From: Sulfuricurvum sp.
GTDB lineage: Bacteria > Campylobacterota > Campylobacteria > Campylobacterales > Sulfurimonadaceae
Assembly: GCF_028688295.1 (NCBI RefSeq)
Contig: NZ_JAQTYM010000005.1
Span: 1-64,000, forward strand
Reading direction: 5' to 3'
Length of the DNA: 64,000 nucleotides
The notes beneath the pieces are model-generated. The model was not told the origin of the DNA. It saw only the letters and a program-made list of their open reading frames with translations, and made no database searches. This document shows positions 1 through 64,000 of the stretch, piece after piece. Both the position numbers and the translations under genes were made by a program. Every line of letters starts with the position of its first letter. Position 1 is the stretch's first letter.

Positions 1-743
1 TCGTTTCCGGTCGTGGTGAGCTTCAAATCACGATTCTTGCAGAAAACATGCGTCGTGAAGGTTTCGAGTTCGGTATCGGACGTCCTGAAGTTATCGTAAA
101 AGAGATCGAAGGGGTCAAATGTGAACCATTCGAGCACTTGGTCGTTGACCTTCCGGCAGACAATGCAGGTACGATCATCGAGCGTCTCGGTCGTCGTAAA
201 GCGGAAATGAAAGCAATGGTACCGATGGGTGAGGGCTTTACTCGCGTAGAGTTCGAAATCCCTGCACGTGGTTTGATCGGTTTCCGTGGTCAGTTCTTGA
301 CCGATACCAAAGGTGAGGGTGTAATGAATCACTCATTCTTGGAATTCCGTCCTTACACAGGAAATGTTGAGAGCCGTCAATACGGAGCGTTGATCTCTAT
401 GGAAGACGGTGTTGCGTTAGCGTACTCATTGTTCAACCTTCAAGATCGCGGTGTCCTTTTCACAGCGCCTCAAACAAAAGTGTACAAAGGGATGATCATC
501 GGTGAGCACAGTCGTTCAAACGACCTTGACGTTAACCCGATCAAAGGTAAAGCACAATCAAACGTCCGTTCTTCTGGAGCTGATGAAGCGATTAAACTCG
601 TTCCACCACGTGATATGAACCTTGAGCGTGCATTAGAGTGGATCGAAGACGATGAACTTCTTGAAGTTACTCCTCTTACTATCCGTATCCGTAAACGTTG
701 GTTAGATCCTAGTGATCGTAAACGTTACGGCGCTAAAAAGTAA
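1..743 (+). CDS. typA: GTP-binding protein TypA/BipA, C-terminal part (5' truncated by window)
   Basis: Open from the window edge; translation contains [25 protein letters not shown] and [15 protein letters not shown]-type C-terminus typical of TypA/BipA. Confidence 0.95.
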
Positions 744-760
744 GTTAAGCGCGTAAGCGC

Positions 761-1981
761 TTACTTCCCCATCTCTTTCCCCGCAATCATTCCACTAGCC
801 CACGCAAAGTTAAAATTATAACCTCCACGTTTCCCCACAATATCGAGAACTTCACCCGAAAAATAAAGCCCTTCTATAATCTTTGATTCCATCGTTTTAT
901 TATTGACTTGTGCCGTAGAGACACCGCCTCCGCTCACTTCAGCATGTTTAAACCCGTGGGTATCGATCACGTCAAATTTCCATTCACCGATCAAATGGGC
1001 GATTTTTTTGATCTCTTTTGGATTTAGAGTGGATACGGTTGTGGAGAGTGCAACTACGGCATCTTCGAGGAGATAGGTGATGATTTTGGCGGGGAGTAGA
1101 CCGCAGAGGGCGGTGTGGACGTCGTGTTTAGGGACGGAAGCAAATAGTTTTTCGATGACACTCACAAGGCTCGCTCGATCATAGCGGGGGAGGAGATTGA
1201 GAGCTATACTAACGCGTTGTTTGTGTAGCAGAGCATTAGAAGCGCGTTGGCTGATGTCGAGGATGGCTAGCCCCGAAATACCGTACGCGGCAAATAGGAT
1301 ATCTCCTGTTACTTTTGTGTTACTTTTGTTATCGATGAATAGGGTGACTTCTGCGGTCGTTTTAACCCCTGCCATTTTGTGGTGGTTTTTGGAGTTTAGA
1401 TGGAGCTGTACGAGGCTGGGGTAGGTAGGGAGTATCTCATGTCCGAATGCACGGGCAAAGGTGTATCCATCTGCCGTTGCACCCAGTTGTGGAGCCGCTT
1501 CACTTCCCGTGGCGATTAAAACATTGTTATAGCTTTGTTTGCCCTGATCGGTTTGGACGGTGAAATGGGAGTCTTGTTTTGTTAGGGCAGTAACTTTAGT
1601 ATCGGTGATGATTTTTACCCCTGCTTCACTCACGGCACTTTTGAGGGCGATGAGTACCGATTTGGCTTCATTCGAGAGGGGATAGCATCTGCCGTCGTCT
1701 TTTATGTCGAGTAATAGTCCGATAGAGTGACAGAACTTTTCAAAATAGTGAAAATTGAGCTGTTTAAGTGCATAGGTGACAAACTGCGGATCAGCTCCTG
1801 CATAATCCTCGTACGTGGCGGTGGTGTTAATGATGTTACATCGCCCGTTCCCCGAAGCGAGTATCTTTTTCCCCACACTGTTGTTATGCTCGTAAATGGT
1901 GACATTAGCACCTGTGCGTGCGGCGAAGAGGGCCGCCATAAGTCCACTCGCACCGCCGCCGATAATTGCTATTTTATTCAT
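761..1981 (-). CDS. HI0933/BaiN-like NAD(P)/FAD-dependent oxidoreductase
   Basis: N-terminal IAIIGGGASGLMAALFAA Rossmann motif, GKKILASGNGRCNI, C-terminal GEVLDIVGKRGGYNFNFAWASG. Confidence 0.92.
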   Translation of the reverse strand: MNKIAIIGGGASGLMAALFAARTGANVTIYEHNNSVGKKILASGNGRCNIINTTATYEDYAGADPQFVTYALKQLNFHYFEKFCHSIGLLLDIKDDGRCYPLSNEAKSVLIALKSAVSEAGVKIITDTKVTALTKQDSHFTVQTDQGKQSYNNVLIATGSEAAPQLGATADGYTFARAFGHEILPTYPSLVQLHLNSKNHHKMAGVKTTAEVTLFIDNKSNTKVTGDILFAAYGISGLAILDISQRASNALLHKQRVSIALNLLPRYDRASLVSVIEKLFASVPKHDVHTALCGLLPAKIITYLLEDAVVALSTTVSTLNPKEIKKIAHLIGEWKFDVIDTHGFKHAEVSGGGVSTAQVNNKTMESKIIEGLYFSGEVLDIVGKRGGYNFNFAWASGMIAGKEMGK

Positions 1982-3075
1982 ACACGTCCATATAACTCGT
2001 TATACAGCTCCATCGCATACCGATCCGACATACTGGCGATATAGTCACTGATAACACGGTGAGGATTACGCCGCTCACACTGTTCGAGGTAGTAACGCGG
2101 TAACATCTTCGGCTCTTCCATCAGAGCATTAAACAACCCAATAATCGCCTGTTTTCCGGCAAACATTTTACGCATGATGTGTTTGTGTTGGTAGAGTTCT
2201 TGGTATAACAGTTTTTTGAGTTTTTTGATTTGTGTCTCAAGGTCAGGTTCGAATCCGATCACTATCGGCTCATGAGCTGGAATAACAGAGGCTAACACGT
2301 TGGTATTGTCGATTTTACCACGGGAGTGCTCCAAGAGCGAATAGACGAGATGATTTATGAGATGGGAGCTAAAACGGTAGCGGAACATCTCATCCTCATC
2401 TTCGTGAATCCCCTCGTCATATACTTTTTGCAAAATTATTTGGATCAGCTCAGAGGATTTCAGGGTTTCAAAACTAATCAGCCCTGAGGCTACGCCATCA
2501 TCGATATCGTGGCTGATGTAGGCGATTTCATCGGCACGATCAACGATCATCGCTTCGATGCTGGGGTGGGTATCGAGGGCAAATGCCTCTCGAATCTCAT
2601 CGGGTAAAAACACTTTGTTATATGGATACGAGTGTTTTAGTATCCCCTCTAGCGTAGCGTAAGTGAGATTGAGTCCTAAAAAGGCTTTATAGCGCTGTTC
2701 GAGTTTGGTGACGACGCGAAAGCTTTGAAAATTGTGCTCAAAGCCGCTAGTAAATCCCCGCTCTTTTAAGCACTCATCAAGGGTGTCTCCGCCAATGTGC
2801 CCGAATGGGGTATGCCCCAAATCGTGAGAGAGGGCGATAGACTCGGCGAGTGATTCTTCGAGTCCTAAATGTGAAGAAATAGAGCGGGCGATTTGGCTCA
2901 CTTCGATGCTGTGGGTGAGTCGGGTACGGAAAAAATCTCCCTGGGAGTTTAAAAATACTTGTGTTTTGTATTCGAGACGGCGAAAACTCCCTGAATGAAT
3001 AATACGGTCACGGTCACGGGCATAGGGGGAGCGAAAATCATCGCTGATGGGATAAAAACGTTGATTTGGGAGCAC
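1978..3075 (-). CDS. dgt: dGTP triphosphohydrolase-like HD protein
   Basis: YARDRDRIIHSGSFRRLEYKTQVF, RLTHSIEVSQIAR, SHDLGHTPFGHIG (HD motif). Confidence 0.9.
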   Translation of the reverse strand: MLPNQRFYPISDDFRSPYARDRDRIIHSGSFRRLEYKTQVFLNSQGDFFRTRLTHSIEVSQIARSISSHLGLEESLAESIALSHDLGHTPFGHIGGDTLDECLKERGFTSGFEHNFQSFRVVTKLEQRYKAFLGLNLTYATLEGILKHSYPYNKVFLPDEIREAFALDTHPSIEAMIVDRADEIAYISHDIDDGVASGLISFETLKSSELIQIILQKVYDEGIHEDEDEMFRYRFSSHLINHLVYSLLEHSRGKIDNTNVLASVIPAHEPIVIGFEPDLETQIKKLKKLLYQELYQHKHIMRKMFAGKQAIIGLFNALMEEPKMLPRYYLEQCERRNPHRVISDYIASMSDRYAMELYNELYGRV

Positions 3076-3329
3076 ATGAACCCTTTTGTATAGTGTAATG
3101 CAATTATATCCATCTAAAGATGATTCAAAAATAATACTCTTTACACAAAATTAACACTTCTTTTCTACAATGGTGACTCGATTCTCCTTCGATAGTTTGA
3201 CCGCAACACTCCTCCTTCGTGTTTCGGTTACCTATAATCTTTAATTATCTCAAAAAACTTTTGATAATCCACCGACTTTTTTTGTAAAACAAGATATAAT
3301 TTATCATCACGCGTCTAAGGTTTATAGAT

Positions 3330-3761
3330 ATGGATAATAAAAATCAGATAAGGTCATCATTGATTTCTGATAGTGCTCGAGACAGCGCACGGGAATATCA
3401 GCATCATAATCTCCAAGCACGTCGCCAAATGGAAAATGATTTTTTTCAGAAATCACTTGATTATCGTGATTTTGTCTTTTCACCGGAGGGGTATGAGGGG
3501 CTTGTCTTAGCCCTTTATATTGCAACTATCCCGTATTTGATGGGCTTACTGTTTTTATTTTTATTTGTTGCCGAAGCAAGTTATGAGTACTTTTTACAGT
3601 TTAATTTAGCCTCTTTCTTTGTAATTTGGGCGATTGGGTATGAGGTGTGTGCCGCCTTGATTTTGATTGGTATTTTTCTCTCATGGCTCAACCACATTAA
3701 CGGTCGATGGAAGAAAGAACAAGCACGTAAAAAACCGCAGAAGAGTAAATATAGCTATTAA
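3330..3761 (+). CDS. hypothetical membrane protein
   Basis: 143-aa ORF with hydrophobic segments; TATAAT-like box ~40 nt upstream and AAGG before ATG. Confidence 0.6.
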   Translation: MDNKNQIRSSLISDSARDSAREYQHHNLQARRQMENDFFQKSLDYRDFVFSPEGYEGLVLALYIATIPYLMGLLFLFLFVAEASYEYFLQFNLASFFVIWAIGYEVCAALILIGIFLSWLNHINGRWKKEQARKKPQKSKYSY

Positions 3762-3805
3762 GGCTAATCCTAAGCTCATTTTGTTATAATTTCACGCTTC
3801 AATTA

Positions 3806-3893
3806 GGACATCTGGCCGAGTGGTCGAAGGCGCACGCCTGGAACGCGTGTATAGGGAAACCTATCTAGGGTTCGAACCCCTAGGTGTCCGCCA
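3806..3893 (+). tRNA. tRNA-Ser (anticodon GGA)
   Basis: Cloverleaf with long variable arm, loop CTGGAAC, GGTTCGAACCCC T-arm, encoded CCA. Confidence 0.97.
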
Positions 3894-3950
3894 TACAAAT
3901 CCCCTATATACTGTACTTTCAGCGACTTAAAAACTATGAACGGTGAATCT

Positions 3951-6062
3951 ATGAAACCACTTTTATCCCTTATCGCAGCCGTTTCTTTGTTGGGTGCCAA
4001 TGAGTATAAAATTGATTTGATGGATGATGTTTTTGGGCTTGATTTGTATGATTTGCAACAAATGAAAGTCCATTCTGCTTCTAAATCGGAACAAAGCTTG
4101 AATTTTACCCCCGCTAAAATGATCGTTATTTCTAAAGAACAAATAGAAGATCGCGGATATCGCGGATTGGATGAGCTTTTAAATGATCTGCCTGGAATTC
4201 AGGTGATGCGTTATGCTGATAGCGGGATTTTGAATCAGATCGGGATTCGCGGGGTGATGGGGACCAACTATTTTAAAGTTCTTCAAGACGGGATAGAGAT
4301 TGATCAGAGTGATGGAGAGATACTAAGCCATTCGATGCAATACCCGCTATTTGGGATTGAACGGGTTGAAGTCCTTTATGGTGCAGCATCGGTGGTGTAT
4401 GGTGCGGATGCACTCAGCGGTGTTATTAATCTCATCAGCACTCAAGTTCCGAACGATGAGATCGGAATCTCCGGAGGAAAAAATGGGTATCGATACGCTT
4501 ATGGGATAAAATCGATTGCCTTGGGAGAGGGGCGATTGAATCTGAAAGCGCATTATCATAATGATCAAGATTATGATCTCGAAAAAGAGTACCCTCAGGA
4601 TTTTATTGTATCCAGTCGAAATAAAGAGTTCGATTTTCAGCCTCATATTTCCAAATCAATCAGCGCACGGTATCAAAATGGCGGTTTTGATATGGGTGCA
4701 AACTACCGGTACTCCTCAGAATCGACCCTAATTGCGATGAATCAGGGGAACTCTACTAGTAATATATTTGATAATGACTCGAATCTCAATACGGAACTAA
4801 TGGGATATTATGGTCGCTATAGTAGTAAAATATTCGAAGATATCCATTCTACGACGACACTCAGTTACGATTCGACAGAGCTTTTGATTGATAGCTATTT
4901 TATCAACAAATATACCGCTTACAAACCCGGATACAAATACTCGAAATCAGAGCGTTATGCTCTAGAGGAGACCTTAAACACCAAGGTAGAAAATCACGAT
5001 CTCCTTTTGGGATTTTCACACGAGTGGTTTGAATCAACGCCGATGACGATGGATTTACCATCACCTAGTTTATCGGAAAATATTTATTATGCGGGGACGA
5101 ATGAGACAATAGTGGCCCCTATTTTTACTATTCGATGGCGCAATAGTGCGATGTATCTTCAAGATCAAATTGCTCTGAATGAGAATCTTCAGCTCTCTCT
5201 CGCTGGTCGGTACGATCAAAGTACGGAATATGGGTCTACGTTTAACCCACGGGTTGCCCTTATCCACTCTAATGATGCTATGACGCATAAGCTGATCTAT
5301 TCGCAAGCTTATCTAGCCCCCTCAAATTATCAAAAATATAAAATGTATGGAAGTCCGTTAGAAGCCAATACATTAGGGGATGGAAATACCTACCAAACGC
5401 CACGTTTTAGAGTTGCAAATCCTGACCTAAAACCAGAAAAAAGTAAAAATATTGAATATGATATGGATTGGTTTTTAACCCAAAATGATCAGTTGAGCTT
5501 TTCGATCTACTACTCTAGGATCAAAGATATTATCTCGAATGAAGAATTTTTACCTGAGAAAGCGAACTTTATCCCCGATACGACGATTATCGAAACGGTT
5601 GGGGCGGATAACTCTACGCAAGCGGTTGTGTACGGTGGAGATATCTCGTATCAGGGGAAGTCGTTTTTTTCGGGGTACGATCTGAGTTACTGGAGTAATT
5701 ATAGTTATATCGATGGGAAGATCAAATACACGTACGATTATGCAATACCTTATAGTGCATCACATGTGTTAAAAGGGGGTGGGACATTGCGTTATGGAGA
5801 TTGGCGAGTTTCTCCATCATTTCGATGGGTAAGCCCGATTATGGCGGCACCGTATGATAATGGGATTTTAGCGAGACTAAACGGTCATTTTGTGACGAAT
5901 CTTTTTGGCAGTTATGCGTTTGATAAACATACAAAAATTTCGCTAAAAGTGGATAACCTTTTTGATGAGCATTATTATGGGGTGCGTTATAATAGCAGCA
6001 GTAAATACCAATCTCCACAAGATACACGTATGTTTTCAATTGCGTTTAGTATGAGTATCTAA
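3951..6062 (+). CDS. TonB-dependent outer-membrane receptor
   Basis: Plug domain (TPAKMIVISKEQIEDRGYRGLDELLNDLPGIQ...GVRGxx, VEVLYGAASVVYGADALSGVINLI) and beta-barrel C-terminus; ORF opens at 3936, start at 3951 also possible. Confidence 0.93.
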   Translation: MKPLLSLIAAVSLLGANEYKIDLMDDVFGLDLYDLQQMKVHSASKSEQSLNFTPAKMIVISKEQIEDRGYRGLDELLNDLPGIQVMRYADSGILNQIGIRGVMGTNYFKVLQDGIEIDQSDGEILSHSMQYPLFGIERVEVLYGAASVVYGADALSGVINLISTQVPNDEIGISGGKNGYRYAYGIKSIALGEGRLNLKAHYHNDQDYDLEKEYPQDFIVSSRNKEFDFQPHISKSISARYQNGGFDMGANYRYSSESTLIAMNQGNSTSNIFDNDSNLNTELMGYYGRYSSKIFEDIHSTTTLSYDSTELLIDSYFINKYTAYKPGYKYSKSERYALEETLNTKVENHDLLLGFSHEWFESTPMTMDLPSPSLSENIYYAGTNETIVAPIFTIRWRNSAMYLQDQIALNENLQLSLAGRYDQSTEYGSTFNPRVALIHSNDAMTHKLIYSQAYLAPSNYQKYKMYGSPLEANTLGDGNTYQTPRFRVANPDLKPEKSKNIEYDMDWFLTQNDQLSFSIYYSRIKDIISNEEFLPEKANFIPDTTIIETVGADNSTQAVVYGGDISYQGKSFFSGYDLSYWSNYSYIDGKIKYTYDYAIPYSASHVLKGGGTLRYGDWRVSPSFRWVSPIMAAPYDNGILARLNGHFVTNLFGSYAFDKHTKISLKVDNLFDEHYYGVRYNSSSKYQSPQDTRMFSIAFSMSI

Positions 6063-6082
6063 TATCAGTGAGTATGTAGGAC

Positions 6083-7627
6083 ATGATGAAAATTATTAGT
6101 TTCTTTTTTTTGGTGTTTTTTGTCAGCTTGTTAAACGCAAAAGAGGTGAACAGCGATCAGGTAAAAGCGGCGTATGTTTACAATTTTTTAAAGCATACGA
6201 CGTGGCCAAATGAATCAAATTTTTACCAATATCATCTCCTCGTAGCGTCTCAAAATGAAAATCTAAAAAATATGTTTTTAATGCTCTCATCGCGTAAACT
6301 CCTCAACGATAAAAGAATCAAAGTGACGTTTTATGATGGCAGAGTGTTGCCGAAAAATATTCAAGCGGTCTATGTTGATGAACAAAACAGTGCGTTATAT
6401 GAGAAGTTTTTCAATACGTATGAATCTGATGCAGTATTGCTCATTAGTGATGGATATAAAGAGAAACAAAAGGTGATGATCAATCTGTTTCAGCGTGAGC
6501 AAATGGTCACATTTGAAATTAATAAAGCCAATATTCTCAACCGTTCGTTAAAGATTTCCCCCGATTTAGTACTTTTGGGCGGCAGTGAGATCGACGTTGC
6601 AAAGCTTTATAAAAGTTCACAGTATGAGCTTAAAGAACAAAAAGAGACGATTGGCGAATTAAATAAAAAAATTAAAGAGAGAAATGGCGAGCTTGCTGAA
6701 AAGATGGCTGCCCTTGAAAAACAAAAAGCCGCACTCCAAGAGCAGCAAAGCAAGATTGAAATACAAAGCGCGATGATTGCAAAACAGCTGCAATCGATTA
6801 ATGAGCAAAAAAATACGATTAGTGCGCAAGAACGTGAATTACAGACGATTTATAACAATATCGACCTACAAAAAGAGAGACTTTTGGTCGAAGAAAAAAA
6901 TATCAAAGAGAAAGAGAAAGAGCTAGAGTATCTCCTAAAATCGTATCAAGAAAAGCAGCAAGAGATAACGGATGCGAATAACGAATTAAAGGCACTAAAC
7001 GCAGAGATTGCAACACAAAATGAAAATTTGGTTCAGAAAGAGGGGATTATTTCGACACAACGCGGAGCAATTGGTATCTTACTGATTCTTTTTGGGATTA
7101 TTGTTTTACTCATTCTTTATGTCTTTAAACAAAACAAACTGCTTAATGCCCTTTCGCAAACCGATCCGCTGACCGGTTTGTTTAACCGAAGAGCATTGAT
7201 GGAGACGATGCAAGCGGAGATCCAAAAATACCATCGATACGAAACGCCATTCTCCATCCTCTTTATCGACGTCGACCACTTCAAGATGATTAACGACAGT
7301 TATGGGCATGATAAAGGAGACCGTGTCTTAAAAATCATCGCCTCTTTAATGAATCAACAGACGCGAGACACTGATATCTGTGTACGATGGGGGGGTGAAG
7401 AGTTTATGATTCTTGCGACCAATACCCCTCTCGAAGACGCAGTAACGCTTGCTGAGAACTTTAGATCGACTATTGAAGGGTATGATTTTCATCTGGGAAG
7501 AAAAGTAACGGTGAGTATTGGACTTTCTACGATGAAAAAAGCTCAAGACAAAGATGCCCTGATCAAGACGGCGGATAATGCCCTCTACATTGCCAAAGAG
7601 AGCGGAAGAAATACGATTCAGTATTAA
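6083..7627 (+). CDS. YfiR/DUF4154-like periplasmic domain + long coiled coil + TM + GGDEF diguanylate cyclase
   Basis: QVKAAYVYNFLKHTTWPN and EINKANILNRSLKISPDLVLLG (YfiR-like), charged heptad region, TM GILLILFGIIVLLILYVF, DPLTGLFNRRAL...RWGGEEF. Confidence 0.88.
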   Translation: MMKIISFFFLVFFVSLLNAKEVNSDQVKAAYVYNFLKHTTWPNESNFYQYHLLVASQNENLKNMFLMLSSRKLLNDKRIKVTFYDGRVLPKNIQAVYVDEQNSALYEKFFNTYESDAVLLISDGYKEKQKVMINLFQREQMVTFEINKANILNRSLKISPDLVLLGGSEIDVAKLYKSSQYELKEQKETIGELNKKIKERNGELAEKMAALEKQKAALQEQQSKIEIQSAMIAKQLQSINEQKNTISAQERELQTIYNNIDLQKERLLVEEKNIKEKEKELEYLLKSYQEKQQEITDANNELKALNAEIATQNENLVQKEGIISTQRGAIGILLILFGIIVLLILYVFKQNKLLNALSQTDPLTGLFNRRALMETMQAEIQKYHRYETPFSILFIDVDHFKMINDSYGHDKGDRVLKIIASLMNQQTRDTDICVRWGGEEFMILATNTPLEDAVTLAENFRSTIEGYDFHLGRKVTVSIGLSTMKKAQDKDALIKTADNALYIAKESGRNTIQY

Positions 7628-7639
7628 TGTGTGAAGGTG

Positions 7640-8926
7640 TTAGAGTGTTAATGCTGCTGTAATACTAAACGCTCCTATTGAGATCAGATAATAGATCGCT
7701 ACGATTCGAAAGAGGGCAAATTTTCCTAGAAAGAGCACAAGTGCCGCTTTGGCTACGCTGTTACTGATAATAGCGATAAGAATCGCATTATGAGCTGTTA
7801 TGGGGTTTAAACCATTTTTCGCGTGTGAGGAGAGGGATAGGATGATGGCATCGACATCGGCAATCCCTGAGACGAGTGCGACTGCATAAACCCCCATATC
7901 CCCAATGTAGCGATTGGAGAGTTCGATCAGTGCAAGGGTAGCTCCAAATACCAATCCCATGAGAAGTGCTTCTTTTAGATCGAAGGGATTTTTGAATTCG
8001 ATGTTTTGGGGGATGTTTTCTCGTTTACTGGTGAAATAGAGGTAACCGATGTAGAGGTAGCCGGTAATTGAGCCGACGATGATGGGGAGAATAAACATTT
8101 TTGTCAAAGTGGGATTAATAACCGACATCTCGATACCGGCCCGAATGAGCATCATCGACGAGGCCAGAGTGATCCCTAAAGCGAGATTTTTGGCTAAAAA
8201 ACCGTTTTCATGAACACGGCGAGCCATGCTCATCGCCACCGCCGTCGAAGAGACCAAACCGCCAAAAAGTCCTGCAACGCCGATACCGTGGGTTGAGCCT
8301 AAAATACGGATGGCGATATAGCCAAAAAAGGATATGCCCGCCACCAAAACCACCATAATCCAGATGCGATAGAGGTTGATAAGTCCCATCGGATCGATAG
8401 CGCGATCGGGTAAAATCGGGAGGATCACAAAGGTCATAATCATGAACAATATCGCGGCGCTGAGATCTTTTTTGGTAATGGTTTGCTCGTATTCTTGGAC
8501 CGATTCTTTGATGTTGAGGATAAAGAGGACGATGATAGTCGTAAATACGGCAAATATTGGAGGTGTAGCGGTCAAAATACCCCCTATAACAAACGTAACC
8601 AGGGCGGCAAATTCAGTTGTTGCCCCCTTTTCGCTGACTGAGAGGCTGTTGATGATGTATGCCGCAATCAGCAAACTGCCCATTACGACTGTTGCAATCA
8701 AGAAAAAGTAGGGGAAAAAAGTACTGAACCATGCAGAGAGAAACCCAAACAAAGAGATCATCGAAAAAGTTCTAGCCCCTCCAAAATCTCGGGTTTTATT
8801 GGAATAAATAATGTGCATTTCACGTTGCAACCCGATTAAAAAGCCCAAAACAAGTGAAAGAATAGTATTTTGAATAAAGAGTGGTTCCATCTCATCATCC
8901 TTTTCATGAACTTTTACATGATACAA
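7640..8926 (-). CDS. MgtC/SapB + DUF4010 family membrane protein
   Basis: LVLGFLIGLQRE N-terminus, multi-TM, C-terminal SGIADVDAIILSLS region. Confidence 0.85.
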   Translation of the reverse strand: MYHVKVHEKDDEMEPLFIQNTILSLVLGFLIGLQREMHIIYSNKTRDFGGARTFSMISLFGFLSAWFSTFFPYFFLIATVVMGSLLIAAYIINSLSVSEKGATTEFAALVTFVIGGILTATPPIFAVFTTIIVLFILNIKESVQEYEQTITKKDLSAAILFMIMTFVILPILPDRAIDPMGLINLYRIWIMVVLVAGISFFGYIAIRILGSTHGIGVAGLFGGLVSSTAVAMSMARRVHENGFLAKNLALGITLASSMMLIRAGIEMSVINPTLTKMFILPIIVGSITGYLYIGYLYFTSKRENIPQNIEFKNPFDLKEALLMGLVFGATLALIELSNRYIGDMGVYAVALVSGIADVDAIILSLSSHAKNGLNPITAHNAILIAIISNSVAKAALVLFLGKFALFRIVAIYYLISIGAFSITAALTL

Positions 8927-8961
8927 TGGAAATCATAAAATCTTAACGATGAGGTGCATTT

Positions 8962-9648
8962 ATGCGAAAAATTACACTGGTCACGGCGCTATTCTTGCCA
9001 TTATGGGTGCATGCGACGATGAACATCACGACAAACGAGCAGGTTTCACAATCGTTGAAACCGGATGTGTTGCAAGGGAGTCTCAGTTTTGAAGAGCAAA
9101 GCAAAAACTCCACGACGATAAAAGAGCACCTCAATCTAATAGTTGCGGCAGTAAAAGGGTTCGATCCTAAGGGAGAATTTTGTCAAGGGGGCGGCTATCA
9201 CCTCTCGCCGCGCTATAGCTATAAAGATCAAAAACAAGAGTTCATCGGCTATAGCGGTAATTTAAATTTCGGATGCGAATTTAAAGCGATCGAGGAGTAC
9301 AACACCCTCATAGCTAAAATCGATAAGGTGAGTGCTCCGAGTGTTCGAAAATCGGAGGGGGCATTATCATGGGGGGTGAGTGAGAAAACCCAAAAAATGG
9401 TGAAACAATCATTGCGTGTGGAGTTGTTACGCAGTGCGAAAGCTCAAGCGGAGGCTTTTTCCAAAGAGACGGCACTGGAGTGTGCCGTGGAATCGGTCAA
9501 CTTCGGCGGCATAGCACAACCGCACCCCGTTATGATGAAGGCGATGATGATGGCCGATTCGGTTGGTACCGAGAGCCCGATTCAGCGAGATGAAGAGTCC
9601 TCACTGGATGCAACGGTGAGCTATATCTGCTCGAAGCGCGTACCGTGA
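8962..9648 (+). CDS. SIMPL/DUF541-domain periplasmic protein
   Basis: Signal peptide; domain pattern ending RSAKAQAEAFSKETALECAVESVNFGG. Confidence 0.7.
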   Translation: MRKITLVTALFLPLWVHATMNITTNEQVSQSLKPDVLQGSLSFEEQSKNSTTIKEHLNLIVAAVKGFDPKGEFCQGGGYHLSPRYSYKDQKQEFIGYSGNLNFGCEFKAIEEYNTLIAKIDKVSAPSVRKSEGALSWGVSEKTQKMVKQSLRVELLRSAKAQAEAFSKETALECAVESVNFGGIAQPHPVMMKAMMMADSVGTESPIQRDEESSLDATVSYICSKRVP

Positions 9649-10892
9649 ACTAGGGTGTAACGATAAAGCTTGAGAGCCTTAATCAGGTTTATGAGTAAGA
9701 GTGTGAACATTGCCCCTCCTGATAGGGCTCCAAGCTGTAATAGCGGAGGATAAAATACTCCTGACAATATCAGAACTGAGGTTATGGCAAAAAGCCAAAA
9801 TACCCCTTTGACACGCTGGGTCGGGATAATATTCGACATAATCGGTGCGTCCATAAAGCCTGCGGAATTGAGATGAAACCACACCAAAAAAGGGACGATT
9901 TTCCCCATCATTGCTAGAATGATTGCTAATGCGAAGAGGGCAAACGCGATCAGTGCAAAACTCAGAAGCGATGCGTTAAGGGTGATATTAAAGAGCGCGT
10001 AGGTGAGGATAGATAGGGTGAGAAGAACCATCCCTGAAGCCCATAACCAAATGCTCACATCGCTAACACGACGTTTGCGCTCTTTTAACCGTTTCACCGT
10101 TGTAGCAACAAAACCGACCAATAACGCCCCAATAACCAGATCAAACACCCAAACAAACGGCCATGCGATGATAAGCCAAATAAGCTTTAGTATCAAGGTG
10201 ACAGCGATCACTTTAAACGCATTTCGCTTGCACCAAGAGCTATACGACGCGGTGACGTAAAACATCTCAACAACCTGAAACGCTACAGCGATAATCAATG
10301 CCGCGACCCATCCGATAAGACCGAGCGAATAGTGGGCATTTCGGAGTGCATCGTGAGCAGCACTAAAGCTCTCATTGGCATATTCACTCGCCATGACGAT
10401 CCCTAAAATCGCAGTGAGGGAGAGGGCGATGAGGGCGAGACGCATTCCACGGAGGGTATCATGAGTCACTCCCCCAAAGAGAAGGGGTAGGATGAGGTTG
10501 GCACTATGGAGGATCGAAGCCCCTAGCGCGATCGACGCAATCACAAAAAGGATCGGCTGAGTGTAGATAAATGCACCGCTCAAAGAGAGGATACCGATCA
10601 CCAAAAAGAGGTGAATCAAAAAGGCATTTCCTAACGGTGCGGGGATAGGGCGTCCTCCCAAAACACTCTGCATTTGAAACAGCGCACCGATCATGCTCAT
10701 CGTAATGACCCCTAAAAACATCAGATGTATGGCTGCGAGTGAAAGGGGGTGGTTTGGGGTTAAGACGGCGATAGGATCAAGAAATAAGATCATGCAAAGC
10801 GCTAAACCAAAGAGGGGAACGGTGAGAAAAAAGCGGATGACTACCGAAAGGGGAGGCGCTTGATCGAGGGAGAGGCCGTTATACATACTCAT
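9621..10892 (-). CDS. multi-TM membrane protein, possibly NnrS-like
   Basis: ~12 hydrophobic segments; start MSMYNGLSLDQ at 10892 overlaps the upstream gene; family name is tentative. Confidence 0.6.
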   Translation of the reverse strand: MSMYNGLSLDQAPPLSVVIRFFLTVPLFGLALCMILFLDPIAVLTPNHPLSLAAIHLMFLGVITMSMIGALFQMQSVLGGRPIPAPLGNAFLIHLFLVIGILSLSGAFIYTQPILFVIASIALGASILHSANLILPLLFGGVTHDTLRGMRLALIALSLTAILGIVMASEYANESFSAAHDALRNAHYSLGLIGWVAALIIAVAFQVVEMFYVTASYSSWCKRNAFKVIAVTLILKLIWLIIAWPFVWVFDLVIGALLVGFVATTVKRLKERKRRVSDVSIWLWASGMVLLTLSILTYALFNITLNASLLSFALIAFALFALAIILAMMGKIVPFLVWFHLNSAGFMDAPIMSNIIPTQRVKGVFWLFAITSVLILSGVFYPPLLQLGALSGGAMFTLLLINLIKALKLYRYTLVHGTRFEQI

Positions 10893-11121
10893 GCTCCAGA
10901 TGGAGTGTAGATGAGCGGGTGATGTAGATGTGCCATAGTGCCTCATCCTCCATGACGCTGAGGTATCGACCGCCGTTTTTGGTGATGATCTCAAACAACG
11001 GGATCGGCTCACGGCGGTGGATCATGTGAATCACCTCGTCAGCGTGTAGTTTTTTAAACGCAGAGACGGCCATCTCCAGCGGAACCGGATGGTCGAGCTC
11101 GCGGGTATCTAGGAGGATCAC
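10879..11121 (-). CDS. DUF2249-like small protein
   Basis: LDTRELDHPVPLEMAVSAFKKLHADEVIHMIHRREPIPLFEI. Confidence 0.75.
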   Translation of the reverse strand: MILLDTRELDHPVPLEMAVSAFKKLHADEVIHMIHRREPIPLFEIITKNGGRYLSVMEDEALWHIYITRSSTLHLEHEYV

Positions 11122-11552
11122 GGCTCCATACCTTTTAGGGTTTGAACCATCAGTTCTGCGTCCCCTCCGAGGGCGCGATCGATCATCGGATAGAGCATTT
11201 GTTCCTCTTTCATATTGTGCTGTTGGAGCATGATCATCATCGATTCTCCGATTCCGAAAAAATCGTCATGACGATTTTCATTCAAGGCGCTTTTCATCGA
11301 TTCGAGTAAACTGCGTAGCTGTTGGTGCTCGTAGCGCATCATTTGTGTCGGTCCCCCCATCATCCCTGTCCGTTTTTCGAAGGCGATAAAGAGCTCACGC
11401 TCCTCCATATCGAAATGGTGATTGGTCGCTTGGTAGAACGATTCAAACAGTGTTGCGGCTTCTTCAGTTTTTTTATCAGCGAGCGCGTTTTCCGCTTCGG
11501 TAAAAAGATGATCACATGAACGATGATCCTCACGCATAAATTCTAAAATCAT
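11118..11552 (-). CDS. hemerythrin HHE-domain protein
   Basis: REDHRSCDHLF, HHFDMEERELF, YEHQQLR, HNMKEEQMLYPMID; start at 11552 chosen for the GGGGATA SD. Confidence 0.9.
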   Translation of the reverse strand: MILEFMREDHRSCDHLFTEAENALADKKTEEAATLFESFYQATNHHFDMEERELFIAFEKRTGMMGGPTQMMRYEHQQLRSLLESMKSALNENRHDDFFGIGESMMIMLQQHNMKEEQMLYPMIDRALGGDAELMVQTLKGMEP

Positions 11553-11724
11553 TACTATCCCCTTGATTATATTGTAACGATAGTATAAAGGGAATGGGTG
11601 AGATAACTCTTGATCGATATCAAGATAAAAAATAATCATCTTCATCTTTGAGAGAGAGGATCTATTAACGTTTTTGTATTAAAGACACACTATAATACCC
11701 AAACACTTTTCCAAAAGGAACTTT

Positions 11725-12252
11725 ATGAAACTCTCTCTCGCTCTTGCCTCACTTGTTATCTCTTCATCATTCGTTTTTGCTGCCCCTGCTACACTTGCTA
11801 CGATCAACGGTAAAGCGATAACTACTAGCGATGCTAACACTTTTGTTAACAAAGCAATGGGTGGGATGAGTTATGAAAAACTCGATGCAAAAATGAAACG
11901 TCAAGTGGTCGAACAACTCATTAACCAAGAACTGGTTAAAACAGAAGTGACTAAAAGCGGCATCCAAAATACACCAGCATTTAAAGCGCAATACGCCGCA
12001 TTGAAAAATGATTTAGCGGTTGATATGTGGATGAAACAACAAATGGGGAAAATCAGCGTTACCGATAAAGAGGCGCAAACGTTTTATGATGCTAATAAAG
12101 ACAAAATGAAGCAAGGGGATAAAACGGTCCCTTTTGAAGCGGCAAAAAGAGAAATTGTACAATTTATCAAGCTCGAAAAATTCAAAGCGCACATGAATAA
12201 AACTACCGATACTCTGCGCAAAGCTGCAAAAGTAGAAATAAAAGTACCGTGA
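11725..12252 (+). CDS. SurA-N-like periplasmic chaperone/foldase
   Basis: Signal peptide then ATINGKAITTSDANTFV...QVVEQLINQELV. Confidence 0.75.
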   Translation: MKLSLALASLVISSSFVFAAPATLATINGKAITTSDANTFVNKAMGGMSYEKLDAKMKRQVVEQLINQELVKTEVTKSGIQNTPAFKAQYAALKNDLAVDMWMKQQMGKISVTDKEAQTFYDANKDKMKQGDKTVPFEAAKREIVQFIKLEKFKAHMNKTTDTLRKAAKVEIKVP

Positions 12253-12264
12253 GCCCCTGCTCAC
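12249..12264. terminator. short GC hairpin after SurA-like gene
   Basis: GTGAGC CCCT GCTCAC between convergent genes. Confidence 0.5.
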
Positions 12265-12295
12265 GCACTAATTACTACTCTTTAACCACTATTTT

Positions 12296-12691
12296 TCACC
12301 CTCTCGCCGCTAATCCTATCGCCAGTGCACGTTCAATCTCATCCCCATAATCGGGATTTTTGCTTCTCAATGTTTTTTCAAACTTTAAAATCAGTTTCGA
12401 ATCCGTTTTCGGATGAGTACAAAGCGCTTCGAGGAGATGTTTGTAGCTACCGATACTATGGGTATTAATCGTTGAGAAACGCTCTAAAATCAGATTGATG
12501 GCGCGATTGAGCTCGGACGCACTAGAGGTGCTGTTTTTGATGATCGCACTGAGGGTTTCAAAGGTTTCGATTGATGCAGGAGTTACATTTGGGGGAGGTT
12601 TCTTTTTATTGCTCCAGACGTACAGAGCAACCAGTCCGATAAGAAGGAACAACAGTCCCACAATGGTGAGAATTAAATTTACAGTAATCAT
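12296..12691 (-). CDS. hypothetical protein with N-terminal TM
   Basis: 131-aa ORF, N-terminal hydrophobic anchor. Confidence 0.65.
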   Translation of the reverse strand: MITVNLILTIVGLLFLLIGLVALYVWSNKKKPPPNVTPASIETFETLSAIIKNSTSSASELNRAINLILERFSTINTHSIGSYKHLLEALCTHPKTDSKLILKFEKTLRSKNPDYGDEIERALAIGLAARG

Positions 12692-12754
12692 GTTTAGGTT
12701 TCTTTATAAAGTGAAGTAGAGGTATTGTAGCGAAAAAGGGATGAATTAAAATGG

Positions 12755-12772
12755 CTCCCGCAAATGCGGGAG
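12755..12772. terminator. terminator-like hairpin downstream of the porin
   Basis: Perfect CTCCCGCA AA TGCGGGAG. Confidence 0.65.
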
Positions 12773-12797
12773 AAAAGGAGAATGAGCTATTAAAGGA

Positions 12798-14162
12798 TTA
12801 CCATTTTAATTCGGTAGTCAACATATACACATCTTTAGATGCTCCAGTATCTGTACCAGCTGCATTTTCTTCATCGATATATTTTGCCGTACCGATGAAA
12901 CTTACGTTTTTGTTATATTTATATGCAAGAGCAGCAATTTTTTTAGTACCTTCGTATGAAAGTGTTGTTACTCCTGCTGCTGTTTTGTTCTCTTTTTTAT
13001 AATCATCGTAACGACCGATGATGGTCCAATCGGTAAATGGACGGATTTCAGCATTGATTGAGAATAAATCGTATTCAGAGTCAGTACCTGAAGCGATACG
13101 AACATCATCATCTGCCTTTACATATTGTGCTGCTAACAAAAATTCTGGTTGGTTATAGACTGCATGGATACCGTAGAATGTACGATCGTATTCAGCTGCA
13201 TCACCGATAGCAATGTTGTCATCTTTATGATTGTGTGAAACAATACCCATTGTAGAGATATTTAAATAACTATCTTTTGTTCGATCGTTTTTACCAATTT
13301 TTTTACCACTTCCGATCAAGTGACCTGTAAGGCGCCATTCAACAGAGAGCTTAGAATCATTTTGTTGGTTACCTGCTTTTTTATCTGCATGGTACCCTTC
13401 ACCATTGAAAACACCGATTTCAGAGCTGAAGTTTTCAGTTTTAGTTTTAAAGTTTACTCCAAAATCCGCAGAGTTAATAAGGTCAACACCCGATTCAGTT
13501 GGAGTTGATTTTTCTTCCAAAGCAACTTTGTTGAATGAACGGTAATGCCATGCATTGTGCTCTTCATAGTCGATCCATGGACGGTGAACGATACCCGCTT
13601 CTACACCTGTATATGGAAGAACGTTATCCAAATAGAGGTATGCGTATTTGATAAATACATCTGCGTAACCACCACCTTGAGAAGTTTTCAAATCACCGCC
13701 TTCAGGAAGTGTACCTGTATCAGATGACAACTCTTTTGTTGTATCCATAGTTACACGAGCGTAATCTTTGTCATTAAAAAATGCTTTTACTTGAACGTAG
13801 TTACGACGCATTTCAAAACCAGATGAACGCCCTTTTGTAGAACTTTTGGTCTCTGGATCAGCTGTTGTAAATCCTAGGTAATGAGTTCCGCTAAACTCAA
13901 GAGTTTTTGCTTTAGATTTTACATTGGTGTATTTTTTAGCCGCATCTTTGTACTCTGAAAAGCTAGATTCGATTTCACGATCAGCCATGTCAACAGTTTT
14001 TGCGTCAACGAAATCGCCCATCTCCACGCGGCCTTCGCCCGGAGTTGTATAAACTTGTCCTGTTTTAGGATCACTGTAGAGGGTCAAAGCATCTGCTGAT
14101 GCAACGCCACTGATCATCGCCGCAGCAAGGGCTGATAATGCAACTTTTTTCATAAGAATCAC
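12798..14162 (-). CDS. outer-membrane porin, candidate phosphate-regulated
   Basis: Signal peptide, beta-barrel composition, C-terminal aromatic TELKW; Pho-box-like promoter upstream; same strand as pstS. Confidence 0.8.
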   Translation of the reverse strand: MILMKKVALSALAAAMISGVASADALTLYSDPKTGQVYTTPGEGRVEMGDFVDAKTVDMADREIESSFSEYKDAAKKYTNVKSKAKTLEFSGTHYLGFTTADPETKSSTKGRSSGFEMRRNYVQVKAFFNDKDYARVTMDTTKELSSDTGTLPEGGDLKTSQGGGYADVFIKYAYLYLDNVLPYTGVEAGIVHRPWIDYEEHNAWHYRSFNKVALEEKSTPTESGVDLINSADFGVNFKTKTENFSSEIGVFNGEGYHADKKAGNQQNDSKLSVEWRLTGHLIGSGKKIGKNDRTKDSYLNISTMGIVSHNHKDDNIAIGDAAEYDRTFYGIHAVYNQPEFLLAAQYVKADDDVRIASGTDSEYDLFSINAEIRPFTDWTIIGRYDDYKKENKTAAGVTTLSYEGTKKIAALAYKYNKNVSFIGTAKYIDEENAAGTDTGASKDVYMLTTELKW

Positions 14163-14182
14163 TCCTGTTTTTTAGTGGTGTC

Positions 14183-14221
14183 ATTGTAGAGAAATTTGAT
14201 TACATGATTGTTACATTACAG
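14183..14221 (-). promoter_or_regulatory. Pho-box-like element + -10 for the porin
   Basis: Minus strand CTGTAATGTAA CAATCATGTAA tcaaatttctc TACAAT. Confidence 0.6.
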
Positions 14222-14356
14222 AATGATTACGATAAGGAAAATGAATAAAGAACAAGGGGATGAAAACGAAAATAATGCTCCACTGAACGCATACGCAAGG
14301 ACAATGGAGCTAAACTTAAGGAATTGAAGAAGGAGAATGAACGTTGGGCCTGATTA

Positions 14357-14401
14357 GGACACCTTTAAAGACACCGAGGTGTTTTTAGAGGTGGCTTTTT
14401 T
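14357..14401 (+). terminator. Rho-independent terminator on + strand with no upstream + strand CDS
   Basis: ~18-bp hairpin GGACACCTTTAAAGACACC-GA-GGTGTTTTTAGAGGTGGC followed by TTTTTT. Confidence 0.75.
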
Positions 14402-14404
14402 GTC

Positions 14405-14452
14405 ATTGCGGACATGATCCGCAATCTATAGATCCTGAATCAAGTTCAGGAT
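14405..14452. repeat. tandem pair of perfect palindromes (REP-like)
   Basis: ATTGCGGA-CATGA-TCCGCAAT and ATCCTGAA-TCAAG-TTCAGGAT. Confidence 0.65.
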
Positions 14453-14470
14453 GACCGTTTTAGAGAAAAA

Positions 14471-15472
14471 TTATTTACTTTCTGCCCAGTATTGACGAAC
14501 AAGATTTGTTGCATCAATTGAGAGAGGGATATATCCTAATTTTTCAGCCGCTTTATCACCGTTACGGAATGAGTGATCAAAAAATGCAATAGTTTGTTTA
14601 TTGATATCGGCTGTTTCACGTGGCATCAAGATATAGGTTGCTGCTACGATTGGATACGTAGAATCACCTTGACCTGCTACAAGTGAACCATAGAAGTGGT
14701 CTTTTTTCGTCCATGATGCTTTGTCGATTGCATTTTGGAAGTTTGTTTTGCGAGCAGTGACCCATTTACCGCTAGCGGTTTGAAGTGTTGCTGCTGAGAG
14801 GTTATTTTTCTCTTTATATGCGTTTTCGATATAACCGATAGAGTAAGGAGTTTCTTTAACGATGTTTGTTACACCCTCATTCCCTTTTCCGCCGACACCG
14901 GTTGCCCAACCGATCGCTTTACCGGTTCCGAATTTGCTTTTCCACATTGGAGAAACATTGCTCAAATAATCCGTAAATACGTGAGTCGTTCCTGATCCGT
15001 CAGAACGGTGAGCAACAATGATTTTTTTCGCCGGAAGATTAAGTCCTGCATTGTCAGCAACGATTTTCGGATCGTTCCACATGGTGATAGTACCTGCAAA
15101 GATTTCAGCAACAACGCTGTTTTTAAGTTTCAACGCTTCATCTTTAACACCAGGGATGTTATGCGCTACTGCGATTGATCCGAAAACTGCCGGGAATTGG
15201 TACAATTTTGCTTTGTCTAACTCTTTTGGTGTCAATGGAGCATCGGTCGCACCGAATTGCACAACGCGTTCAGTAATTTGTTTGATACCGCCGCCTGAAC
15301 CGATTGATTGGTAGTTAACACGAGTTTTGGTCGCTTTTTGGTAGTTATATGCCCAGTCGTAATAACATGGAGCCGGGAAGGTAGCACCCGCACCGTTGAT
15401 TTTGTCTGCCGCGATCATCGATGATGCTGCTACTGCTGCGATCACCAAACCTTTTGTTATGTTTCTAAGCAT
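14471..15472 (-). CDS. pstS: phosphate ABC transporter substrate-binding protein PstS
   Basis: INGAGATFPAPCYYDW, GSGGGIKQI, HRSDGSGTTHVFTDYLS. Confidence 0.96.
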   Translation of the reverse strand: MLRNITKGLVIAAVAASSMIAADKINGAGATFPAPCYYDWAYNYQKATKTRVNYQSIGSGGGIKQITERVVQFGATDAPLTPKELDKAKLYQFPAVFGSIAVAHNIPGVKDEALKLKNSVVAEIFAGTITMWNDPKIVADNAGLNLPAKKIIVAHRSDGSGTTHVFTDYLSNVSPMWKSKFGTGKAIGWATGVGGKGNEGVTNIVKETPYSIGYIENAYKEKNNLSAATLQTASGKWVTARKTNFQNAIDKASWTKKDHFYGSLVAGQGDSTYPIVAATYILMPRETADINKQTIAFFDHSFRNGDKAAEKLGYIPLSIDATNLVRQYWAESK

Positions 15473-15504
15473 AATAGAATCCTTTAGGAATTTTTGATGG
15501 CGGT

Positions 15505-15543
15505 ATTGTAGAACTACCGGGTAACGAAACGATTACAAAAGGG
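15505..15543 (-). promoter_or_regulatory. Pho-box-like element + -10 for pstS
   Basis: Minus strand CCCTTTTGTAA TCGTTTCGTTA cccggtagttc TACAAT. Confidence 0.6.
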
Positions 15544-15547
15544 CCTT

Positions 15548-15586
15548 AGTGTTTGTAATCTCTCGGTTATAAACCATTGTTATAAT
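15548..15586 (+). promoter_or_regulatory. Pho-box-like element + -10 for phoU-phoB-phoR
   Basis: AGTGTTTGTAA TCTCTCGGTTA taaaccattgt TATAAT. Confidence 0.6.
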
Positions 15587-15617
15587 CGCGCACATCATTT
15601 ATATCAAAGGCGCACCA

Positions 15618-16289
15618 ATGCTACCACGCTATGAAAACAAACTTAACGAAATCCGTTCAATGATTTCACTCATGCTTTCTCAAATCATCCAATCGAGTGA
15701 AGAGACGCTTAAAGCATTTGAGACCGATAACACTGAATTGTATGAAACATCCCGCACATATATTAAAAATATTCAAGCCGAAGCGAATAAAATCGATAAC
15801 GAAATCATTAAAACATTTGCCCTCTTCGGACCGGAAGCGGATGAACTGCGTCTGCTCGTGGCATATCTGAAAATGACCAATGAAATCGACCGTATTGGTG
15901 ATGGGCTCAAAAAATACAGCAAACGTCTCCATGATCATTGCATGGGGGGATGTGATATGTCTGTTTTGACCAATGCGATTATTCAATTGCACAAAACGAC
16001 GATCAATGCGTTACAATACATTGCAGAATGTTTGAGTGATATTGATGCGTGCGATGCGGATGATATTTACCGTAAAGTAATGGTAGAAGAGTCTAAAAAT
16101 GACGATCTTTTCTCGATTATGGAAAAAGAGCTCTTGAATCTTATCATCGACGCGGATGAGCTCGCCGTTGAGTACGTTAGAGTGTTGGGGACATTGCGTA
16201 AACTGGAACGAATCGGTGATCGTACGGTTAATATTGCGTCATTGATGCTTTATGCACAAAAAGGTGGAGAACTAAACCTTCATAATTAG
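15618..16289 (+). CDS. phoU: phosphate signaling protein PhoU
   Basis: Two PhoU helical repeats (EIDRIGDGLKKYSKRL, LRKLERIGDRTVNIA). Confidence 0.92.
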   Translation: MLPRYENKLNEIRSMISLMLSQIIQSSEETLKAFETDNTELYETSRTYIKNIQAEANKIDNEIIKTFALFGPEADELRLLVAYLKMTNEIDRIGDGLKKYSKRLHDHCMGGCDMSVLTNAIIQLHKTTINALQYIAECLSDIDACDADDIYRKVMVEESKNDDLFSIMEKELLNLIIDADELAVEYVRVLGTLRKLERIGDRTVNIASLMLYAQKGGELNLHN

Positions 16290-16336
16290 TTCTGTAGATG
16301 CGTAAGTATTCAAAATTTATTCAAAAGAGGCTAGCG

Positions 16337-17011
16337 GTGGAGACACTGATACTGATTGTCGAAGATGAACAAGACATATTAGAACTGATGGAGTATCACT
16401 TGGGAAAAGAGGGGTATGAGACCATCGGTTTTCTCAACACAAAACACGTCGTTAATGCTCTCGAAGAAGAGAGAGTAGACCTTATTTTGATGGATCGTAA
16501 TCTCCCCGGTGCCGAGGGATCTGAATTTGTGGAGTCGCTTCGCAAACGGGGGATACAAACACCGGTTATTTTTGTCAGTGCAAAACAAAAAGATGAAGAT
16601 ATCGAACAAGGTTTCGAGCGTGGAGGAGATGACTATATTACCAAACCCTTTAGCATGAAAGAGTTGGTTTTACGGGTCAAAGCGATTTTACGCCGTACCC
16701 AAAAACGTCCGAATGAAGGTCTTTTAACCTATCGTGATATCACGCTCAACCTTGGGGCGCGTACCGTAGTGATTGAGGCAAATCCAGTAGAACTCACAAA
16801 ACTCGAATTTGATCTTTTACATGCACTTATTGTCAATGAAAACGTTGTACTGGAACGCGATTATCTCTTGGAACATGTTTGGGGAAGCGATGAAGTGTAT
16901 CAAGACCGCACTGTTAATGTTGCCATCAATCGCCTAAAAGAAAAAATAGACCCGGATAAAAGTAAAGAATATATCAAAACCGTGCGGGGAGTTGGTTACA
17001 CACTGTGCTAA
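16337..17011 (+). CDS. phoB: PhoB-like response regulator
   Basis: LILIVEDEQDILELMEYHL receiver, GGDDYITKPFSMKELVLRVKAILRR, winged helix C-terminus; GTG start at 16337 with AGAGG SD favoured over 16298. Confidence 0.9.
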   Translation: METLILIVEDEQDILELMEYHLGKEGYETIGFLNTKHVVNALEEERVDLILMDRNLPGAEGSEFVESLRKRGIQTPVIFVSAKQKDEDIEQGFERGGDDYITKPFSMKELVLRVKAILRRTQKRPNEGLLTYRDITLNLGARTVVIEANPVELTKLEFDLLHALIVNENVVLERDYLLEHVWGSDEVYQDRTVNVAINRLKEKIDPDKSKEYIKTVRGVGYTLC

Positions 17012-18417
17012 GGATCCATCAGCTTTTTTTCCTCAATGTTTTAGGTCTTTTTGTCGCAGCACTCTTTGTTGCTTCGCTTATTAGTTATTTTACCCTTAAA
17101 TCGATGATCATCCAGGACAGCGAAGAGCGACTGGTACAAAATATTAATCTTCTGAACCCTCTGATAAGTATAACCAAAGATTATGATCGTTTTGTGGCGC
17201 AAGCTTCGGGAAGAACTTTTCTTCGTGTGACCATTATCGATGAAGATGGGACGGTTATTGCCGAGAGCGATGCGGATAAAAATACGATGGAGAACCATTC
17301 TGGACGTATTGAGGTGATGCACGCGATGACTCAGCCTTATGGGGTGGCTATCCGCTATTCGAACACCGTAAAAAATGATTTTATCTATGTTGCCCACAAA
17401 ATTGTGACCCCTGATAAAACATTTTATCTCCGTTTAGCGATGAGCCTTGATAGTGTGATGGACCATTTTTATCTCCTCTGGATTAAACTTGTCGGGGCGT
17501 TTGGTATTTTGGTCGTTATCGCCCTTATCATTGCCTACAATATCTCTAAAAAAACCCGTTATGACATCCAGCAGATTACCCATTATCTCGATCAAATATC
17601 GGCTAAAAACTATCAAGTCATTCTTAAGCCAGAGTATTTCCGCGAATTTTTACAAATCTCGATCATGCTCAAAAATTTGGTTAAAAAGCTCCAAAATCGA
17701 GATAAACAAAAGCGTAAACATACCGCCAAGCTCCGATTAATCAACAAACAGCAAAATGATATCCTCTCAGCTATCAGCCATGAGTTTAAAAATCCGATTG
17801 CCGCGATTATGGGTTATGCGGAAACACTGCAAGATGATTTACATCTCGATCCCAAAATACGGGCTAAATTTCTCGATAAAATTCTCTCCAATACCCACCG
17901 TGTTACACTGATGCTCGATCGGCTTGCCCTCTCTGTGAAACTCGAAAATAATGATCTTTCGATTAAGCCTTCGAGGTTTGAACTCTCCGAAGCATGTCAT
18001 GATTCTATATCAATTTTACAGGCTAAATACCCTGGACGTACCATTCGCTATGAAGGGGTTTCAAAGAGTGTATTTGCCGATAAGACGATGATTGAGCTGA
18101 TCCTCACTAATCTCATCGATAATGCCCTCAAATACTCTGAAGAAGAGGTGGTCGTTAGGCTCAGCGAGAGCACGCTCAGTATTTGTGACAAAGGAATCGG
18201 AATTGCCCCTAGTGAACTCGATAAAATTACTTCCAAGTTTTACCGTGTTCAAAAAAATCGTTGGGACAACTCGATGGGGCTAGGGCTCTCTATCGTTAGC
18301 TATATCCTCAAATTGCATGATTCAGAACTGCGGATAGAAAGTACATTCGGGCTCGGTTCAACATTTAGTTTTTCACTTACCAATTTCATCGAGAAAAAGA
18401 AAATAACCAAAAAATGA
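17005..18417 (+). CDS. phoR: PhoR-like sensor histidine kinase
   Basis: TM-periplasmic-TM, ISHEFKNPIAAIMGYAETL H-box, LILTNLIDNALKYS N-box, G boxes. Confidence 0.9.
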   Translation: MLRIHQLFFLNVLGLFVAALFVASLISYFTLKSMIIQDSEERLVQNINLLNPLISITKDYDRFVAQASGRTFLRVTIIDEDGTVIAESDADKNTMENHSGRIEVMHAMTQPYGVAIRYSNTVKNDFIYVAHKIVTPDKTFYLRLAMSLDSVMDHFYLLWIKLVGAFGILVVIALIIAYNISKKTRYDIQQITHYLDQISAKNYQVILKPEYFREFLQISIMLKNLVKKLQNRDKQKRKHTAKLRLINKQQNDILSAISHEFKNPIAAIMGYAETLQDDLHLDPKIRAKFLDKILSNTHRVTLMLDRLALSVKLENNDLSIKPSRFELSEACHDSISILQAKYPGRTIRYEGVSKSVFADKTMIELILTNLIDNALKYSEEEVVVRLSESTLSICDKGIGIAPSELDKITSKFYRVQKNRWDNSMGLGLSIVSYILKLHDSELRIESTFGLGSTFSFSLTNFIEKKKITKK

Positions 18418-19511
18418 TCCCACTCCCTCTTTGTTTGGTAAAACTCATCGAACATTTATCCGCTGAGGGGATTAAAGCTATTTTTGTCGGCGGATTTGTC
18501 CGCGATTATTTTACCGGACACGCTACTGCTGATTTGGATATTGAGCTTTATGGAGTTACCTCTCTCGAAGCACTTGAAACCCTCCTAAGACCTTTTGGAA
18601 AATTGGGGCTTTACGGTAAAAGTTTCGGTGTTCTAAAGCTCTCCTATGAGGGCTATTCGATCGATTTTGCACCGCCACGAACCGAATCTAAATCGGGATT
18701 CGGGCATAAAGGGTTTGAGGTACTTTGGGTGAGTGAACTCGATTTTGCATCGGCTGCTCGTCGTCGCGATTTTACCATTAACGCGATCGGTTACGACCCC
18801 ATAACACAATCACTTCTCGATCCTTATAACGGAGTAGGAGATTTAAACGCTAAAATCCTCCGTTGCGTTGACCCTGAAACGTTTGTCGATGATCCCCTGC
18901 GGATATTACGTGCGATACAATTTGCCGCACGTTTTACATTGACGTGTGATGAGCAGCTTTTGCTCTTGTGTCAGAGTATGATCGCCAAGGGTGCCCTCGA
19001 AGAACTCCCGAAAGAGCGGATTTTTGAGGAGATTAAAAAACTGCTTATCCTCTCAAATACCCCCTCGATCGGATTACGTCTTTTGGAGAGTTTTGGGGGT
19101 AGGAGACTCTTTGGTGTGTTTGATGAAGAGGCATGGGATGAGACATTGACACGCGTTGATCAGTTAGCCCAACAAACATACGACACGCCGCAGGAGCGTT
19201 TAACGTTTCTTCTCGCTGCCTTGCTTCTCCATTGCGATGATCCAATTGGTGTGTTGGAACGCATTACGTTTCACCATAGCTTAGCGATGCGTGTTCTCAA
19301 AATAATCATGCATGCGCGCAAATGGGGAACTCTCTCACAACCGCCTATACCACTTCTGATGGGGCGAGATTTAATTGCTCACGGGTTGTCACCCTCGGAA
19401 TCATTTAAAACCATTTTAGACGCGGCTTACGAAGCACAGTTGAATCAGTTGTTTAGCAGCCGCGATCAAGCCCTGGTGTGGCTAAAGAGGTACTTGGTAA
19501 CGGAGTCGTAA
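18414..19511 (+). CDS. CCA tRNA nucleotidyltransferase / poly(A) polymerase family protein
   Basis: FVGGFVRDYFTGHATADLDIELYG, RRRDFTINAIGYD, DPLRILRAIQFAARF. Confidence 0.9.
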   Translation: MIPLPLCLVKLIEHLSAEGIKAIFVGGFVRDYFTGHATADLDIELYGVTSLEALETLLRPFGKLGLYGKSFGVLKLSYEGYSIDFAPPRTESKSGFGHKGFEVLWVSELDFASAARRRDFTINAIGYDPITQSLLDPYNGVGDLNAKILRCVDPETFVDDPLRILRAIQFAARFTLTCDEQLLLLCQSMIAKGALEELPKERIFEEIKKLLILSNTPSIGLRLLESFGGRRLFGVFDEEAWDETLTRVDQLAQQTYDTPQERLTFLLAALLLHCDDPIGVLERITFHHSLAMRVLKIIMHARKWGTLSQPPIPLLMGRDLIAHGLSPSESFKTILDAAYEAQLNQLFSSRDQALVWLKRYLVTES

Positions 19512-19528
19512 TCATCATAGTCTAAAAT
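19490..19528 (+). promoter_or_regulatory. Pho-box-like element + -10 for pstCAB, overlapping the end of the upstream CDS
   Basis: GTACTTGGTAA CGGAGTCGTAA tcatcatagtc TAAAAT. Confidence 0.5.
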
Positions 19529-19557
19529 TGCACATATTTTTTAGGATAAGGCTTGGC

Positions 19558-20409
19558 ATGATTGATAAAATCTTCTTAAATATGACCCGCGCCAGTGCAC
19601 TGTTAGTTCTTTTCATCGTTGCCTGGATATTTGTGGTTCTCTTTAATGAGTCGACCGAGGCGATGCAAACGTTCGGACTTGATTTCATCACCAAAGATGA
19701 ATGGGCACCAAATCTGGAAAAATTTGGTGCGTATGCGGCGATTTTCGGCTCTGTTGCCTCAACCTTTTTGGCCATGCTTTTAGCGATTCCTATCGCCATC
19801 GGCGTTGCAATCTTTTTGAGCGAAATCGCCCATGATAAAATCAAAGGGTTCTTCGGAGTGAGCATTGAGCTCCTCGCCGCTATCCCTTCTGTTATTTACG
19901 GGATGTGGGGGCTCTTTTTCTTTGTTCCGATCTTGCGTGATATTTTTGGTGGAATGGGAATCGGGCTACTCGCTGCGGGAATCGTTCTCTCCATCATGAT
20001 TTTGCCGTTTATGGCAGCGGTCACTCGTGATGCGATGAACACAACTCCTGATATTTTGAAAGAGTCGGCGTATGCGCTGGGGGGGACACAATGGGATGTC
20101 ATCAAAGACGTCATCATCCCTTACGCAAAAGCGGGGATTATCGGCTCACTTATCCTCGCACTCGGTCGTGCAATCGGGGAAACAATGGCGGTAACGTTTG
20201 TTATGGGGAATGTCCATCACACCCCAAGCTCGATTATGGATCCGACAACTTCGATTCCGGTCACATTGGCCAATGAGTTTACCGAAGCGGATTCATCGCT
20301 TTATTTCTCAAGCTTATTCGGGTTGGCGCTCACGTTGCTCATTATGAGCTTTGTGGTGATCGCCATTGCGAAGTTTTACTTTTTACGTAAAGTGAGGAAA
20401 GGACAATGA
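19558..20409 (+). CDS. pstC: phosphate ABC transporter permease PstC
   Basis: Multi-TM permease, ALGRAIGETMAVTFVMGN. Confidence 0.94.
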   Translation: MIDKIFLNMTRASALLVLFIVAWIFVVLFNESTEAMQTFGLDFITKDEWAPNLEKFGAYAAIFGSVASTFLAMLLAIPIAIGVAIFLSEIAHDKIKGFFGVSIELLAAIPSVIYGMWGLFFFVPILRDIFGGMGIGLLAAGIVLSIMILPFMAAVTRDAMNTTPDILKESAYALGGTQWDVIKDVIIPYAKAGIIGSLILALGRAIGETMAVTFVMGNVHHTPSSIMDPTTSIPVTLANEFTEADSSLYFSSLFGLALTLLIMSFVVIAIAKFYFLRKVRKGQ

Positions 20410-21248
20410 CCGCAGTTCAAAAACGGATTGTTATCAACAAAATCGCACTTGCTTTTTCAACATTGAGCGCTGTTATCGCACTTAGTTTTTTATTTTGGAT
20501 TCTTGGTGTACTTGTGATGAAAGGGCTTGATGCTCTAAGCTGGAGTATCTTTATTTATGAGGGTTCACCTCCGGGTTATGCGGACAGTGGTCTTAAACAC
20601 GCCCTTGTCGGTCAGCTGATTTTGGTGGGACTCGCAACCGTTATCGGAGTCCCTCTGGGAATTATGGCGGGAACTTACCTCAGTGAATACGGTAAAAACT
20701 CGAAACTTGCCCATACAATCCGTGATATTTCGGATATTATGATGTCGGCACCCTCTATCGTTATCGGAGCGTTTGTTTATGCCGTTATTGTTATGCCGAT
20801 GGGACATTTTAGTGCCTGGGCGGGAGCAATTGCATTGGCAATTATGATGATTCCGATTATTTTACGTACAACGGATGATATGCTTCAATTGGTTCCCGGA
20901 ACACTGCGTGAAGCCGCGTTCGCTCTGGGTGCACCTAAGTATAAAGTGATTATCGATGTCGTCTATCGTGGTGCGAAAGCAGGGATTTTGACCGGTGTAT
21001 TGTTGGGGATTGCCCGCGTTGCCGGAGAGACAGCACCATTGCTCTTTACTTCGTTTAATGATAATTTTTTCACGACTGATCTGAATCAAGCAATGCCTTC
21101 GCTTACGGTAACGATGTTTAACTATGCAATCAGTCCGTATGATGATTGGCAGCAACTCGGATGGGCAGCTGCTTTCATCCTCTCGATGTTTATTTTAGGT
21201 CTGAATATCATCGGACGACTTATTTTATTAGCCGGAAAAAGGAAATAA
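20406..21248 (+). CDS. pstA: phosphate ABC transporter permease PstA
   Basis: [30 protein letters not shown]. Confidence 0.94.
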
Positions 21249-21252
21249 CATT

Positions 21253-22038
21253 ATGGCAAGTATTATCGATATCAAAGAAGAGTGCGCACTCCAAGTACGC
21301 AATTTTGACTTCACCTACAAAGGCGCTCCGGCACCGAGTTTGAAAAAAGTAACTATGCCGATCGCCAAAAATGCGATTACAGCGTTAATCGGGCCATCAG
21401 GATGTGGTAAAACTACATTGCTACGTGCATTTAACCGTATGCATGACCTCTATCCTGGGAACAAATACGAAGGTGAAATCGAGTTTGAAGGGCGTAATAT
21501 CCTAGATCCGAAAGAAGATTTAATCCATCTTCGTACCAAAATCGGGATGATTTTCCAAAAACCGACCGCGTTTCCGATGTCGATTTATGACAATGTTGCT
21601 TACGGTATGCGCTTGCAGGGGATCAAAAACAAAACCGAGCTCGATGGTCGCGTAGAAAAAGCACTCCAAGATGCCGCTATATGGAAAGAGGTAAGCGATC
21701 GTCTCAAACACGATGCTAACGGTCTCTCAGGCGGACAACAACAACGTCTCTGTATCGCACGCGCGATTGCGGTAGAGCCGGAAGTATTGCTTTTTGACGA
21801 ACCAACCTCTGCACTCGATCCGATCTCGACTCAGGGGATCGAAAAACTGGTTATCGAGCTCAAAGAGCGCGTATCGATCATTATCGTTACCCATAACATG
21901 CAACAAGCCGCACGTGTAAGTGATTACACCGGATTTATGTATTTAGGAGATTTGGTGGAGCTAGGCAACACTGAAGAGCTATTTGTTACCCCAAAAGAAA
22001 AACTCACCCAAGAGTACATCACCGGTAAGTTTGGGTGA
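21253..22038 (+). CDS. pstB: phosphate ABC transporter ATPase PstB
   Basis: [46 protein letters not shown]. Confidence 0.97.
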
Positions 22039-22081
22039 TATAATCCTTATAGGATGTCACCAATCGCTCACAGGAAGTACC

Positions 22082-22852
22082 ATGAATCTTTTATCACTTT
22101 ATCTGCTCCGTCCTCTCACCAAAACACAAATTGAATATTCGCTCGATCTTAACCTCATAAAAGGGGTTGAGAACGGTTATTTCGGGCACAACGAACATTA
22201 TCACGTTGTACTTGCCCCATTTGGGGTTTTAACCTTGATTGCTGAAGAGAAAAAAGAGATCCTCAATGCACTGAGCCTCCTCAATATCTCTTTAGAGGAT
22301 GAAAATCTCATCACCCAAGATTACCCTATCATGATGGATGGTGATTTGGCCAAAAACTTTGAGATTACTAACGAAGTGATCCTTTTACGTGATACGTCAC
22401 CCCTTAGTCTTAACATTATCGCTTTGGCAATCTCTCAGAGTGTGGGGTTGGAGCATTATGAGAAGCGGCTTGATACCTTGTTCGCCCAAAGTCGCCATAT
22501 TGTGGAGTCCATCCACACGTTTTCGATCTCCAGACGGTCCCATCTTATGAGCTTCGTTAAACGGCTTGCCCTTACCCGTCATGACATGGTGAGCAATCTT
22601 TTGTTATTGGATAAACCGAATATTTTATGGGATGATGGAGATGCGGAAGCGCTTTATAATCGTTTGGCATTTATTCTCGAACTGTATGATCGTCACGAAA
22701 TCGCTTTATCAAAACTAGCACAGATCAAAGAAGATGTGATGTTGGTGATGGACATTATCAACCATAAAAAAAGTGAGTTTTTGGAGTGGATCATTATCAT
22801 CTTGATCGGCGTTGAAATCGTTATGGGGTTGTACGATTTTTTTCTGAAATAA
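22082..22852 (+). CDS. RMD1/DUF155-family protein with C-terminal TM
   Basis: HYHVVLAPFGVLTLI, LALSQSVGLEHYE-like region, C-terminal EWIIIILIGVEIVMGLYDFF. Confidence 0.8.
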   Translation: MNLLSLYLLRPLTKTQIEYSLDLNLIKGVENGYFGHNEHYHVVLAPFGVLTLIAEEKKEILNALSLLNISLEDENLITQDYPIMMDGDLAKNFEITNEVILLRDTSPLSLNIIALAISQSVGLEHYEKRLDTLFAQSRHIVESIHTFSISRRSHLMSFVKRLALTRHDMVSNLLLLDKPNILWDDGDAEALYNRLAFILELYDRHEIALSKLAQIKEDVMLVMDIINHKKSEFLEWIIIILIGVEIVMGLYDFFLK

Positions 22853-22923
22853 CTCCCCCTCTGTTACCATTAGGTGATAAAACGGTCACCGTATTGTAAT
22901 GCTACCGTACTAAACTCTGTTTC

Positions 22924-23676
22924 ATGAATGATCTATTAGCGTATAGAAGTGTTTTTATCTCGGATCTCCATCTTGGAACACGGGACGCTCAATCGGAGCA
23001 TCTCTTAGAGTTTATCCGAAACGTCGAGTGCGAACATCTCTACCTTGTCGGCGACATTATCGACGGATGGGAACTGCGCCGCAACTGGCGATGGAGCCAA
23101 GCCCAATCTGACGTACTCCAAAAAATCCTCCGCAAAGCCCGCAAAGGGACGCAAGTTCACTACATTATCGGTAACCATGATGAGTTTTTACGTCCCTTTT
23201 TACCCATGGTGATGGGGGATAATATCACCATATCACATGAAAAAGTCCATTACGCGCTCAATGGTAAACGCTACCTCGTCGTTCATGGCGATATGTTCGA
23301 TGCGGTTACCATGACCAAAAAATGGGTCGCCCATTTGGGTGATCGTTGTTATCTTTTTATGCTGCGGCTGAACCGTCCGATCAATACGGTACGCCGATTA
23401 TTTGGTAAATACCACTACTGGTCATTGTCAAAAATGGCTAAACAAAGTGTCAAACAAGCCGTGAGTTTTATCACCGATTATGAGGAAATCCTATCTTCTC
23501 ACGCCGATGATGGCGGATACGATGGGGTGATCTGCGGGCACATCCATCATGCGGAGATACGCCTCATCAATGATATCGAATATCTCAACTGCGGTGATTG
23601 GGTCGAATCGTGCACGGCGGTCGTCGAACATTACGATGGAAGGTTTGAAATTTATGAACACCACCAAAACAGTTAG
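22924..23676 (+). CDS. LpxH-like UDP-2,3-diacylglucosamine diphosphatase / metallophosphoesterase
   Basis: FISDLHLGT, LVGDIIDGWE, YIIGNHDE, GHIHHAE. Confidence 0.88.
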   Translation: MNDLLAYRSVFISDLHLGTRDAQSEHLLEFIRNVECEHLYLVGDIIDGWELRRNWRWSQAQSDVLQKILRKARKGTQVHYIIGNHDEFLRPFLPMVMGDNITISHEKVHYALNGKRYLVVHGDMFDAVTMTKKWVAHLGDRCYLFMLRLNRPINTVRRLFGKYHYWSLSKMAKQSVKQAVSFITDYEEILSSHADDGGYDGVICGHIHHAEIRLINDIEYLNCGDWVESCTAVVEHYDGRFEIYEHHQNS

Positions 23677-24235
23677 TATCGTTTTTTACAAAGGGAGCGG
23701 TAACTTTAGAGACAAGCTCATCCGCTTATGGACAAAGAGTCCCTATTCACATTGTGAGTTTGGTCGAAGTGATGGGTTGTATCACTCTAATGATCGGTTT
23801 CGCTTAGTTTCTAGAGCCGAAATGATCGACATCCAGTCGAATGATTGGGAAATTTGCAAACTGACTCTTCCCGCTGAGATCATCGAGCGGGTTGAAAAAC
23901 GTCAGTTGAAAAAGAATGGAACGCAGTATGATTGGATTGGGATTATCTTTTCTCAGGTGTTTCGACTGGGGATTCACGATTCGCGACGATGGTTTTGTTC
24001 CAAAAGCAACGCTGATGATTTGCATTATGCCTACAAGCTGATGCAAAGAAGTAAAAAGAGCACCTTCGCCCCCTATGTTCACGCGCTCCATCCGATCCAA
24101 AAATTCAAATCCAATGAGCTTTCTCCGAGTGATCTGTTTGCGATTGTACGTGAAATAGAACACCTTCAAAATAATATCCATTCTAACGAAGTACGCTACC
24201 AAGAGGTTTATGAGCGAAGCTACCGAGCAGGGTGA
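23654..24235 (+). CDS. YiiX/NlpC-P60-like (permuted papain fold) putative hydrolase
   Basis: KLIRLWTKSPYSHCEFGRSDGLYHS and YDWIGIIFS...RRWFCSKS; true start at 23654 overlaps the previous gene. Confidence 0.6.
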   Translation: MNTTKTVSIVFYKGSGNFRDKLIRLWTKSPYSHCEFGRSDGLYHSNDRFRLVSRAEMIDIQSNDWEICKLTLPAEIIERVEKRQLKKNGTQYDWIGIIFSQVFRLGIHDSRRWFCSKSNADDLHYAYKLMQRSKKSTFAPYVHALHPIQKFKSNELSPSDLFAIVREIEHLQNNIHSNEVRYQEVYERSYRAG

Positions 24236-24248
24236 ATAGGTTTTATTC

Positions 24249-25163
24249 CTAATCAAGCTCATCAGGACCGGGTTTGCTCGGTTTGGATTTAAAGAGCAAA
24301 TCGCTGGGGCTCTCTTGGAGCGATTTGATTAACACTTTCCCCTCACGAATGAGCTCTTTTCCCTCTTCGATTGCTTGATTTGAGTTTTCTATCGTTGCGT
24401 TTAGCTTACCTACTGAGTCGGCTTTTTTAATCTCACGGATGAGTTCGGTACTCTCTTTGGCCAATGCTTTCGTCTCTTCGAGAACGGTATCGCTCTTTTG
24501 TGCTACGCTAGAGAAATCTTTGAGGGTTTGGTTGGTGTTCTCCTCTAGCACTATCGCCCCTTTGACCAAGGAGGTAATATCATGGCGGTTGTTTTTTAGC
24601 TCACTCGATATGAGGGAGAGATTTTCCAAACTCGTCGTCGTGTTTTGAATATTACGTTCGCTGACAAGCTGATCGATTTTGAGAACAGTTTTATCGATAT
24701 GGGAGAGGATCAGTTCGGCTTTATCGGTTATCACGCTTATCATAGAGGGTTTTGAGAGCAAAACCGGACGTTCGCTTTTATCGACCGCACTCAAAAACGG
24801 CGATCCATTCGTCCCCCCTTTGATCTCCAGATAACCGATCCCCGCGATCCCTTGAGAGTTTAAAACGATGATGCTGTCGGTTTTTATGGGGGTATTTTTC
24901 TCCACTTTGAAATCGATTTGAATTCTCTCAGGGTTTTCACCATCGATGCGCACCTCTTCGACGAATCCGACATCAATCCCTTTTAATCGCACCGGAGAAG
25001 AAGCTTTTAATCCTGCAACTGATTCGGAAACATAGGTGCGATAGCTCTGAAATTTATCCTCATTTGAGCCGTATTTCCCTAACCAAAAGGCAAAAACTCC
25101 TAGCGAAATCAGGCCAAAAAGCGCGATCACCCCTACGAAAATAAAGTTTGCATTTCTCTCCAT
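24249..25163 (-). CDS. MlaD/MCE-domain protein
   Basis: KASSPVRLKGIDVGFVEEVRID, LNSQGIAGIGYLEIKGG. Confidence 0.9.
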   Translation of the reverse strand: MERNANFIFVGVIALFGLISLGVFAFWLGKYGSNEDKFQSYRTYVSESVAGLKASSPVRLKGIDVGFVEEVRIDGENPERIQIDFKVEKNTPIKTDSIIVLNSQGIAGIGYLEIKGGTNGSPFLSAVDKSERPVLLSKPSMISVITDKAELILSHIDKTVLKIDQLVSERNIQNTTTSLENLSLISSELKNNRHDITSLVKGAIVLEENTNQTLKDFSSVAQKSDTVLEETKALAKESTELIREIKKADSVGKLNATIENSNQAIEEGKELIREGKVLIKSLQESPSDLLFKSKPSKPGPDELD

Positions 25164-25897
25164 TACATCACCTTTAAAAATTCATTTAAAAATGGCTGAT
25201 TGCTTCGAACCGCCTCTTCGTAGTTGCCGTCAAAACAGACCTTTTTATCATTCAACACGATAAAGCGATCCAACACCGTTTTGATCGTATCCAAATCGTG
25301 TGTCACAATCACGACACTAAAGCCCAACATGTCACGCAGCTCGACGATCAGCCGATCAAATGCTTCGGCACTGGAAGGATCTAACCCACTGGTAGGCTCA
25401 TCTAAAAAAAGCAGCTCTGGATCTAGCGCCAGTGAGCGCGCTAACCCTACCCTTTTTTTCATCCCGCCGCTTAGCTCTCTGGGGTACAAATAAGCGGCGG
25501 ATGATGGCAACCCCACCATGCTCAGTTTTGTCATCGCGATATTTTCGATCAACTCGTGAGAGAGATTTGTGTACTCGATCAGAGGCAAAGCAATATTTTC
25601 CAGTACATTCATAGAGGAGTAAAGGGCACCGAATTGAAACAAAACCGCCCATTTTTGCCGAAGCCTTTGAGCACCTTTTGCATCTATATCTCGGATCGAT
25701 TCCCCTAAAATCTCGATTGACCCTGAGTGAAATTTTTGGAGCATGATGAGCTGACGCATCAGTGTCGATTTTCCCGCACCGCTCCCCCCGAGTATCCCAA
25801 ATATCTCCGATTTTTTCACCTCGAACGATACCCCATCATGGACGAGTTGATGATCGAATTTCGTCACGATGTTTTCGACGTTAATGATCGTACTCAT
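25163..25897 (-). CDS. MlaF-like ABC transporter ATPase
   Basis: GGSGAGKSTLMRQL, LSGGMKKRVGLARSLALDPELLFLDEPTSGLDP. Confidence 0.93.
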   Translation of the reverse strand: MSTIINVENIVTKFDHQLVHDGVSFEVKKSEIFGILGGSGAGKSTLMRQLIMLQKFHSGSIEILGESIRDIDAKGAQRLRQKWAVLFQFGALYSSMNVLENIALPLIEYTNLSHELIENIAMTKLSMVGLPSSAAYLYPRELSGGMKKRVGLARSLALDPELLFLDEPTSGLDPSSAEAFDRLIVELRDMLGFSVVIVTHDLDTIKTVLDRFIVLNDKKVCFDGNYEEAVRSNQPFLNEFLKVM

Positions 25898-27006
25898 ATT
25901 CCCAGCTTTGTGAGAGCTATCGCGATACAGGCGTCACAGATAATGACCCAAAAGATCGCACTCACGACGCTTTTCGTGGTCAGCGCTCCGATGCTCTCAG
26001 TGCTTCCGCTCACTTGAAAGCCTCGGTAGCACCCGACGATGGCGATAATCCCCCCATAAATCGGAGATTTTCCCAAACCGACATAGAGCTCGTTAATCGA
26101 GATTTCGAGATACATCCTATCAATAAACTCATTGACACTGATCCCTAAATGGAGGTTGGCGACAACCAATGCCCCCATCATCCCCGCGATGTCTGCAGCA
26201 AAAATGATGATCGGCATCATCAGTATCAAGGCAAACACACGGGGTAATACTAAAAAGACGAACGGATCGAGACCCATTGTTCGCATCGCATCGATCTCTT
26301 CGGTAATTTTCATCGTTCCGATCTCTGCCGTAAAAGAGCTAGCACTCCTAGCTGCGATCAAAATAGCGGCAATCATCGGTGAGAGTTCCCGAAATACCGA
26401 CATAACGCTCAGATCAACGACGAAAATATCACCACCGATTTTGTTCAGATATCCAGCGGATTGATACGCAACCACCAAGCCTATCAAAAACGAGAGCATC
26501 ATAATGATGGGTATAGCTCTGATCGCGGCGATATCAACCTGTTTTACAAAAGCAGTAAAGCGAAAATCCCACGGTTTTATCATTACTTTGAAAGTAGCTG
26601 CTACACCTTCTCCGACAAAAGAGAGAAAATTACCGATACCAGCAAAGAGGTCGAATATCCCTCTGCCGAAAGATTCTAAAAAATGGGATTTTTGCTTTTG
26701 CAATAGAGGTTTATACGAAAAGTTTTTTTCATAAAAAGTAAGTAATTTTTGGTTCTCAGCAGTGAGATTGATGAAATCAACACTGCACCCTCTCCTGCTT
26801 ATACTCTTTTTGATGCGAATAATTTCAACCGCTCCGGCAGAATCGATGCGAGAACATTCCGCAAAATCAAAAGTAACGGGCAGAGAGGGAAGATGAAGTA
26901 TTTTTGTTTCGATATTTTTGCTTACTGAAAGCGATTCTTTTGTCCAATCCGACAGAATCATGACGGTCGTAATGGTTGATTCAGAATCATTTTTGATGCG
27001 TATCAT
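25894..27006 (-). CDS. MlaE-family permease with N-terminal STAS domain
   Basis: STAS-like LPVTFDFAECSRIDSAGAVEIIRIK then MlaE permease core (RELSPMIAAILIAARSASSFTAEIGTMKITEEIDAM). Confidence 0.9.
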   Translation of the reverse strand: MIRIKNDSESTITTVMILSDWTKESLSVSKNIETKILHLPSLPVTFDFAECSRIDSAGAVEIIRIKKSISRRGCSVDFINLTAENQKLLTFYEKNFSYKPLLQKQKSHFLESFGRGIFDLFAGIGNFLSFVGEGVAATFKVMIKPWDFRFTAFVKQVDIAAIRAIPIIMMLSFLIGLVVAYQSAGYLNKIGGDIFVVDLSVMSVFRELSPMIAAILIAARSASSFTAEIGTMKITEEIDAMRTMGLDPFVFLVLPRVFALILMMPIIIFAADIAGMMGALVVANLHLGISVNEFIDRMYLEISINELYVGLGKSPIYGGIIAIVGCYRGFQVSGSTESIGALTTKSVVSAIFWVIICDACIAIALTKLGI

Positions 27007-27137
27007 GGCAAAATTATGCCCGTAAATCCAGATAAATCGTGTAACCGAAAAGTAACCTAATTTTATAAATATACACACTCGTAATCTTTTTATCGTACAC
27101 TTACGTACTGAGAGTTTCAGATCCAAAAAGGGAAATA

Positions 27138-28601
27138 ATGAAAAAAAATATACCTCATAGTGCACCGACAATAGAATCTGATTTTTTATCCACAATTTTG
27201 GACCGGTTACTCGATTTAAAAGAGAAAATGATCCTCGATACCAATCCAGCCATCGATAATCTCTCTTTACTCAATCTATACCACTATCTCAACCTCCGTA
27301 AATACGATTTTTCACAGTTGCAAGATGATCTTACCAAAGTAGGACTCTCCTCTTTCGGACGATCACAGGGGCATATGGAAGCGAGTGTCAATGTTGCACT
27401 TGAAATGCTCTCTCTATCGTTAGGAAAAAAACTGTCACTTCCAAAGAGCCGTTTGAGTTATGAGGCTTCTCATGAGATTATGGACAAAAATGCACAGATA
27501 TTTTCCACCTCCAGCGATAAAACAAAAATCATGATTACTATCCCTTCCGAATACGACGAAGGGTGGTTTAGCGACCTCGCGTGCGAGGGGGTTCACCTCT
27601 TTCGAATCAATACTGCGCATGATCATCCGGACGCATGGAGTAAAATGGTGACAGAGATTAAAAGTGCGTCGTGTGAAGAAAAAGCGTTAAAAATTTACGT
27701 TGATCTCGCAGGCCCGAAAATCCGAACCTCTTTGCCAGAAGGGAAAAAATCAAAAAAAATCAAAGTCTTTTATGGTGATAAAGTATTGATCCACTCTAGC
27801 ACATCAACCCTCTCTAAAAAAGAGACAAAACATTATGATGCCGTGGTAGGATGCACCTTGGAAAAAATAGGGAGCATGGTGAGTGTCGGAGACCATCTCT
27901 TTTTGGATGATGGAAAAATCGAACTTTGCATCGATGAGATCCTCGGCGAAGATATCGCTTGCAGTGTTTTGACACGTAATGAGGAGGGATCTAAAATCAA
28001 AGACGAAAAAGGGATCAATTTTCCTAGCAGCGACATCGCGATTCACGCTATTTGCGAGCATGACAAAGAGGTGCTTCCGTACGTCTGCGAATACGCCGAT
28101 ATCCTCGGTATCTCCTTTGCCCAAACTCCTAAGGATATCACCGATTTGATCGATGAGTTGGAAAAATTAGGGAAAAAAGGGGAAATAGCAATCGTCGCCA
28201 AAATCGAAACTAAAAAAGGGGTCCGAAACCTCCCCGCTATACTTGAAGCACTTATTGAGTATGGAAATTCGGGGATCATGATCGCACGGGGTGATTTGGC
28301 AATCGAGATCGGATTTGAAAACCTCGCGTATATGCAAGAGGAGATCCTCGATCTTTGTACGGCAGCGCATATGCCCGTCATCCTTGCCACCCAAGTATTA
28401 GAGAGTAAAATGAAAACCAATATCCCCAGTCGAGCCGAAATCTCAGACGTTGCCTTTGCCCATAAAGCGGAGTGTGTGATGCTCAACAAAGGGGAATATG
28501 CTTTGGAGACGATCAAAATCCTTACTACGATTTTTGCGCAGATGGATTTGATCTTTCGAAAAAACAAACTGCTTTATAATCCAAGTTTTCAATGGAAGTA
28601 A
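27138..28601 (+). CDS. pyruvate kinase-like protein with N-terminal extension and no C-terminal domain
   Basis: LAGPKIRT, AKIETKKGVRNL, IMIARGDLAIEIG, LATQVLESKM; ends soon after. Confidence 0.82.
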   Translation: MKKNIPHSAPTIESDFLSTILDRLLDLKEKMILDTNPAIDNLSLLNLYHYLNLRKYDFSQLQDDLTKVGLSSFGRSQGHMEASVNVALEMLSLSLGKKLSLPKSRLSYEASHEIMDKNAQIFSTSSDKTKIMITIPSEYDEGWFSDLACEGVHLFRINTAHDHPDAWSKMVTEIKSASCEEKALKIYVDLAGPKIRTSLPEGKKSKKIKVFYGDKVLIHSSTSTLSKKETKHYDAVVGCTLEKIGSMVSVGDHLFLDDGKIELCIDEILGEDIACSVLTRNEEGSKIKDEKGINFPSSDIAIHAICEHDKEVLPYVCEYADILGISFAQTPKDITDLIDELEKLGKKGEIAIVAKIETKKGVRNLPAILEALIEYGNSGIMIARGDLAIEIGFENLAYMQEEILDLCTAAHMPVILATQVLESKMKTNIPSRAEISDVAFAHKAECVMLNKGEYALETIKILTTIFAQMDLIFRKNKLLYNPSFQWK

Positions 28602-28642
28602 TCGGTAACCGATTTGAAATTAATAGATTCTATACTTAGCGT

Positions 28643-30409
28643 ATGGAACAATTATCTCCTTTTTATGAGCGTTATTTTGATGTCTTGGATATTGCTTTTC
28701 AGCCGATCGTTGATATCCATTCGGGAATTACTTTTGGTGTCGAAGCCCTTTTACGCGGTAGTGATGTTTTAGGATATGTGAGCATCGAAGCATTTTTCGA
28801 TCATCTTTACGAAGATAATGTCCTCTATACTTTCGATCTTAGATTGCGTGAAAAAGTAATTGAAAAATTTTGTAGGATTTCGGGTTTTGAGAATTTAAAG
28901 CTTTTTTATAATCTCGATAATCGAGTGTTGGAGATGACCGATTTTTCAAAAGGGAATACCTCTCGAATCCTCAGACGTTACGGACTCGATCATAAGCGAA
29001 TAGTATTTGAACTCTCCGAACACAATGAAATCACCAATTTAGACCATTTCACCCGTCTCATGAGCCATTATGGGGATGAGGGATTTTGCATCGCGATTGA
29101 TGATTTCGGAATTGGACAATCGGGATATAAACTTTTATACCATTGCACCCCGAACGTGATTAAAATTGACCGATTTTTTCTCAGTTCTATCGATAAAGAT
29201 CCGAAAAAAAAGCTCCTTGCTCGTAATATGGTACAGCTCGCTACCCTTTTAGGTTCTCGTGTCATTGCAGAGGGTGTCGAAACTGATAGAGAACTGTTGG
29301 TCTGTAAAGAGATTGGTGCTCAGATGGTTCAGGGCTATTTTGTTGCTTACCCAACCATCAATATTGCACAAATAGCTCAAAAATATTCTCATGTCGTTGA
29401 ACTCTCTGAAAAAGATCATCGTTTTAAATCACATCAAAATATCATATTAAAACGCCTAGAGAGCATAAAACCGATCGTTATCGGTGACTCGATGGAAGCA
29501 TTGTTAGATTTACTCAAAGCCGATGATGAACTTTTTTTAGTTCCAGTTGTTGATTCCGCATCCTTCCCTAAAGGGATTATTCACGAACACCGCCTAAAAT
29601 CTGTTATTTATTCTCCGTTTGGGAGATCACTTATCCAAAATCGTTCTTCGAATCTTTCGGTTTTAGATACCTATATTGAACCGATCCCTGTCGTCGATGT
29701 CTCAATGCCGCTAGAGACCATTATAGAGCTTTTTTCCCTCTCCCCAAATGCTCCGGGCGTTCTTGTAATCGAATCATCGCGTTACATCGGATATCTCAGT
29801 GCACGTGAAATGATCGAAGTGGTACATGAGCGTAATCTCATCTCTGCCCGGGACCAAAATCCCCTTACGCGATTACCAGGGAATTACCGTATCAATGAAT
29901 TTATCGCTCAGATCCTCGAAAATAAAAATGAAGCAGTTGTTGTCTACTTTGATTTTGATCATTTTAAACCGTATAACGATTATTATGGATTTCGAAACGG
30001 TGATCGCGTTATTTTGCTCTTTACCGAACTTATGCATAAATATCTCTCTACCGATTTTTTTAAAGGGCATATTGGCGGAGATGACTTTTTTATGGGGACC
30101 CTTTTGCGTGAAGAGGTCACATTCGAATCGGTATATGAGCAGGTAGAGCGGTTAATTTATCAATTTATCGATGAAGTACGTGAATTTTACGATCAGATAG
30201 ATCGTGAACGAGGGTTTATCCTCTCGGAAGATCGAGAAGGAAATAGTAAAGAGTTCAAACTGCTTAGTGTCAGTGCTGTTGTTATCGGTCTGGGAAAAGG
30301 GTCTGCCCCTATCAGCGGAGAACATTTACAGCAGTTGTTTGCTCAAGAGAAAAAACGGGCAAAAAAATCGCCTACCCACATAAGTGTTATTCACATCCGC
30401 GAGAATTAG
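28643..30409 (+). CDS. EAL - CBS-like - GGDEF(GGDDF) protein
   Basis: FGVEALLRG, IDDFGIGQSG, IKIDRFF, IAEGVET; C-terminal NPLTRLPGNYRIN...HIGGDDFFMG. Confidence 0.88.
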   Translation: MEQLSPFYERYFDVLDIAFQPIVDIHSGITFGVEALLRGSDVLGYVSIEAFFDHLYEDNVLYTFDLRLREKVIEKFCRISGFENLKLFYNLDNRVLEMTDFSKGNTSRILRRYGLDHKRIVFELSEHNEITNLDHFTRLMSHYGDEGFCIAIDDFGIGQSGYKLLYHCTPNVIKIDRFFLSSIDKDPKKKLLARNMVQLATLLGSRVIAEGVETDRELLVCKEIGAQMVQGYFVAYPTINIAQIAQKYSHVVELSEKDHRFKSHQNIILKRLESIKPIVIGDSMEALLDLLKADDELFLVPVVDSASFPKGIIHEHRLKSVIYSPFGRSLIQNRSSNLSVLDTYIEPIPVVDVSMPLETIIELFSLSPNAPGVLVIESSRYIGYLSAREMIEVVHERNLISARDQNPLTRLPGNYRINEFIAQILENKNEAVVVYFDFDHFKPYNDYYGFRNGDRVILLFTELMHKYLSTDFFKGHIGGDDFFMGTLLREEVTFESVYEQVERLIYQFIDEVREFYDQIDRERGFILSEDREGNSKEFKLLSVSAVVIGLGKGSAPISGEHLQQLFAQEKKRAKKSPTHISVIHIREN

Positions 30410-30421
30410 GCTCTTTTGCTG

Positions 30422-33244
30422 CTATTTTTTCTTTGGAGGGTTATGGGGGAGGAAATCGCGAAAATCTTTGATATAGATCGCGTTGATCCCTTGCCCCAAT
30501 TCATGGATATCAGCATCGAGCCGCAGCCAGCGGTTTACGGTGTATTGTAGGAGGACACTCGATACTGTATCGTTTTTATAGATTACTCGAAGGTCTTTGT
30601 TTAAGCGTGCTCCCACTTCAAATCCCATCCCCCCCTCAGCAGTGGTGAGGATATTCATCGTGTCGATTTGGAGTTTGGTTGCTCCACTGATGAGCCCTTT
30701 TAATCCTGCTCCTAGCATAAAGTTCGTTGCATCAGCACGGACGGTAGTGGTAGAGTTGTCTCCTCCCCCAATCGCATTTGCGGGTGAGCCAAAAAGGATA
30801 TAGCTCATAATGTCATTTTGACTCATCACCGGATCGGAGCTAAAGAGGAAAATCGGCGAATCGAGGGTATGGGTAACATAAATGAGAATTTTGTTGTAAT
30901 TGACTTCATGTCCGATTGTGAGATTCAGATACGGATTAAGGGGGACATCTCCACCGAAATAGATTTCGGAGTGTTTAAGAGTAAAGAGTTTTCCCGCTGT
31001 TGTAGCCGTACCATTAGGGATAGTTACCATCCCTAAAATCTGCATCGCCTCGGTTGGATCTTTCCAGAGGGTGATATCAGGATTGAGACGTATATCGAGC
31101 TCTTTAGTTTTAAAATGGATTGGTTCATCTGCTGTGATATGGAGGTTCATGGCGAATTTTGCACTGCTTGGCGGACGGACATCCTGGATAATGATGATGT
31201 CATCGTCCATCACCTTGAACTGTTGCAACGGTAAATAGGTGATCGTTGCATCGAGGAAGGTGAGAGAGCCTGAGAGATTTTGGTTGGCGTCAGCATCACG
31301 CGTAAAGGCGAGATCGGTTCGCGCATGTGCTTCACCTTCTGGTCCTTTGTAACTAAAACGATCTGATTGAAGACGTAAAGCGGCGCTGAGATCGTTTTGG
31401 ATATTTCCGCTAAGGAGCAAACTGTCGTAAATCCAGAACTCATCGATCATCACTTCCCCTGTGCTGGAGAGATGGATATGAGATGTTTTGTCACTAAAGA
31501 TGGGGTGATCGGCTATTTCAAATTGGTAGCGGTTGATGGTGATATTTCCATCACGATAATCGACACTCATACTCCCATTCGTCCCTGCATAGGCTCGTTG
31601 AGAATCCAGTACCGCTGCATACCATGGGATTTTTAACTCACTTTTGATCGTGAGCGTATTGGTAAAATCGATGTGTGTACGGGCACGAATTTCTGCATCA
31701 TAGTATTCACCTTTGTGCAGTTCGATCGGTTCTAGTTTGGAAAGTGTTGAAAATAAAGAGGGGATGAGTAGATCGATATCTACACGGTTGTCTCCGAGAG
31801 ATCCGTCGATATCAAAAAAGGCTCCGAGATAGTTACCTGAGCCTTTTAGATTATCCCCCCTCAGCGAGGCATTAAGAGCGAGTGACTCTCCGCTGAGCTG
31901 TAATCGTGTGGCATTGATCTCATCATCGAGCGAGAGGATAAGATGTTCAGGCGGTTTGTGCGCCCAGTTTTTCCACATCGCTGCATCTTGCATTAATGTG
32001 AGATTTCCATCCAGAGAATGATGGCTGTTTTGGATCGAAAAAGTACCCTTAAAGTGTGCATGATCGTGTAGCGCTTGGATATCTCCGTGCAATTCGTTTG
32101 TGCTGAGTAGATAGTTCCCTTTGGCATTAAGCTCAAGTGCTGAAGAGCGGAGAGTCTCAGGTAATGCCTGGATAAAGGAGAGATTTTTATGTTCACTGCG
32201 GAGTTTCCAGTTAAAGCGTTCATAATCGGTGCTGGCGAGTTGGAGGGTACTTCCATCGAGTTGGAGGAGACCACTCAACCCTTTTGACGAATCGGTGAAC
32301 TCTCCGTGCAGTGTGTTAGCCGGGAGCGGATGTTCTGAGGTGACAAGAGCATCGAATTCGGTTGTTGTCGTTCCATCCAGTGCATAACGGAGATGTTGTT
32401 TGGTTTGGAGGGAGTCATTAGCGCGTACCAGTCGATAGAGGGCATCGATATCGAGATAGTCGTTTTCATACACATAGCGAAAATTGAGTGTGATGGCTTC
32501 GGCATGAACACTTGGATCTTGCTTCGACTCTAGTCGTGCGATGGCAGTTTGCAAAAGAGCTTGATCGGCAGACAGATCGTTGATTTTTATCCTCAATGTA
32601 CGTGGCAGTGTTGTAAAACGACCGCTCAGAGGTGCCAGCTCTCTAGCATTGGGGTAGAGATCGCAGAGCCCTTTGAGGGAGCTGTTTCGAACCACGCCGC
32701 GAATTGCGCCGCTCGCATAGCGTGATTTTAACGTTGCGGTGAGAGAGGCAAAATTGATACTATCACCATCATAGGAACCATTTTTCCCTCTTAGATCGAG
32801 TTCGACAGGGTAAGCACTGATGAGCTGAAGATTGGTGATCGATACGTCACGAAGTTTAAAGGTTGGAAACGGCCAGATGGATTCCTCATCGCTGATAAAA
32901 TCATCCAGATGGAGACGTAAACCATCGATTTTAATCGAATCGATGGTGTGTTCACCCTCTAACATTTTGACGAGATTGTATTGGAGTACGAGGGTTTTAG
33001 CCTCCATTGTATCACTGCGGACGTTATGGAGGACGAACCCCTCTAGGATCGATCCCTCAGCATGGGTATAATGAACCCCTAGGGGTTCGAGAAAATAGGT
33101 ATTAATAATCTCTAAACTGTCGGGACGAAAAGCGATATACAAAGCCGCTGATGCGAGTAAAATAACGCTGTAGAGGAGAAAATGGAGCGTTACAAAGAGA
33201 TGTTTAAGCCATTTTAGCCATGGGAGTAATCGAAGACGTTTCAA
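30422..33244 (-). CDS. tamB: TamB (translocation/assembly module, AsmA-like)
   Basis: N-terminal TM, beta-rich, C-terminal DUF490-like GTATTAGKLFTLKHSEIYFGGDVPLNPYLNL. Confidence 0.88.
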   Translation of the reverse strand: MKRLRLLPWLKWLKHLFVTLHFLLYSVILLASAALYIAFRPDSLEIINTYFLEPLGVHYTHAEGSILEGFVLHNVRSDTMEAKTLVLQYNLVKMLEGEHTIDSIKIDGLRLHLDDFISDEESIWPFPTFKLRDVSITNLQLISAYPVELDLRGKNGSYDGDSINFASLTATLKSRYASGAIRGVVRNSSLKGLCDLYPNARELAPLSGRFTTLPRTLRIKINDLSADQALLQTAIARLESKQDPSVHAEAITLNFRYVYENDYLDIDALYRLVRANDSLQTKQHLRYALDGTTTTEFDALVTSEHPLPANTLHGEFTDSSKGLSGLLQLDGSTLQLASTDYERFNWKLRSEHKNLSFIQALPETLRSSALELNAKGNYLLSTNELHGDIQALHDHAHFKGTFSIQNSHHSLDGNLTLMQDAAMWKNWAHKPPEHLILSLDDEINATRLQLSGESLALNASLRGDNLKGSGNYLGAFFDIDGSLGDNRVDIDLLIPSLFSTLSKLEPIELHKGEYYDAEIRARTHIDFTNTLTIKSELKIPWYAAVLDSQRAYAGTNGSMSVDYRDGNITINRYQFEIADHPIFSDKTSHIHLSSTGEVMIDEFWIYDSLLLSGNIQNDLSAALRLQSDRFSYKGPEGEAHARTDLAFTRDADANQNLSGSLTFLDATITYLPLQQFKVMDDDIIIIQDVRPPSSAKFAMNLHITADEPIHFKTKELDIRLNPDITLWKDPTEAMQILGMVTIPNGTATTAGKLFTLKHSEIYFGGDVPLNPYLNLTIGHEVNYNKILIYVTHTLDSPIFLFSSDPVMSQNDIMSYILFGSPANAIGGGDNSTTTVRADATNFMLGAGLKGLISGATKLQIDTMNILTTAEGGMGFEVGARLNKDLRVIYKNDTVSSVLLQYTVNRWLRLDADIHELGQGINAIYIKDFRDFLPHNPPKKK

Positions 33245-34935
33245 AAGAGCTCTCCGATCCGAAAATGGATAGCGTATTGGCTGTTATCGTTTGGATCGAT
33301 CCCAAAATCGATTGCGATCGGTCCTACGGGTGTTACATAGCGGATACCTACACCCACACCCCAATAGGCATCGTTGGCGTAATCGGGGAGGGTACTTTGT
33401 GAGGCAAAGGTGAGATCGCTGAAGAGTACTCCTCGAAATTCTTGATAGATAGGGAATCGGTATTCGAATGTTCCCTCACTCAAAGATGAAAAACCGATTG
33501 GGTCACCATCGCTGTTTTTAGGACCCAAATCACGATAGGTATAGGCACGGTTAGAGTTCATTCCCCCAGCATAAAAGCGATAGGATGAGGGGACTTCTCC
33601 ATCATAAAGACGTAGTGTTCCCCATTTGAGTTTAGCTCCGAAAACGTGATCTCCAAGACTGGTTATGTATGCGCCTGAGAGGAGGCTTTTAAAATAAGTA
33701 GCATCGGAAAAGACGGTTGATCGTATCGAACCGGTCAGTTTGGCATTCAGCCAGTACCCTTTCGTCGGTTCTAGAGGTTTATTGCGAGTATCGAAATTAA
33801 GTTCACCCAGTGGAGAGGCGATAAATAAGACTGAATTGGGGAAGGTGTTTATATCTTGTGATTCATAGGTTTTGGAGCGATCAAACAGTACTCCGACCAT
33901 TGCCGATCCCGGATTGTCTTGGTACTTTGCTGTTATTTTCTCATAAATACTTTCGGCTTTATACCCATCATATATCTCATTGGTATAGCCGATCTCACCC
34001 CCGAGTACTCCTCTATTGTGCAGTGGCATTGCTATGGTTCCAGAAGCCTCTTGTTTGATTTGTGAATAGCGTAAGTTAAGAGCAAGGGTTTTAAGATCAC
34101 CGAAAAAATTACGATGTTTTAATCCTGTTTGTGCTTGGATACCCTGATCGCTGCTGTATCCCAACCCGGCGGTAAATCGGATGGGACGTTCCGCTTCTTC
34201 GATGCTAAGGCTGATGGGGACGATACTGCCGTTGCGCTCGTTGTCGTTGATGAGGACACGGGTTATCCCCTCTTGGGCATAGAGGGCTTCATAGCTCAGA
34301 CGGATCGCTTCGACACTGTAGGGATCACCCTCTTCGAAGCGCAGCATGGATGCAGTAAGTTTTCCATCAATATTGGGAGTTGATTCGACACTAACTGTAC
34401 CGAAAGTACACACCTCACCAGGGGTAGCTTCAAATAGTAAGTAGGCACGATTTATTTCGATATCAACCCACGCTTTAGTATTGAACTGAGCATTACAATA
34501 CCCCGCATCTGCGTAGCGCTTTTTAATCGCTGATTTGGAGGCGGAAAATGCTTCTTGGTCAAAAAGTTCGTCTTGATGGAGGGGAATGGACGATTCGATA
34601 TCGAGAGCGCTATTAATTTTGATATCTCCAATGAGGATAGGGGTGTTCTCCTGAATCTTAAAAACGACACCTTTTTCATCGGTTTCAGCGGTAACTTTAG
34701 CGTGGTAATACCCTTTGGATCGATAAAAACTGCCGAGCGCAGAAACACTCTGTCCAATGGCGATGGGTTCTATAGAGGGTTGATCTTCCCATACCTCTAT
34801 GCCATAGGGTTTTCGAAGCCCTAAAACACCATAAAGTGTATTTGAGTTGATCTTTTCATTGCCGTTAAACGTGATAGGGATGGGGGTGCAGAGTAGATGG
34901 AGGGAAAATGTCATTAAAACAATAATGATACGCAT
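33241..34935 (-). CDS. tamA: TamA/BamA-family outer-membrane protein
   Basis: POTRA-like N-terminus; barrel C-terminus WGVGVGIRYVTPVGPIAIDFGID. Confidence 0.9.
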   Translation of the reverse strand: MRIIIVLMTFSLHLLCTPIPITFNGNEKINSNTLYGVLGLRKPYGIEVWEDQPSIEPIAIGQSVSALGSFYRSKGYYHAKVTAETDEKGVVFKIQENTPILIGDIKINSALDIESSIPLHQDELFDQEAFSASKSAIKKRYADAGYCNAQFNTKAWVDIEINRAYLLFEATPGEVCTFGTVSVESTPNIDGKLTASMLRFEEGDPYSVEAIRLSYEALYAQEGITRVLINDNERNGSIVPISLSIEEAERPIRFTAGLGYSSDQGIQAQTGLKHRNFFGDLKTLALNLRYSQIKQEASGTIAMPLHNRGVLGGEIGYTNEIYDGYKAESIYEKITAKYQDNPGSAMVGVLFDRSKTYESQDINTFPNSVLFIASPLGELNFDTRNKPLEPTKGYWLNAKLTGSIRSTVFSDATYFKSLLSGAYITSLGDHVFGAKLKWGTLRLYDGEVPSSYRFYAGGMNSNRAYTYRDLGPKNSDGDPIGFSSLSEGTFEYRFPIYQEFRGVLFSDLTFASQSTLPDYANDAYWGVGVGIRYVTPVGPIAIDFGIDPNDNSQYAIHFRIGELF

Positions 34936-35002
34936 CGCCCCTCCTTGAAAATAATCTCCCTTATTTTAGCGTAACAATACTCTACTGTGGGTAACTACGG
35001 TG

Positions 35003-35434
35003 TTAGTTCCTCTTATCGGAGGGGGCTTTTTTCATGATAGTGCCCCAGTCGCGATCAAAGATTTTACGGATATAAAGTTCATTATGTGGGACCAAACAAC
35101 CGGCACAGTTTTGATGAATCGCTGTATCGGTGATAAAACGATCCCCATCGGGGCTGTCGATAGAGCAGATACTAAAGAGGGTTTTCCCCTCTTCGAGAGT
35201 AAACCCAGCATCGTTAAAACGGAAATTAGGACAGGCACAGAGATAGCAGTTGAGTTCTTCGGTATCGTGGCACTTTTTCTGTTCTGCGTAGAGGGGGCAG
35301 AAATCGCTCTCTTTTTCAACCATATTCTCAAATCGGAAATACTCGATCACTTCGTCGTCGCTCAGAGCGGAGAGTTTATCCATAATAACACGGTGTTTGG
35401 CAGCGTGAGTGTCGAACCAGTTTTTATAGGACAT
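35003..35434 (-). CDS. cysteine-rich putative metal-binding protein
   Basis: CPLYAEQKKCHDTEELNCYLCACPNFRF and HQNCAGCLVPH. Confidence 0.75.
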   Translation of the reverse strand: MSYKNWFDTHAAKHRVIMDKLSALSDDEVIEYFRFENMVEKESDFCPLYAEQKKCHDTEELNCYLCACPNFRFNDAGFTLEEGKTLFSICSIDSPDGDRFITDTAIHQNCAGCLVPHNELYIRKIFDRDWGTIMKKAPSDKRN

Positions 35435-35590
35435 ATAAAGTAGCCTTTATTAATTTGATTTTATTAATGCCGATATAACAAAAACATGGTACTATTCTTG
35501 CTGAATTCAGTACCGAGCGGTAACTAAATCTATCGAGATTTCGGTCGCAGAACCAAAGTGGGTTTTACCCTTCGTGAAAAAGGTATTTTT

Positions 35591-35746
35591 ATGAAAAAAA
35601 CTATTGCAAACACCAATAAATTCTTCTCTACCGCTAAAAAGCGGGAAACTATGATCGTTAATTCGGTTTATACCTCTGCTAAAGCGGAAGGTTCTAAAAC
35701 AACCAAAAAAGAATTGAAAGAACACTACAAACTTATCCATTCCTAA
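35591..35746 (+). CDS. small basic protein (51 aa)
   Basis: ATG with AAAAAGG upstream; MKKTIANTNKFFSTAKKRETMIVNSVYTSAKAEGSKTTKKELKEHYKLIHS. Confidence 0.5.
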   Translation: MKKTIANTNKFFSTAKKRETMIVNSVYTSAKAEGSKTTKKELKEHYKLIHS

Positions 35747-36527
35747 TCTCTTCTTCGATTTTATCGATCAATAATTGCTGTAGCGGTTCATAGTTACAGT
35801 GATACCCTTCATGTACTTTCTGAATATAGTTATCACCGTTTTTGAGATTTAGCCCGATCATTGGCAATCCATTTTTCGCCAAAATAATATCTCCCAAAAG
35901 TCGGCTGATTCGTCCGTTTCCTTCCCTAAACGGATGAATAAACAAAAATTCACTCAACAATCGGGATAAATCTGACGTAATCAACTCAATATCTTCATAC
36001 TGTTTTTTAGAAACCTCTTTAATCAACGTATTAAGCTGTGGAATCCCTTGTAAAAATTCTAATCTCCATGTCCATGCTTCGAGATTATCCCCTTTGCTCA
36101 TTTTAACCGTTCTAATCTCACCCGCAAATGGGTAGATTGATTCAAAAGCCCTCTTATGCCATTTTTTGACGGTGTTAAAACCAAATGATCTCGAAATGTC
36201 AAAATTGACAACCAAATCGCTGTAAAGTTCGAGGAGTTTTAAATCCTCATGTTTTTGAATCCAATCGCTATCAGTGGATTTTAGGTAGTTGATACATACA
36301 CCGCTAGAGGTCATTATTTTTTGAATGTCGTTACTTGCCCAATGACTCCATGGATTCGAAATGATCTGATCAGGGCTTAATTCGTCACATTGTAGATTCG
36401 TTTTATCGAGAATATTTTTAGGCGGCTTTGTTGATTTAAAGTATCGTTTATCCGTTTCATACCAATATTGGATAGGTGTATTATGGGAAGTTTTAAAAAC
36501 GTAAAGAAGGTATTTTGATTTGATCAT
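35733..36527 (-). CDS. Fic-family protein
   Basis: Fic motif HPFREGNGRISRLL; IYPFAGEIRTV. Confidence 0.93.
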   Translation of the reverse strand: MIKSKYLLYVFKTSHNTPIQYWYETDKRYFKSTKPPKNILDKTNLQCDELSPDQIISNPWSHWASNDIQKIMTSSGVCINYLKSTDSDWIQKHEDLKLLELYSDLVVNFDISRSFGFNTVKKWHKRAFESIYPFAGEIRTVKMSKGDNLEAWTWRLEFLQGIPQLNTLIKEVSKKQYEDIELITSDLSRLLSEFLFIHPFREGNGRISRLLGDIILAKNGLPMIGLNLKNGDNYIQKVHEGYHCNYEPLQQLLIDKIEEEIRNG

Positions 36528-36567
36528 TGTTTGTCCGGTATAAATCCTACTTCACTATGGTTGTTTA

Positions 36568-37914
36568 TTATACCGCGTTTATACTCTCAATCACACGCTC
36601 CACATCGATCTCGCCTCTCATCGTCTCCATAAATACCTCAATCGTTTTTTTCTTATACCGTTCAAAGACTTCATCATCGAAGAGACCATGAACGAATGTC
36701 CCTTTGATATGACCTTTTTCATACGATAGTGGATATTTTTCACTCACTCCGTGATGGATTTCAAACCCGTTTATCGCGCGGCCAAAGATCTCATATTTCC
36801 CTTTTTTGAGCACTTTATCCCGCTGAAATACGATCACATCATCGATAAATCCGAGGGCTTCTTCACGACTCGGTTCTGAGGTTTCGACACACCCCTCATC
36901 GATGATGGTTTCAAACATCATCTGATACCCGCCGCAAATTCCCAGAATCTCTTTTGTCCTCATTTGGAGGGTATCGAAGAGTCCCACTTGCTTGAGCCAT
37001 CGCAAATCCTCGATCACCCGCTTGCTTCCGGGGAGGATAACGAGATCGAAACTTTCTAACGCGATGTTAGTGGTGATAAACTCGACTGCGATTGTCTCAT
37101 CGGCGATAAGAGGTTCGAAATCGTTATAGTTGCTCATCGTGGGATAATTGATGATCCCGATTTTTTGTGAGGGGTTAGGTTTGTTTTGGACGAAATTTTT
37201 GAGGCTTTGGGAGTCTTCGAATCCGAGGTTGAGCGGGGTATAGGGGAGGACTCCGAGGACGGGAATACCGAAGCGCTCTTCGATAATACGCACCCCATCA
37301 TCAAATAAGCTTCGATCTCCGCGAAATTTGTTGACGATCACCCCGATGACATTTTCGCGCAGCTTTTCGGGGAGGAGATTATAGACCCCCCAGATCGAGG
37401 CGAAAACCCCTCCGCGTTCGATGTCGGCGACGAGGATAATCTTCGTACTATATGTTTCGGCAATGTAGATATTGGAGAGGTCTTTCTCCATCAGGTTCAG
37501 CTCGACGGGACTCCCCGCCCCCTCACAGATAACGCACTCATAACGTTCGCTCAGATACTCAAAGCACTCATCCACAGCAGGTTTCAGCAGATCCAGATCA
37601 CGGTAATACTCCCGCACCTCTTTATCTTCCACAACGTGCCCCTTTACGATCAGCGAGGCGCTATTCCCGTGCCCCGATTTAAGCAACACGGGGTTGAGAT
37701 GATAACTCGTCGGGATACTTAACACTTCGGCTTGAAAATACTGGGCGATGGCGATTTCAGAGCCGTCGTCGCAGACATGGGAGTTGTTGGAGACGTTTTG
37801 GGCTTTGAACACCCCGACGCTGACCCCCCGCTCTTGGAGGAGTTTTCCGATCACAAACGTAAGGGTCGATTTCCCCGCATCGGAAGAGGTGCCGAAAATA
37901 GAGAGGGAGTTCAT
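36568..37914 (-). CDS. cobQ: cobyric acid synthase (amidotransferase)
   Basis: GTSSDAGKSTLTFVIGKLL, KAQNVSNNSHV, VILPGSKRVIEDL, GICGGYQMM. Confidence 0.95.
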   Translation of the reverse strand: MNSLSIFGTSSDAGKSTLTFVIGKLLQERGVSVGVFKAQNVSNNSHVCDDGSEIAIAQYFQAEVLSIPTSYHLNPVLLKSGHGNSASLIVKGHVVEDKEVREYYRDLDLLKPAVDECFEYLSERYECVICEGAGSPVELNLMEKDLSNIYIAETYSTKIILVADIERGGVFASIWGVYNLLPEKLRENVIGVIVNKFRGDRSLFDDGVRIIEERFGIPVLGVLPYTPLNLGFEDSQSLKNFVQNKPNPSQKIGIINYPTMSNYNDFEPLIADETIAVEFITTNIALESFDLVILPGSKRVIEDLRWLKQVGLFDTLQMRTKEILGICGGYQMMFETIIDEGCVETSEPSREEALGFIDDVIVFQRDKVLKKGKYEIFGRAINGFEIHHGVSEKYPLSYEKGHIKGTFVHGLFDDEVFERYKKKTIEVFMETMRGEIDVERVIESINAV

Positions 37915-38475
37915 CTATTTTTTCCTAAACGCGCGAAGCAACGCAACGATAATCAAGCATTCCAGCGCGAACAATACAAAATGCAAATCATAGACTTGTT
38001 CTGCGGCTTTAGTGATACCGTAATGCTCTATGAGTTTGTAAAATCCGTACGAGAGAGCCAACCCTGCCAGAGAGCCTTGCTGTTTGGCGACATCGATCCA
38101 CCCCATCACCCGTGCATGGCGGGCGAAATGGGTTTCGGCTCGTACCAAATACCCTCCGAAGATAAAAGAGAACTGATAGGCGACGTAAATGACCAAAGCA
38201 CTCATGATATGGGTGGAAAACAGCAGATAATATCCCACCATAAGAAGCATGATAAGCTCCGTTGCCAATGTAAATCGGAAAAACGTGCGGAGATTCATCA
38301 GTCGGTGATATACATATGCCATCCCCATCATCCCCAGTGCAAGCAGTATCCCTCCAACTGAAAATGTCGAGGGGCTAAGGGTTGCATAGATCGTAAAGAC
38401 CGATCCCCCCACCATACCGGTGAAGAGTGCGTTGAAAAATTTGTAGCGCAGATAAGGGCGAAATAATAGTTTCAT
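37915..38475 (-). CDS. hypothetical membrane protein between cobQ and btuB-like gene
   Basis: 186-aa ORF with ~5 hydrophobic segments; abuts both neighbours. Confidence 0.7.
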   Translation of the reverse strand: MKLLFRPYLRYKFFNALFTGMVGGSVFTIYATLSPSTFSVGGILLALGMMGMAYVYHRLMNLRTFFRFTLATELIMLLMVGYYLLFSTHIMSALVIYVAYQFSFIFGGYLVRAETHFARHARVMGWIDVAKQQGSLAGLALSYGFYKLIEHYGITKAAEQVYDLHFVLFALECLIIVALLRAFRKK

Positions 38476-40283
38476 TAAAATCGTGCGTTTAACCCGACAT
38501 AGAAACTGCGTCCGGCAGTTCCGTATCCGTCAACTTCTTGATAAAGTTTATCGCTCAAATTGTCTCCCTTAAGATAAAAACTGAGACTCTCGGTCGCATC
38601 ATAATTCACGACCGCTCCCCATAGGGTATAACGTCCTGTTTGTTTTGTTTGGGCAAGATCATCATAGCGTGTTCCGATGTAGTGTGCATTGAGTCCTAAC
38701 TGCCATTTGGAAAATCCGTAATAATCCAGTGCACTTCGGAAGGTATCTTTTGCGCGTCGTTGAATCTCTTGATTGTTTTGATTTTTAGCCCAAAGATGGT
38801 TATATCCGAGATCCAACACTATATTGCTTGCGATCGTGTTTTTATACGAGAGCTCATACCCCTCAAAACGTGATTTCCCCTCAACTTGTGTGTATCCCCC
38901 GATCCACCACATAACTGGATCAGAAACATACCCGATGAGATTATCGACGAGATTATTATAGTAGGTGAAACTTAGATGTTTATACTGCATCGTCGCATCA
39001 AAACTTTTGGTCGTTTCCGCATTGAGCGCAGTAATATCGGGATGGATATTCATAATCTCATACAGTGAGGGCACACGATACGCGGTTCCGTAATTCGTGC
39101 TAAAAGAGACTTCGTCCGTAAAATTGTATTTAGCACCGATCTTACCGGTTGTTTTGTCCCTAAACATATCATACGTATCATGGCGAATAGATTCGGTTAC
39201 GATTAGGTTATCCAAACGGTTCGTATTCGTTAGAAATACCCCTTTGGAATCGAGCTCTTTTGAGCTGATCGTATCTTTGGAATAGAGAGCATTTCCCCCT
39301 ATGACCAAAAAGGAGTTTGGCGCATAGTGATAGCTCGCTTGAAGTGTCCCCTCTTTATGTCTCCCCTTAAACGCTGTGGTATAACCGAGGGGGTCTTTTT
39401 TATCGAAACTGGAGATATTGTATGTCGCGCTGAGTGAATCTTCTAGGTTAAAACGATGGACGTAACCGATACTTCCCAAACGATTGATCTGATGGATCTC
39501 ATTGGCTTCACTGTTAGGTTGAGCGTAGGCATCGTACTGAGTAAAAGCATCGATAAAATGGAGTTGGGCATTGAGGGTATCGGATGGGGTCACATCGTAG
39601 CTGAGTTTAGCGTTTAGTGTCTCATTTTTATAACCGTCCGCTTCATAGTCGTCTGGACTTTTCCCTTTGGGTGTACTCGAAGAGAAGCCGTTGGTTCGGA
39701 TCTGATTCGCCCCGAAATAGTACGATAACGCATTGACTCTTTGGGAGATGTTAGCCCCTAGTTTGGTGGTTGCATAACTGCCGTATTCAGCTGTCGCACC
39801 TATGCGTAGTTTTTCGGTTGCTTTTTTAGTGATGATATTGATCACACCGGCGACGGCATTCGCTCCCCAAACACCGCTTTGCGCCCCTTTTATGATTTCA
39901 ATACGTTCAATATCATTGACCATAAGTTGCTCTAACTGTGCTTGCCCTTTGGGGGTGGTCGGATCGTTGTAGCGGATACCGTCTACTAACACAACAGCGT
40001 TTTCAGAGCTGAATCCCCGAAGAAAAAAGGAACTTTGACTCCCTACCCCTCCGTTTTGTGCTATCGGAATATTGCTGAGGGTTTTGAGTGCATCAATAAC
40101 CGAGGTTATATGTCTCTCCTCGAGTTCATCAGAGGTTATAACATCGACGTTAGCGGTGACATCTTTGAGCGATTGTTCAGTTTTAGAAGCGGAGATAACG
40201 ATAGGTTCGAGGGTGAGCGTATTAGCCTCTAATGAGGCAACGAGTGTCGCGGATGCGACGAGTGATAAGGTCTGTTTAAACAT
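38475..40283 (-). CDS. btuB: BtuB-like TonB-dependent receptor
   Basis: TonB-box-like region, plug domain, barrel ending YVGLNARF; adjacent to cobQ. Confidence 0.88.
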   Translation of the reverse strand: MFKQTLSLVASATLVASLEANTLTLEPIVISASKTEQSLKDVTANVDVITSDELEERHITSVIDALKTLSNIPIAQNGGVGSQSSFFLRGFSSENAVVLVDGIRYNDPTTPKGQAQLEQLMVNDIERIEIIKGAQSGVWGANAVAGVINIITKKATEKLRIGATAEYGSYATTKLGANISQRVNALSYYFGANQIRTNGFSSSTPKGKSPDDYEADGYKNETLNAKLSYDVTPSDTLNAQLHFIDAFTQYDAYAQPNSEANEIHQINRLGSIGYVHRFNLEDSLSATYNISSFDKKDPLGYTTAFKGRHKEGTLQASYHYAPNSFLVIGGNALYSKDTISSKELDSKGVFLTNTNRLDNLIVTESIRHDTYDMFRDKTTGKIGAKYNFTDEVSFSTNYGTAYRVPSLYEIMNIHPDITALNAETTKSFDATMQYKHLSFTYYNNLVDNLIGYVSDPVMWWIGGYTQVEGKSRFEGYELSYKNTIASNIVLDLGYNHLWAKNQNNQEIQRRAKDTFRSALDYYGFSKWQLGLNAHYIGTRYDDLAQTKQTGRYTLWGAVVNYDATESLSFYLKGDNLSDKLYQEVDGYGTAGRSFYVGLNARF

Positions 40284-40486
40284 GAGTGTCCTTGATTAAT
40301 AATCGTAATAATGAATGAGAGCAGGACACTCTTAGGGGGAGAAACAGCCGAATAGATGTAGATAGGACAAACCGGAGCAACGAGCTCAATACGGGTAATA
40401 TTTTGGAGGAGACGTACCTCTGAAGCATACGCTTGGATAGCGACAAGTGAAAAATAATTCTTACCAAACCCGCATGGTGAACGCAT
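40229..40486 (-). CDS. candidate leader ORF (85 codons) upstream of and overlapping btuB
   Basis: TATAAT at 40513-40518 and GGGGAGGA SD at 40492-40499 before ATG; stop inside btuB. Confidence 0.45.
   Translation of the reverse strand: MRSPCGFGKNYFSLVAIQAYASEVRLLQNITRIELVAPVCPIYIYSAVSPPKSVLLSFIITIINQGHSCLNRPYHSSHPRHSLPH
40284..40331 (-). promoter_or_regulatory. SD-sequestering inverted repeat before btuB
   Basis: Minus strand GAGTGTCCT-30 nt-AGGACACTC-ATG; right arm contains the btuB SD. Confidence 0.6.
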
Positions 40487-40542
40487 CACTATCCTCCCCA
40501 AAATTTTTGCGAATTATAGCGAAAAAGAGGAGAGGGACTTTT

Positions 40543-42114
40543 TTAGGATTTGAATTGACCCAATTGAGTATTCAAGTTGGTTGCGGCATTGTAGAGTTCA
40601 GCGGCAATGTGAGAAATTTGTTTGATCTCTTCTTGATTGCTTTGAGAGAGGCTGGACATCTCGGAAACTTTACTAATGATTTGATTGATTTTAAGTGCCA
40701 TATTTTCAGCTTCTTGAACACTTTGTTGACTCGCATCAACATTAGAGCGCAGTGCATTTGAAGCTGAATCGATTTTAACATCGATCTCTTCGCTTCGCTC
40801 CGCGAGACGTTCGATATTTTCACTATTGGTACTCATCATGTCTGAAGAATCGGAGATCGACTGAATGACGATAGAGATGGTTGAGTTAATTTCGGTGAGG
40901 CTCTTTTGCGTACGCTCTGCGAGCTTGCGTACTTCATCAGCAACAACGGCAAATCCACGACCGTGTTCACCCGCGCGTGCAGCTTCGATCGCGGCATTAA
41001 GTGCGAGCAAATTCGTTTGGTCCGCGATATCGGAGATAATACTAAGTACACCGCTAACACTGGCAGCATCTGAGGAGAGTTGAGCAAAACGTTCGACGAG
41101 CTCATTGCTCATTTGGGTGGTACTGTGAATTTCACGGGTAATGACATTGGCGATTTCACGTACACTCCCCAACTCTTTTTCGGTAGAGAGGCTATTTTTG
41201 AGGGTATTTTTAGCCATATTGACGCTTTGCTCCAAAGTCGCTCCTATTTCAGCAGCGGTTGTATTGGTATTTTGAGCGATAGTGTTCGTTTTTTCCGATT
41301 GGTTTGCGAGATTCGTCGCTGCCTTATTAAGCGTTGATGTAGAGCCTACTGCAGAAGAGGTGATTTGCTTGGTGTCGTTAATCGTACTTTGTATTTTTTC
41401 GATAAAACGGTTGAGATAATTACTTGCTATACCGATTTCATCATTTTTATTCAGAATCGGAAGACGTTTGGTGAGGTCTCCGTTGCCGTGCGCTAAATCA
41501 CTGGAAACAAGATCTAGCTCTTCGATAGGACGGAGGATGCTGCTGCCTGAAAAATAGTTGATAGCGACCAAAAGGGCAGTAAGAACGGTTCCTAAAATCA
41601 TAAACCATTTGAAAAAACTGGAGGTTAGCTCATCGACATAATCGGCTTTGTTGAGTCCAGGAACAACCCACATATCCCATTTTGGGATATAGCGATACGC
41701 AGCTATTTTTTCTTGGCCGGTAGAGGCGGAAACGTATTCATAGACACCGCCTTCTTTATGGGAGCGAATTTCATCGATATAATCGTGCCCTGCCATCTCT
41801 TTCCCTTCATCTTTGTGATGAATCCGAAATACCCCCTCGGTATCGACAAAATAGACATAGCCACTCTCACCGATTTTGATTTTGAAGATATCAGTTTTAA
41901 AACGGTTGTCTTCATAGGCTTTAGGATCAATTTCAGAGATATAGTTGACCGTTTGTTCAAGTGAGTCGGCAACGGTACTAAGGTCGTTGATCATAATGGC
42001 TTTAATCGAACTGGTAGCAATGAAGTATGCTACAATCACACTTACGAGGATGGCACCTATAGCTGCCACAAGATTGACAATAAACTTAGCTTTGATCGTG
42101 TTAAAAAGATTCAT
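40543..42114 (-). CDS. methyl-accepting chemotaxis protein with Cache-type sensor
   Basis: [44 protein letters not shown]. Confidence 0.95.
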
Positions 42115-42180
42115 AGTTAATATCCGTTAGCGGTTAGATTCTGTCATTGTAGTTCTCTTTTTCTAAAGCGAAGGTAAAAT

Positions 42181-43503
42181 ATGAGGTTTTCTTATTTAGA
42201 ACAAATTACAAAGTACATGGAACATTTCACCCATATTGTTGCTGCGTACCGTTATGACGATACAGGGATACGCCTAATTTTCGATCGTGATAATAGCTGG
42301 AATTTTGAGATGCAGCGGGGAAATTCGACGATCAGCATCGGAGAAGTAGCCAACCGAGGGAAAATCTATCAAGCGCCATTTGATATCTTGCTTGCTAAGA
42401 GGTTTAACCGTTCAACCCTACAGCATGTTGAACTTTACAATCACGATAAAATTATCCGCCTTAGCGTCAGTACCAGCGGTTCATACAAATCTGAAACTAC
42501 CCTTTTACAGTTTGAATTTACCGGTAAACATACGAATGTGATTATCATGGACAAAGATGAAATTGTTTTAGAGGCACTCCGTCATATCGATGATGAGGTT
42601 TCAACCCGCAGTGTTCGTGTAGGTCAAAAATTAGGAGAGATCCCCAAGCCTCTATATGAACCACAGCATTACCCGCTAGAAGATGTAAGAGGATTTTTGC
42701 TCGAAGAGTTTCGCAGTCGTAACTATGATCGACTTGAGCGGCTTAAAAATGAGAAAAAATCACTTTTACACAAACGTTTAGCGACGCTCCAAAAGCATTT
42801 GGATGCACTTGAGAGTGAATCAACACTGATGGAAGAGTCTCAAAAAGCTCAAAATGGCGGGCATTTGGTGTTGGCAAATTTGGAGAGTATAAAACCGTAC
42901 GAAAAGAGCGTTGAAGTCTCTGATTTTGACGGGACAATGATACGTTTAGACCTCCCAAACGGCTGTAATAGTGCCTCTGGGTGTGCTGAGAGTTTTTTTA
43001 AACGTTCTAAAAAAGCAAAGCAAAAAGCGATTGGACTACATCAAGAAAGAGCTAACCTCGAGGCTAAAGTTCGTCATTTGGAACTTTTTATCCAGACGGT
43101 ATCCGAAGCAACATCTCCTGAGGAGATAGCACTTTTATTTCCCGCTAAAACACCTAAGTCAAAACTCAAAACTTCTGATTCTATCGCTGAATTTTGGATC
43201 GAGGGGGTAAAAGTTTCTTTGGGTAAAAGTGAAAAAGGGAATATTGAATTACTCAAAAATGCGAAAGCCAAAGACATTTGGATGCACCTTAAAGATCGCC
43301 CTTCCGCCCATGTCGTGATCAGTACCGATAAACAGCAGCTACCTGAGCGACTTCTCGAAGCGGCAGCGAAACTGTGTGTCGATTTTTCGGTATTTCAAAA
43401 AGGGTCTTATTTGGTCGATTATACTCCCCGTAGAGAGGTGAAAATTCAAGAGGGAGCAAATGTCCTTTATACGAATTTTAAAACAATCAGCATAGAAAAA
43501 TAG
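42181..43503 (+). CDS. NFACT (RqcH/FbpA-like) family protein
   Basis: NFACT-N region with coiled coil; C-terminal NAKAKDIWMHLKDRPSAHVVI (NFACT-R). Confidence 0.85.
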   Translation: MRFSYLEQITKYMEHFTHIVAAYRYDDTGIRLIFDRDNSWNFEMQRGNSTISIGEVANRGKIYQAPFDILLAKRFNRSTLQHVELYNHDKIIRLSVSTSGSYKSETTLLQFEFTGKHTNVIIMDKDEIVLEALRHIDDEVSTRSVRVGQKLGEIPKPLYEPQHYPLEDVRGFLLEEFRSRNYDRLERLKNEKKSLLHKRLATLQKHLDALESESTLMEESQKAQNGGHLVLANLESIKPYEKSVEVSDFDGTMIRLDLPNGCNSASGCAESFFKRSKKAKQKAIGLHQERANLEAKVRHLELFIQTVSEATSPEEIALLFPAKTPKSKLKTSDSIAEFWIEGVKVSLGKSEKGNIELLKNAKAKDIWMHLKDRPSAHVVISTDKQQLPERLLEAAAKLCVDFSVFQKGSYLVDYTPRREVKIQEGANVLYTNFKTISIEK

Positions 43504-43527
43504 AGATAACTTCAAAAGGATAGCGCT

Positions 43528-43833
43528 ATGGCAATCGGTCCCATCGGCAATACGATTTACGTTAATCAGCAAATGGCAACGGTAGCTAGTGAGAAAACCG
43601 CTTTGTTGAATCGTTTTGAACTTCAGGCTCTTGCGGCGGCAACCGCTTCCCAAGAAGCGAAAAAAGAGATCGAAGAGGTTCGTCCTATGGAGAAAAATCA
43701 TGGCGTTGATCCAGATCGTGAACATACCAAAGAACAAGCTGAACAAGAAGAACGGCATCCCGAAAAAAAAGAAGCGGGAACTGAATCTGAGGTTCCTCCA
43801 GAACCGTTGCATATTTTAGATATTAAAGTGTAA
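43528..43833 (+). CDS. hypothetical charged protein
   Basis: SD AAAAGGA before ATG; MAIGPIGNTIYVNQQMA. Confidence 0.65.
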   Translation: MAIGPIGNTIYVNQQMATVASEKTALLNRFELQALAAATASQEAKKEIEEVRPMEKNHGVDPDREHTKEQAEQEERHPEKKEAGTESEVPPEPLHILDIKV

Positions 43834-43878
43834 TTTCGGTATAATCGCGAAATTTTAACACCATTGGTTAACCAAACT

Positions 43879-44637
43879 ATGCAAACTGCAAAAAATTCAA
43901 CACAAGAGCGTATTGTTACTGCCGTCTTTCTTGTCATCGGCGTTTTGATTGTCGGGCTTATTAACAATTTCTGGCTTATGTGGTCTGTGATGGGTGTCGT
44001 TTATTTACTCGCATTTCATGAAGCAACACGATTATTCGGAATCAACAATAACTCTTTATATGCTTATGCAGCGATACTTTGGCTTGCTGCAGCGCTGTAT
44101 CCGTATGGCGAAGATTTATTTGTTATTGCAGGGCTGATTTTTGCTGCTGCAGTAGCCTACACTCAAAATATTCCCCCTAAAAACTTCCTCCCTTTTATTT
44201 ATCCGACGGCAGGGATGCTCTTTATGCTCAGTATGTATCAAGAATACGGAATGGTGGCGATGTTATGGCTCCTTGTTGTCGTCGCGTCTGCTGATGTGGG
44301 AGCATATGTGGTGGGACGCAGTATCGGTAAAACTCCTTTTAGTCTTTCCAGTCCGAGCAAAACCCGAGAAGGGGTTTATGGCGGTATTGCTGTTGCAACG
44401 GGTGCAGGATTTTTTATCGGTATCACGATCGTTGATATTACCCAAGCCATCATTATCTCTATGGCAGGGGCAATCGGCGCAGTTTTTGGAGATTTATTTG
44501 AAAGTTATCTGAAGCGTCAAGCAGGGGTAAAAGACAGTGGTACGATTCTTCCCGGGCATGGCGGCATATTGGATCGTATTGATGGGTATCTTTTTGCTTC
44601 TATTATTATGCTAGTTCTTCTTCGGGGTCTTGTTTGA
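43879..44637 (+). CDS. cdsA: phosphatidate cytidylyltransferase
   Basis: DVGAYVVGRSIGKTPFS...SPSKTREGVYGG, KRQAGVKDSGTILPGHGGILDRIDG. Confidence 0.95.
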   Translation: MQTAKNSTQERIVTAVFLVIGVLIVGLINNFWLMWSVMGVVYLLAFHEATRLFGINNNSLYAYAAILWLAAALYPYGEDLFVIAGLIFAAAVAYTQNIPPKNFLPFIYPTAGMLFMLSMYQEYGMVAMLWLLVVVASADVGAYVVGRSIGKTPFSLSSPSKTREGVYGGIAVATGAGFFIGITIVDITQAIIISMAGAIGAVFGDLFESYLKRQAGVKDSGTILPGHGGILDRIDGYLFASIIMLVLLRGLV

Positions 44638-45710
44638 TCCTACTGGGCTCCACCGGTTCGATCGGAGTCAATGCCCTCAATATTGCTGAGCAGTTTGATC
44701 TTAGTGTCGATACGCTCGTTGCGGGACGTAATATCGATCTTCTCAACCAACAAATCCAAAAATATTCTCCAAAACGTGTCGTTGTGATGGATGAGATAGA
44801 TTGTCCCCGTGTCAACCACCCCCATGTTCGCTTCGGTGAATCGGCGATCCTTGACGCTATTGAATCCTCCTCCTCGCAACATGTCGTCAATGCTCTCGTC
44901 GGTTTTGCCGGCTTTCGTCCCACCCTCAAAGCCCTCGAATGCGGTAAAAAACTAGCCCTTGCTAACAAAGAATCATTGGTCGTCGGTGGTGCATTCGTCG
45001 ATACCTCCGCCATTATCCCGATTGACAGTGAACATTTCGGATTGTGGTATCTCAACCAAATTCCTCGTCCGATCAGCCGCATGGTGATCACCGCAAGCGG
45101 AGGTGCTTTTAGGGATTGGCCTCTAGAGAAACTCTCTTCCGCTACCTTAGCTGATGCACTCAAACACCCCAACTGGTCTATGGGACAGAAAATCACCATT
45201 GACAGTGCCTCGATGGTGAACAAACTCTTTGAACTTCTCGAAGCCCGCTGGCTTTTTGGTGAGGGGGAATACGATGCCCTGATCGAGACCAAATCACTGA
45301 TCCATGCTCTTATCGATTACACTGACGGTTCTACGACCGCACACTTCGCCCATGCCGATATGCGCCTCCCTATCGCCTATGCCCTTATGGGAAAAGTGGA
45401 TATCCCTATTGTGGATCGAATCGATCTGACCCGTATCGGTGCCCTCGAATTTAGAGAGATCGAGAAAGAGCGCTATTCCGTGTGGGAGATCAAAAATGAT
45501 TTGCTCGCTAACCCTGCACGCGGTGTCATCGTCAATGCGGCAAATGAAGTAGCGATTGAGCGTTTTGTTGCTGGCGAGATTCGCTTTATCGATATCTCTA
45601 CGCTGATTCTCCGTGCGTATGAGCATTTTAGTAATCCACCTGAATCGATCGAGGCTATTTTTGCTCTTGATACAGAAGTTCGCTCATTTGTACGAGGGAT
45701 CAGATGTTAA
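44634..45710 (+). CDS. dxr: 1-deoxy-D-xylulose-5-phosphate reductoisomerase
   Basis: LLGSTGSIGVNAL, LANKESLVVGG, PIDSEHF, ITASGGAFRD; start codon TTG. Confidence 0.96.
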   Translation: MILLGSTGSIGVNALNIAEQFDLSVDTLVAGRNIDLLNQQIQKYSPKRVVVMDEIDCPRVNHPHVRFGESAILDAIESSSSQHVVNALVGFAGFRPTLKALECGKKLALANKESLVVGGAFVDTSAIIPIDSEHFGLWYLNQIPRPISRMVITASGGAFRDWPLEKLSSATLADALKHPNWSMGQKITIDSASMVNKLFELLEARWLFGEGEYDALIETKSLIHALIDYTDGSTTAHFAHADMRLPIAYALMGKVDIPIVDRIDLTRIGALEFREIEKERYSVWEIKNDLLANPARGVIVNAANEVAIERFVAGEIRFIDISTLILRAYEHFSNPPESIEAIFALDTEVRSFVRGIRC

Positions 45711-46234
45711 AAGTTCTAATGCTACACGGATGGGGTGGAAGCGATGATCCCCACTGGCAAGCTTGGTTAGCAGGAGAGATTGCCAAAGATTACGGTACGG
45801 TTAGTTTCCCCCTTTTGGACAATCCACATTTCCCGAGTAAAAATCGGTGGATGAAGCAGATAAAATCGATTCTTGCCGATTTTGTCCCCGACGTCGTCAT
45901 CTGCCATTCGTTGGCAAATATCGCATGGTTTCATCTCTGCAATGATGGGGAAATATCCCCCATCAAACGGCTATTACTCGTCGCCCCTCCTCATCTGACG
46001 TGTAGTATAGAGACCCTTAAAACCTTTTTTCCTCTCGAAGCGCCTAAAAATCTTTTTGCCGAAGAGGTATTGTTGGTCACATCGACGAATGACCCCTATA
46101 TGAGCACAGAAGAGGCCTTAGAGCTTCAAAAGGCTTTGGGTGTAGAGATGAGAGTGATTGAGGAGGGGGGACACATTAATACCTCTTCAGGGTTCGGCGA
46201 ATGGCCATTTGTCAAAGAGTGGGTATTGCAATGA
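45704..46234 (+). CDS. RBBP9/YdeN-like alpha/beta hydrolase
   Basis: [26 protein letters not shown]. Confidence 0.85.
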
Positions 46235-47208
46235 TCCTCAGTATTGAAAGCAGTTGCGACGATAGTTCAATCGCTATCACCGAAATAGCAACAAAAAAAC
46301 TCATCTATCACAAAAAGATTTCCCAAGAGTTAGAACATTCCGTCTATGGTGGTGTCGTCCCAGAACTCGCCAGCCGTCTCCACGCCGAAGCGTTACCTAG
46401 TATTTTAGCGGAGTGTGAACCGTGGTTTGGAGAGCTAAAAGCCATTGCCGTCACGAATGAGCCGGGGCTAGGTGTGACACTTATCGAGGGGGTTACGATG
46501 GCAAAAGCACTTAGTATTACTCTAAGCATCCCAATCCTCCCGATCAATCACCTCAAAGGGCATATCTATTCTCTCTTTATCGAGAAAGAAGCGGTTCTCC
46601 CCATAACCGTATTACTCGTTTCGGGCGGTCATACACAACTTATCGAAGTTAAATCGTACACCGAGATGGAGACAGTAGCCACCACGATGGATGACAGCTA
46701 CGGAGAGAGTTTCGACAAAGTAGCCAAAATGATGCATCTAGGCTATCCGGGTGGGCCGTTGATTGAACACTTAGCGAAGAGTGGTGATGCGACCAAATTT
46801 ACCTTTACCGTTCCGCTCTGGCAATCACCCCTCATCGCGTTTAGTTATTCAGGGCTAAAAAATCAGGTACGTTTAGCGGTAGAAGCGAACGAGCCATCCG
46901 CTTATCCCGACATCGCGAGCGCATTTCAGTATACAGCGACCGAGCATCTGATCCAAAAACTCAAAAAGTATTTCAAATCTCATCCTCCTAAGCGTTTCGC
47001 TATTGTCGGTGGAGCCAGTGCAAATCTTTACTTGAGAAATAGTGTTACGAAAATACTTGCTACGTATAAAGTAGAACTTTTACTTGCTGAACTAAAATTT
47101 TGTTCAGATAATGCAGCCATGATTGGGCGTGCAGGAATCGAAGCGTACACTAAGGGGGAACTACAGCCTTATAATAATATATCGGTAAACCCCCGTTGTA
47201 AACTGTAG
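46231..47208 (+). CDS. tsaD: tRNA threonylcarbamoyltransferase TsaD
   Basis: [35 protein letters not shown]. Confidence 0.97.
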
Positions 47209-47311
47209 TAAACCTTAAACCAAAACATCTCTTTCATAATTCAGAGTCAAATTATCCGATTTAAAATATACTTCCCGCATCAAATAAATAAACCAAAAAG
47301 AAGGAGCCAAT

Positions 47312-47815
47312 ATGGCAACGACTAAATTCAAAGGTACTGACGTAGAACTTTTAGGAAACACTGTAAATGTAGGTGATAAAGCACCTGAAATTACAGTTGT
47401 AAATTCAGCAGGTCTTGGTGATGTAAAAGTAGGCGGCGCTCAAGGTAAAAAACAACTTATCATCGTTGTTCCATCACTCGATACAGGTGTATGTGCAACT
47501 GAAACTCGTAATTTCAATGCAAAAGCTGCTGGTCTTACCGATGTAATTACTACAATCGTATCTCTTGATCTTCCGTTTGCAGCGGGCCGTTTTTGCCAAG
47601 CAGAAGGTATTGATAATTTGACAGTATGTTCAGATTTCCGTAACAAAGATTTTGCAAACGCTTATGGTGTATTACTTGGCGGTTCTGTTCTTGCAGGTGT
47701 AACATGTCGCGCAATCTTTGCAGTAAACGAAGAGGGTGTTGTAACGTATAAAGAGATCGTTCCTGAAATCACTGAAGAGCCAAACTACGACGCCGCGTTA
47801 GCTGCAGTAGCATAA
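47312..47815 (+). CDS. tpx: thiol peroxidase
   Basis: VPSLDTGVCATETRNFN, DLPFAAGRFC. Confidence 0.97.
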   Translation: MATTKFKGTDVELLGNTVNVGDKAPEITVVNSAGLGDVKVGGAQGKKQLIIVVPSLDTGVCATETRNFNAKAAGLTDVITTIVSLDLPFAAGRFCQAEGIDNLTVCSDFRNKDFANAYGVLLGGSVLAGVTCRAIFAVNEEGVVTYKEIVPEITEEPNYDAALAAVA

Positions 47816-47857
47816 GTTCTACTTTCCCCATAGGGGAAACCTTCTCTCTTCACTCTT

Positions 47858-48475
47858 TTATTTACACGTAATACTAATCAAACCATTCATTTTATTTAGA
47901 GCATAGCTGTAACGTCCATCAAGTGTAATGGTAGCACGTACAAATTTCCCGTGGTTTCCCATCCGTATCATTTTATAAGGACCTGCGTTTAACTGTTTGT
48001 CTTCGGTTTTCAAGTCGCTGTCACGTTTAAAGTCAAGGACGATACGATTTGGGTCACTTAAAACAAAATGGCGAATAAGAGGATCAGATGTTTTAATAGT
48101 GAGAATTTTACCTTTTACATCAAAGCGAATAAAACCAAAATTGACAGAAGAGGAATTATTTGCTGATGTAGGTGAACGGAGCGTTGATGACTGTGAAAGC
48201 ACTATCGGGCGGTGCCAGTCAATGCTTTGATCAATAGGTATTTTAAGATTTTCAATACTTCCGTCCACATTTTGGATCGTAAATGTAACTTCTTTTAAAA
48301 TACGGGCTTGATCGGGTAATTTATAATGAATATTTTCCATTTGAGGTTTTAACTCAATGGTATTTGAGGTTACTCTTTTTGTTTCATTGGTACTAAAAAA
48401 AGGGTTTTCACGAGCCAGAAGAGGGGCCAAGAGCAACAGAGAGAGAAAAAATGAGTGCTTCAATATATTTTCCAT
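47858..48475 (-). CDS. AMIN-domain-like periplasmic protein
   Basis: Signal peptide; DPNRIVLDFKRD...GNHGKFVRATITLDGRY. Confidence 0.75.
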   Translation of the reverse strand: MENILKHSFFLSLLLLAPLLARENPFFSTNETKRVTSNTIELKPQMENIHYKLPDQARILKEVTFTIQNVDGSIENLKIPIDQSIDWHRPIVLSQSSTLRSPTSANNSSSVNFGFIRFDVKGKILTIKTSDPLIRHFVLSDPNRIVLDFKRDSDLKTEDKQLNAGPYKMIRMGNHGKFVRATITLDGRYSYALNKMNGLISITCK

Positions 48476-48477
48476 CC

Positions 48478-48758
48478 TTATTGCGAGTCAGAATCAAGCT
48501 CTTTAAGTTCAAAATACTGCTTTTGTAGCGTAGCATTTTCAGCTTTAAGTCTTTCGATGTCTTCAACCAAGTAGTTTTGGTGCTCTTCAAGATCAAGAAG
48601 AACACTGAGTGAGTTGTTTCCAAAAAAAATGAATCCCATGTAAACCCCTACTATAAGAACGATTCCTGAAGCAAGGAGAAATTTTTTGGTAGAGAGTCCA
48701 AAATATTTTTCGCTAAGACTCTCTTGCTCTTCATTCAGAAACTGCTCATCATTTTGCA

Positions 48759-48759
<1 letters not shown>
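48478..48759 (-). CDS. small TM + coiled-coil protein (FtsB-like topology)
   Basis: Single TM then EHQNYLVEDIERLKAENATLQKQYFELKEL. Confidence 0.65.
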
Positions 48760-51064
<2,305 letters not shown>

Positions 51065-51110
51065 GCTGTGCTCTCCTGAGACTAATATGTTTTAAAATTA
51101 CGTCATAATA

Positions 51111-51154
51111 TGACAAATTGAAATATATTTAAAATATATGACAAATTGCAATAT
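51111..51154. repeat. 16-bp direct repeat pair between recA and mqnD-like gene
   Basis: TGACAAATTGAAATAT (51111) and TGACAAATTGCAATAT (51139), 28-bp periodicity. Confidence 0.6.
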
Positions 51155-51238
51155 TAATAATTCGCATTCTGGAATAGAGATATTTTAGCGTTATTTGGTT
51201 AAAATTTAATTGATATACACAATTCAATAGGATTTTTA

Positions 51239-52102
51239 GTGAAAAAAATGGTGATTGCCCACTCTCCCGACGCCGATGATATTTTTATGTATTACGCCAT
51301 TAAATTTGGTTGGGTAGGCCAAAACAATATTCAGTTTGATAACATTGCTTTAGATATTGAAACTCTTAATACAGAAGCGCTCAAAGGGACGTACGATATC
51401 AGTGCGATTAGTTTCGGCCTTTACCCTCATATCCGAAATGATTATGCCCTGCTTCGAACGGCCGTGAGTTTCGGACAAGGGTATGGACCTAAGCTTATTC
51501 GCAAAAAAGAGACGATTTTAAAACGCCGCTTTAAAGTAGCGCTGAGTGGTAAATACACTACCAATGCGTTACTTTTTAGGATCGCTTATCCGGATGCAAA
51601 AATCGTTTACATGAATTTTTTAGAGATTGAACAAGCAGTATTGGAAGGTGTGGTTGATGCGGGTGTTTTGATTCATGAGTCTATTTTGGGTTATGATGAA
51701 TCACTTGAAGTGGAACGAGAACTTTGGGATATCTGGTGTGAGCTCTCAGGTGGTGATCTCCCCTTACCGCTTGGAGGGATGGCTATCCGCCGCTCTTTAC
51801 CGATTACTTCAGCCATTATGTATGAAAACCTTTTAACGAAAGCGGTTCAAATTGCTCGGGATCACAAAGAGAACCTCTCAAAAATGTTGATTGAGCGTAA
51901 TCTCGTCCGTATCGATGCTTCGACATTGGAAAAATATCTTGAACTTTATGCTAATGATGAATCCATTACCCTCAATGAAACTCAGTACAAGGCAATCGAA
52001 CTTTTGTTTGATCTTGGGTATAAGCATGGCTTTTTTGATGCGAAGATCAATCCGAGAGACTTTATGCTACCGTTGGAATACACTGATTTGAGGTATTCGT
52101 AA
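51239..52102 (+). CDS. MqnD-like menaquinone (futalosine pathway) family protein
   Basis: IAHSPDADDIFMYYAIKFG, ISFGLYPHI, LPLPLGGMAIRR; GTG start. Confidence 0.85.
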   Translation: MKKMVIAHSPDADDIFMYYAIKFGWVGQNNIQFDNIALDIETLNTEALKGTYDISAISFGLYPHIRNDYALLRTAVSFGQGYGPKLIRKKETILKRRFKVALSGKYTTNALLFRIAYPDAKIVYMNFLEIEQAVLEGVVDAGVLIHESILGYDESLEVERELWDIWCELSGGDLPLPLGGMAIRRSLPITSAIMYENLLTKAVQIARDHKENLSKMLIERNLVRIDASTLEKYLELYANDESITLNETQYKAIELLFDLGYKHGFFDAKINPRDFMLPLEYTDLRYS

Positions 52103-52196
52103 TGAGTGCGGTTTACTGCACGCGGGTCCTCTGCCAAAGGGAACCTAGTGTTAGCGTAGCTATCGGGACGAGTTCCGATGCTGTAAGGACATTAAG

Positions 52197-52466
52197 ATGA
52201 TGCAAGAAGAATTGATCGGTTTAGGAATCGAGACGTTTAAAATTGCTTTGATCTTGGCGCTTCCCGCATTGTTGGTGGGTATGTTTTTAGGGCTTGCGGT
52301 GAGTATTTTTCAAGCAACTACCCAAATCAATGAGATGACCTTGAGTTTTATTCCGAAAATTATTGGTGTTGTTATTGTGATTATCCTGACGATGCCATGG
52401 ATGATGAATGAGATGCAAGATTTTACGATTCGGATGTTTAATATGATTCCGACATTTGTGCAATGA
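52197..52466 (+). CDS. fliQ: flagellar export protein FliQ
   Basis: 89 aa, ALPALLVGMFLGLAVSIFQATTQINEMTLSFIPKI. Confidence 0.96.
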   Translation: MMQEELIGLGIETFKIALILALPALLVGMFLGLAVSIFQATTQINEMTLSFIPKIIGVVIVIILTMPWMMNEMQDFTIRMFNMIPTFVQ

Positions 52467-53257
52467 ATACCAAAACTATCGATTTTTCCAAGTTCAGTTC
52501 TATTCGTATCGGCCCAATTGTTGAGGTAGCGCTCATTGAAAATGATGTAGTCCCAGTGGGGCATTTAATTGTTGGCGCTGCCAATAACGTTCTCGTATCC
52601 CCAACACCACCTCCGCTCATGATCCTTTCCAAAGAGTACGATTTTATCCGCCTTGAAGAAGACGGTCTCCATATCGGTTCCGCAACCCCAGGGGGGAGAG
52701 TTGTCTCCTTTTGCAAAAAAAATAACATTGCCCATTTTGAGTACCTCTCCAAACTCCCAGGAACACTGGGTGGGATGTTGAAAATGAACGCAGGACTCAA
52801 AGAGTATGAAATATTCAACCATCTTATCGCTATCCGTACTCAAAGTGGATGGAAGCAAAAAAGCGACATTGAATACGGATACCGCAAAACCTCTATCAAC
52901 GAAGTAGTCTTTGAAGCGGTTTTTGAAGCGCAAAGTGGATATTCGCTAGAGCGTTATGAGATGTTTTCACAAATGCGTTCCAATCAGCCCAATGATCCGA
53001 GTGCAGGGAGCTGTTTTAAAAATCCTCCGAGTGATTATGCCGGACGACTGATTGAAGCGGTTGGTCTAAAAGGGATACGTCAAGGTGCGATGGCCTTTAG
53101 TGAGGTACATGCTAATTTTCTCGTCAACATGGGTGGAGGGACATATATGGATGCTCTCATACTGATCCAAGAAGCACAAACGCGGGTGCAAAGGGAGTTT
53201 AATATTGAACTTCAATGCGAAGTAGTTATCCTCGATCAAAATAACATGACGAAATAA
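52463..53257 (+). CDS. murB: UDP-N-acetylmuramate dehydrogenase
   Basis: LSKLPGTLGGMLKMNAGL, GSCFKNPPSDYAGRLIEAVGLKG, HANFLVNMG. Confidence 0.94.
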   Translation: MNTKTIDFSKFSSIRIGPIVEVALIENDVVPVGHLIVGAANNVLVSPTPPPLMILSKEYDFIRLEEDGLHIGSATPGGRVVSFCKKNNIAHFEYLSKLPGTLGGMLKMNAGLKEYEIFNHLIAIRTQSGWKQKSDIEYGYRKTSINEVVFEAVFEAQSGYSLERYEMFSQMRSNQPNDPSAGSCFKNPPSDYAGRLIEAVGLKGIRQGAMAFSEVHANFLVNMGGGTYMDALILIQEAQTRVQREFNIELQCEVVILDQNNMTK

Positions 53258-53269
53258 TAATTAAATCTA

Positions 53270-53304
53270 TTGACTTTAGTCGTCATTATTGGTTAAAATG
53301 ACGA
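53270..53304 (+). promoter_or_regulatory. promoter with embedded palindrome for the recombinase-like gene
   Basis: -35 TTGACT, TCGTCATT-9 nt-AATGACGA inverted repeat overlapping a TTAAAAT -10. Confidence 0.55.
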
Positions 53305-53338
53305 TGAAATTAACTAGAAGAGAGGATTTAATCATACA

Positions 53339-53983
53339 ATGACTGTAAGTTATATTCGTCCTGATAAAGATTTTGATGGTGTTTATGAACAGCTTAAATT
53401 GATTAATGGGTATGCTGATCAAAAAGCTATTATGATCAATGAAGAGCTCGTAGATCAAACCTCACAAAATAAAAGGTTAACGGATCGTCACGAAGTGGTA
53501 CGGTTCTTCCGCTCTTTAGAGGGGGATACGTTAATTATTTACGATACATGGACGTTAAGTAGCTGTATCGAAGATGTTGTGCAGATGTTTAGCTGTCTTT
53601 TAAAAAACAATAATACGATTCATTTTGTCAAGCCGGGAGTGATTATCGATCGTAAAAGTGATACAATGGTTGTCTTGGGGCTTATTGATCAATTGCGCCA
53701 AATTATTCAAGATGATGCAAAAAAAGGGATTGGCCGCCCGCGTGGATCTAAATCATCGTCAAAATTTGATATGTATTTGGAACAGATTCTTGAATTGTTG
53801 AAAAAACGACGTAGTGTGAGTGAAATTGCACGTGTTCTTGGGGTGAGTAGAAGTTCACTTAAAGATTATATTGAATCACGGGAACTTAAAGAAGTTGTGA
53901 GTGGCGTTATTGGAGTCAATGATGATGGTGATGCAGAAGCAACGGTGATCAGCACCATTCGGTGTCCGATCGATGAAAATTAA
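53339..53983 (+). CDS. serine-recombinase-like protein with apparently lost catalytic residues plus C-terminal HTH
   Basis: VSYIRPDKDFDGVYEQL in place of YxRVS; EGDTLIIYDTWTLSSC in place of the DRLxRS region; GRPRGSKSSS hinge and VSEIARVLGVSRSSLKDYI HTH. Confidence 0.75.
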   Translation: MTVSYIRPDKDFDGVYEQLKLINGYADQKAIMINEELVDQTSQNKRLTDRHEVVRFFRSLEGDTLIIYDTWTLSSCIEDVVQMFSCLLKNNNTIHFVKPGVIIDRKSDTMVVLGLIDQLRQIIQDDAKKGIGRPRGSKSSSKFDMYLEQILELLKKRRSVSEIARVLGVSRSSLKDYIESRELKEVVSGVIGVNDDGDAEATVISTIRCPIDEN

Positions 53984-54017
53984 CGTAAAAAACTAACTGT
54001 ATGATGGAGGTCGTATA

Positions 54018-55460
54018 ATGAGTGAAGAAACAGTCTCCCCTAAAGGGAAAGAATATTTGGCAGGGTGGACCGCATGGCGTATTAAACGTTATTGGTTTTA
54101 TGCCCTTGTAACCCTTTTTGCTCTAGCAGCACCATGGATTACCATAGATGGTAATCATCTCTTCTTGCTCAGTTTTGATAAGCTGAAACTTCATTTGATG
54201 TTTATTCAGTTTGATATGCAAGAGCTTTATTTAATGCCATTTTTGTTGATTATCTTATTCGTAGGTGTTTTTGGTATTACGGTACTGGGAGGACGTGTGT
54301 TCTGTGGATGGATCTGTCCACAGACGATTTTTCGCGTCGTGTATCGTGATTTAATCGAAACGAAACTCTTGGGGCTTCGAAAACGGATTAAAAACAAACA
54401 GCAAGAACCGGATTATTCGAAGTTTGAAAATAAGCTAAAACGTTTGGTCGCTATTTTGATCTGGACAGGATTGTCCTTTATTGCTGCAGCAGATTTAATG
54501 TGGTATTTTGTACCCCCTGAGGATTTCTTTGCATATCTGCAAAACCCTATGGAACATACGGTATTGATGGGTTCTATTATCGGGATTGTTCTCTTCTTGG
54601 TCTATGACGTTATTTTCTTACAAGAGAATTTTTGTGTCTATGTTTGCCCTTATTCACGTATTCAATCGGTTTTGTACGATGATGATACAGTTATGGCAAT
54701 CTATAACCCGAACCGTGGTGGTGATATCTATAATGACCAAAAAGAGAAACTCTTTACGAAACAAAAAGATCTTCTAGCCGTCAATACAAACGCTGAGTGT
54801 ACAACTTGTGAGAGTTGTGTGACCGTCTGCCCAACCCACATTGATATCCGGCGCGGGCTTCAACTAGAGTGTATCAACTGTTTAGAGTGTGTTGATGCAT
54901 GTACTGAAGTTATGGGTAAACTCGGAAAACCGAGTCTTGTGGAGTGGTCAAGTGAAAAAGAGACCCTTTATATGAAAGGTAAAACACATTACTTCCGTCC
55001 AAAAATCTTGGGTTATATTGCCATTTTGGTGATCGTGAGTATTATTTTAGGGATGATGGGAAGTAAAAAAGAGTACATGCTTCTTAACATCAATAAAGAG
55101 AACCGTTTGTATGCCGTTCATCAAAATGATGAGGGAAAAATACAAGTGGATAATGCGTATACGTTCTTGTTACAAAATACGTTGAACGAAGATCATGAAT
55201 ATTATTTTGACATTGTTGCCCCTGCAGGAATGGAAGGCAAGATTAAGATTGCCCAACCGGAAAAACCGTTTAAAGTAAAACCGGGTGTTGTTAAGAAGAA
55301 AGTAGTTGTTCTCTATACAGATGAAATTCTTGTGAATGACGATCGAAAAGATACGGTTATTCCGATTACGATTAATGCGTATGCGGTGGATGCGAAAGAT
55401 AAAGTGGCGGTAACACGTCAATCGACGTTTACTTTCCCAAGAGCGGATATGCTCAAATAA
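54018..55460 (+). CDS. ccoG: cytochrome c oxidase accessory protein CcoG
   Basis: VFCGWICPQTIFR, CVYVCPYSRIQ, CTTCESCVTVCPTHIDIR. Confidence 0.95.
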   Translation: MSEETVSPKGKEYLAGWTAWRIKRYWFYALVTLFALAAPWITIDGNHLFLLSFDKLKLHLMFIQFDMQELYLMPFLLIILFVGVFGITVLGGRVFCGWICPQTIFRVVYRDLIETKLLGLRKRIKNKQQEPDYSKFENKLKRLVAILIWTGLSFIAAADLMWYFVPPEDFFAYLQNPMEHTVLMGSIIGIVLFLVYDVIFLQENFCVYVCPYSRIQSVLYDDDTVMAIYNPNRGGDIYNDQKEKLFTKQKDLLAVNTNAECTTCESCVTVCPTHIDIRRGLQLECINCLECVDACTEVMGKLGKPSLVEWSSEKETLYMKGKTHYFRPKILGYIAILVIVSIILGMMGSKKEYMLLNINKENRLYAVHQNDEGKIQVDNAYTFLLQNTLNEDHEYYFDIVAPAGMEGKIKIAQPEKPFKVKPGVVKKKVVVLYTDEILVNDDRKDTVIPITINAYAVDAKDKVAVTRQSTFTFPRADMLK

Positions 55461-55469
55461 TAATGTGAT

Positions 55470-55498
55470 GTACTTTTCTTTTTAGAAAAGAAAAGTAC
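55470..55498. repeat. 13-bp perfect hairpin after ccoG
   Basis: GTACTTTTCTTTT-TAG-AAAAGAAAAGTAC. Confidence 0.65.
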
Positions 55499-55605
55499 GC
55501 AAAAGAAAATCCCCCCTCAACAGAACGCTACACTCCTCTCGGCACTACTGCCTACGGAGTGGCTCTAGGTATGTTTCGGGGGAAAAATAATTGAATTATG
55601 ATTGA

Positions 55606-55624
55606 TTTCCGCAAAGTGCGGAAA
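55606..55624. terminator. small hairpin downstream of purM
   Basis: TTTCCGCA-AAG-TGCGGAAA. Confidence 0.45.
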
Positions 55625-55633
55625 GAGAGAAAG

Positions 55634-56629
55634 TTATACTAGGACTGCTTCGCGTTGCCCTGCTTCGAGATGACCGATAATGTATCCATCGGTTGCAGCC
55701 AATACATCGGCTACGTCAGCTTCTTTAACAACCAAAATCATCCCCACACCCATATTAAACGCACGGAACATCTCATGACGTTCAACATGCTGTCCGATGA
55801 GCTCGAAAATCGGCAATACGCGGATAGAAGATTCGGTGATTACCGCACGTAGCCCCTCAGGGAGAACGCGCGGGAAGTTTTCGACGATTCCACCACCTGT
55901 GATGTGGGCGAGGGCTTGGATTTTATCTTTGAGCGCTTTGAACGTTTTAACGTAGATGCGTGTCGGCGTCAAAAGGGTTTCGATCAAAGGTTTTCCTTCG
56001 AACGCATCTTCGAACTTCATCCCCATTTTTTCAAATAACACTTTACGCGCCAATGAAAATCCATTTGAGTGGAGACCTGAGCTCGGTAATGCAATGAGGA
56101 TATCACCCGCCGCTACTTTATTTGAGCGATCCAGTTCACTCTTTTCTCCGATACCGACGGCAAATCCTGCCAAATCATAATCATCGGAGTGGTACATCCC
56201 CGGCATTTCTGCCGTTTCGCCACCGATAAGGGCACATTCGGCTTGACGACACCCCTCAGCAATACCGCTGACAACTGCTGTTGCAGCAGTAACATCGAGT
56301 TTTCCGGTTGCGTAATAATCGAGGAAAAAAGAGGGTGTTCCGAAATTACAGATCAAATCATTGACACACATCGCCACTAAATCGATTCCGACAGTATTAT
56401 GAATACCCGAATCGATAGCAAGTTTGAGTTTTGTTCCGACACCGTCTGTTGCTGCGAGCATTACCGGTTCGCGGTAGCCGCTTGGGAGTTCAAACGCCCC
56501 TGCGAATGAGCCGATTCCACCGAGTACACCGGGGATTGCTGTCGATTTAACGAGTGGTTTGATGTTTTCGACAAAACTGTTACCGGCGTCAATATCGACA
56601 CCGGCATCTTTGTAGCTGATTTGGCTCAT
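55634..56629 (-). CDS. purM: phosphoribosylformylglycinamidine cyclo-ligase
   Basis: [36 protein letters not shown]. Confidence 0.97.
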
Positions 56630-56695
56630 GAAGTCCCTCATCTGTTTATAATGTGCAAATTATAACAGATGAGTGGTTAGGGGAAATTTAGAGGA

Positions 56696-56899
56696 TTAAT
56701 CTTTTTGCGGACATTTGCCGAAAACTTTTTTGAAAACCCATAACGATGGACAAAAATCGGTAAATGCCCATACGATGACCATGACGATTACTAATGTTTG
56801 AATGACTACAGCAAGTTGTATCTGACCTGTTACAAACAATACCATCGCAAGTGTTAATACGATTGCCATTAAAAAACGTTGAATTTTTTCAGCACACAT
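56696..56899 (-). CDS. DUF2892/YgaP-like small membrane protein
   Basis: 67 aa; IQRFLMAIVL...FTDFCPSLWVFKKVFGKCP. Confidence 0.8.
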   Translation of the reverse strand: MCAEKIQRFLMAIVLTLAMVLFVTGQIQLAVVIQTLVIVMVIVWAFTDFCPSLWVFKKVFGKCPQKD

Positions 56900-57057
56900 A
56901 GTTGCTCCTCAATTTATAGAAATAATTGGTTGAAATTATAGCTAAAGAGGAGGAGTTAACCTTTAACTGCCGAGTATAAATAGAATATTCAAACCTTTTT
57001 AATCTCTGCGTGTTACAATCGCTGAAAAATTCCCACTTATGAGAAGAGAACCATTTA

Positions 57058-57612
57058 ATGAAAACATTTATCACTCCCGAAATGATGACCCATGTCGCAC
57101 TTTGTACCCACAAAAATCCCAGCACCGTGATGGTGTTAAGCGATCAACGTGATCTTTTAAAAGGTGAATTGGCTCGTTACCGCGATGTTGAAACGATCTA
57201 CGCGGATACGAACGATCTTCTTTCTGTATTGCGTAACGTTACCGATAACAGTACTGATGTGTTACTTTTAGATACGTTTAGTGATGATAGCGCAGTATTT
57301 GCCCATGTGAACCGACTTTTAAAAGACGATGCTTTGATGGTGTGCAAGCATCCCGATCTTGATGATGTGGCTGGCAATACAAAACTCATGCAGATTTTAG
57401 GGAACTACTTTAAAATTATTATGCCTTACTATGATGGGAATGGTGCAACATTGCTATTATGCTCAAAAGAGTACCATCCGACGGCGGATCTAATTTTACA
57501 ACGTAGTGATTTGCTGGAGGGACAACAGTTTTATAACTGCGATGTCCATATCGGAGTCTTTGCAATGCCGCAGTACATCCGCAAAAATTACCTCGGGATT
57601 ATACGCAACTAA
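57058..57612 (+). CDS. shortened, divergent spermidine-synthase-like protein
   Basis: EMMTHVALCTHKNPSTVMVLS, GVFAMPQYIRKNYL resemble SpeE; no N-terminal beta domain. Confidence 0.7.
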   Translation: MKTFITPEMMTHVALCTHKNPSTVMVLSDQRDLLKGELARYRDVETIYADTNDLLSVLRNVTDNSTDVLLLDTFSDDSAVFAHVNRLLKDDALMVCKHPDLDDVAGNTKLMQILGNYFKIIMPYYDGNGATLLLCSKEYHPTADLILQRSDLLEGQQFYNCDVHIGVFAMPQYIRKNYLGIIRN

Positions 57613-58217
57613 TGGCATTTGAATATGCCATTGCACTCACTGGGGGGATCGCGACAGGGAAAAGTACTGTCGCCTCTTTATTGGGATTAAACGGTCTTCG
57701 TATCATCGATGCCGATACGATAGCACACCGTATTTTGGATGAAAACAGTGGCTGGGTAGTGGAACGATTCGGTGATGAGTTTGTTAAAAATGGAAAAGTG
57801 GATCGCCCTGCGTTGGGAAAAATCATTTTTGCTGATCCGGAAGCGAAAAAAGAATTGGAAACTTTTCTTCATCCTAAAATTCGTACTGCCATCGAAGAGC
57901 AAAGCGAAAAACAAGATCGTCTCAAATATCCCTATCTGATTGATATTCCCCTCTTTTTTGAGACTTCGTCGTATCCTATCAACAATTCGGTTGTCGTTTA
58001 TACTCCAAAAACGTTGCAATTGGAGCGGTTTATGAAACGTAACGGTTTTTCGCAGGAGGAGTCGTTACGCCGTATCGAGAGTCAAATGGACATTGATGAA
58101 AAAAAAGCGCGCGCGACATGGGTGATCGATAACTCTTCTAATCTCAAACATTTACAGCGTGAGTGTGAACAGTTTGTTGACACTATTAAATTACTCTATC
58201 CCGCTCCTAAGGTATAA
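57612..58217 (+). CDS. coaE: dephospho-CoA kinase
   Basis: ALTGGIATGKSTVASLL, IIDADTIAHRIL. Confidence 0.95.
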   Translation: MAFEYAIALTGGIATGKSTVASLLGLNGLRIIDADTIAHRILDENSGWVVERFGDEFVKNGKVDRPALGKIIFADPEAKKELETFLHPKIRTAIEEQSEKQDRLKYPYLIDIPLFFETSSYPINNSVVVYTPKTLQLERFMKRNGFSQEESLRRIESQMDIDEKKARATWVIDNSSNLKHLQRECEQFVDTIKLLYPAPKV

Positions 58218-58243
58218 TTACCGCAATTATAAAGGAATACCCC

Positions 58244-58993
58244 ATGTTACAAATCGCCAAATACTGCGCCAGTGGCAATGATTTTGTCATCTTTCATGCT
58301 TTTCATGGAGCAGATCGCTCTGGACTTGCCCGAATTCTCTGTGATCGTCAAAACGGCATCGGAGCGGATGGGTTGATCGTTTTACTCCCTCATGAAAGCC
58401 ATGATTTCGAGTGGGAGTTTTACAATGCCGATGGTTCGACTGCTTCGATGTGCGGAAACGGAAGCCGTGCGTGCGCCCATTATGCTCACCGTTTTGGACT
58501 CGCAGGTGAGAATATGGAGTTTTTAACGGGTGCTGGGGTGATAAAAGCGAGTGTCGAGGGGGATGTGGTACAAAGCGATTTGACTCCTCCCCTCGTTATC
58601 AATGATGCAATTTTTGAACATGAAATGACATGGTGGCTTATCGATACGGGTGTGCCGCATTTGGTCACCTTTGATGCCGATATGGAAAATTTTAATATCG
58701 CGATGGCGAGAGAACTCCGTTACAAATACAATGCTAATGTCAATATTGCATACGTTGAAAGTAATGGTTCGATTCGTGTTCGTACCTATGAACGCGGGGT
58801 AGAAGATGAGACGCTGGCGTGCGGAACAGGGATGGCGGCATGTTTTTATCGTGCTTCAATTGAGAGTTTGGTTGCGGATAATGCTCGTGTCTATCCGAAA
58901 AGCGGAGAGACGTTATATTTGGGACTGGATGAAGGGACGATTACGTTCAAAGGGGAAGTGAAAGGGGTTTTTGAGACTTACTGGAGAGAATAA
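58244..58993 (+). CDS. dapF: diaminopimelate epimerase
   Basis: CASGNDFVIF, NADGSTASMCGNGSRACAHYA, TLACGTGMAA. Confidence 0.96.
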   Translation: MLQIAKYCASGNDFVIFHAFHGADRSGLARILCDRQNGIGADGLIVLLPHESHDFEWEFYNADGSTASMCGNGSRACAHYAHRFGLAGENMEFLTGAGVIKASVEGDVVQSDLTPPLVINDAIFEHEMTWWLIDTGVPHLVTFDADMENFNIAMARELRYKYNANVNIAYVESNGSIRVRTYERGVEDETLACGTGMAACFYRASIESLVADNARVYPKSGETLYLGLDEGTITFKGEVKGVFETYWRE

Positions 58994-59002
58994 AAAAAGT
59001 TT

Positions 59003-59081
59003 CGTTCGTGGTGAGCTTGTCGAACCATGAACGTTTACCCCTCGACATACCCGAAGGGCACGTGAGCTCAGGGCGAACGGG
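59003..59081. repeat. intergenic palindromic repeat between convergent dapF and prfA
   Basis: CGTTCGTGGT-GAGCTTGTCGA-ACCATGAACG then CCCTCGACATACCCGAAGGG...GGGCGAACGGGG. Confidence 0.65.
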
Positions 59082-59087
59082 GATAGT

Positions 59088-60155
59088 TTATAATCCCGCT
59101 CTCTCCATAATTTGCGCTTGAGTATCGGCGATCAACGGTTCGATAATATCGTCCATCAATCCACCCTGCATAATCTCTTCAAGTCGATAGAGGGTAAGGG
59201 TGATGCGGTGATCGGAGATGCGGTTTTGAGGGTAGTTGTAGGTGCGGATGCGCCCTGAGCGATCTCCTGTTCCCACTTGATCTTTACGCTCGCTCATCTC
59301 TTTTTCTTTTGCCTCTTGCATTTGCATATCATAAATACGAGCTTTGAGAATTTGCATCGCTTTGTCTTTATTTTTGTGCTGGGATTTTTGATCTTGGTTG
59401 GTGACGACGATTCCGGTCGGGAGATGGGTGATACGGACCGCTGAGTCGGTTGTATTGACACTTTGCCCTCCTGAACCGGATGAGCGCATAACGTCAATTT
59501 TGAGATCATTTTCATTGATAATAACCTCAACATCATCGACTTCCGGCATTACGGCTACCGTAATTGCTGAAGTGTGAACCCGTCCTTGAGACTCGGTTGC
59601 AGGGACACGTTGTACGCGGTGCGTTCCCGCCTCGTATTTGAGACGAGAGTAAACCTGCTCCCCTTTAATGAGGGCAATGATCTCTTTAAATCCACCAGCA
59701 TCACTCGGACTGCTGCTCATAAGTTCTATCTTCCATCCCTTGACATCCGCATAACGAACATAGGCGTTAAACAAATCTCCGACAAAAATTGCTGCTTCAT
59801 CTCCACCCGTACCAGCACGAAGTTCGATATAAATATTTCGTTTGTCATTGGGATCGCTTGGGATGAGAAGTTTTTTAATCTCATCTTCGAGGGGCTCAAT
59901 CATTGGTTCTAATGCTCTTAATTCCTCTTTAGCTAGCTCACCGAGTTCCGCATCAAATGCGAGAGATTTATTTTCCTCGATATCGTCAAGGAGTTTCTTG
60001 TATTCGGTTGCTTTGGTGACAATTGCTTGAATAGAAGACTGCTCTTTAGAGAGGTCGGTCATCCGTTTGATGTCATTTCCGATATCGGGAGAACTGAGAA
60101 GTTCGGTTAGTTCGTTGTAGCGGTTGATAAAAGGGGTAAGTTTGTCGGATAACAT
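59088..60155 (-). CDS. prfA: peptide chain release factor 1
   Basis: [46 protein letters not shown] (GGQ). Confidence 0.98.
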
Positions 60156-60224
60156 GAGTATGTCCTAAAAGAGGCGTTTTGAGAAAATGTTTTAAAGAAG
60201 GAAAGCTACCCCGAAGGGTTAGGC

Positions 60225-60491
60225 TTAAGCTGCAATAGCGTTAACAGCGAGGTGAAGACGACTTACTTTACGTGCAGCAGTCTCTTTTTTCAAGACACCT
60301 TTGCTAACGTATTTATGAAGGTTGGCGTTAGCAATAACAAGAGCGGCTTTCGCTTCATCTTTGTTTCCGGCTTCAACAGCAGTGCGAACTGCTTTAACAA
60401 TGTTTTTAATACGTGTACGATAGAATCGGTTGCGTTCTGTACGCTTTTCCGTCTGACGGATACGTTTTAATGCTGACTTATGGTTTGCCAT
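60225..60491 (-). CDS. rpsT: 30S ribosomal protein S20
   Basis: [22 protein letters not shown]. Confidence 0.97.
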
Positions 60492-60616
60492 GGCATTTAT
60501 CCTTGTCGAATTTTTTTTAGGGTAGAATACTATCTTAAAGAGAATTAAATTTAAGTTAAAATTTATAGAATCTGAAATAAAAAAGAAAAACTAATTATTA
60601 AAGGGAAGAAAATTTT

Positions 60617-61957
60617 ATGAAACTTTTTGGAACCGATGGAGTGCGGGGGGAAGCGGGCTCATTTTTAACTGCTGAATTGGCGATGCGTGTTGCGATGGCG
60701 GCAGGTATTTATTTTAGTGCCCACTCCCGTACGAAAAAGATTTTAGTCGGAAAAGATACGCGGCGCAGCGGCTATATGATCGAAAATGCAATTGTCACCG
60801 GACTCACCGCAGTGGGATACGATGTGGTCCAAATCGGTCCGATGCCTACCCCTGCCATTGCATTCTTGACGGAAAATATGCGTTGTGATGCGGGGATTAT
60901 GATCTCTGCTAGCCATAATCCGTATGAAGATAACGGAATCAAATTTTTCGATGCCCATGGAAACAAACTCTCCGAAGAGATCGAAGCACAAATCGAAGCA
61001 ATCGCCCATGACAAAGCTCGTCTAGAAGAGGGACAGGTTACAGGTAAAAAAATCGGCAGCGCAAAGCGGATCGATGACGTGATAGGTCGCTACATCGTTC
61101 AGCTCAAAAACTCATTCAGTCGTGAATTAACATTGCAAGGATTGCGCATCGTTTTGGATACTGCAAACGGTGCAGGGTACAAAGTGGGGCCAACGGTACT
61201 CGAAGAGCTAGGTGCAGAAGTGATCGTACTGCATGATAAACCGAACGGTTTTAATATTAATGAAGGGTGCGGAGCACTTCATACGAAAGATTTGCGTGAA
61301 GCGGTGAAACAGTATCGCGCCGATATAGGTCTTGCTCTCGATGGAGATGCTGACCGCCTTATCGTTGTCGATGAAAAAGGGGACGAAGTAGACGGTGATC
61401 AGATCCTCGGAGCACTAGGACTCTTTTTACACCAGAGCGGTCAGCTCAAAGGGGATGGAATTGTCTCTACTGTTATGAGTAATCAAGCGTTAGAAGACAC
61501 GATGTCTGAGAATGGTTTGAAGCTTTTCCGCTCAAACGTCGGCGATAAATACGTATTGGAAGTGATGCGTGAAAACGGTATTAACTTCGGGGGAGAGCAA
61601 AGCGGTCATATTATCATGCACGATTACGCCAAAACAGGTGACGGATTGGTGAGTGCGCTCCAAATTTTGGCACTTCTCCTCACTTCCGGTCAAAAAGCGA
61701 GCAAAGTCCTTCGTCCATTTAAGCTTTATCCTCAAAAATTGGTCAATATTAAAGTAAAAAATAAAAAACCTCTCGATCAAATCGAGGGTCTTAATACTGA
61801 ACTTGAAGCTGTTGATGCGTTGCATATACGTCATCTGATCCGTTACTCGGGTACAGAGAATAAACTTCGTATTCTACTAGAGGGCAAAGATGCTAAAGTA
61901 ATGGAAAAAGCAATGGAAAAGTTAGTTGGTTTTTTCGAGAAAGTACTTAATGCTTAA
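60617..61957 (+). CDS. glmM: phosphoglucosamine mutase
   Basis: [42 protein letters not shown]. Confidence 0.97.
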
Positions 61958-62393
61958 AACACTTGCCATCCTTTTATTAGCAGCTTTAGGTATTTTCATT
62001 ATCGATCAAAATATTAAATGGATGTTTGTTGAGGGCTTTCGGTATTACACCGAGTGCATCGATCTTATCTTAGTTTACAATCGTGGTGTTGCTTTTTCCA
62101 TGTTTGCCTTTTTGGAAGAGGGACTGAAATGGATACAGCTTGTATTACTCGCAGGTGTTGTCGGATACACGTTATGGCTGAAAAAAAACTGCTACATCCT
62201 CCCTGTTGGAATCATGATAGGTGCCGGTTTTTCGAACGTATACGATCGTTTTATCCACGGTGGGGTAGTCGATTACGTCTATTGGCATTGCGGATTCGAT
62301 TTTGCTGTGTTCAATTTTGCCGATGTGATGATAGATATTGCCGTTGTATGGTTATTGATTTTAAACTTCCGTCCCCAGTCGTGTAAGAGTTAA
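61950..62393 (+). CDS. lspA: signal peptidase II
   Basis: [52 protein letters not shown]. Confidence 0.94.
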
Positions 62394-62443
62394 GTGTCTT
62401 TTAACTTCCACGCGGATATAATTTCACTCTTACAATACGTGAT

Positions 62444-62519
62444 GGTCTTATAGCTCAGTTGGTAGAGCACTACCTCGACAAGGTAGTGGTCACAGGTTCG
62501 AGTCCTGTTGGGACCACCA
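62444..62519 (+). tRNA. tRNA-Val (anticodon GAC)
   Basis: 76-nt cloverleaf, CTACC-TCGACAA-GGTAG anticodon arm, encoded CCA. Confidence 0.95.
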
Positions 62520-62615
62520 TTTCTCCTTAATTTTCCTCAAAATTTATTTATTTAATCGTAAACCAATCAACAATCCCGTATAATCCGCGATATTTTCTCA
62601 ACGAGGGACACCCTT

Positions 62616-64000
62616 ATGGATATTATTGCACTTAAGCATGATGATCAAATAATCGATTTACAAACGGCAGAAGCACTTGGAATTACGGGTGAAGAGATCG
62701 TTTACGATAACTCTCCCGATTCTCTCGAAGTTCTTCGCCACTCTTGTGCGCATTTGATGGCAGAAGCGATCAAAGCACTCTACACCGATGCTAAATTTTT
62801 CGTCGGTCCTACTGTCAAAGAGGGTTTTTATTACGATTTCAAAGTAAACGAAACGCTCAATGAAGAAGACTTGAAAACGATCGAAAAAAAGATGCTCGAT
62901 ATTGCCAAAGGCAAAGAGAAGATCACACGATACGAAATCACGAAAGAGGAAGCTCGCGCAAAATTTGCAAATGACCATTTGAAACAAGCGGTTATGGATC
63001 GTATTCCATCGGAAACCGTGACGATCTATAAACAAGGTGAGTTTGAAGATCTTTGTCGAGGGCCTCATTTACCGAGCGTCGGATTGATCCGTTATTTCAA
63101 ACTGACCAAAATTTCGGGTGCGTATCTCGGCGGTGATAGCAAGAACGAGATGCTTACCCGTATTTACGGTATCGCATTTGCCGATAAAGAGTCACTCAAA
63201 GCATACTTGGATCAAATGGCGGAAGCGGAAAAACGAGACCACCGCAAAATCGGTGCCGAGATGAAACTCTTTACGTTCCGTGAAGAGGTCGGGGCGGGAT
63301 TCCCGATTTGGCTCCCTGCGGGGGCACGTATGCGTTCACGTTTGGAGCAATTACTTTTCAAAGCACATCGTAAACGTGGGTATGAGCCGGTGCGAGGTCC
63401 TGAAATGCTCCGTTCTGATTTATGGAAAGTGTCGGGACATTATCAAAACTACGGTGAAAACATGTATTTCACCAACATTGATGAGCTAGAATTCGGGGTT
63501 AAACCGATGAACTGTGTCGGTCACATCAAAGTGTACGAGCATGATTTGCACTCCTACCGTGACCTTCCTCTCAAATATTTTGAATACGGGGTCGTTCATC
63601 GTCATGAGATGACGGGAGCACTTCACGGATTGTTCCGTGTTCGCGAATTTACCCAAGACGATGCTCATATCTTCTGTACGGCCGATCAGATTGAGCAGCA
63701 GATTATCGAAGTGGTTGATTTCGTAGATAAAATCATGAAAACATTTGAATTTAACTACAAAATGATGATCTCGACCAAGCCTGAAAAAGCGGTCGGAGAT
63801 GACGCGGTTTGGGAGATTTCAACCAACGCACTTAAGACGGCGATGGACAAAAATAACCTTGCTTACGAGATCGATGAGGGGGGCGGAGCGTTTTACGGTC
63901 CTAAAATTGATATCAAAATTACCGATGCTATCGGACGTGAATGGCAGTGCGGTACGATCCAACTCGATTTCAACCTTCCGATGCGTTTTGAGCTCGAATA
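62616..64000 (+). CDS. thrS: threonyl-tRNA synthetase, 3' truncated by window
   Basis: [48 protein letters not shown]; open to the window end. Confidence 0.96.

Follow-up and report, generated by a model that had tools for sequence, protein, structure and literature searches.

The btuB leader of Sulfuricurvum encodes a short conserved peptide that is a member of an unnamed family found before B12-related genes of many Campylobacterales. This leader is probably a regulatory nascent peptide, and the modular family to which it belongs would control the cobalamin regulon of the order instead of a riboswitch. In the window, the whole stretch of 64,000 nucleotides that was analysed, the leader ORF, a helix holding the Shine-Dalgarno sequence (SD) of btuB and btuB itself lie together on the minus strand (Table 1).

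Table 1. Features of the btuB leader and the genes downstream of it in the window.
Feature	Position	Strand	Basis or remark
-10 box TATAAT of the leader promoter	40513..40518	-	sequence check
SD of the leader ORF, GGGGAGGA	40492..40499	-	5 nt 5' of ATG 40486
Leader ORF, full: 85 codons and stop	40229..40486	-	55-nt overlap with btuB, different frame
Functional core of the leader: 51 codons, MRSPCGFGKNYFSLVAIQAYASEVRLLQNITRIELVAPVCPIYIYSAVSPP	40334..40486	-	codons 4-51 ungapped in 29/29 relatives
N-module [KR]GFGKxYFSLxAIQAY, common to btuB, metE and cbi leaders	40388..40486	-	profile match E 3.9e-17
Ser-Pro-Pro (SPP) codons, proposed arrest site	40334..40342	-	invariant within the genus
Left arm (anti-SD) of the helix, GAGTGTCCT	40323..40331	-	starts 2 nt past the last Pro codon
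Right arm of the helix, AGGACACTC, holding the btuB SD	40284..40292	-	sequence check, covariation, duplex energy
btuB, TonB-dependent receptor	38475..40283	-	closest NCBIfam TIGR01779, PRK10641 (vitamin B12 receptor), below cut-offs
186-aa membrane protein	37915..38475	-	no Pfam/NCBIfam family; directly 3' of btuB
cobQ, cobyric acid synthase	36568..37914	-	TIGR00313 394.5 bits, above cut-off; downstream of btuB

The leader peptide within the genus

A preliminary description of this DNA had placed a TATAAT box, an SD, an ATG at 40486 and an ORF of 85 codons in the leader, and a sequence check finds each of them in place. Printed upstream sequences show an identical TATAAT a short way 5' of the leader ATG in most relatives; a consensus scan that requires a -35 box did not pick up the promoter, of which only the TATAAT is present. 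The search for relatives took 30 btuB homologues from 41 genomes of the genus, 29 of them with readable upstream DNA. The same ORF precedes btuB in all 29 loci, and a core of 48 codons (codons 4-51) is found without gaps in each. The 85-codon ORF is thus present as it was first read, but the conserved peptide comprises codons 1-51 only and ends with SPP; neither the other 34 codons nor the part that overlaps btuB is conserved as a peptide.

Comparisons of the 29 Sulfuricurvum leaders give 3214, 2438 and 10693 differences at codon positions 1, 2 and 3, respectively. The dN/dS ratio is 0.06-0.09 (about 0.07) in the core versus 0.5-0.8 from SPP to the btuB ATG, and thus selection at the peptide level reaches SPP and then largely ends. 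Twenty leaders have a long form that continues in frame past SPP into btuB, and about a third have a short form with a stop codon 2-3 codons past SPP. Three haplotypes, WICPTHPIHTYST, LVAPVCPIYIYSA and WICPVCPVYTLSA, occur at residues 34-47 (40346-40387 in the window; L001-L030), and they do not simply track relatedness (for example L011 compared with L013).

The leader peptide, in the window as well as in its relatives, has no Pfam or NCBIfam match, DUF2946 included, and DUF2946 and other known peptide families were rejected as an identity for it. It has no run of regulatory codons of the kind found in amino-acid attenuators, and no terminator-like site was found between 40150 and 40700 of the window.

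The helix at the btuB ribosome-binding site

The perfect 9-bp inverted repeat described earlier, with a 30-nt loop and the btuB SD within the right arm, is confirmed in the sequence, and the helix also stands up to a covariation check: its positions are 97.2% paired across 20 relatives and three pairs show double changes, and no slid register of the helix exceeds 53.3% pairing. When the 20 nt past SPP are paired with the SD window, the duplex in the Sulfuricurvum window has an energy of -16.8 kcal/mol versus a mean of -3.4 kcal/mol with swapped left arms, and it is matched by none of 82 left arms swapped in from other sites. The helix of the window exceeds chance.

In the long forms the left arm starts 2-3 nt past the last Pro codon, and the short forms have a different helix in the same place, AACGATTA with TAATCGTT, usually adjoining the SD. 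Helices of unrelated sequence are found at the same place in other genera, such as TTTTATCCTTTT with AAAAGGATAAAA before metE and, in an example before btuB, CATAATCC with GGATTAT.

At 83 non-redundant sites, pairing of the SD window with the 20 nt that follow Pro-Pro gives a mean duplex energy of -6.4 kcal/mol, versus -4.5 kcal/mol with swapped arms. The native arm is better than 95% of the swaps at 22 of the 83 sites, where about 4 would be expected (binomial p 8e-11). On average, pairing is most favourable with the window set at offset 0 from Pro-Pro and has weakened considerably once it is shifted by 10-15 nt. Sequestration of the SD is thus a general feature of the family but not a universal one: a significant anti-SD arm immediately follows Pro-Pro at only about a quarter of the non-redundant sites, and several sites have other hairpins instead or none that is obvious.

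Distribution of the family and its target genes

Profile searches find relatives of the leader throughout Campylobacterales, with the common N-module [KR]GFGKxYF[ST]LxAIxA. Leader sites were defined without regard to the next gene and only then classed by it, with the downstream start codons picked automatically. Among 179 distinct sites the next gene is btuB in 98, an in-frame fusion with btuB in 11, metE in 52 and an operon of cbiM-cbiK-cbiL type in 3, so that btuB (fused or not), metE or cbiM accounts for 164 sites. The other 15 are 10 contig ends, 4 sites before an outer-membrane porin gene and 1 degenerate B12 locus; no unrelated intact target was found among the 179 sites. The identities rest on metE matches above cut-off and CbiK-, CbiL-, CobB- and BtuF-like matches in NCBIfam, and on CbiM (PF01891) and CbiK (PF06180) in Pfam. 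The genome from which the window comes also has a metE leader (L131). A scan of the N-module pattern against 84,980 prokaryote species, from which 80 loci were kept, gave titles that are nearly all genera or families of Campylobacterota, two being labelled only 'bacterium', and no other phylum is named among these loci.

The receptor of the window has TIGR01779 as its best match (6e-89). The receptors associated with the family fall under the BtuB equivalog cut-offs, so a few could carry other ligands. A membrane protein of 160-195 amino acids similar to the one next to btuB in the window, and likewise matched by no Pfam or NCBIfam family, comes directly after BtuB in many relatives (L061-L064, L088, L138, L149, L150) and is a candidate part of B12 uptake. 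Elsewhere in the window, a Fic/DOC family protein is encoded downstream of cobQ on the same strand (35733-36527), and a match to the Rfam antisense RNA HPnc0260 on the minus strand (62444-62632) overlaps a plus-strand tRNA gene.

In several families the BtuB-like receptor is fused in frame to the N-module (L062, L063, L064, L088, L138, L139, L149, L157), which forms its N-terminus and apparently doubles as its signal peptide. The porin-like protein that follows the leader in some Sulfurimonas (L213, L215, L216, L219) has 418 amino acids and is a candidate corrinoid or cobalt porin; btuB comes after it in L213, and genes for an ECF-type transporter are found nearby in L219. In L212 (3012-3350) non-coding DNA with a btuC-like remnant comes after the leader, beside a cbiB-like gene, and from its translations this reads as a decaying B12 locus that has retained its leader.

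The link to cobalamin

The preliminary description had seen no motif of a cobalamin riboswitch in the leader, and this agrees with the searches made here. The leader has no Rfam match at the gathering threshold and only a chance snoRNA match at a permissive E-value, and the cobalamin riboswitch RF00174 was found in 0 of 150 genomes of the order by a search that was positive in 8 of 14 control genomes. A hidden riboswitch was rejected on these grounds together with the codon positions, which show selection at the peptide level. It is very improbable that an undescribed cobalamin-binding RNA overlaps the ORF and that the peptide is incidental. The leader RNA does fold somewhat better than shuffled sequences (z -2.6), as such an RNA might, but third codon positions vary freely while the amino acids stay, and no RNA element common to the btuB, metE and cbi leaders is apparent beyond the coding of the module.

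Since btuB, metE and the cbi operons are textbook targets of cobalamin riboswitches, cobalamin would be the most economical common signal for the leaders. The distribution of metH, which encodes the B12-dependent methionine synthase, points the same way. In a sample of 150 genomes from the phylum, 47 carry the N-module (E at most 1e-5), all of them with metH; this is 47 of 51 metH-positive genomes versus 0 of 99 without full-length metH, and at the genus level 20 of 22 versus 0 of 17, an association that is confounded by phylogeny, with one concordant absence inside a genus (G174 in g20). Genomes with an N-module in the metE leader have metH in 40 of 40 cases, a few of these being only fragments or partial matches. 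The metE leaders that have only the second, C-terminal unit described below (C-unit) are found in 10 genomes with metH and 10 without, the latter from one family. A rule by which an N-module metE leader means metH and a C-unit-only leader means loss of metH was rejected because it held one way only. Presence of the N-module in the whole genome tracks metH much better than the type of metE leader does, and metE leaders without the module in metH-positive genomes suggest that some B12 users leave metE outside N-module control.

The N-module has a basic-hydrophobic-AYAS layout like that of a signal peptide, and together with the fused receptors this raises the question of whether it is an export signal, with the leader reporting the state of export or of the envelope (in the manner of SecM, VemP or CutF) and with btuB as its target because BtuB is an envelope protein. 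CutF is indeed a co-translationally exported sensor (PMC9973294). This explanation is unlikely, as the N-module is also found at 52 sites before metE, whose product is a cytoplasmic enzyme, and its presence tracks metH, and the stretch that should be hydrophobic contains polar or charged residues in several leaders (SLQAITATVN, TLRAITAT).

Spacing between the sensor units and Pro-Pro

Of 153 non-fused leaders tested, 151 have a Pro-Pro preceded by one further residue (such as SPP, HPP or APP). Counted from the YF of the N-module, the first Pro-Pro lies at a median distance of 39 residues in btuB leaders, 41 in metE leaders and 38 in cbiM leaders; most btuB leaders have a distance of 37-39, most metE leaders one of 40-42 and the cbi leaders one of 38. 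The metE leaders are usually tandem, with a second Pro-Pro far downstream in 47 of 52. In 46 of 47 leaders, this C-unit carries a Cys/His motif (usually PCHCN) that precedes the final Pro-Pro by exactly 37 or 34 residues. Such distances are approximately the length of the ribosome exit tunnel, and each unit thus resembles a sensor that arrives at the tunnel exit as Pro-Pro enters the active centre.

Short metE leaders consisting of the C-unit only (for example MLSGPLHCNCIFNSKAKQCLKFGKDLFSRVFYKFYFSLRRSGCHPP, L132) are found in genomes without metH in a Campylobacter-like family (f11: L132-L134, L135, L136, L140). In these genomes the C-unit must respond to a signal that is not B12, for which methionine, SAM or a metal such as Zn can be offered as guesses.

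The features by which arrest peptides can be recognised are found together in these leaders: a conserved uORF peptide under amino-acid selection that ends at Pro-Pro, a conserved distance from sensor to arrest site (mostly 37-42 residues in the N-units) and an anti-SD arm beneath the position of the stalled ribosome, the last in the window and its genus and at about a quarter of all sites. The preliminary description had suggested that btuB is controlled at translation by translation of the leader together with the SD helix. The conserved frame, the covariation of the helix and the lack of a riboswitch support this well, but a better reading exists than simple coupling, in which the helix is melted by a ribosome passing through it. 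Of the outcomes named there as refuting, neither a lack of conservation of the frame or the helix in relatives nor an Rfam aptamer hit was seen. A road-block or plain coupling of translation with no small molecule, where translation of the leader fixes the level of btuB and the helix is open part of the time, would suit the long forms, which overlap btuB and translate through the helix. It is nevertheless very improbable, because it leaves unexplained the conservation of the amino acids, the fixed distance from module to Pro-Pro, the common targets in the B12 regulon and the short forms that stop where the helix starts.

Proposed mechanism

Selection that ends exactly at SPP, a helix that follows 2 nt later and a dispensable tail suggest that translation arrests at SPP in a regulated way and so frees the SD of btuB, as in SecM or CutF. 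From these comparisons we infer that the ribosome stalls, that cobalamin is the signal and is sensed directly by the nascent chain, and which state of the switch is ON and which is OFF. When B12 is scarce, the ribosome would stall at SPP, the N-module (GFGKxYFSLxAIQAY) being at the tunnel exit while the Pro-Pro about 38-41 residues further on is translated. The stalled ribosome would cover the anti-SD arm just downstream, so that the SD is left free and btuB is translated. When there is enough B12, the stall would be relieved or not formed, and the ribosome would either run on (long form) or terminate (short form), after which the helix would close over the SD and turn btuB off. Against the stall, SPP and HPP are, to our knowledge, outside the established RAPP/RGPP arrest motifs, and pauses at plain Pro-Pro are usually relieved by EF-P.

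Tentatively, the nascent peptide itself might bind the cobamide as the N-module exits the ribosome. It would then be a peptide sensor of B12 that has replaced the riboswitch across the order, and the metE leaders, in tandem with a second sensor unit, would be two-input nascent-chain switches. It is also conceivable, if rather doubtful, that a trans-acting B12-responsive factor (a B12-binding protein, a chaperone or a targeting factor) binds the emerging N-module, with the stall and the helix unchanged. The N-module has no obvious corrinoid-binding motif, its fixed distance to Pro-Pro puts it at the tunnel exit within reach of such factors, and it is able to serve as the N-terminus of BtuB itself. 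However, the analysis found no candidate factor, and none is needed in the closest precedents, CruR and CutF, where the nascent chain binds copper (PMC9426467, PMC9973294).

Comparison with known systems

Both precedents are leader peptides of copper-related genes. CruR, a DUF2946 protein, is encoded 5' of the TonB-dependent transporter gene bfrG in Bordetella pertussis, has a CXXC 45 residues before RAPP and acts through Rho-dependent termination (PMC9426467). The B12 leaders share with it a small uORF that comes first in a TonB-transporter operon, a sensor at a fixed distance from a C-terminal Pro-Pro and the control of nutrient uptake by a nascent chain. The Sulfuricurvum leader differs in that it has no DUF2946 match and ends with SPP instead of RAPP. 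CXXC is not conserved in the N-unit alignments, and the C-units have HC or CHC instead. The targets are B12 genes and not copper genes, and the anatomy points to sequestration of the SD and not to Rho termination. CutF, encoded upstream of cutO in Rhodobacter capsulatus, is an exported copper sensor (PMC9973294). It is likewise a nascent peptide with a C-terminal Pro-rich stalling-like motif, and it has a stem-loop that shields the ribosome-binding site and is opened when translation is delayed. Unlike CutF, the present family has no link to copper, and its metE, btuB and cbi leaders share an N-module.

Among amino-acid attenuators, LeuL, TrpL and MetL are translated leader peptides of Campylobacter jejuni (PMC3847290, PMC11955535) and thus come from the same phylum as the B12 leaders, but they carry codons for the regulatory amino acid and give early transcript ends. 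MetL was rejected as a known relative, as it precedes metBA instead of metE and is confined to C. jejuni and its close relatives. RF00174, found at btuB in E. coli and at metE and cbi operons elsewhere, has the targets btuB, metE and cbi genes in common with the leaders and, for btuB, control at translation initiation; it is, however, a folded RNA aptamer, and the conserved element in the leaders of Campylobacterales is a peptide.

In the SecM-secA system the stalled ribosome adjoins a hairpin that hides the downstream SD. SecM and the RAPP-type arrest peptides (PMC10951299, PMC12992588) also resemble the B12 leaders in having Pro at the arrest site, but they monitor protein export, and their arrest motif and regulon are different. 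A B12 leader peptide, or metE and btuB leaders in Campylobacterota, were not found in the open-access literature searched.

Conclusions

Cobalamin riboswitches rank with the most widespread of RNA regulators. Campylobacterales, however, make use of B12 without having them, and the leader family is a candidate answer to how btuB, metE and the cbi genes are controlled in the order. If this is true, it would be, as far as the open-access literature searched goes, the first case of a vitamin regulon under the control of nascent peptides. The leaders are small and modular, with an N-unit, a C-unit and their tandem fusion, which makes sensing, stalling and control of the helix separable in reporters. 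The family may also serve as an annotation marker for B12-regulated genes in Campylobacterota, and it would offer an independent natural comparison for the swap of an RNA sensor for a peptide sensor in evolution.
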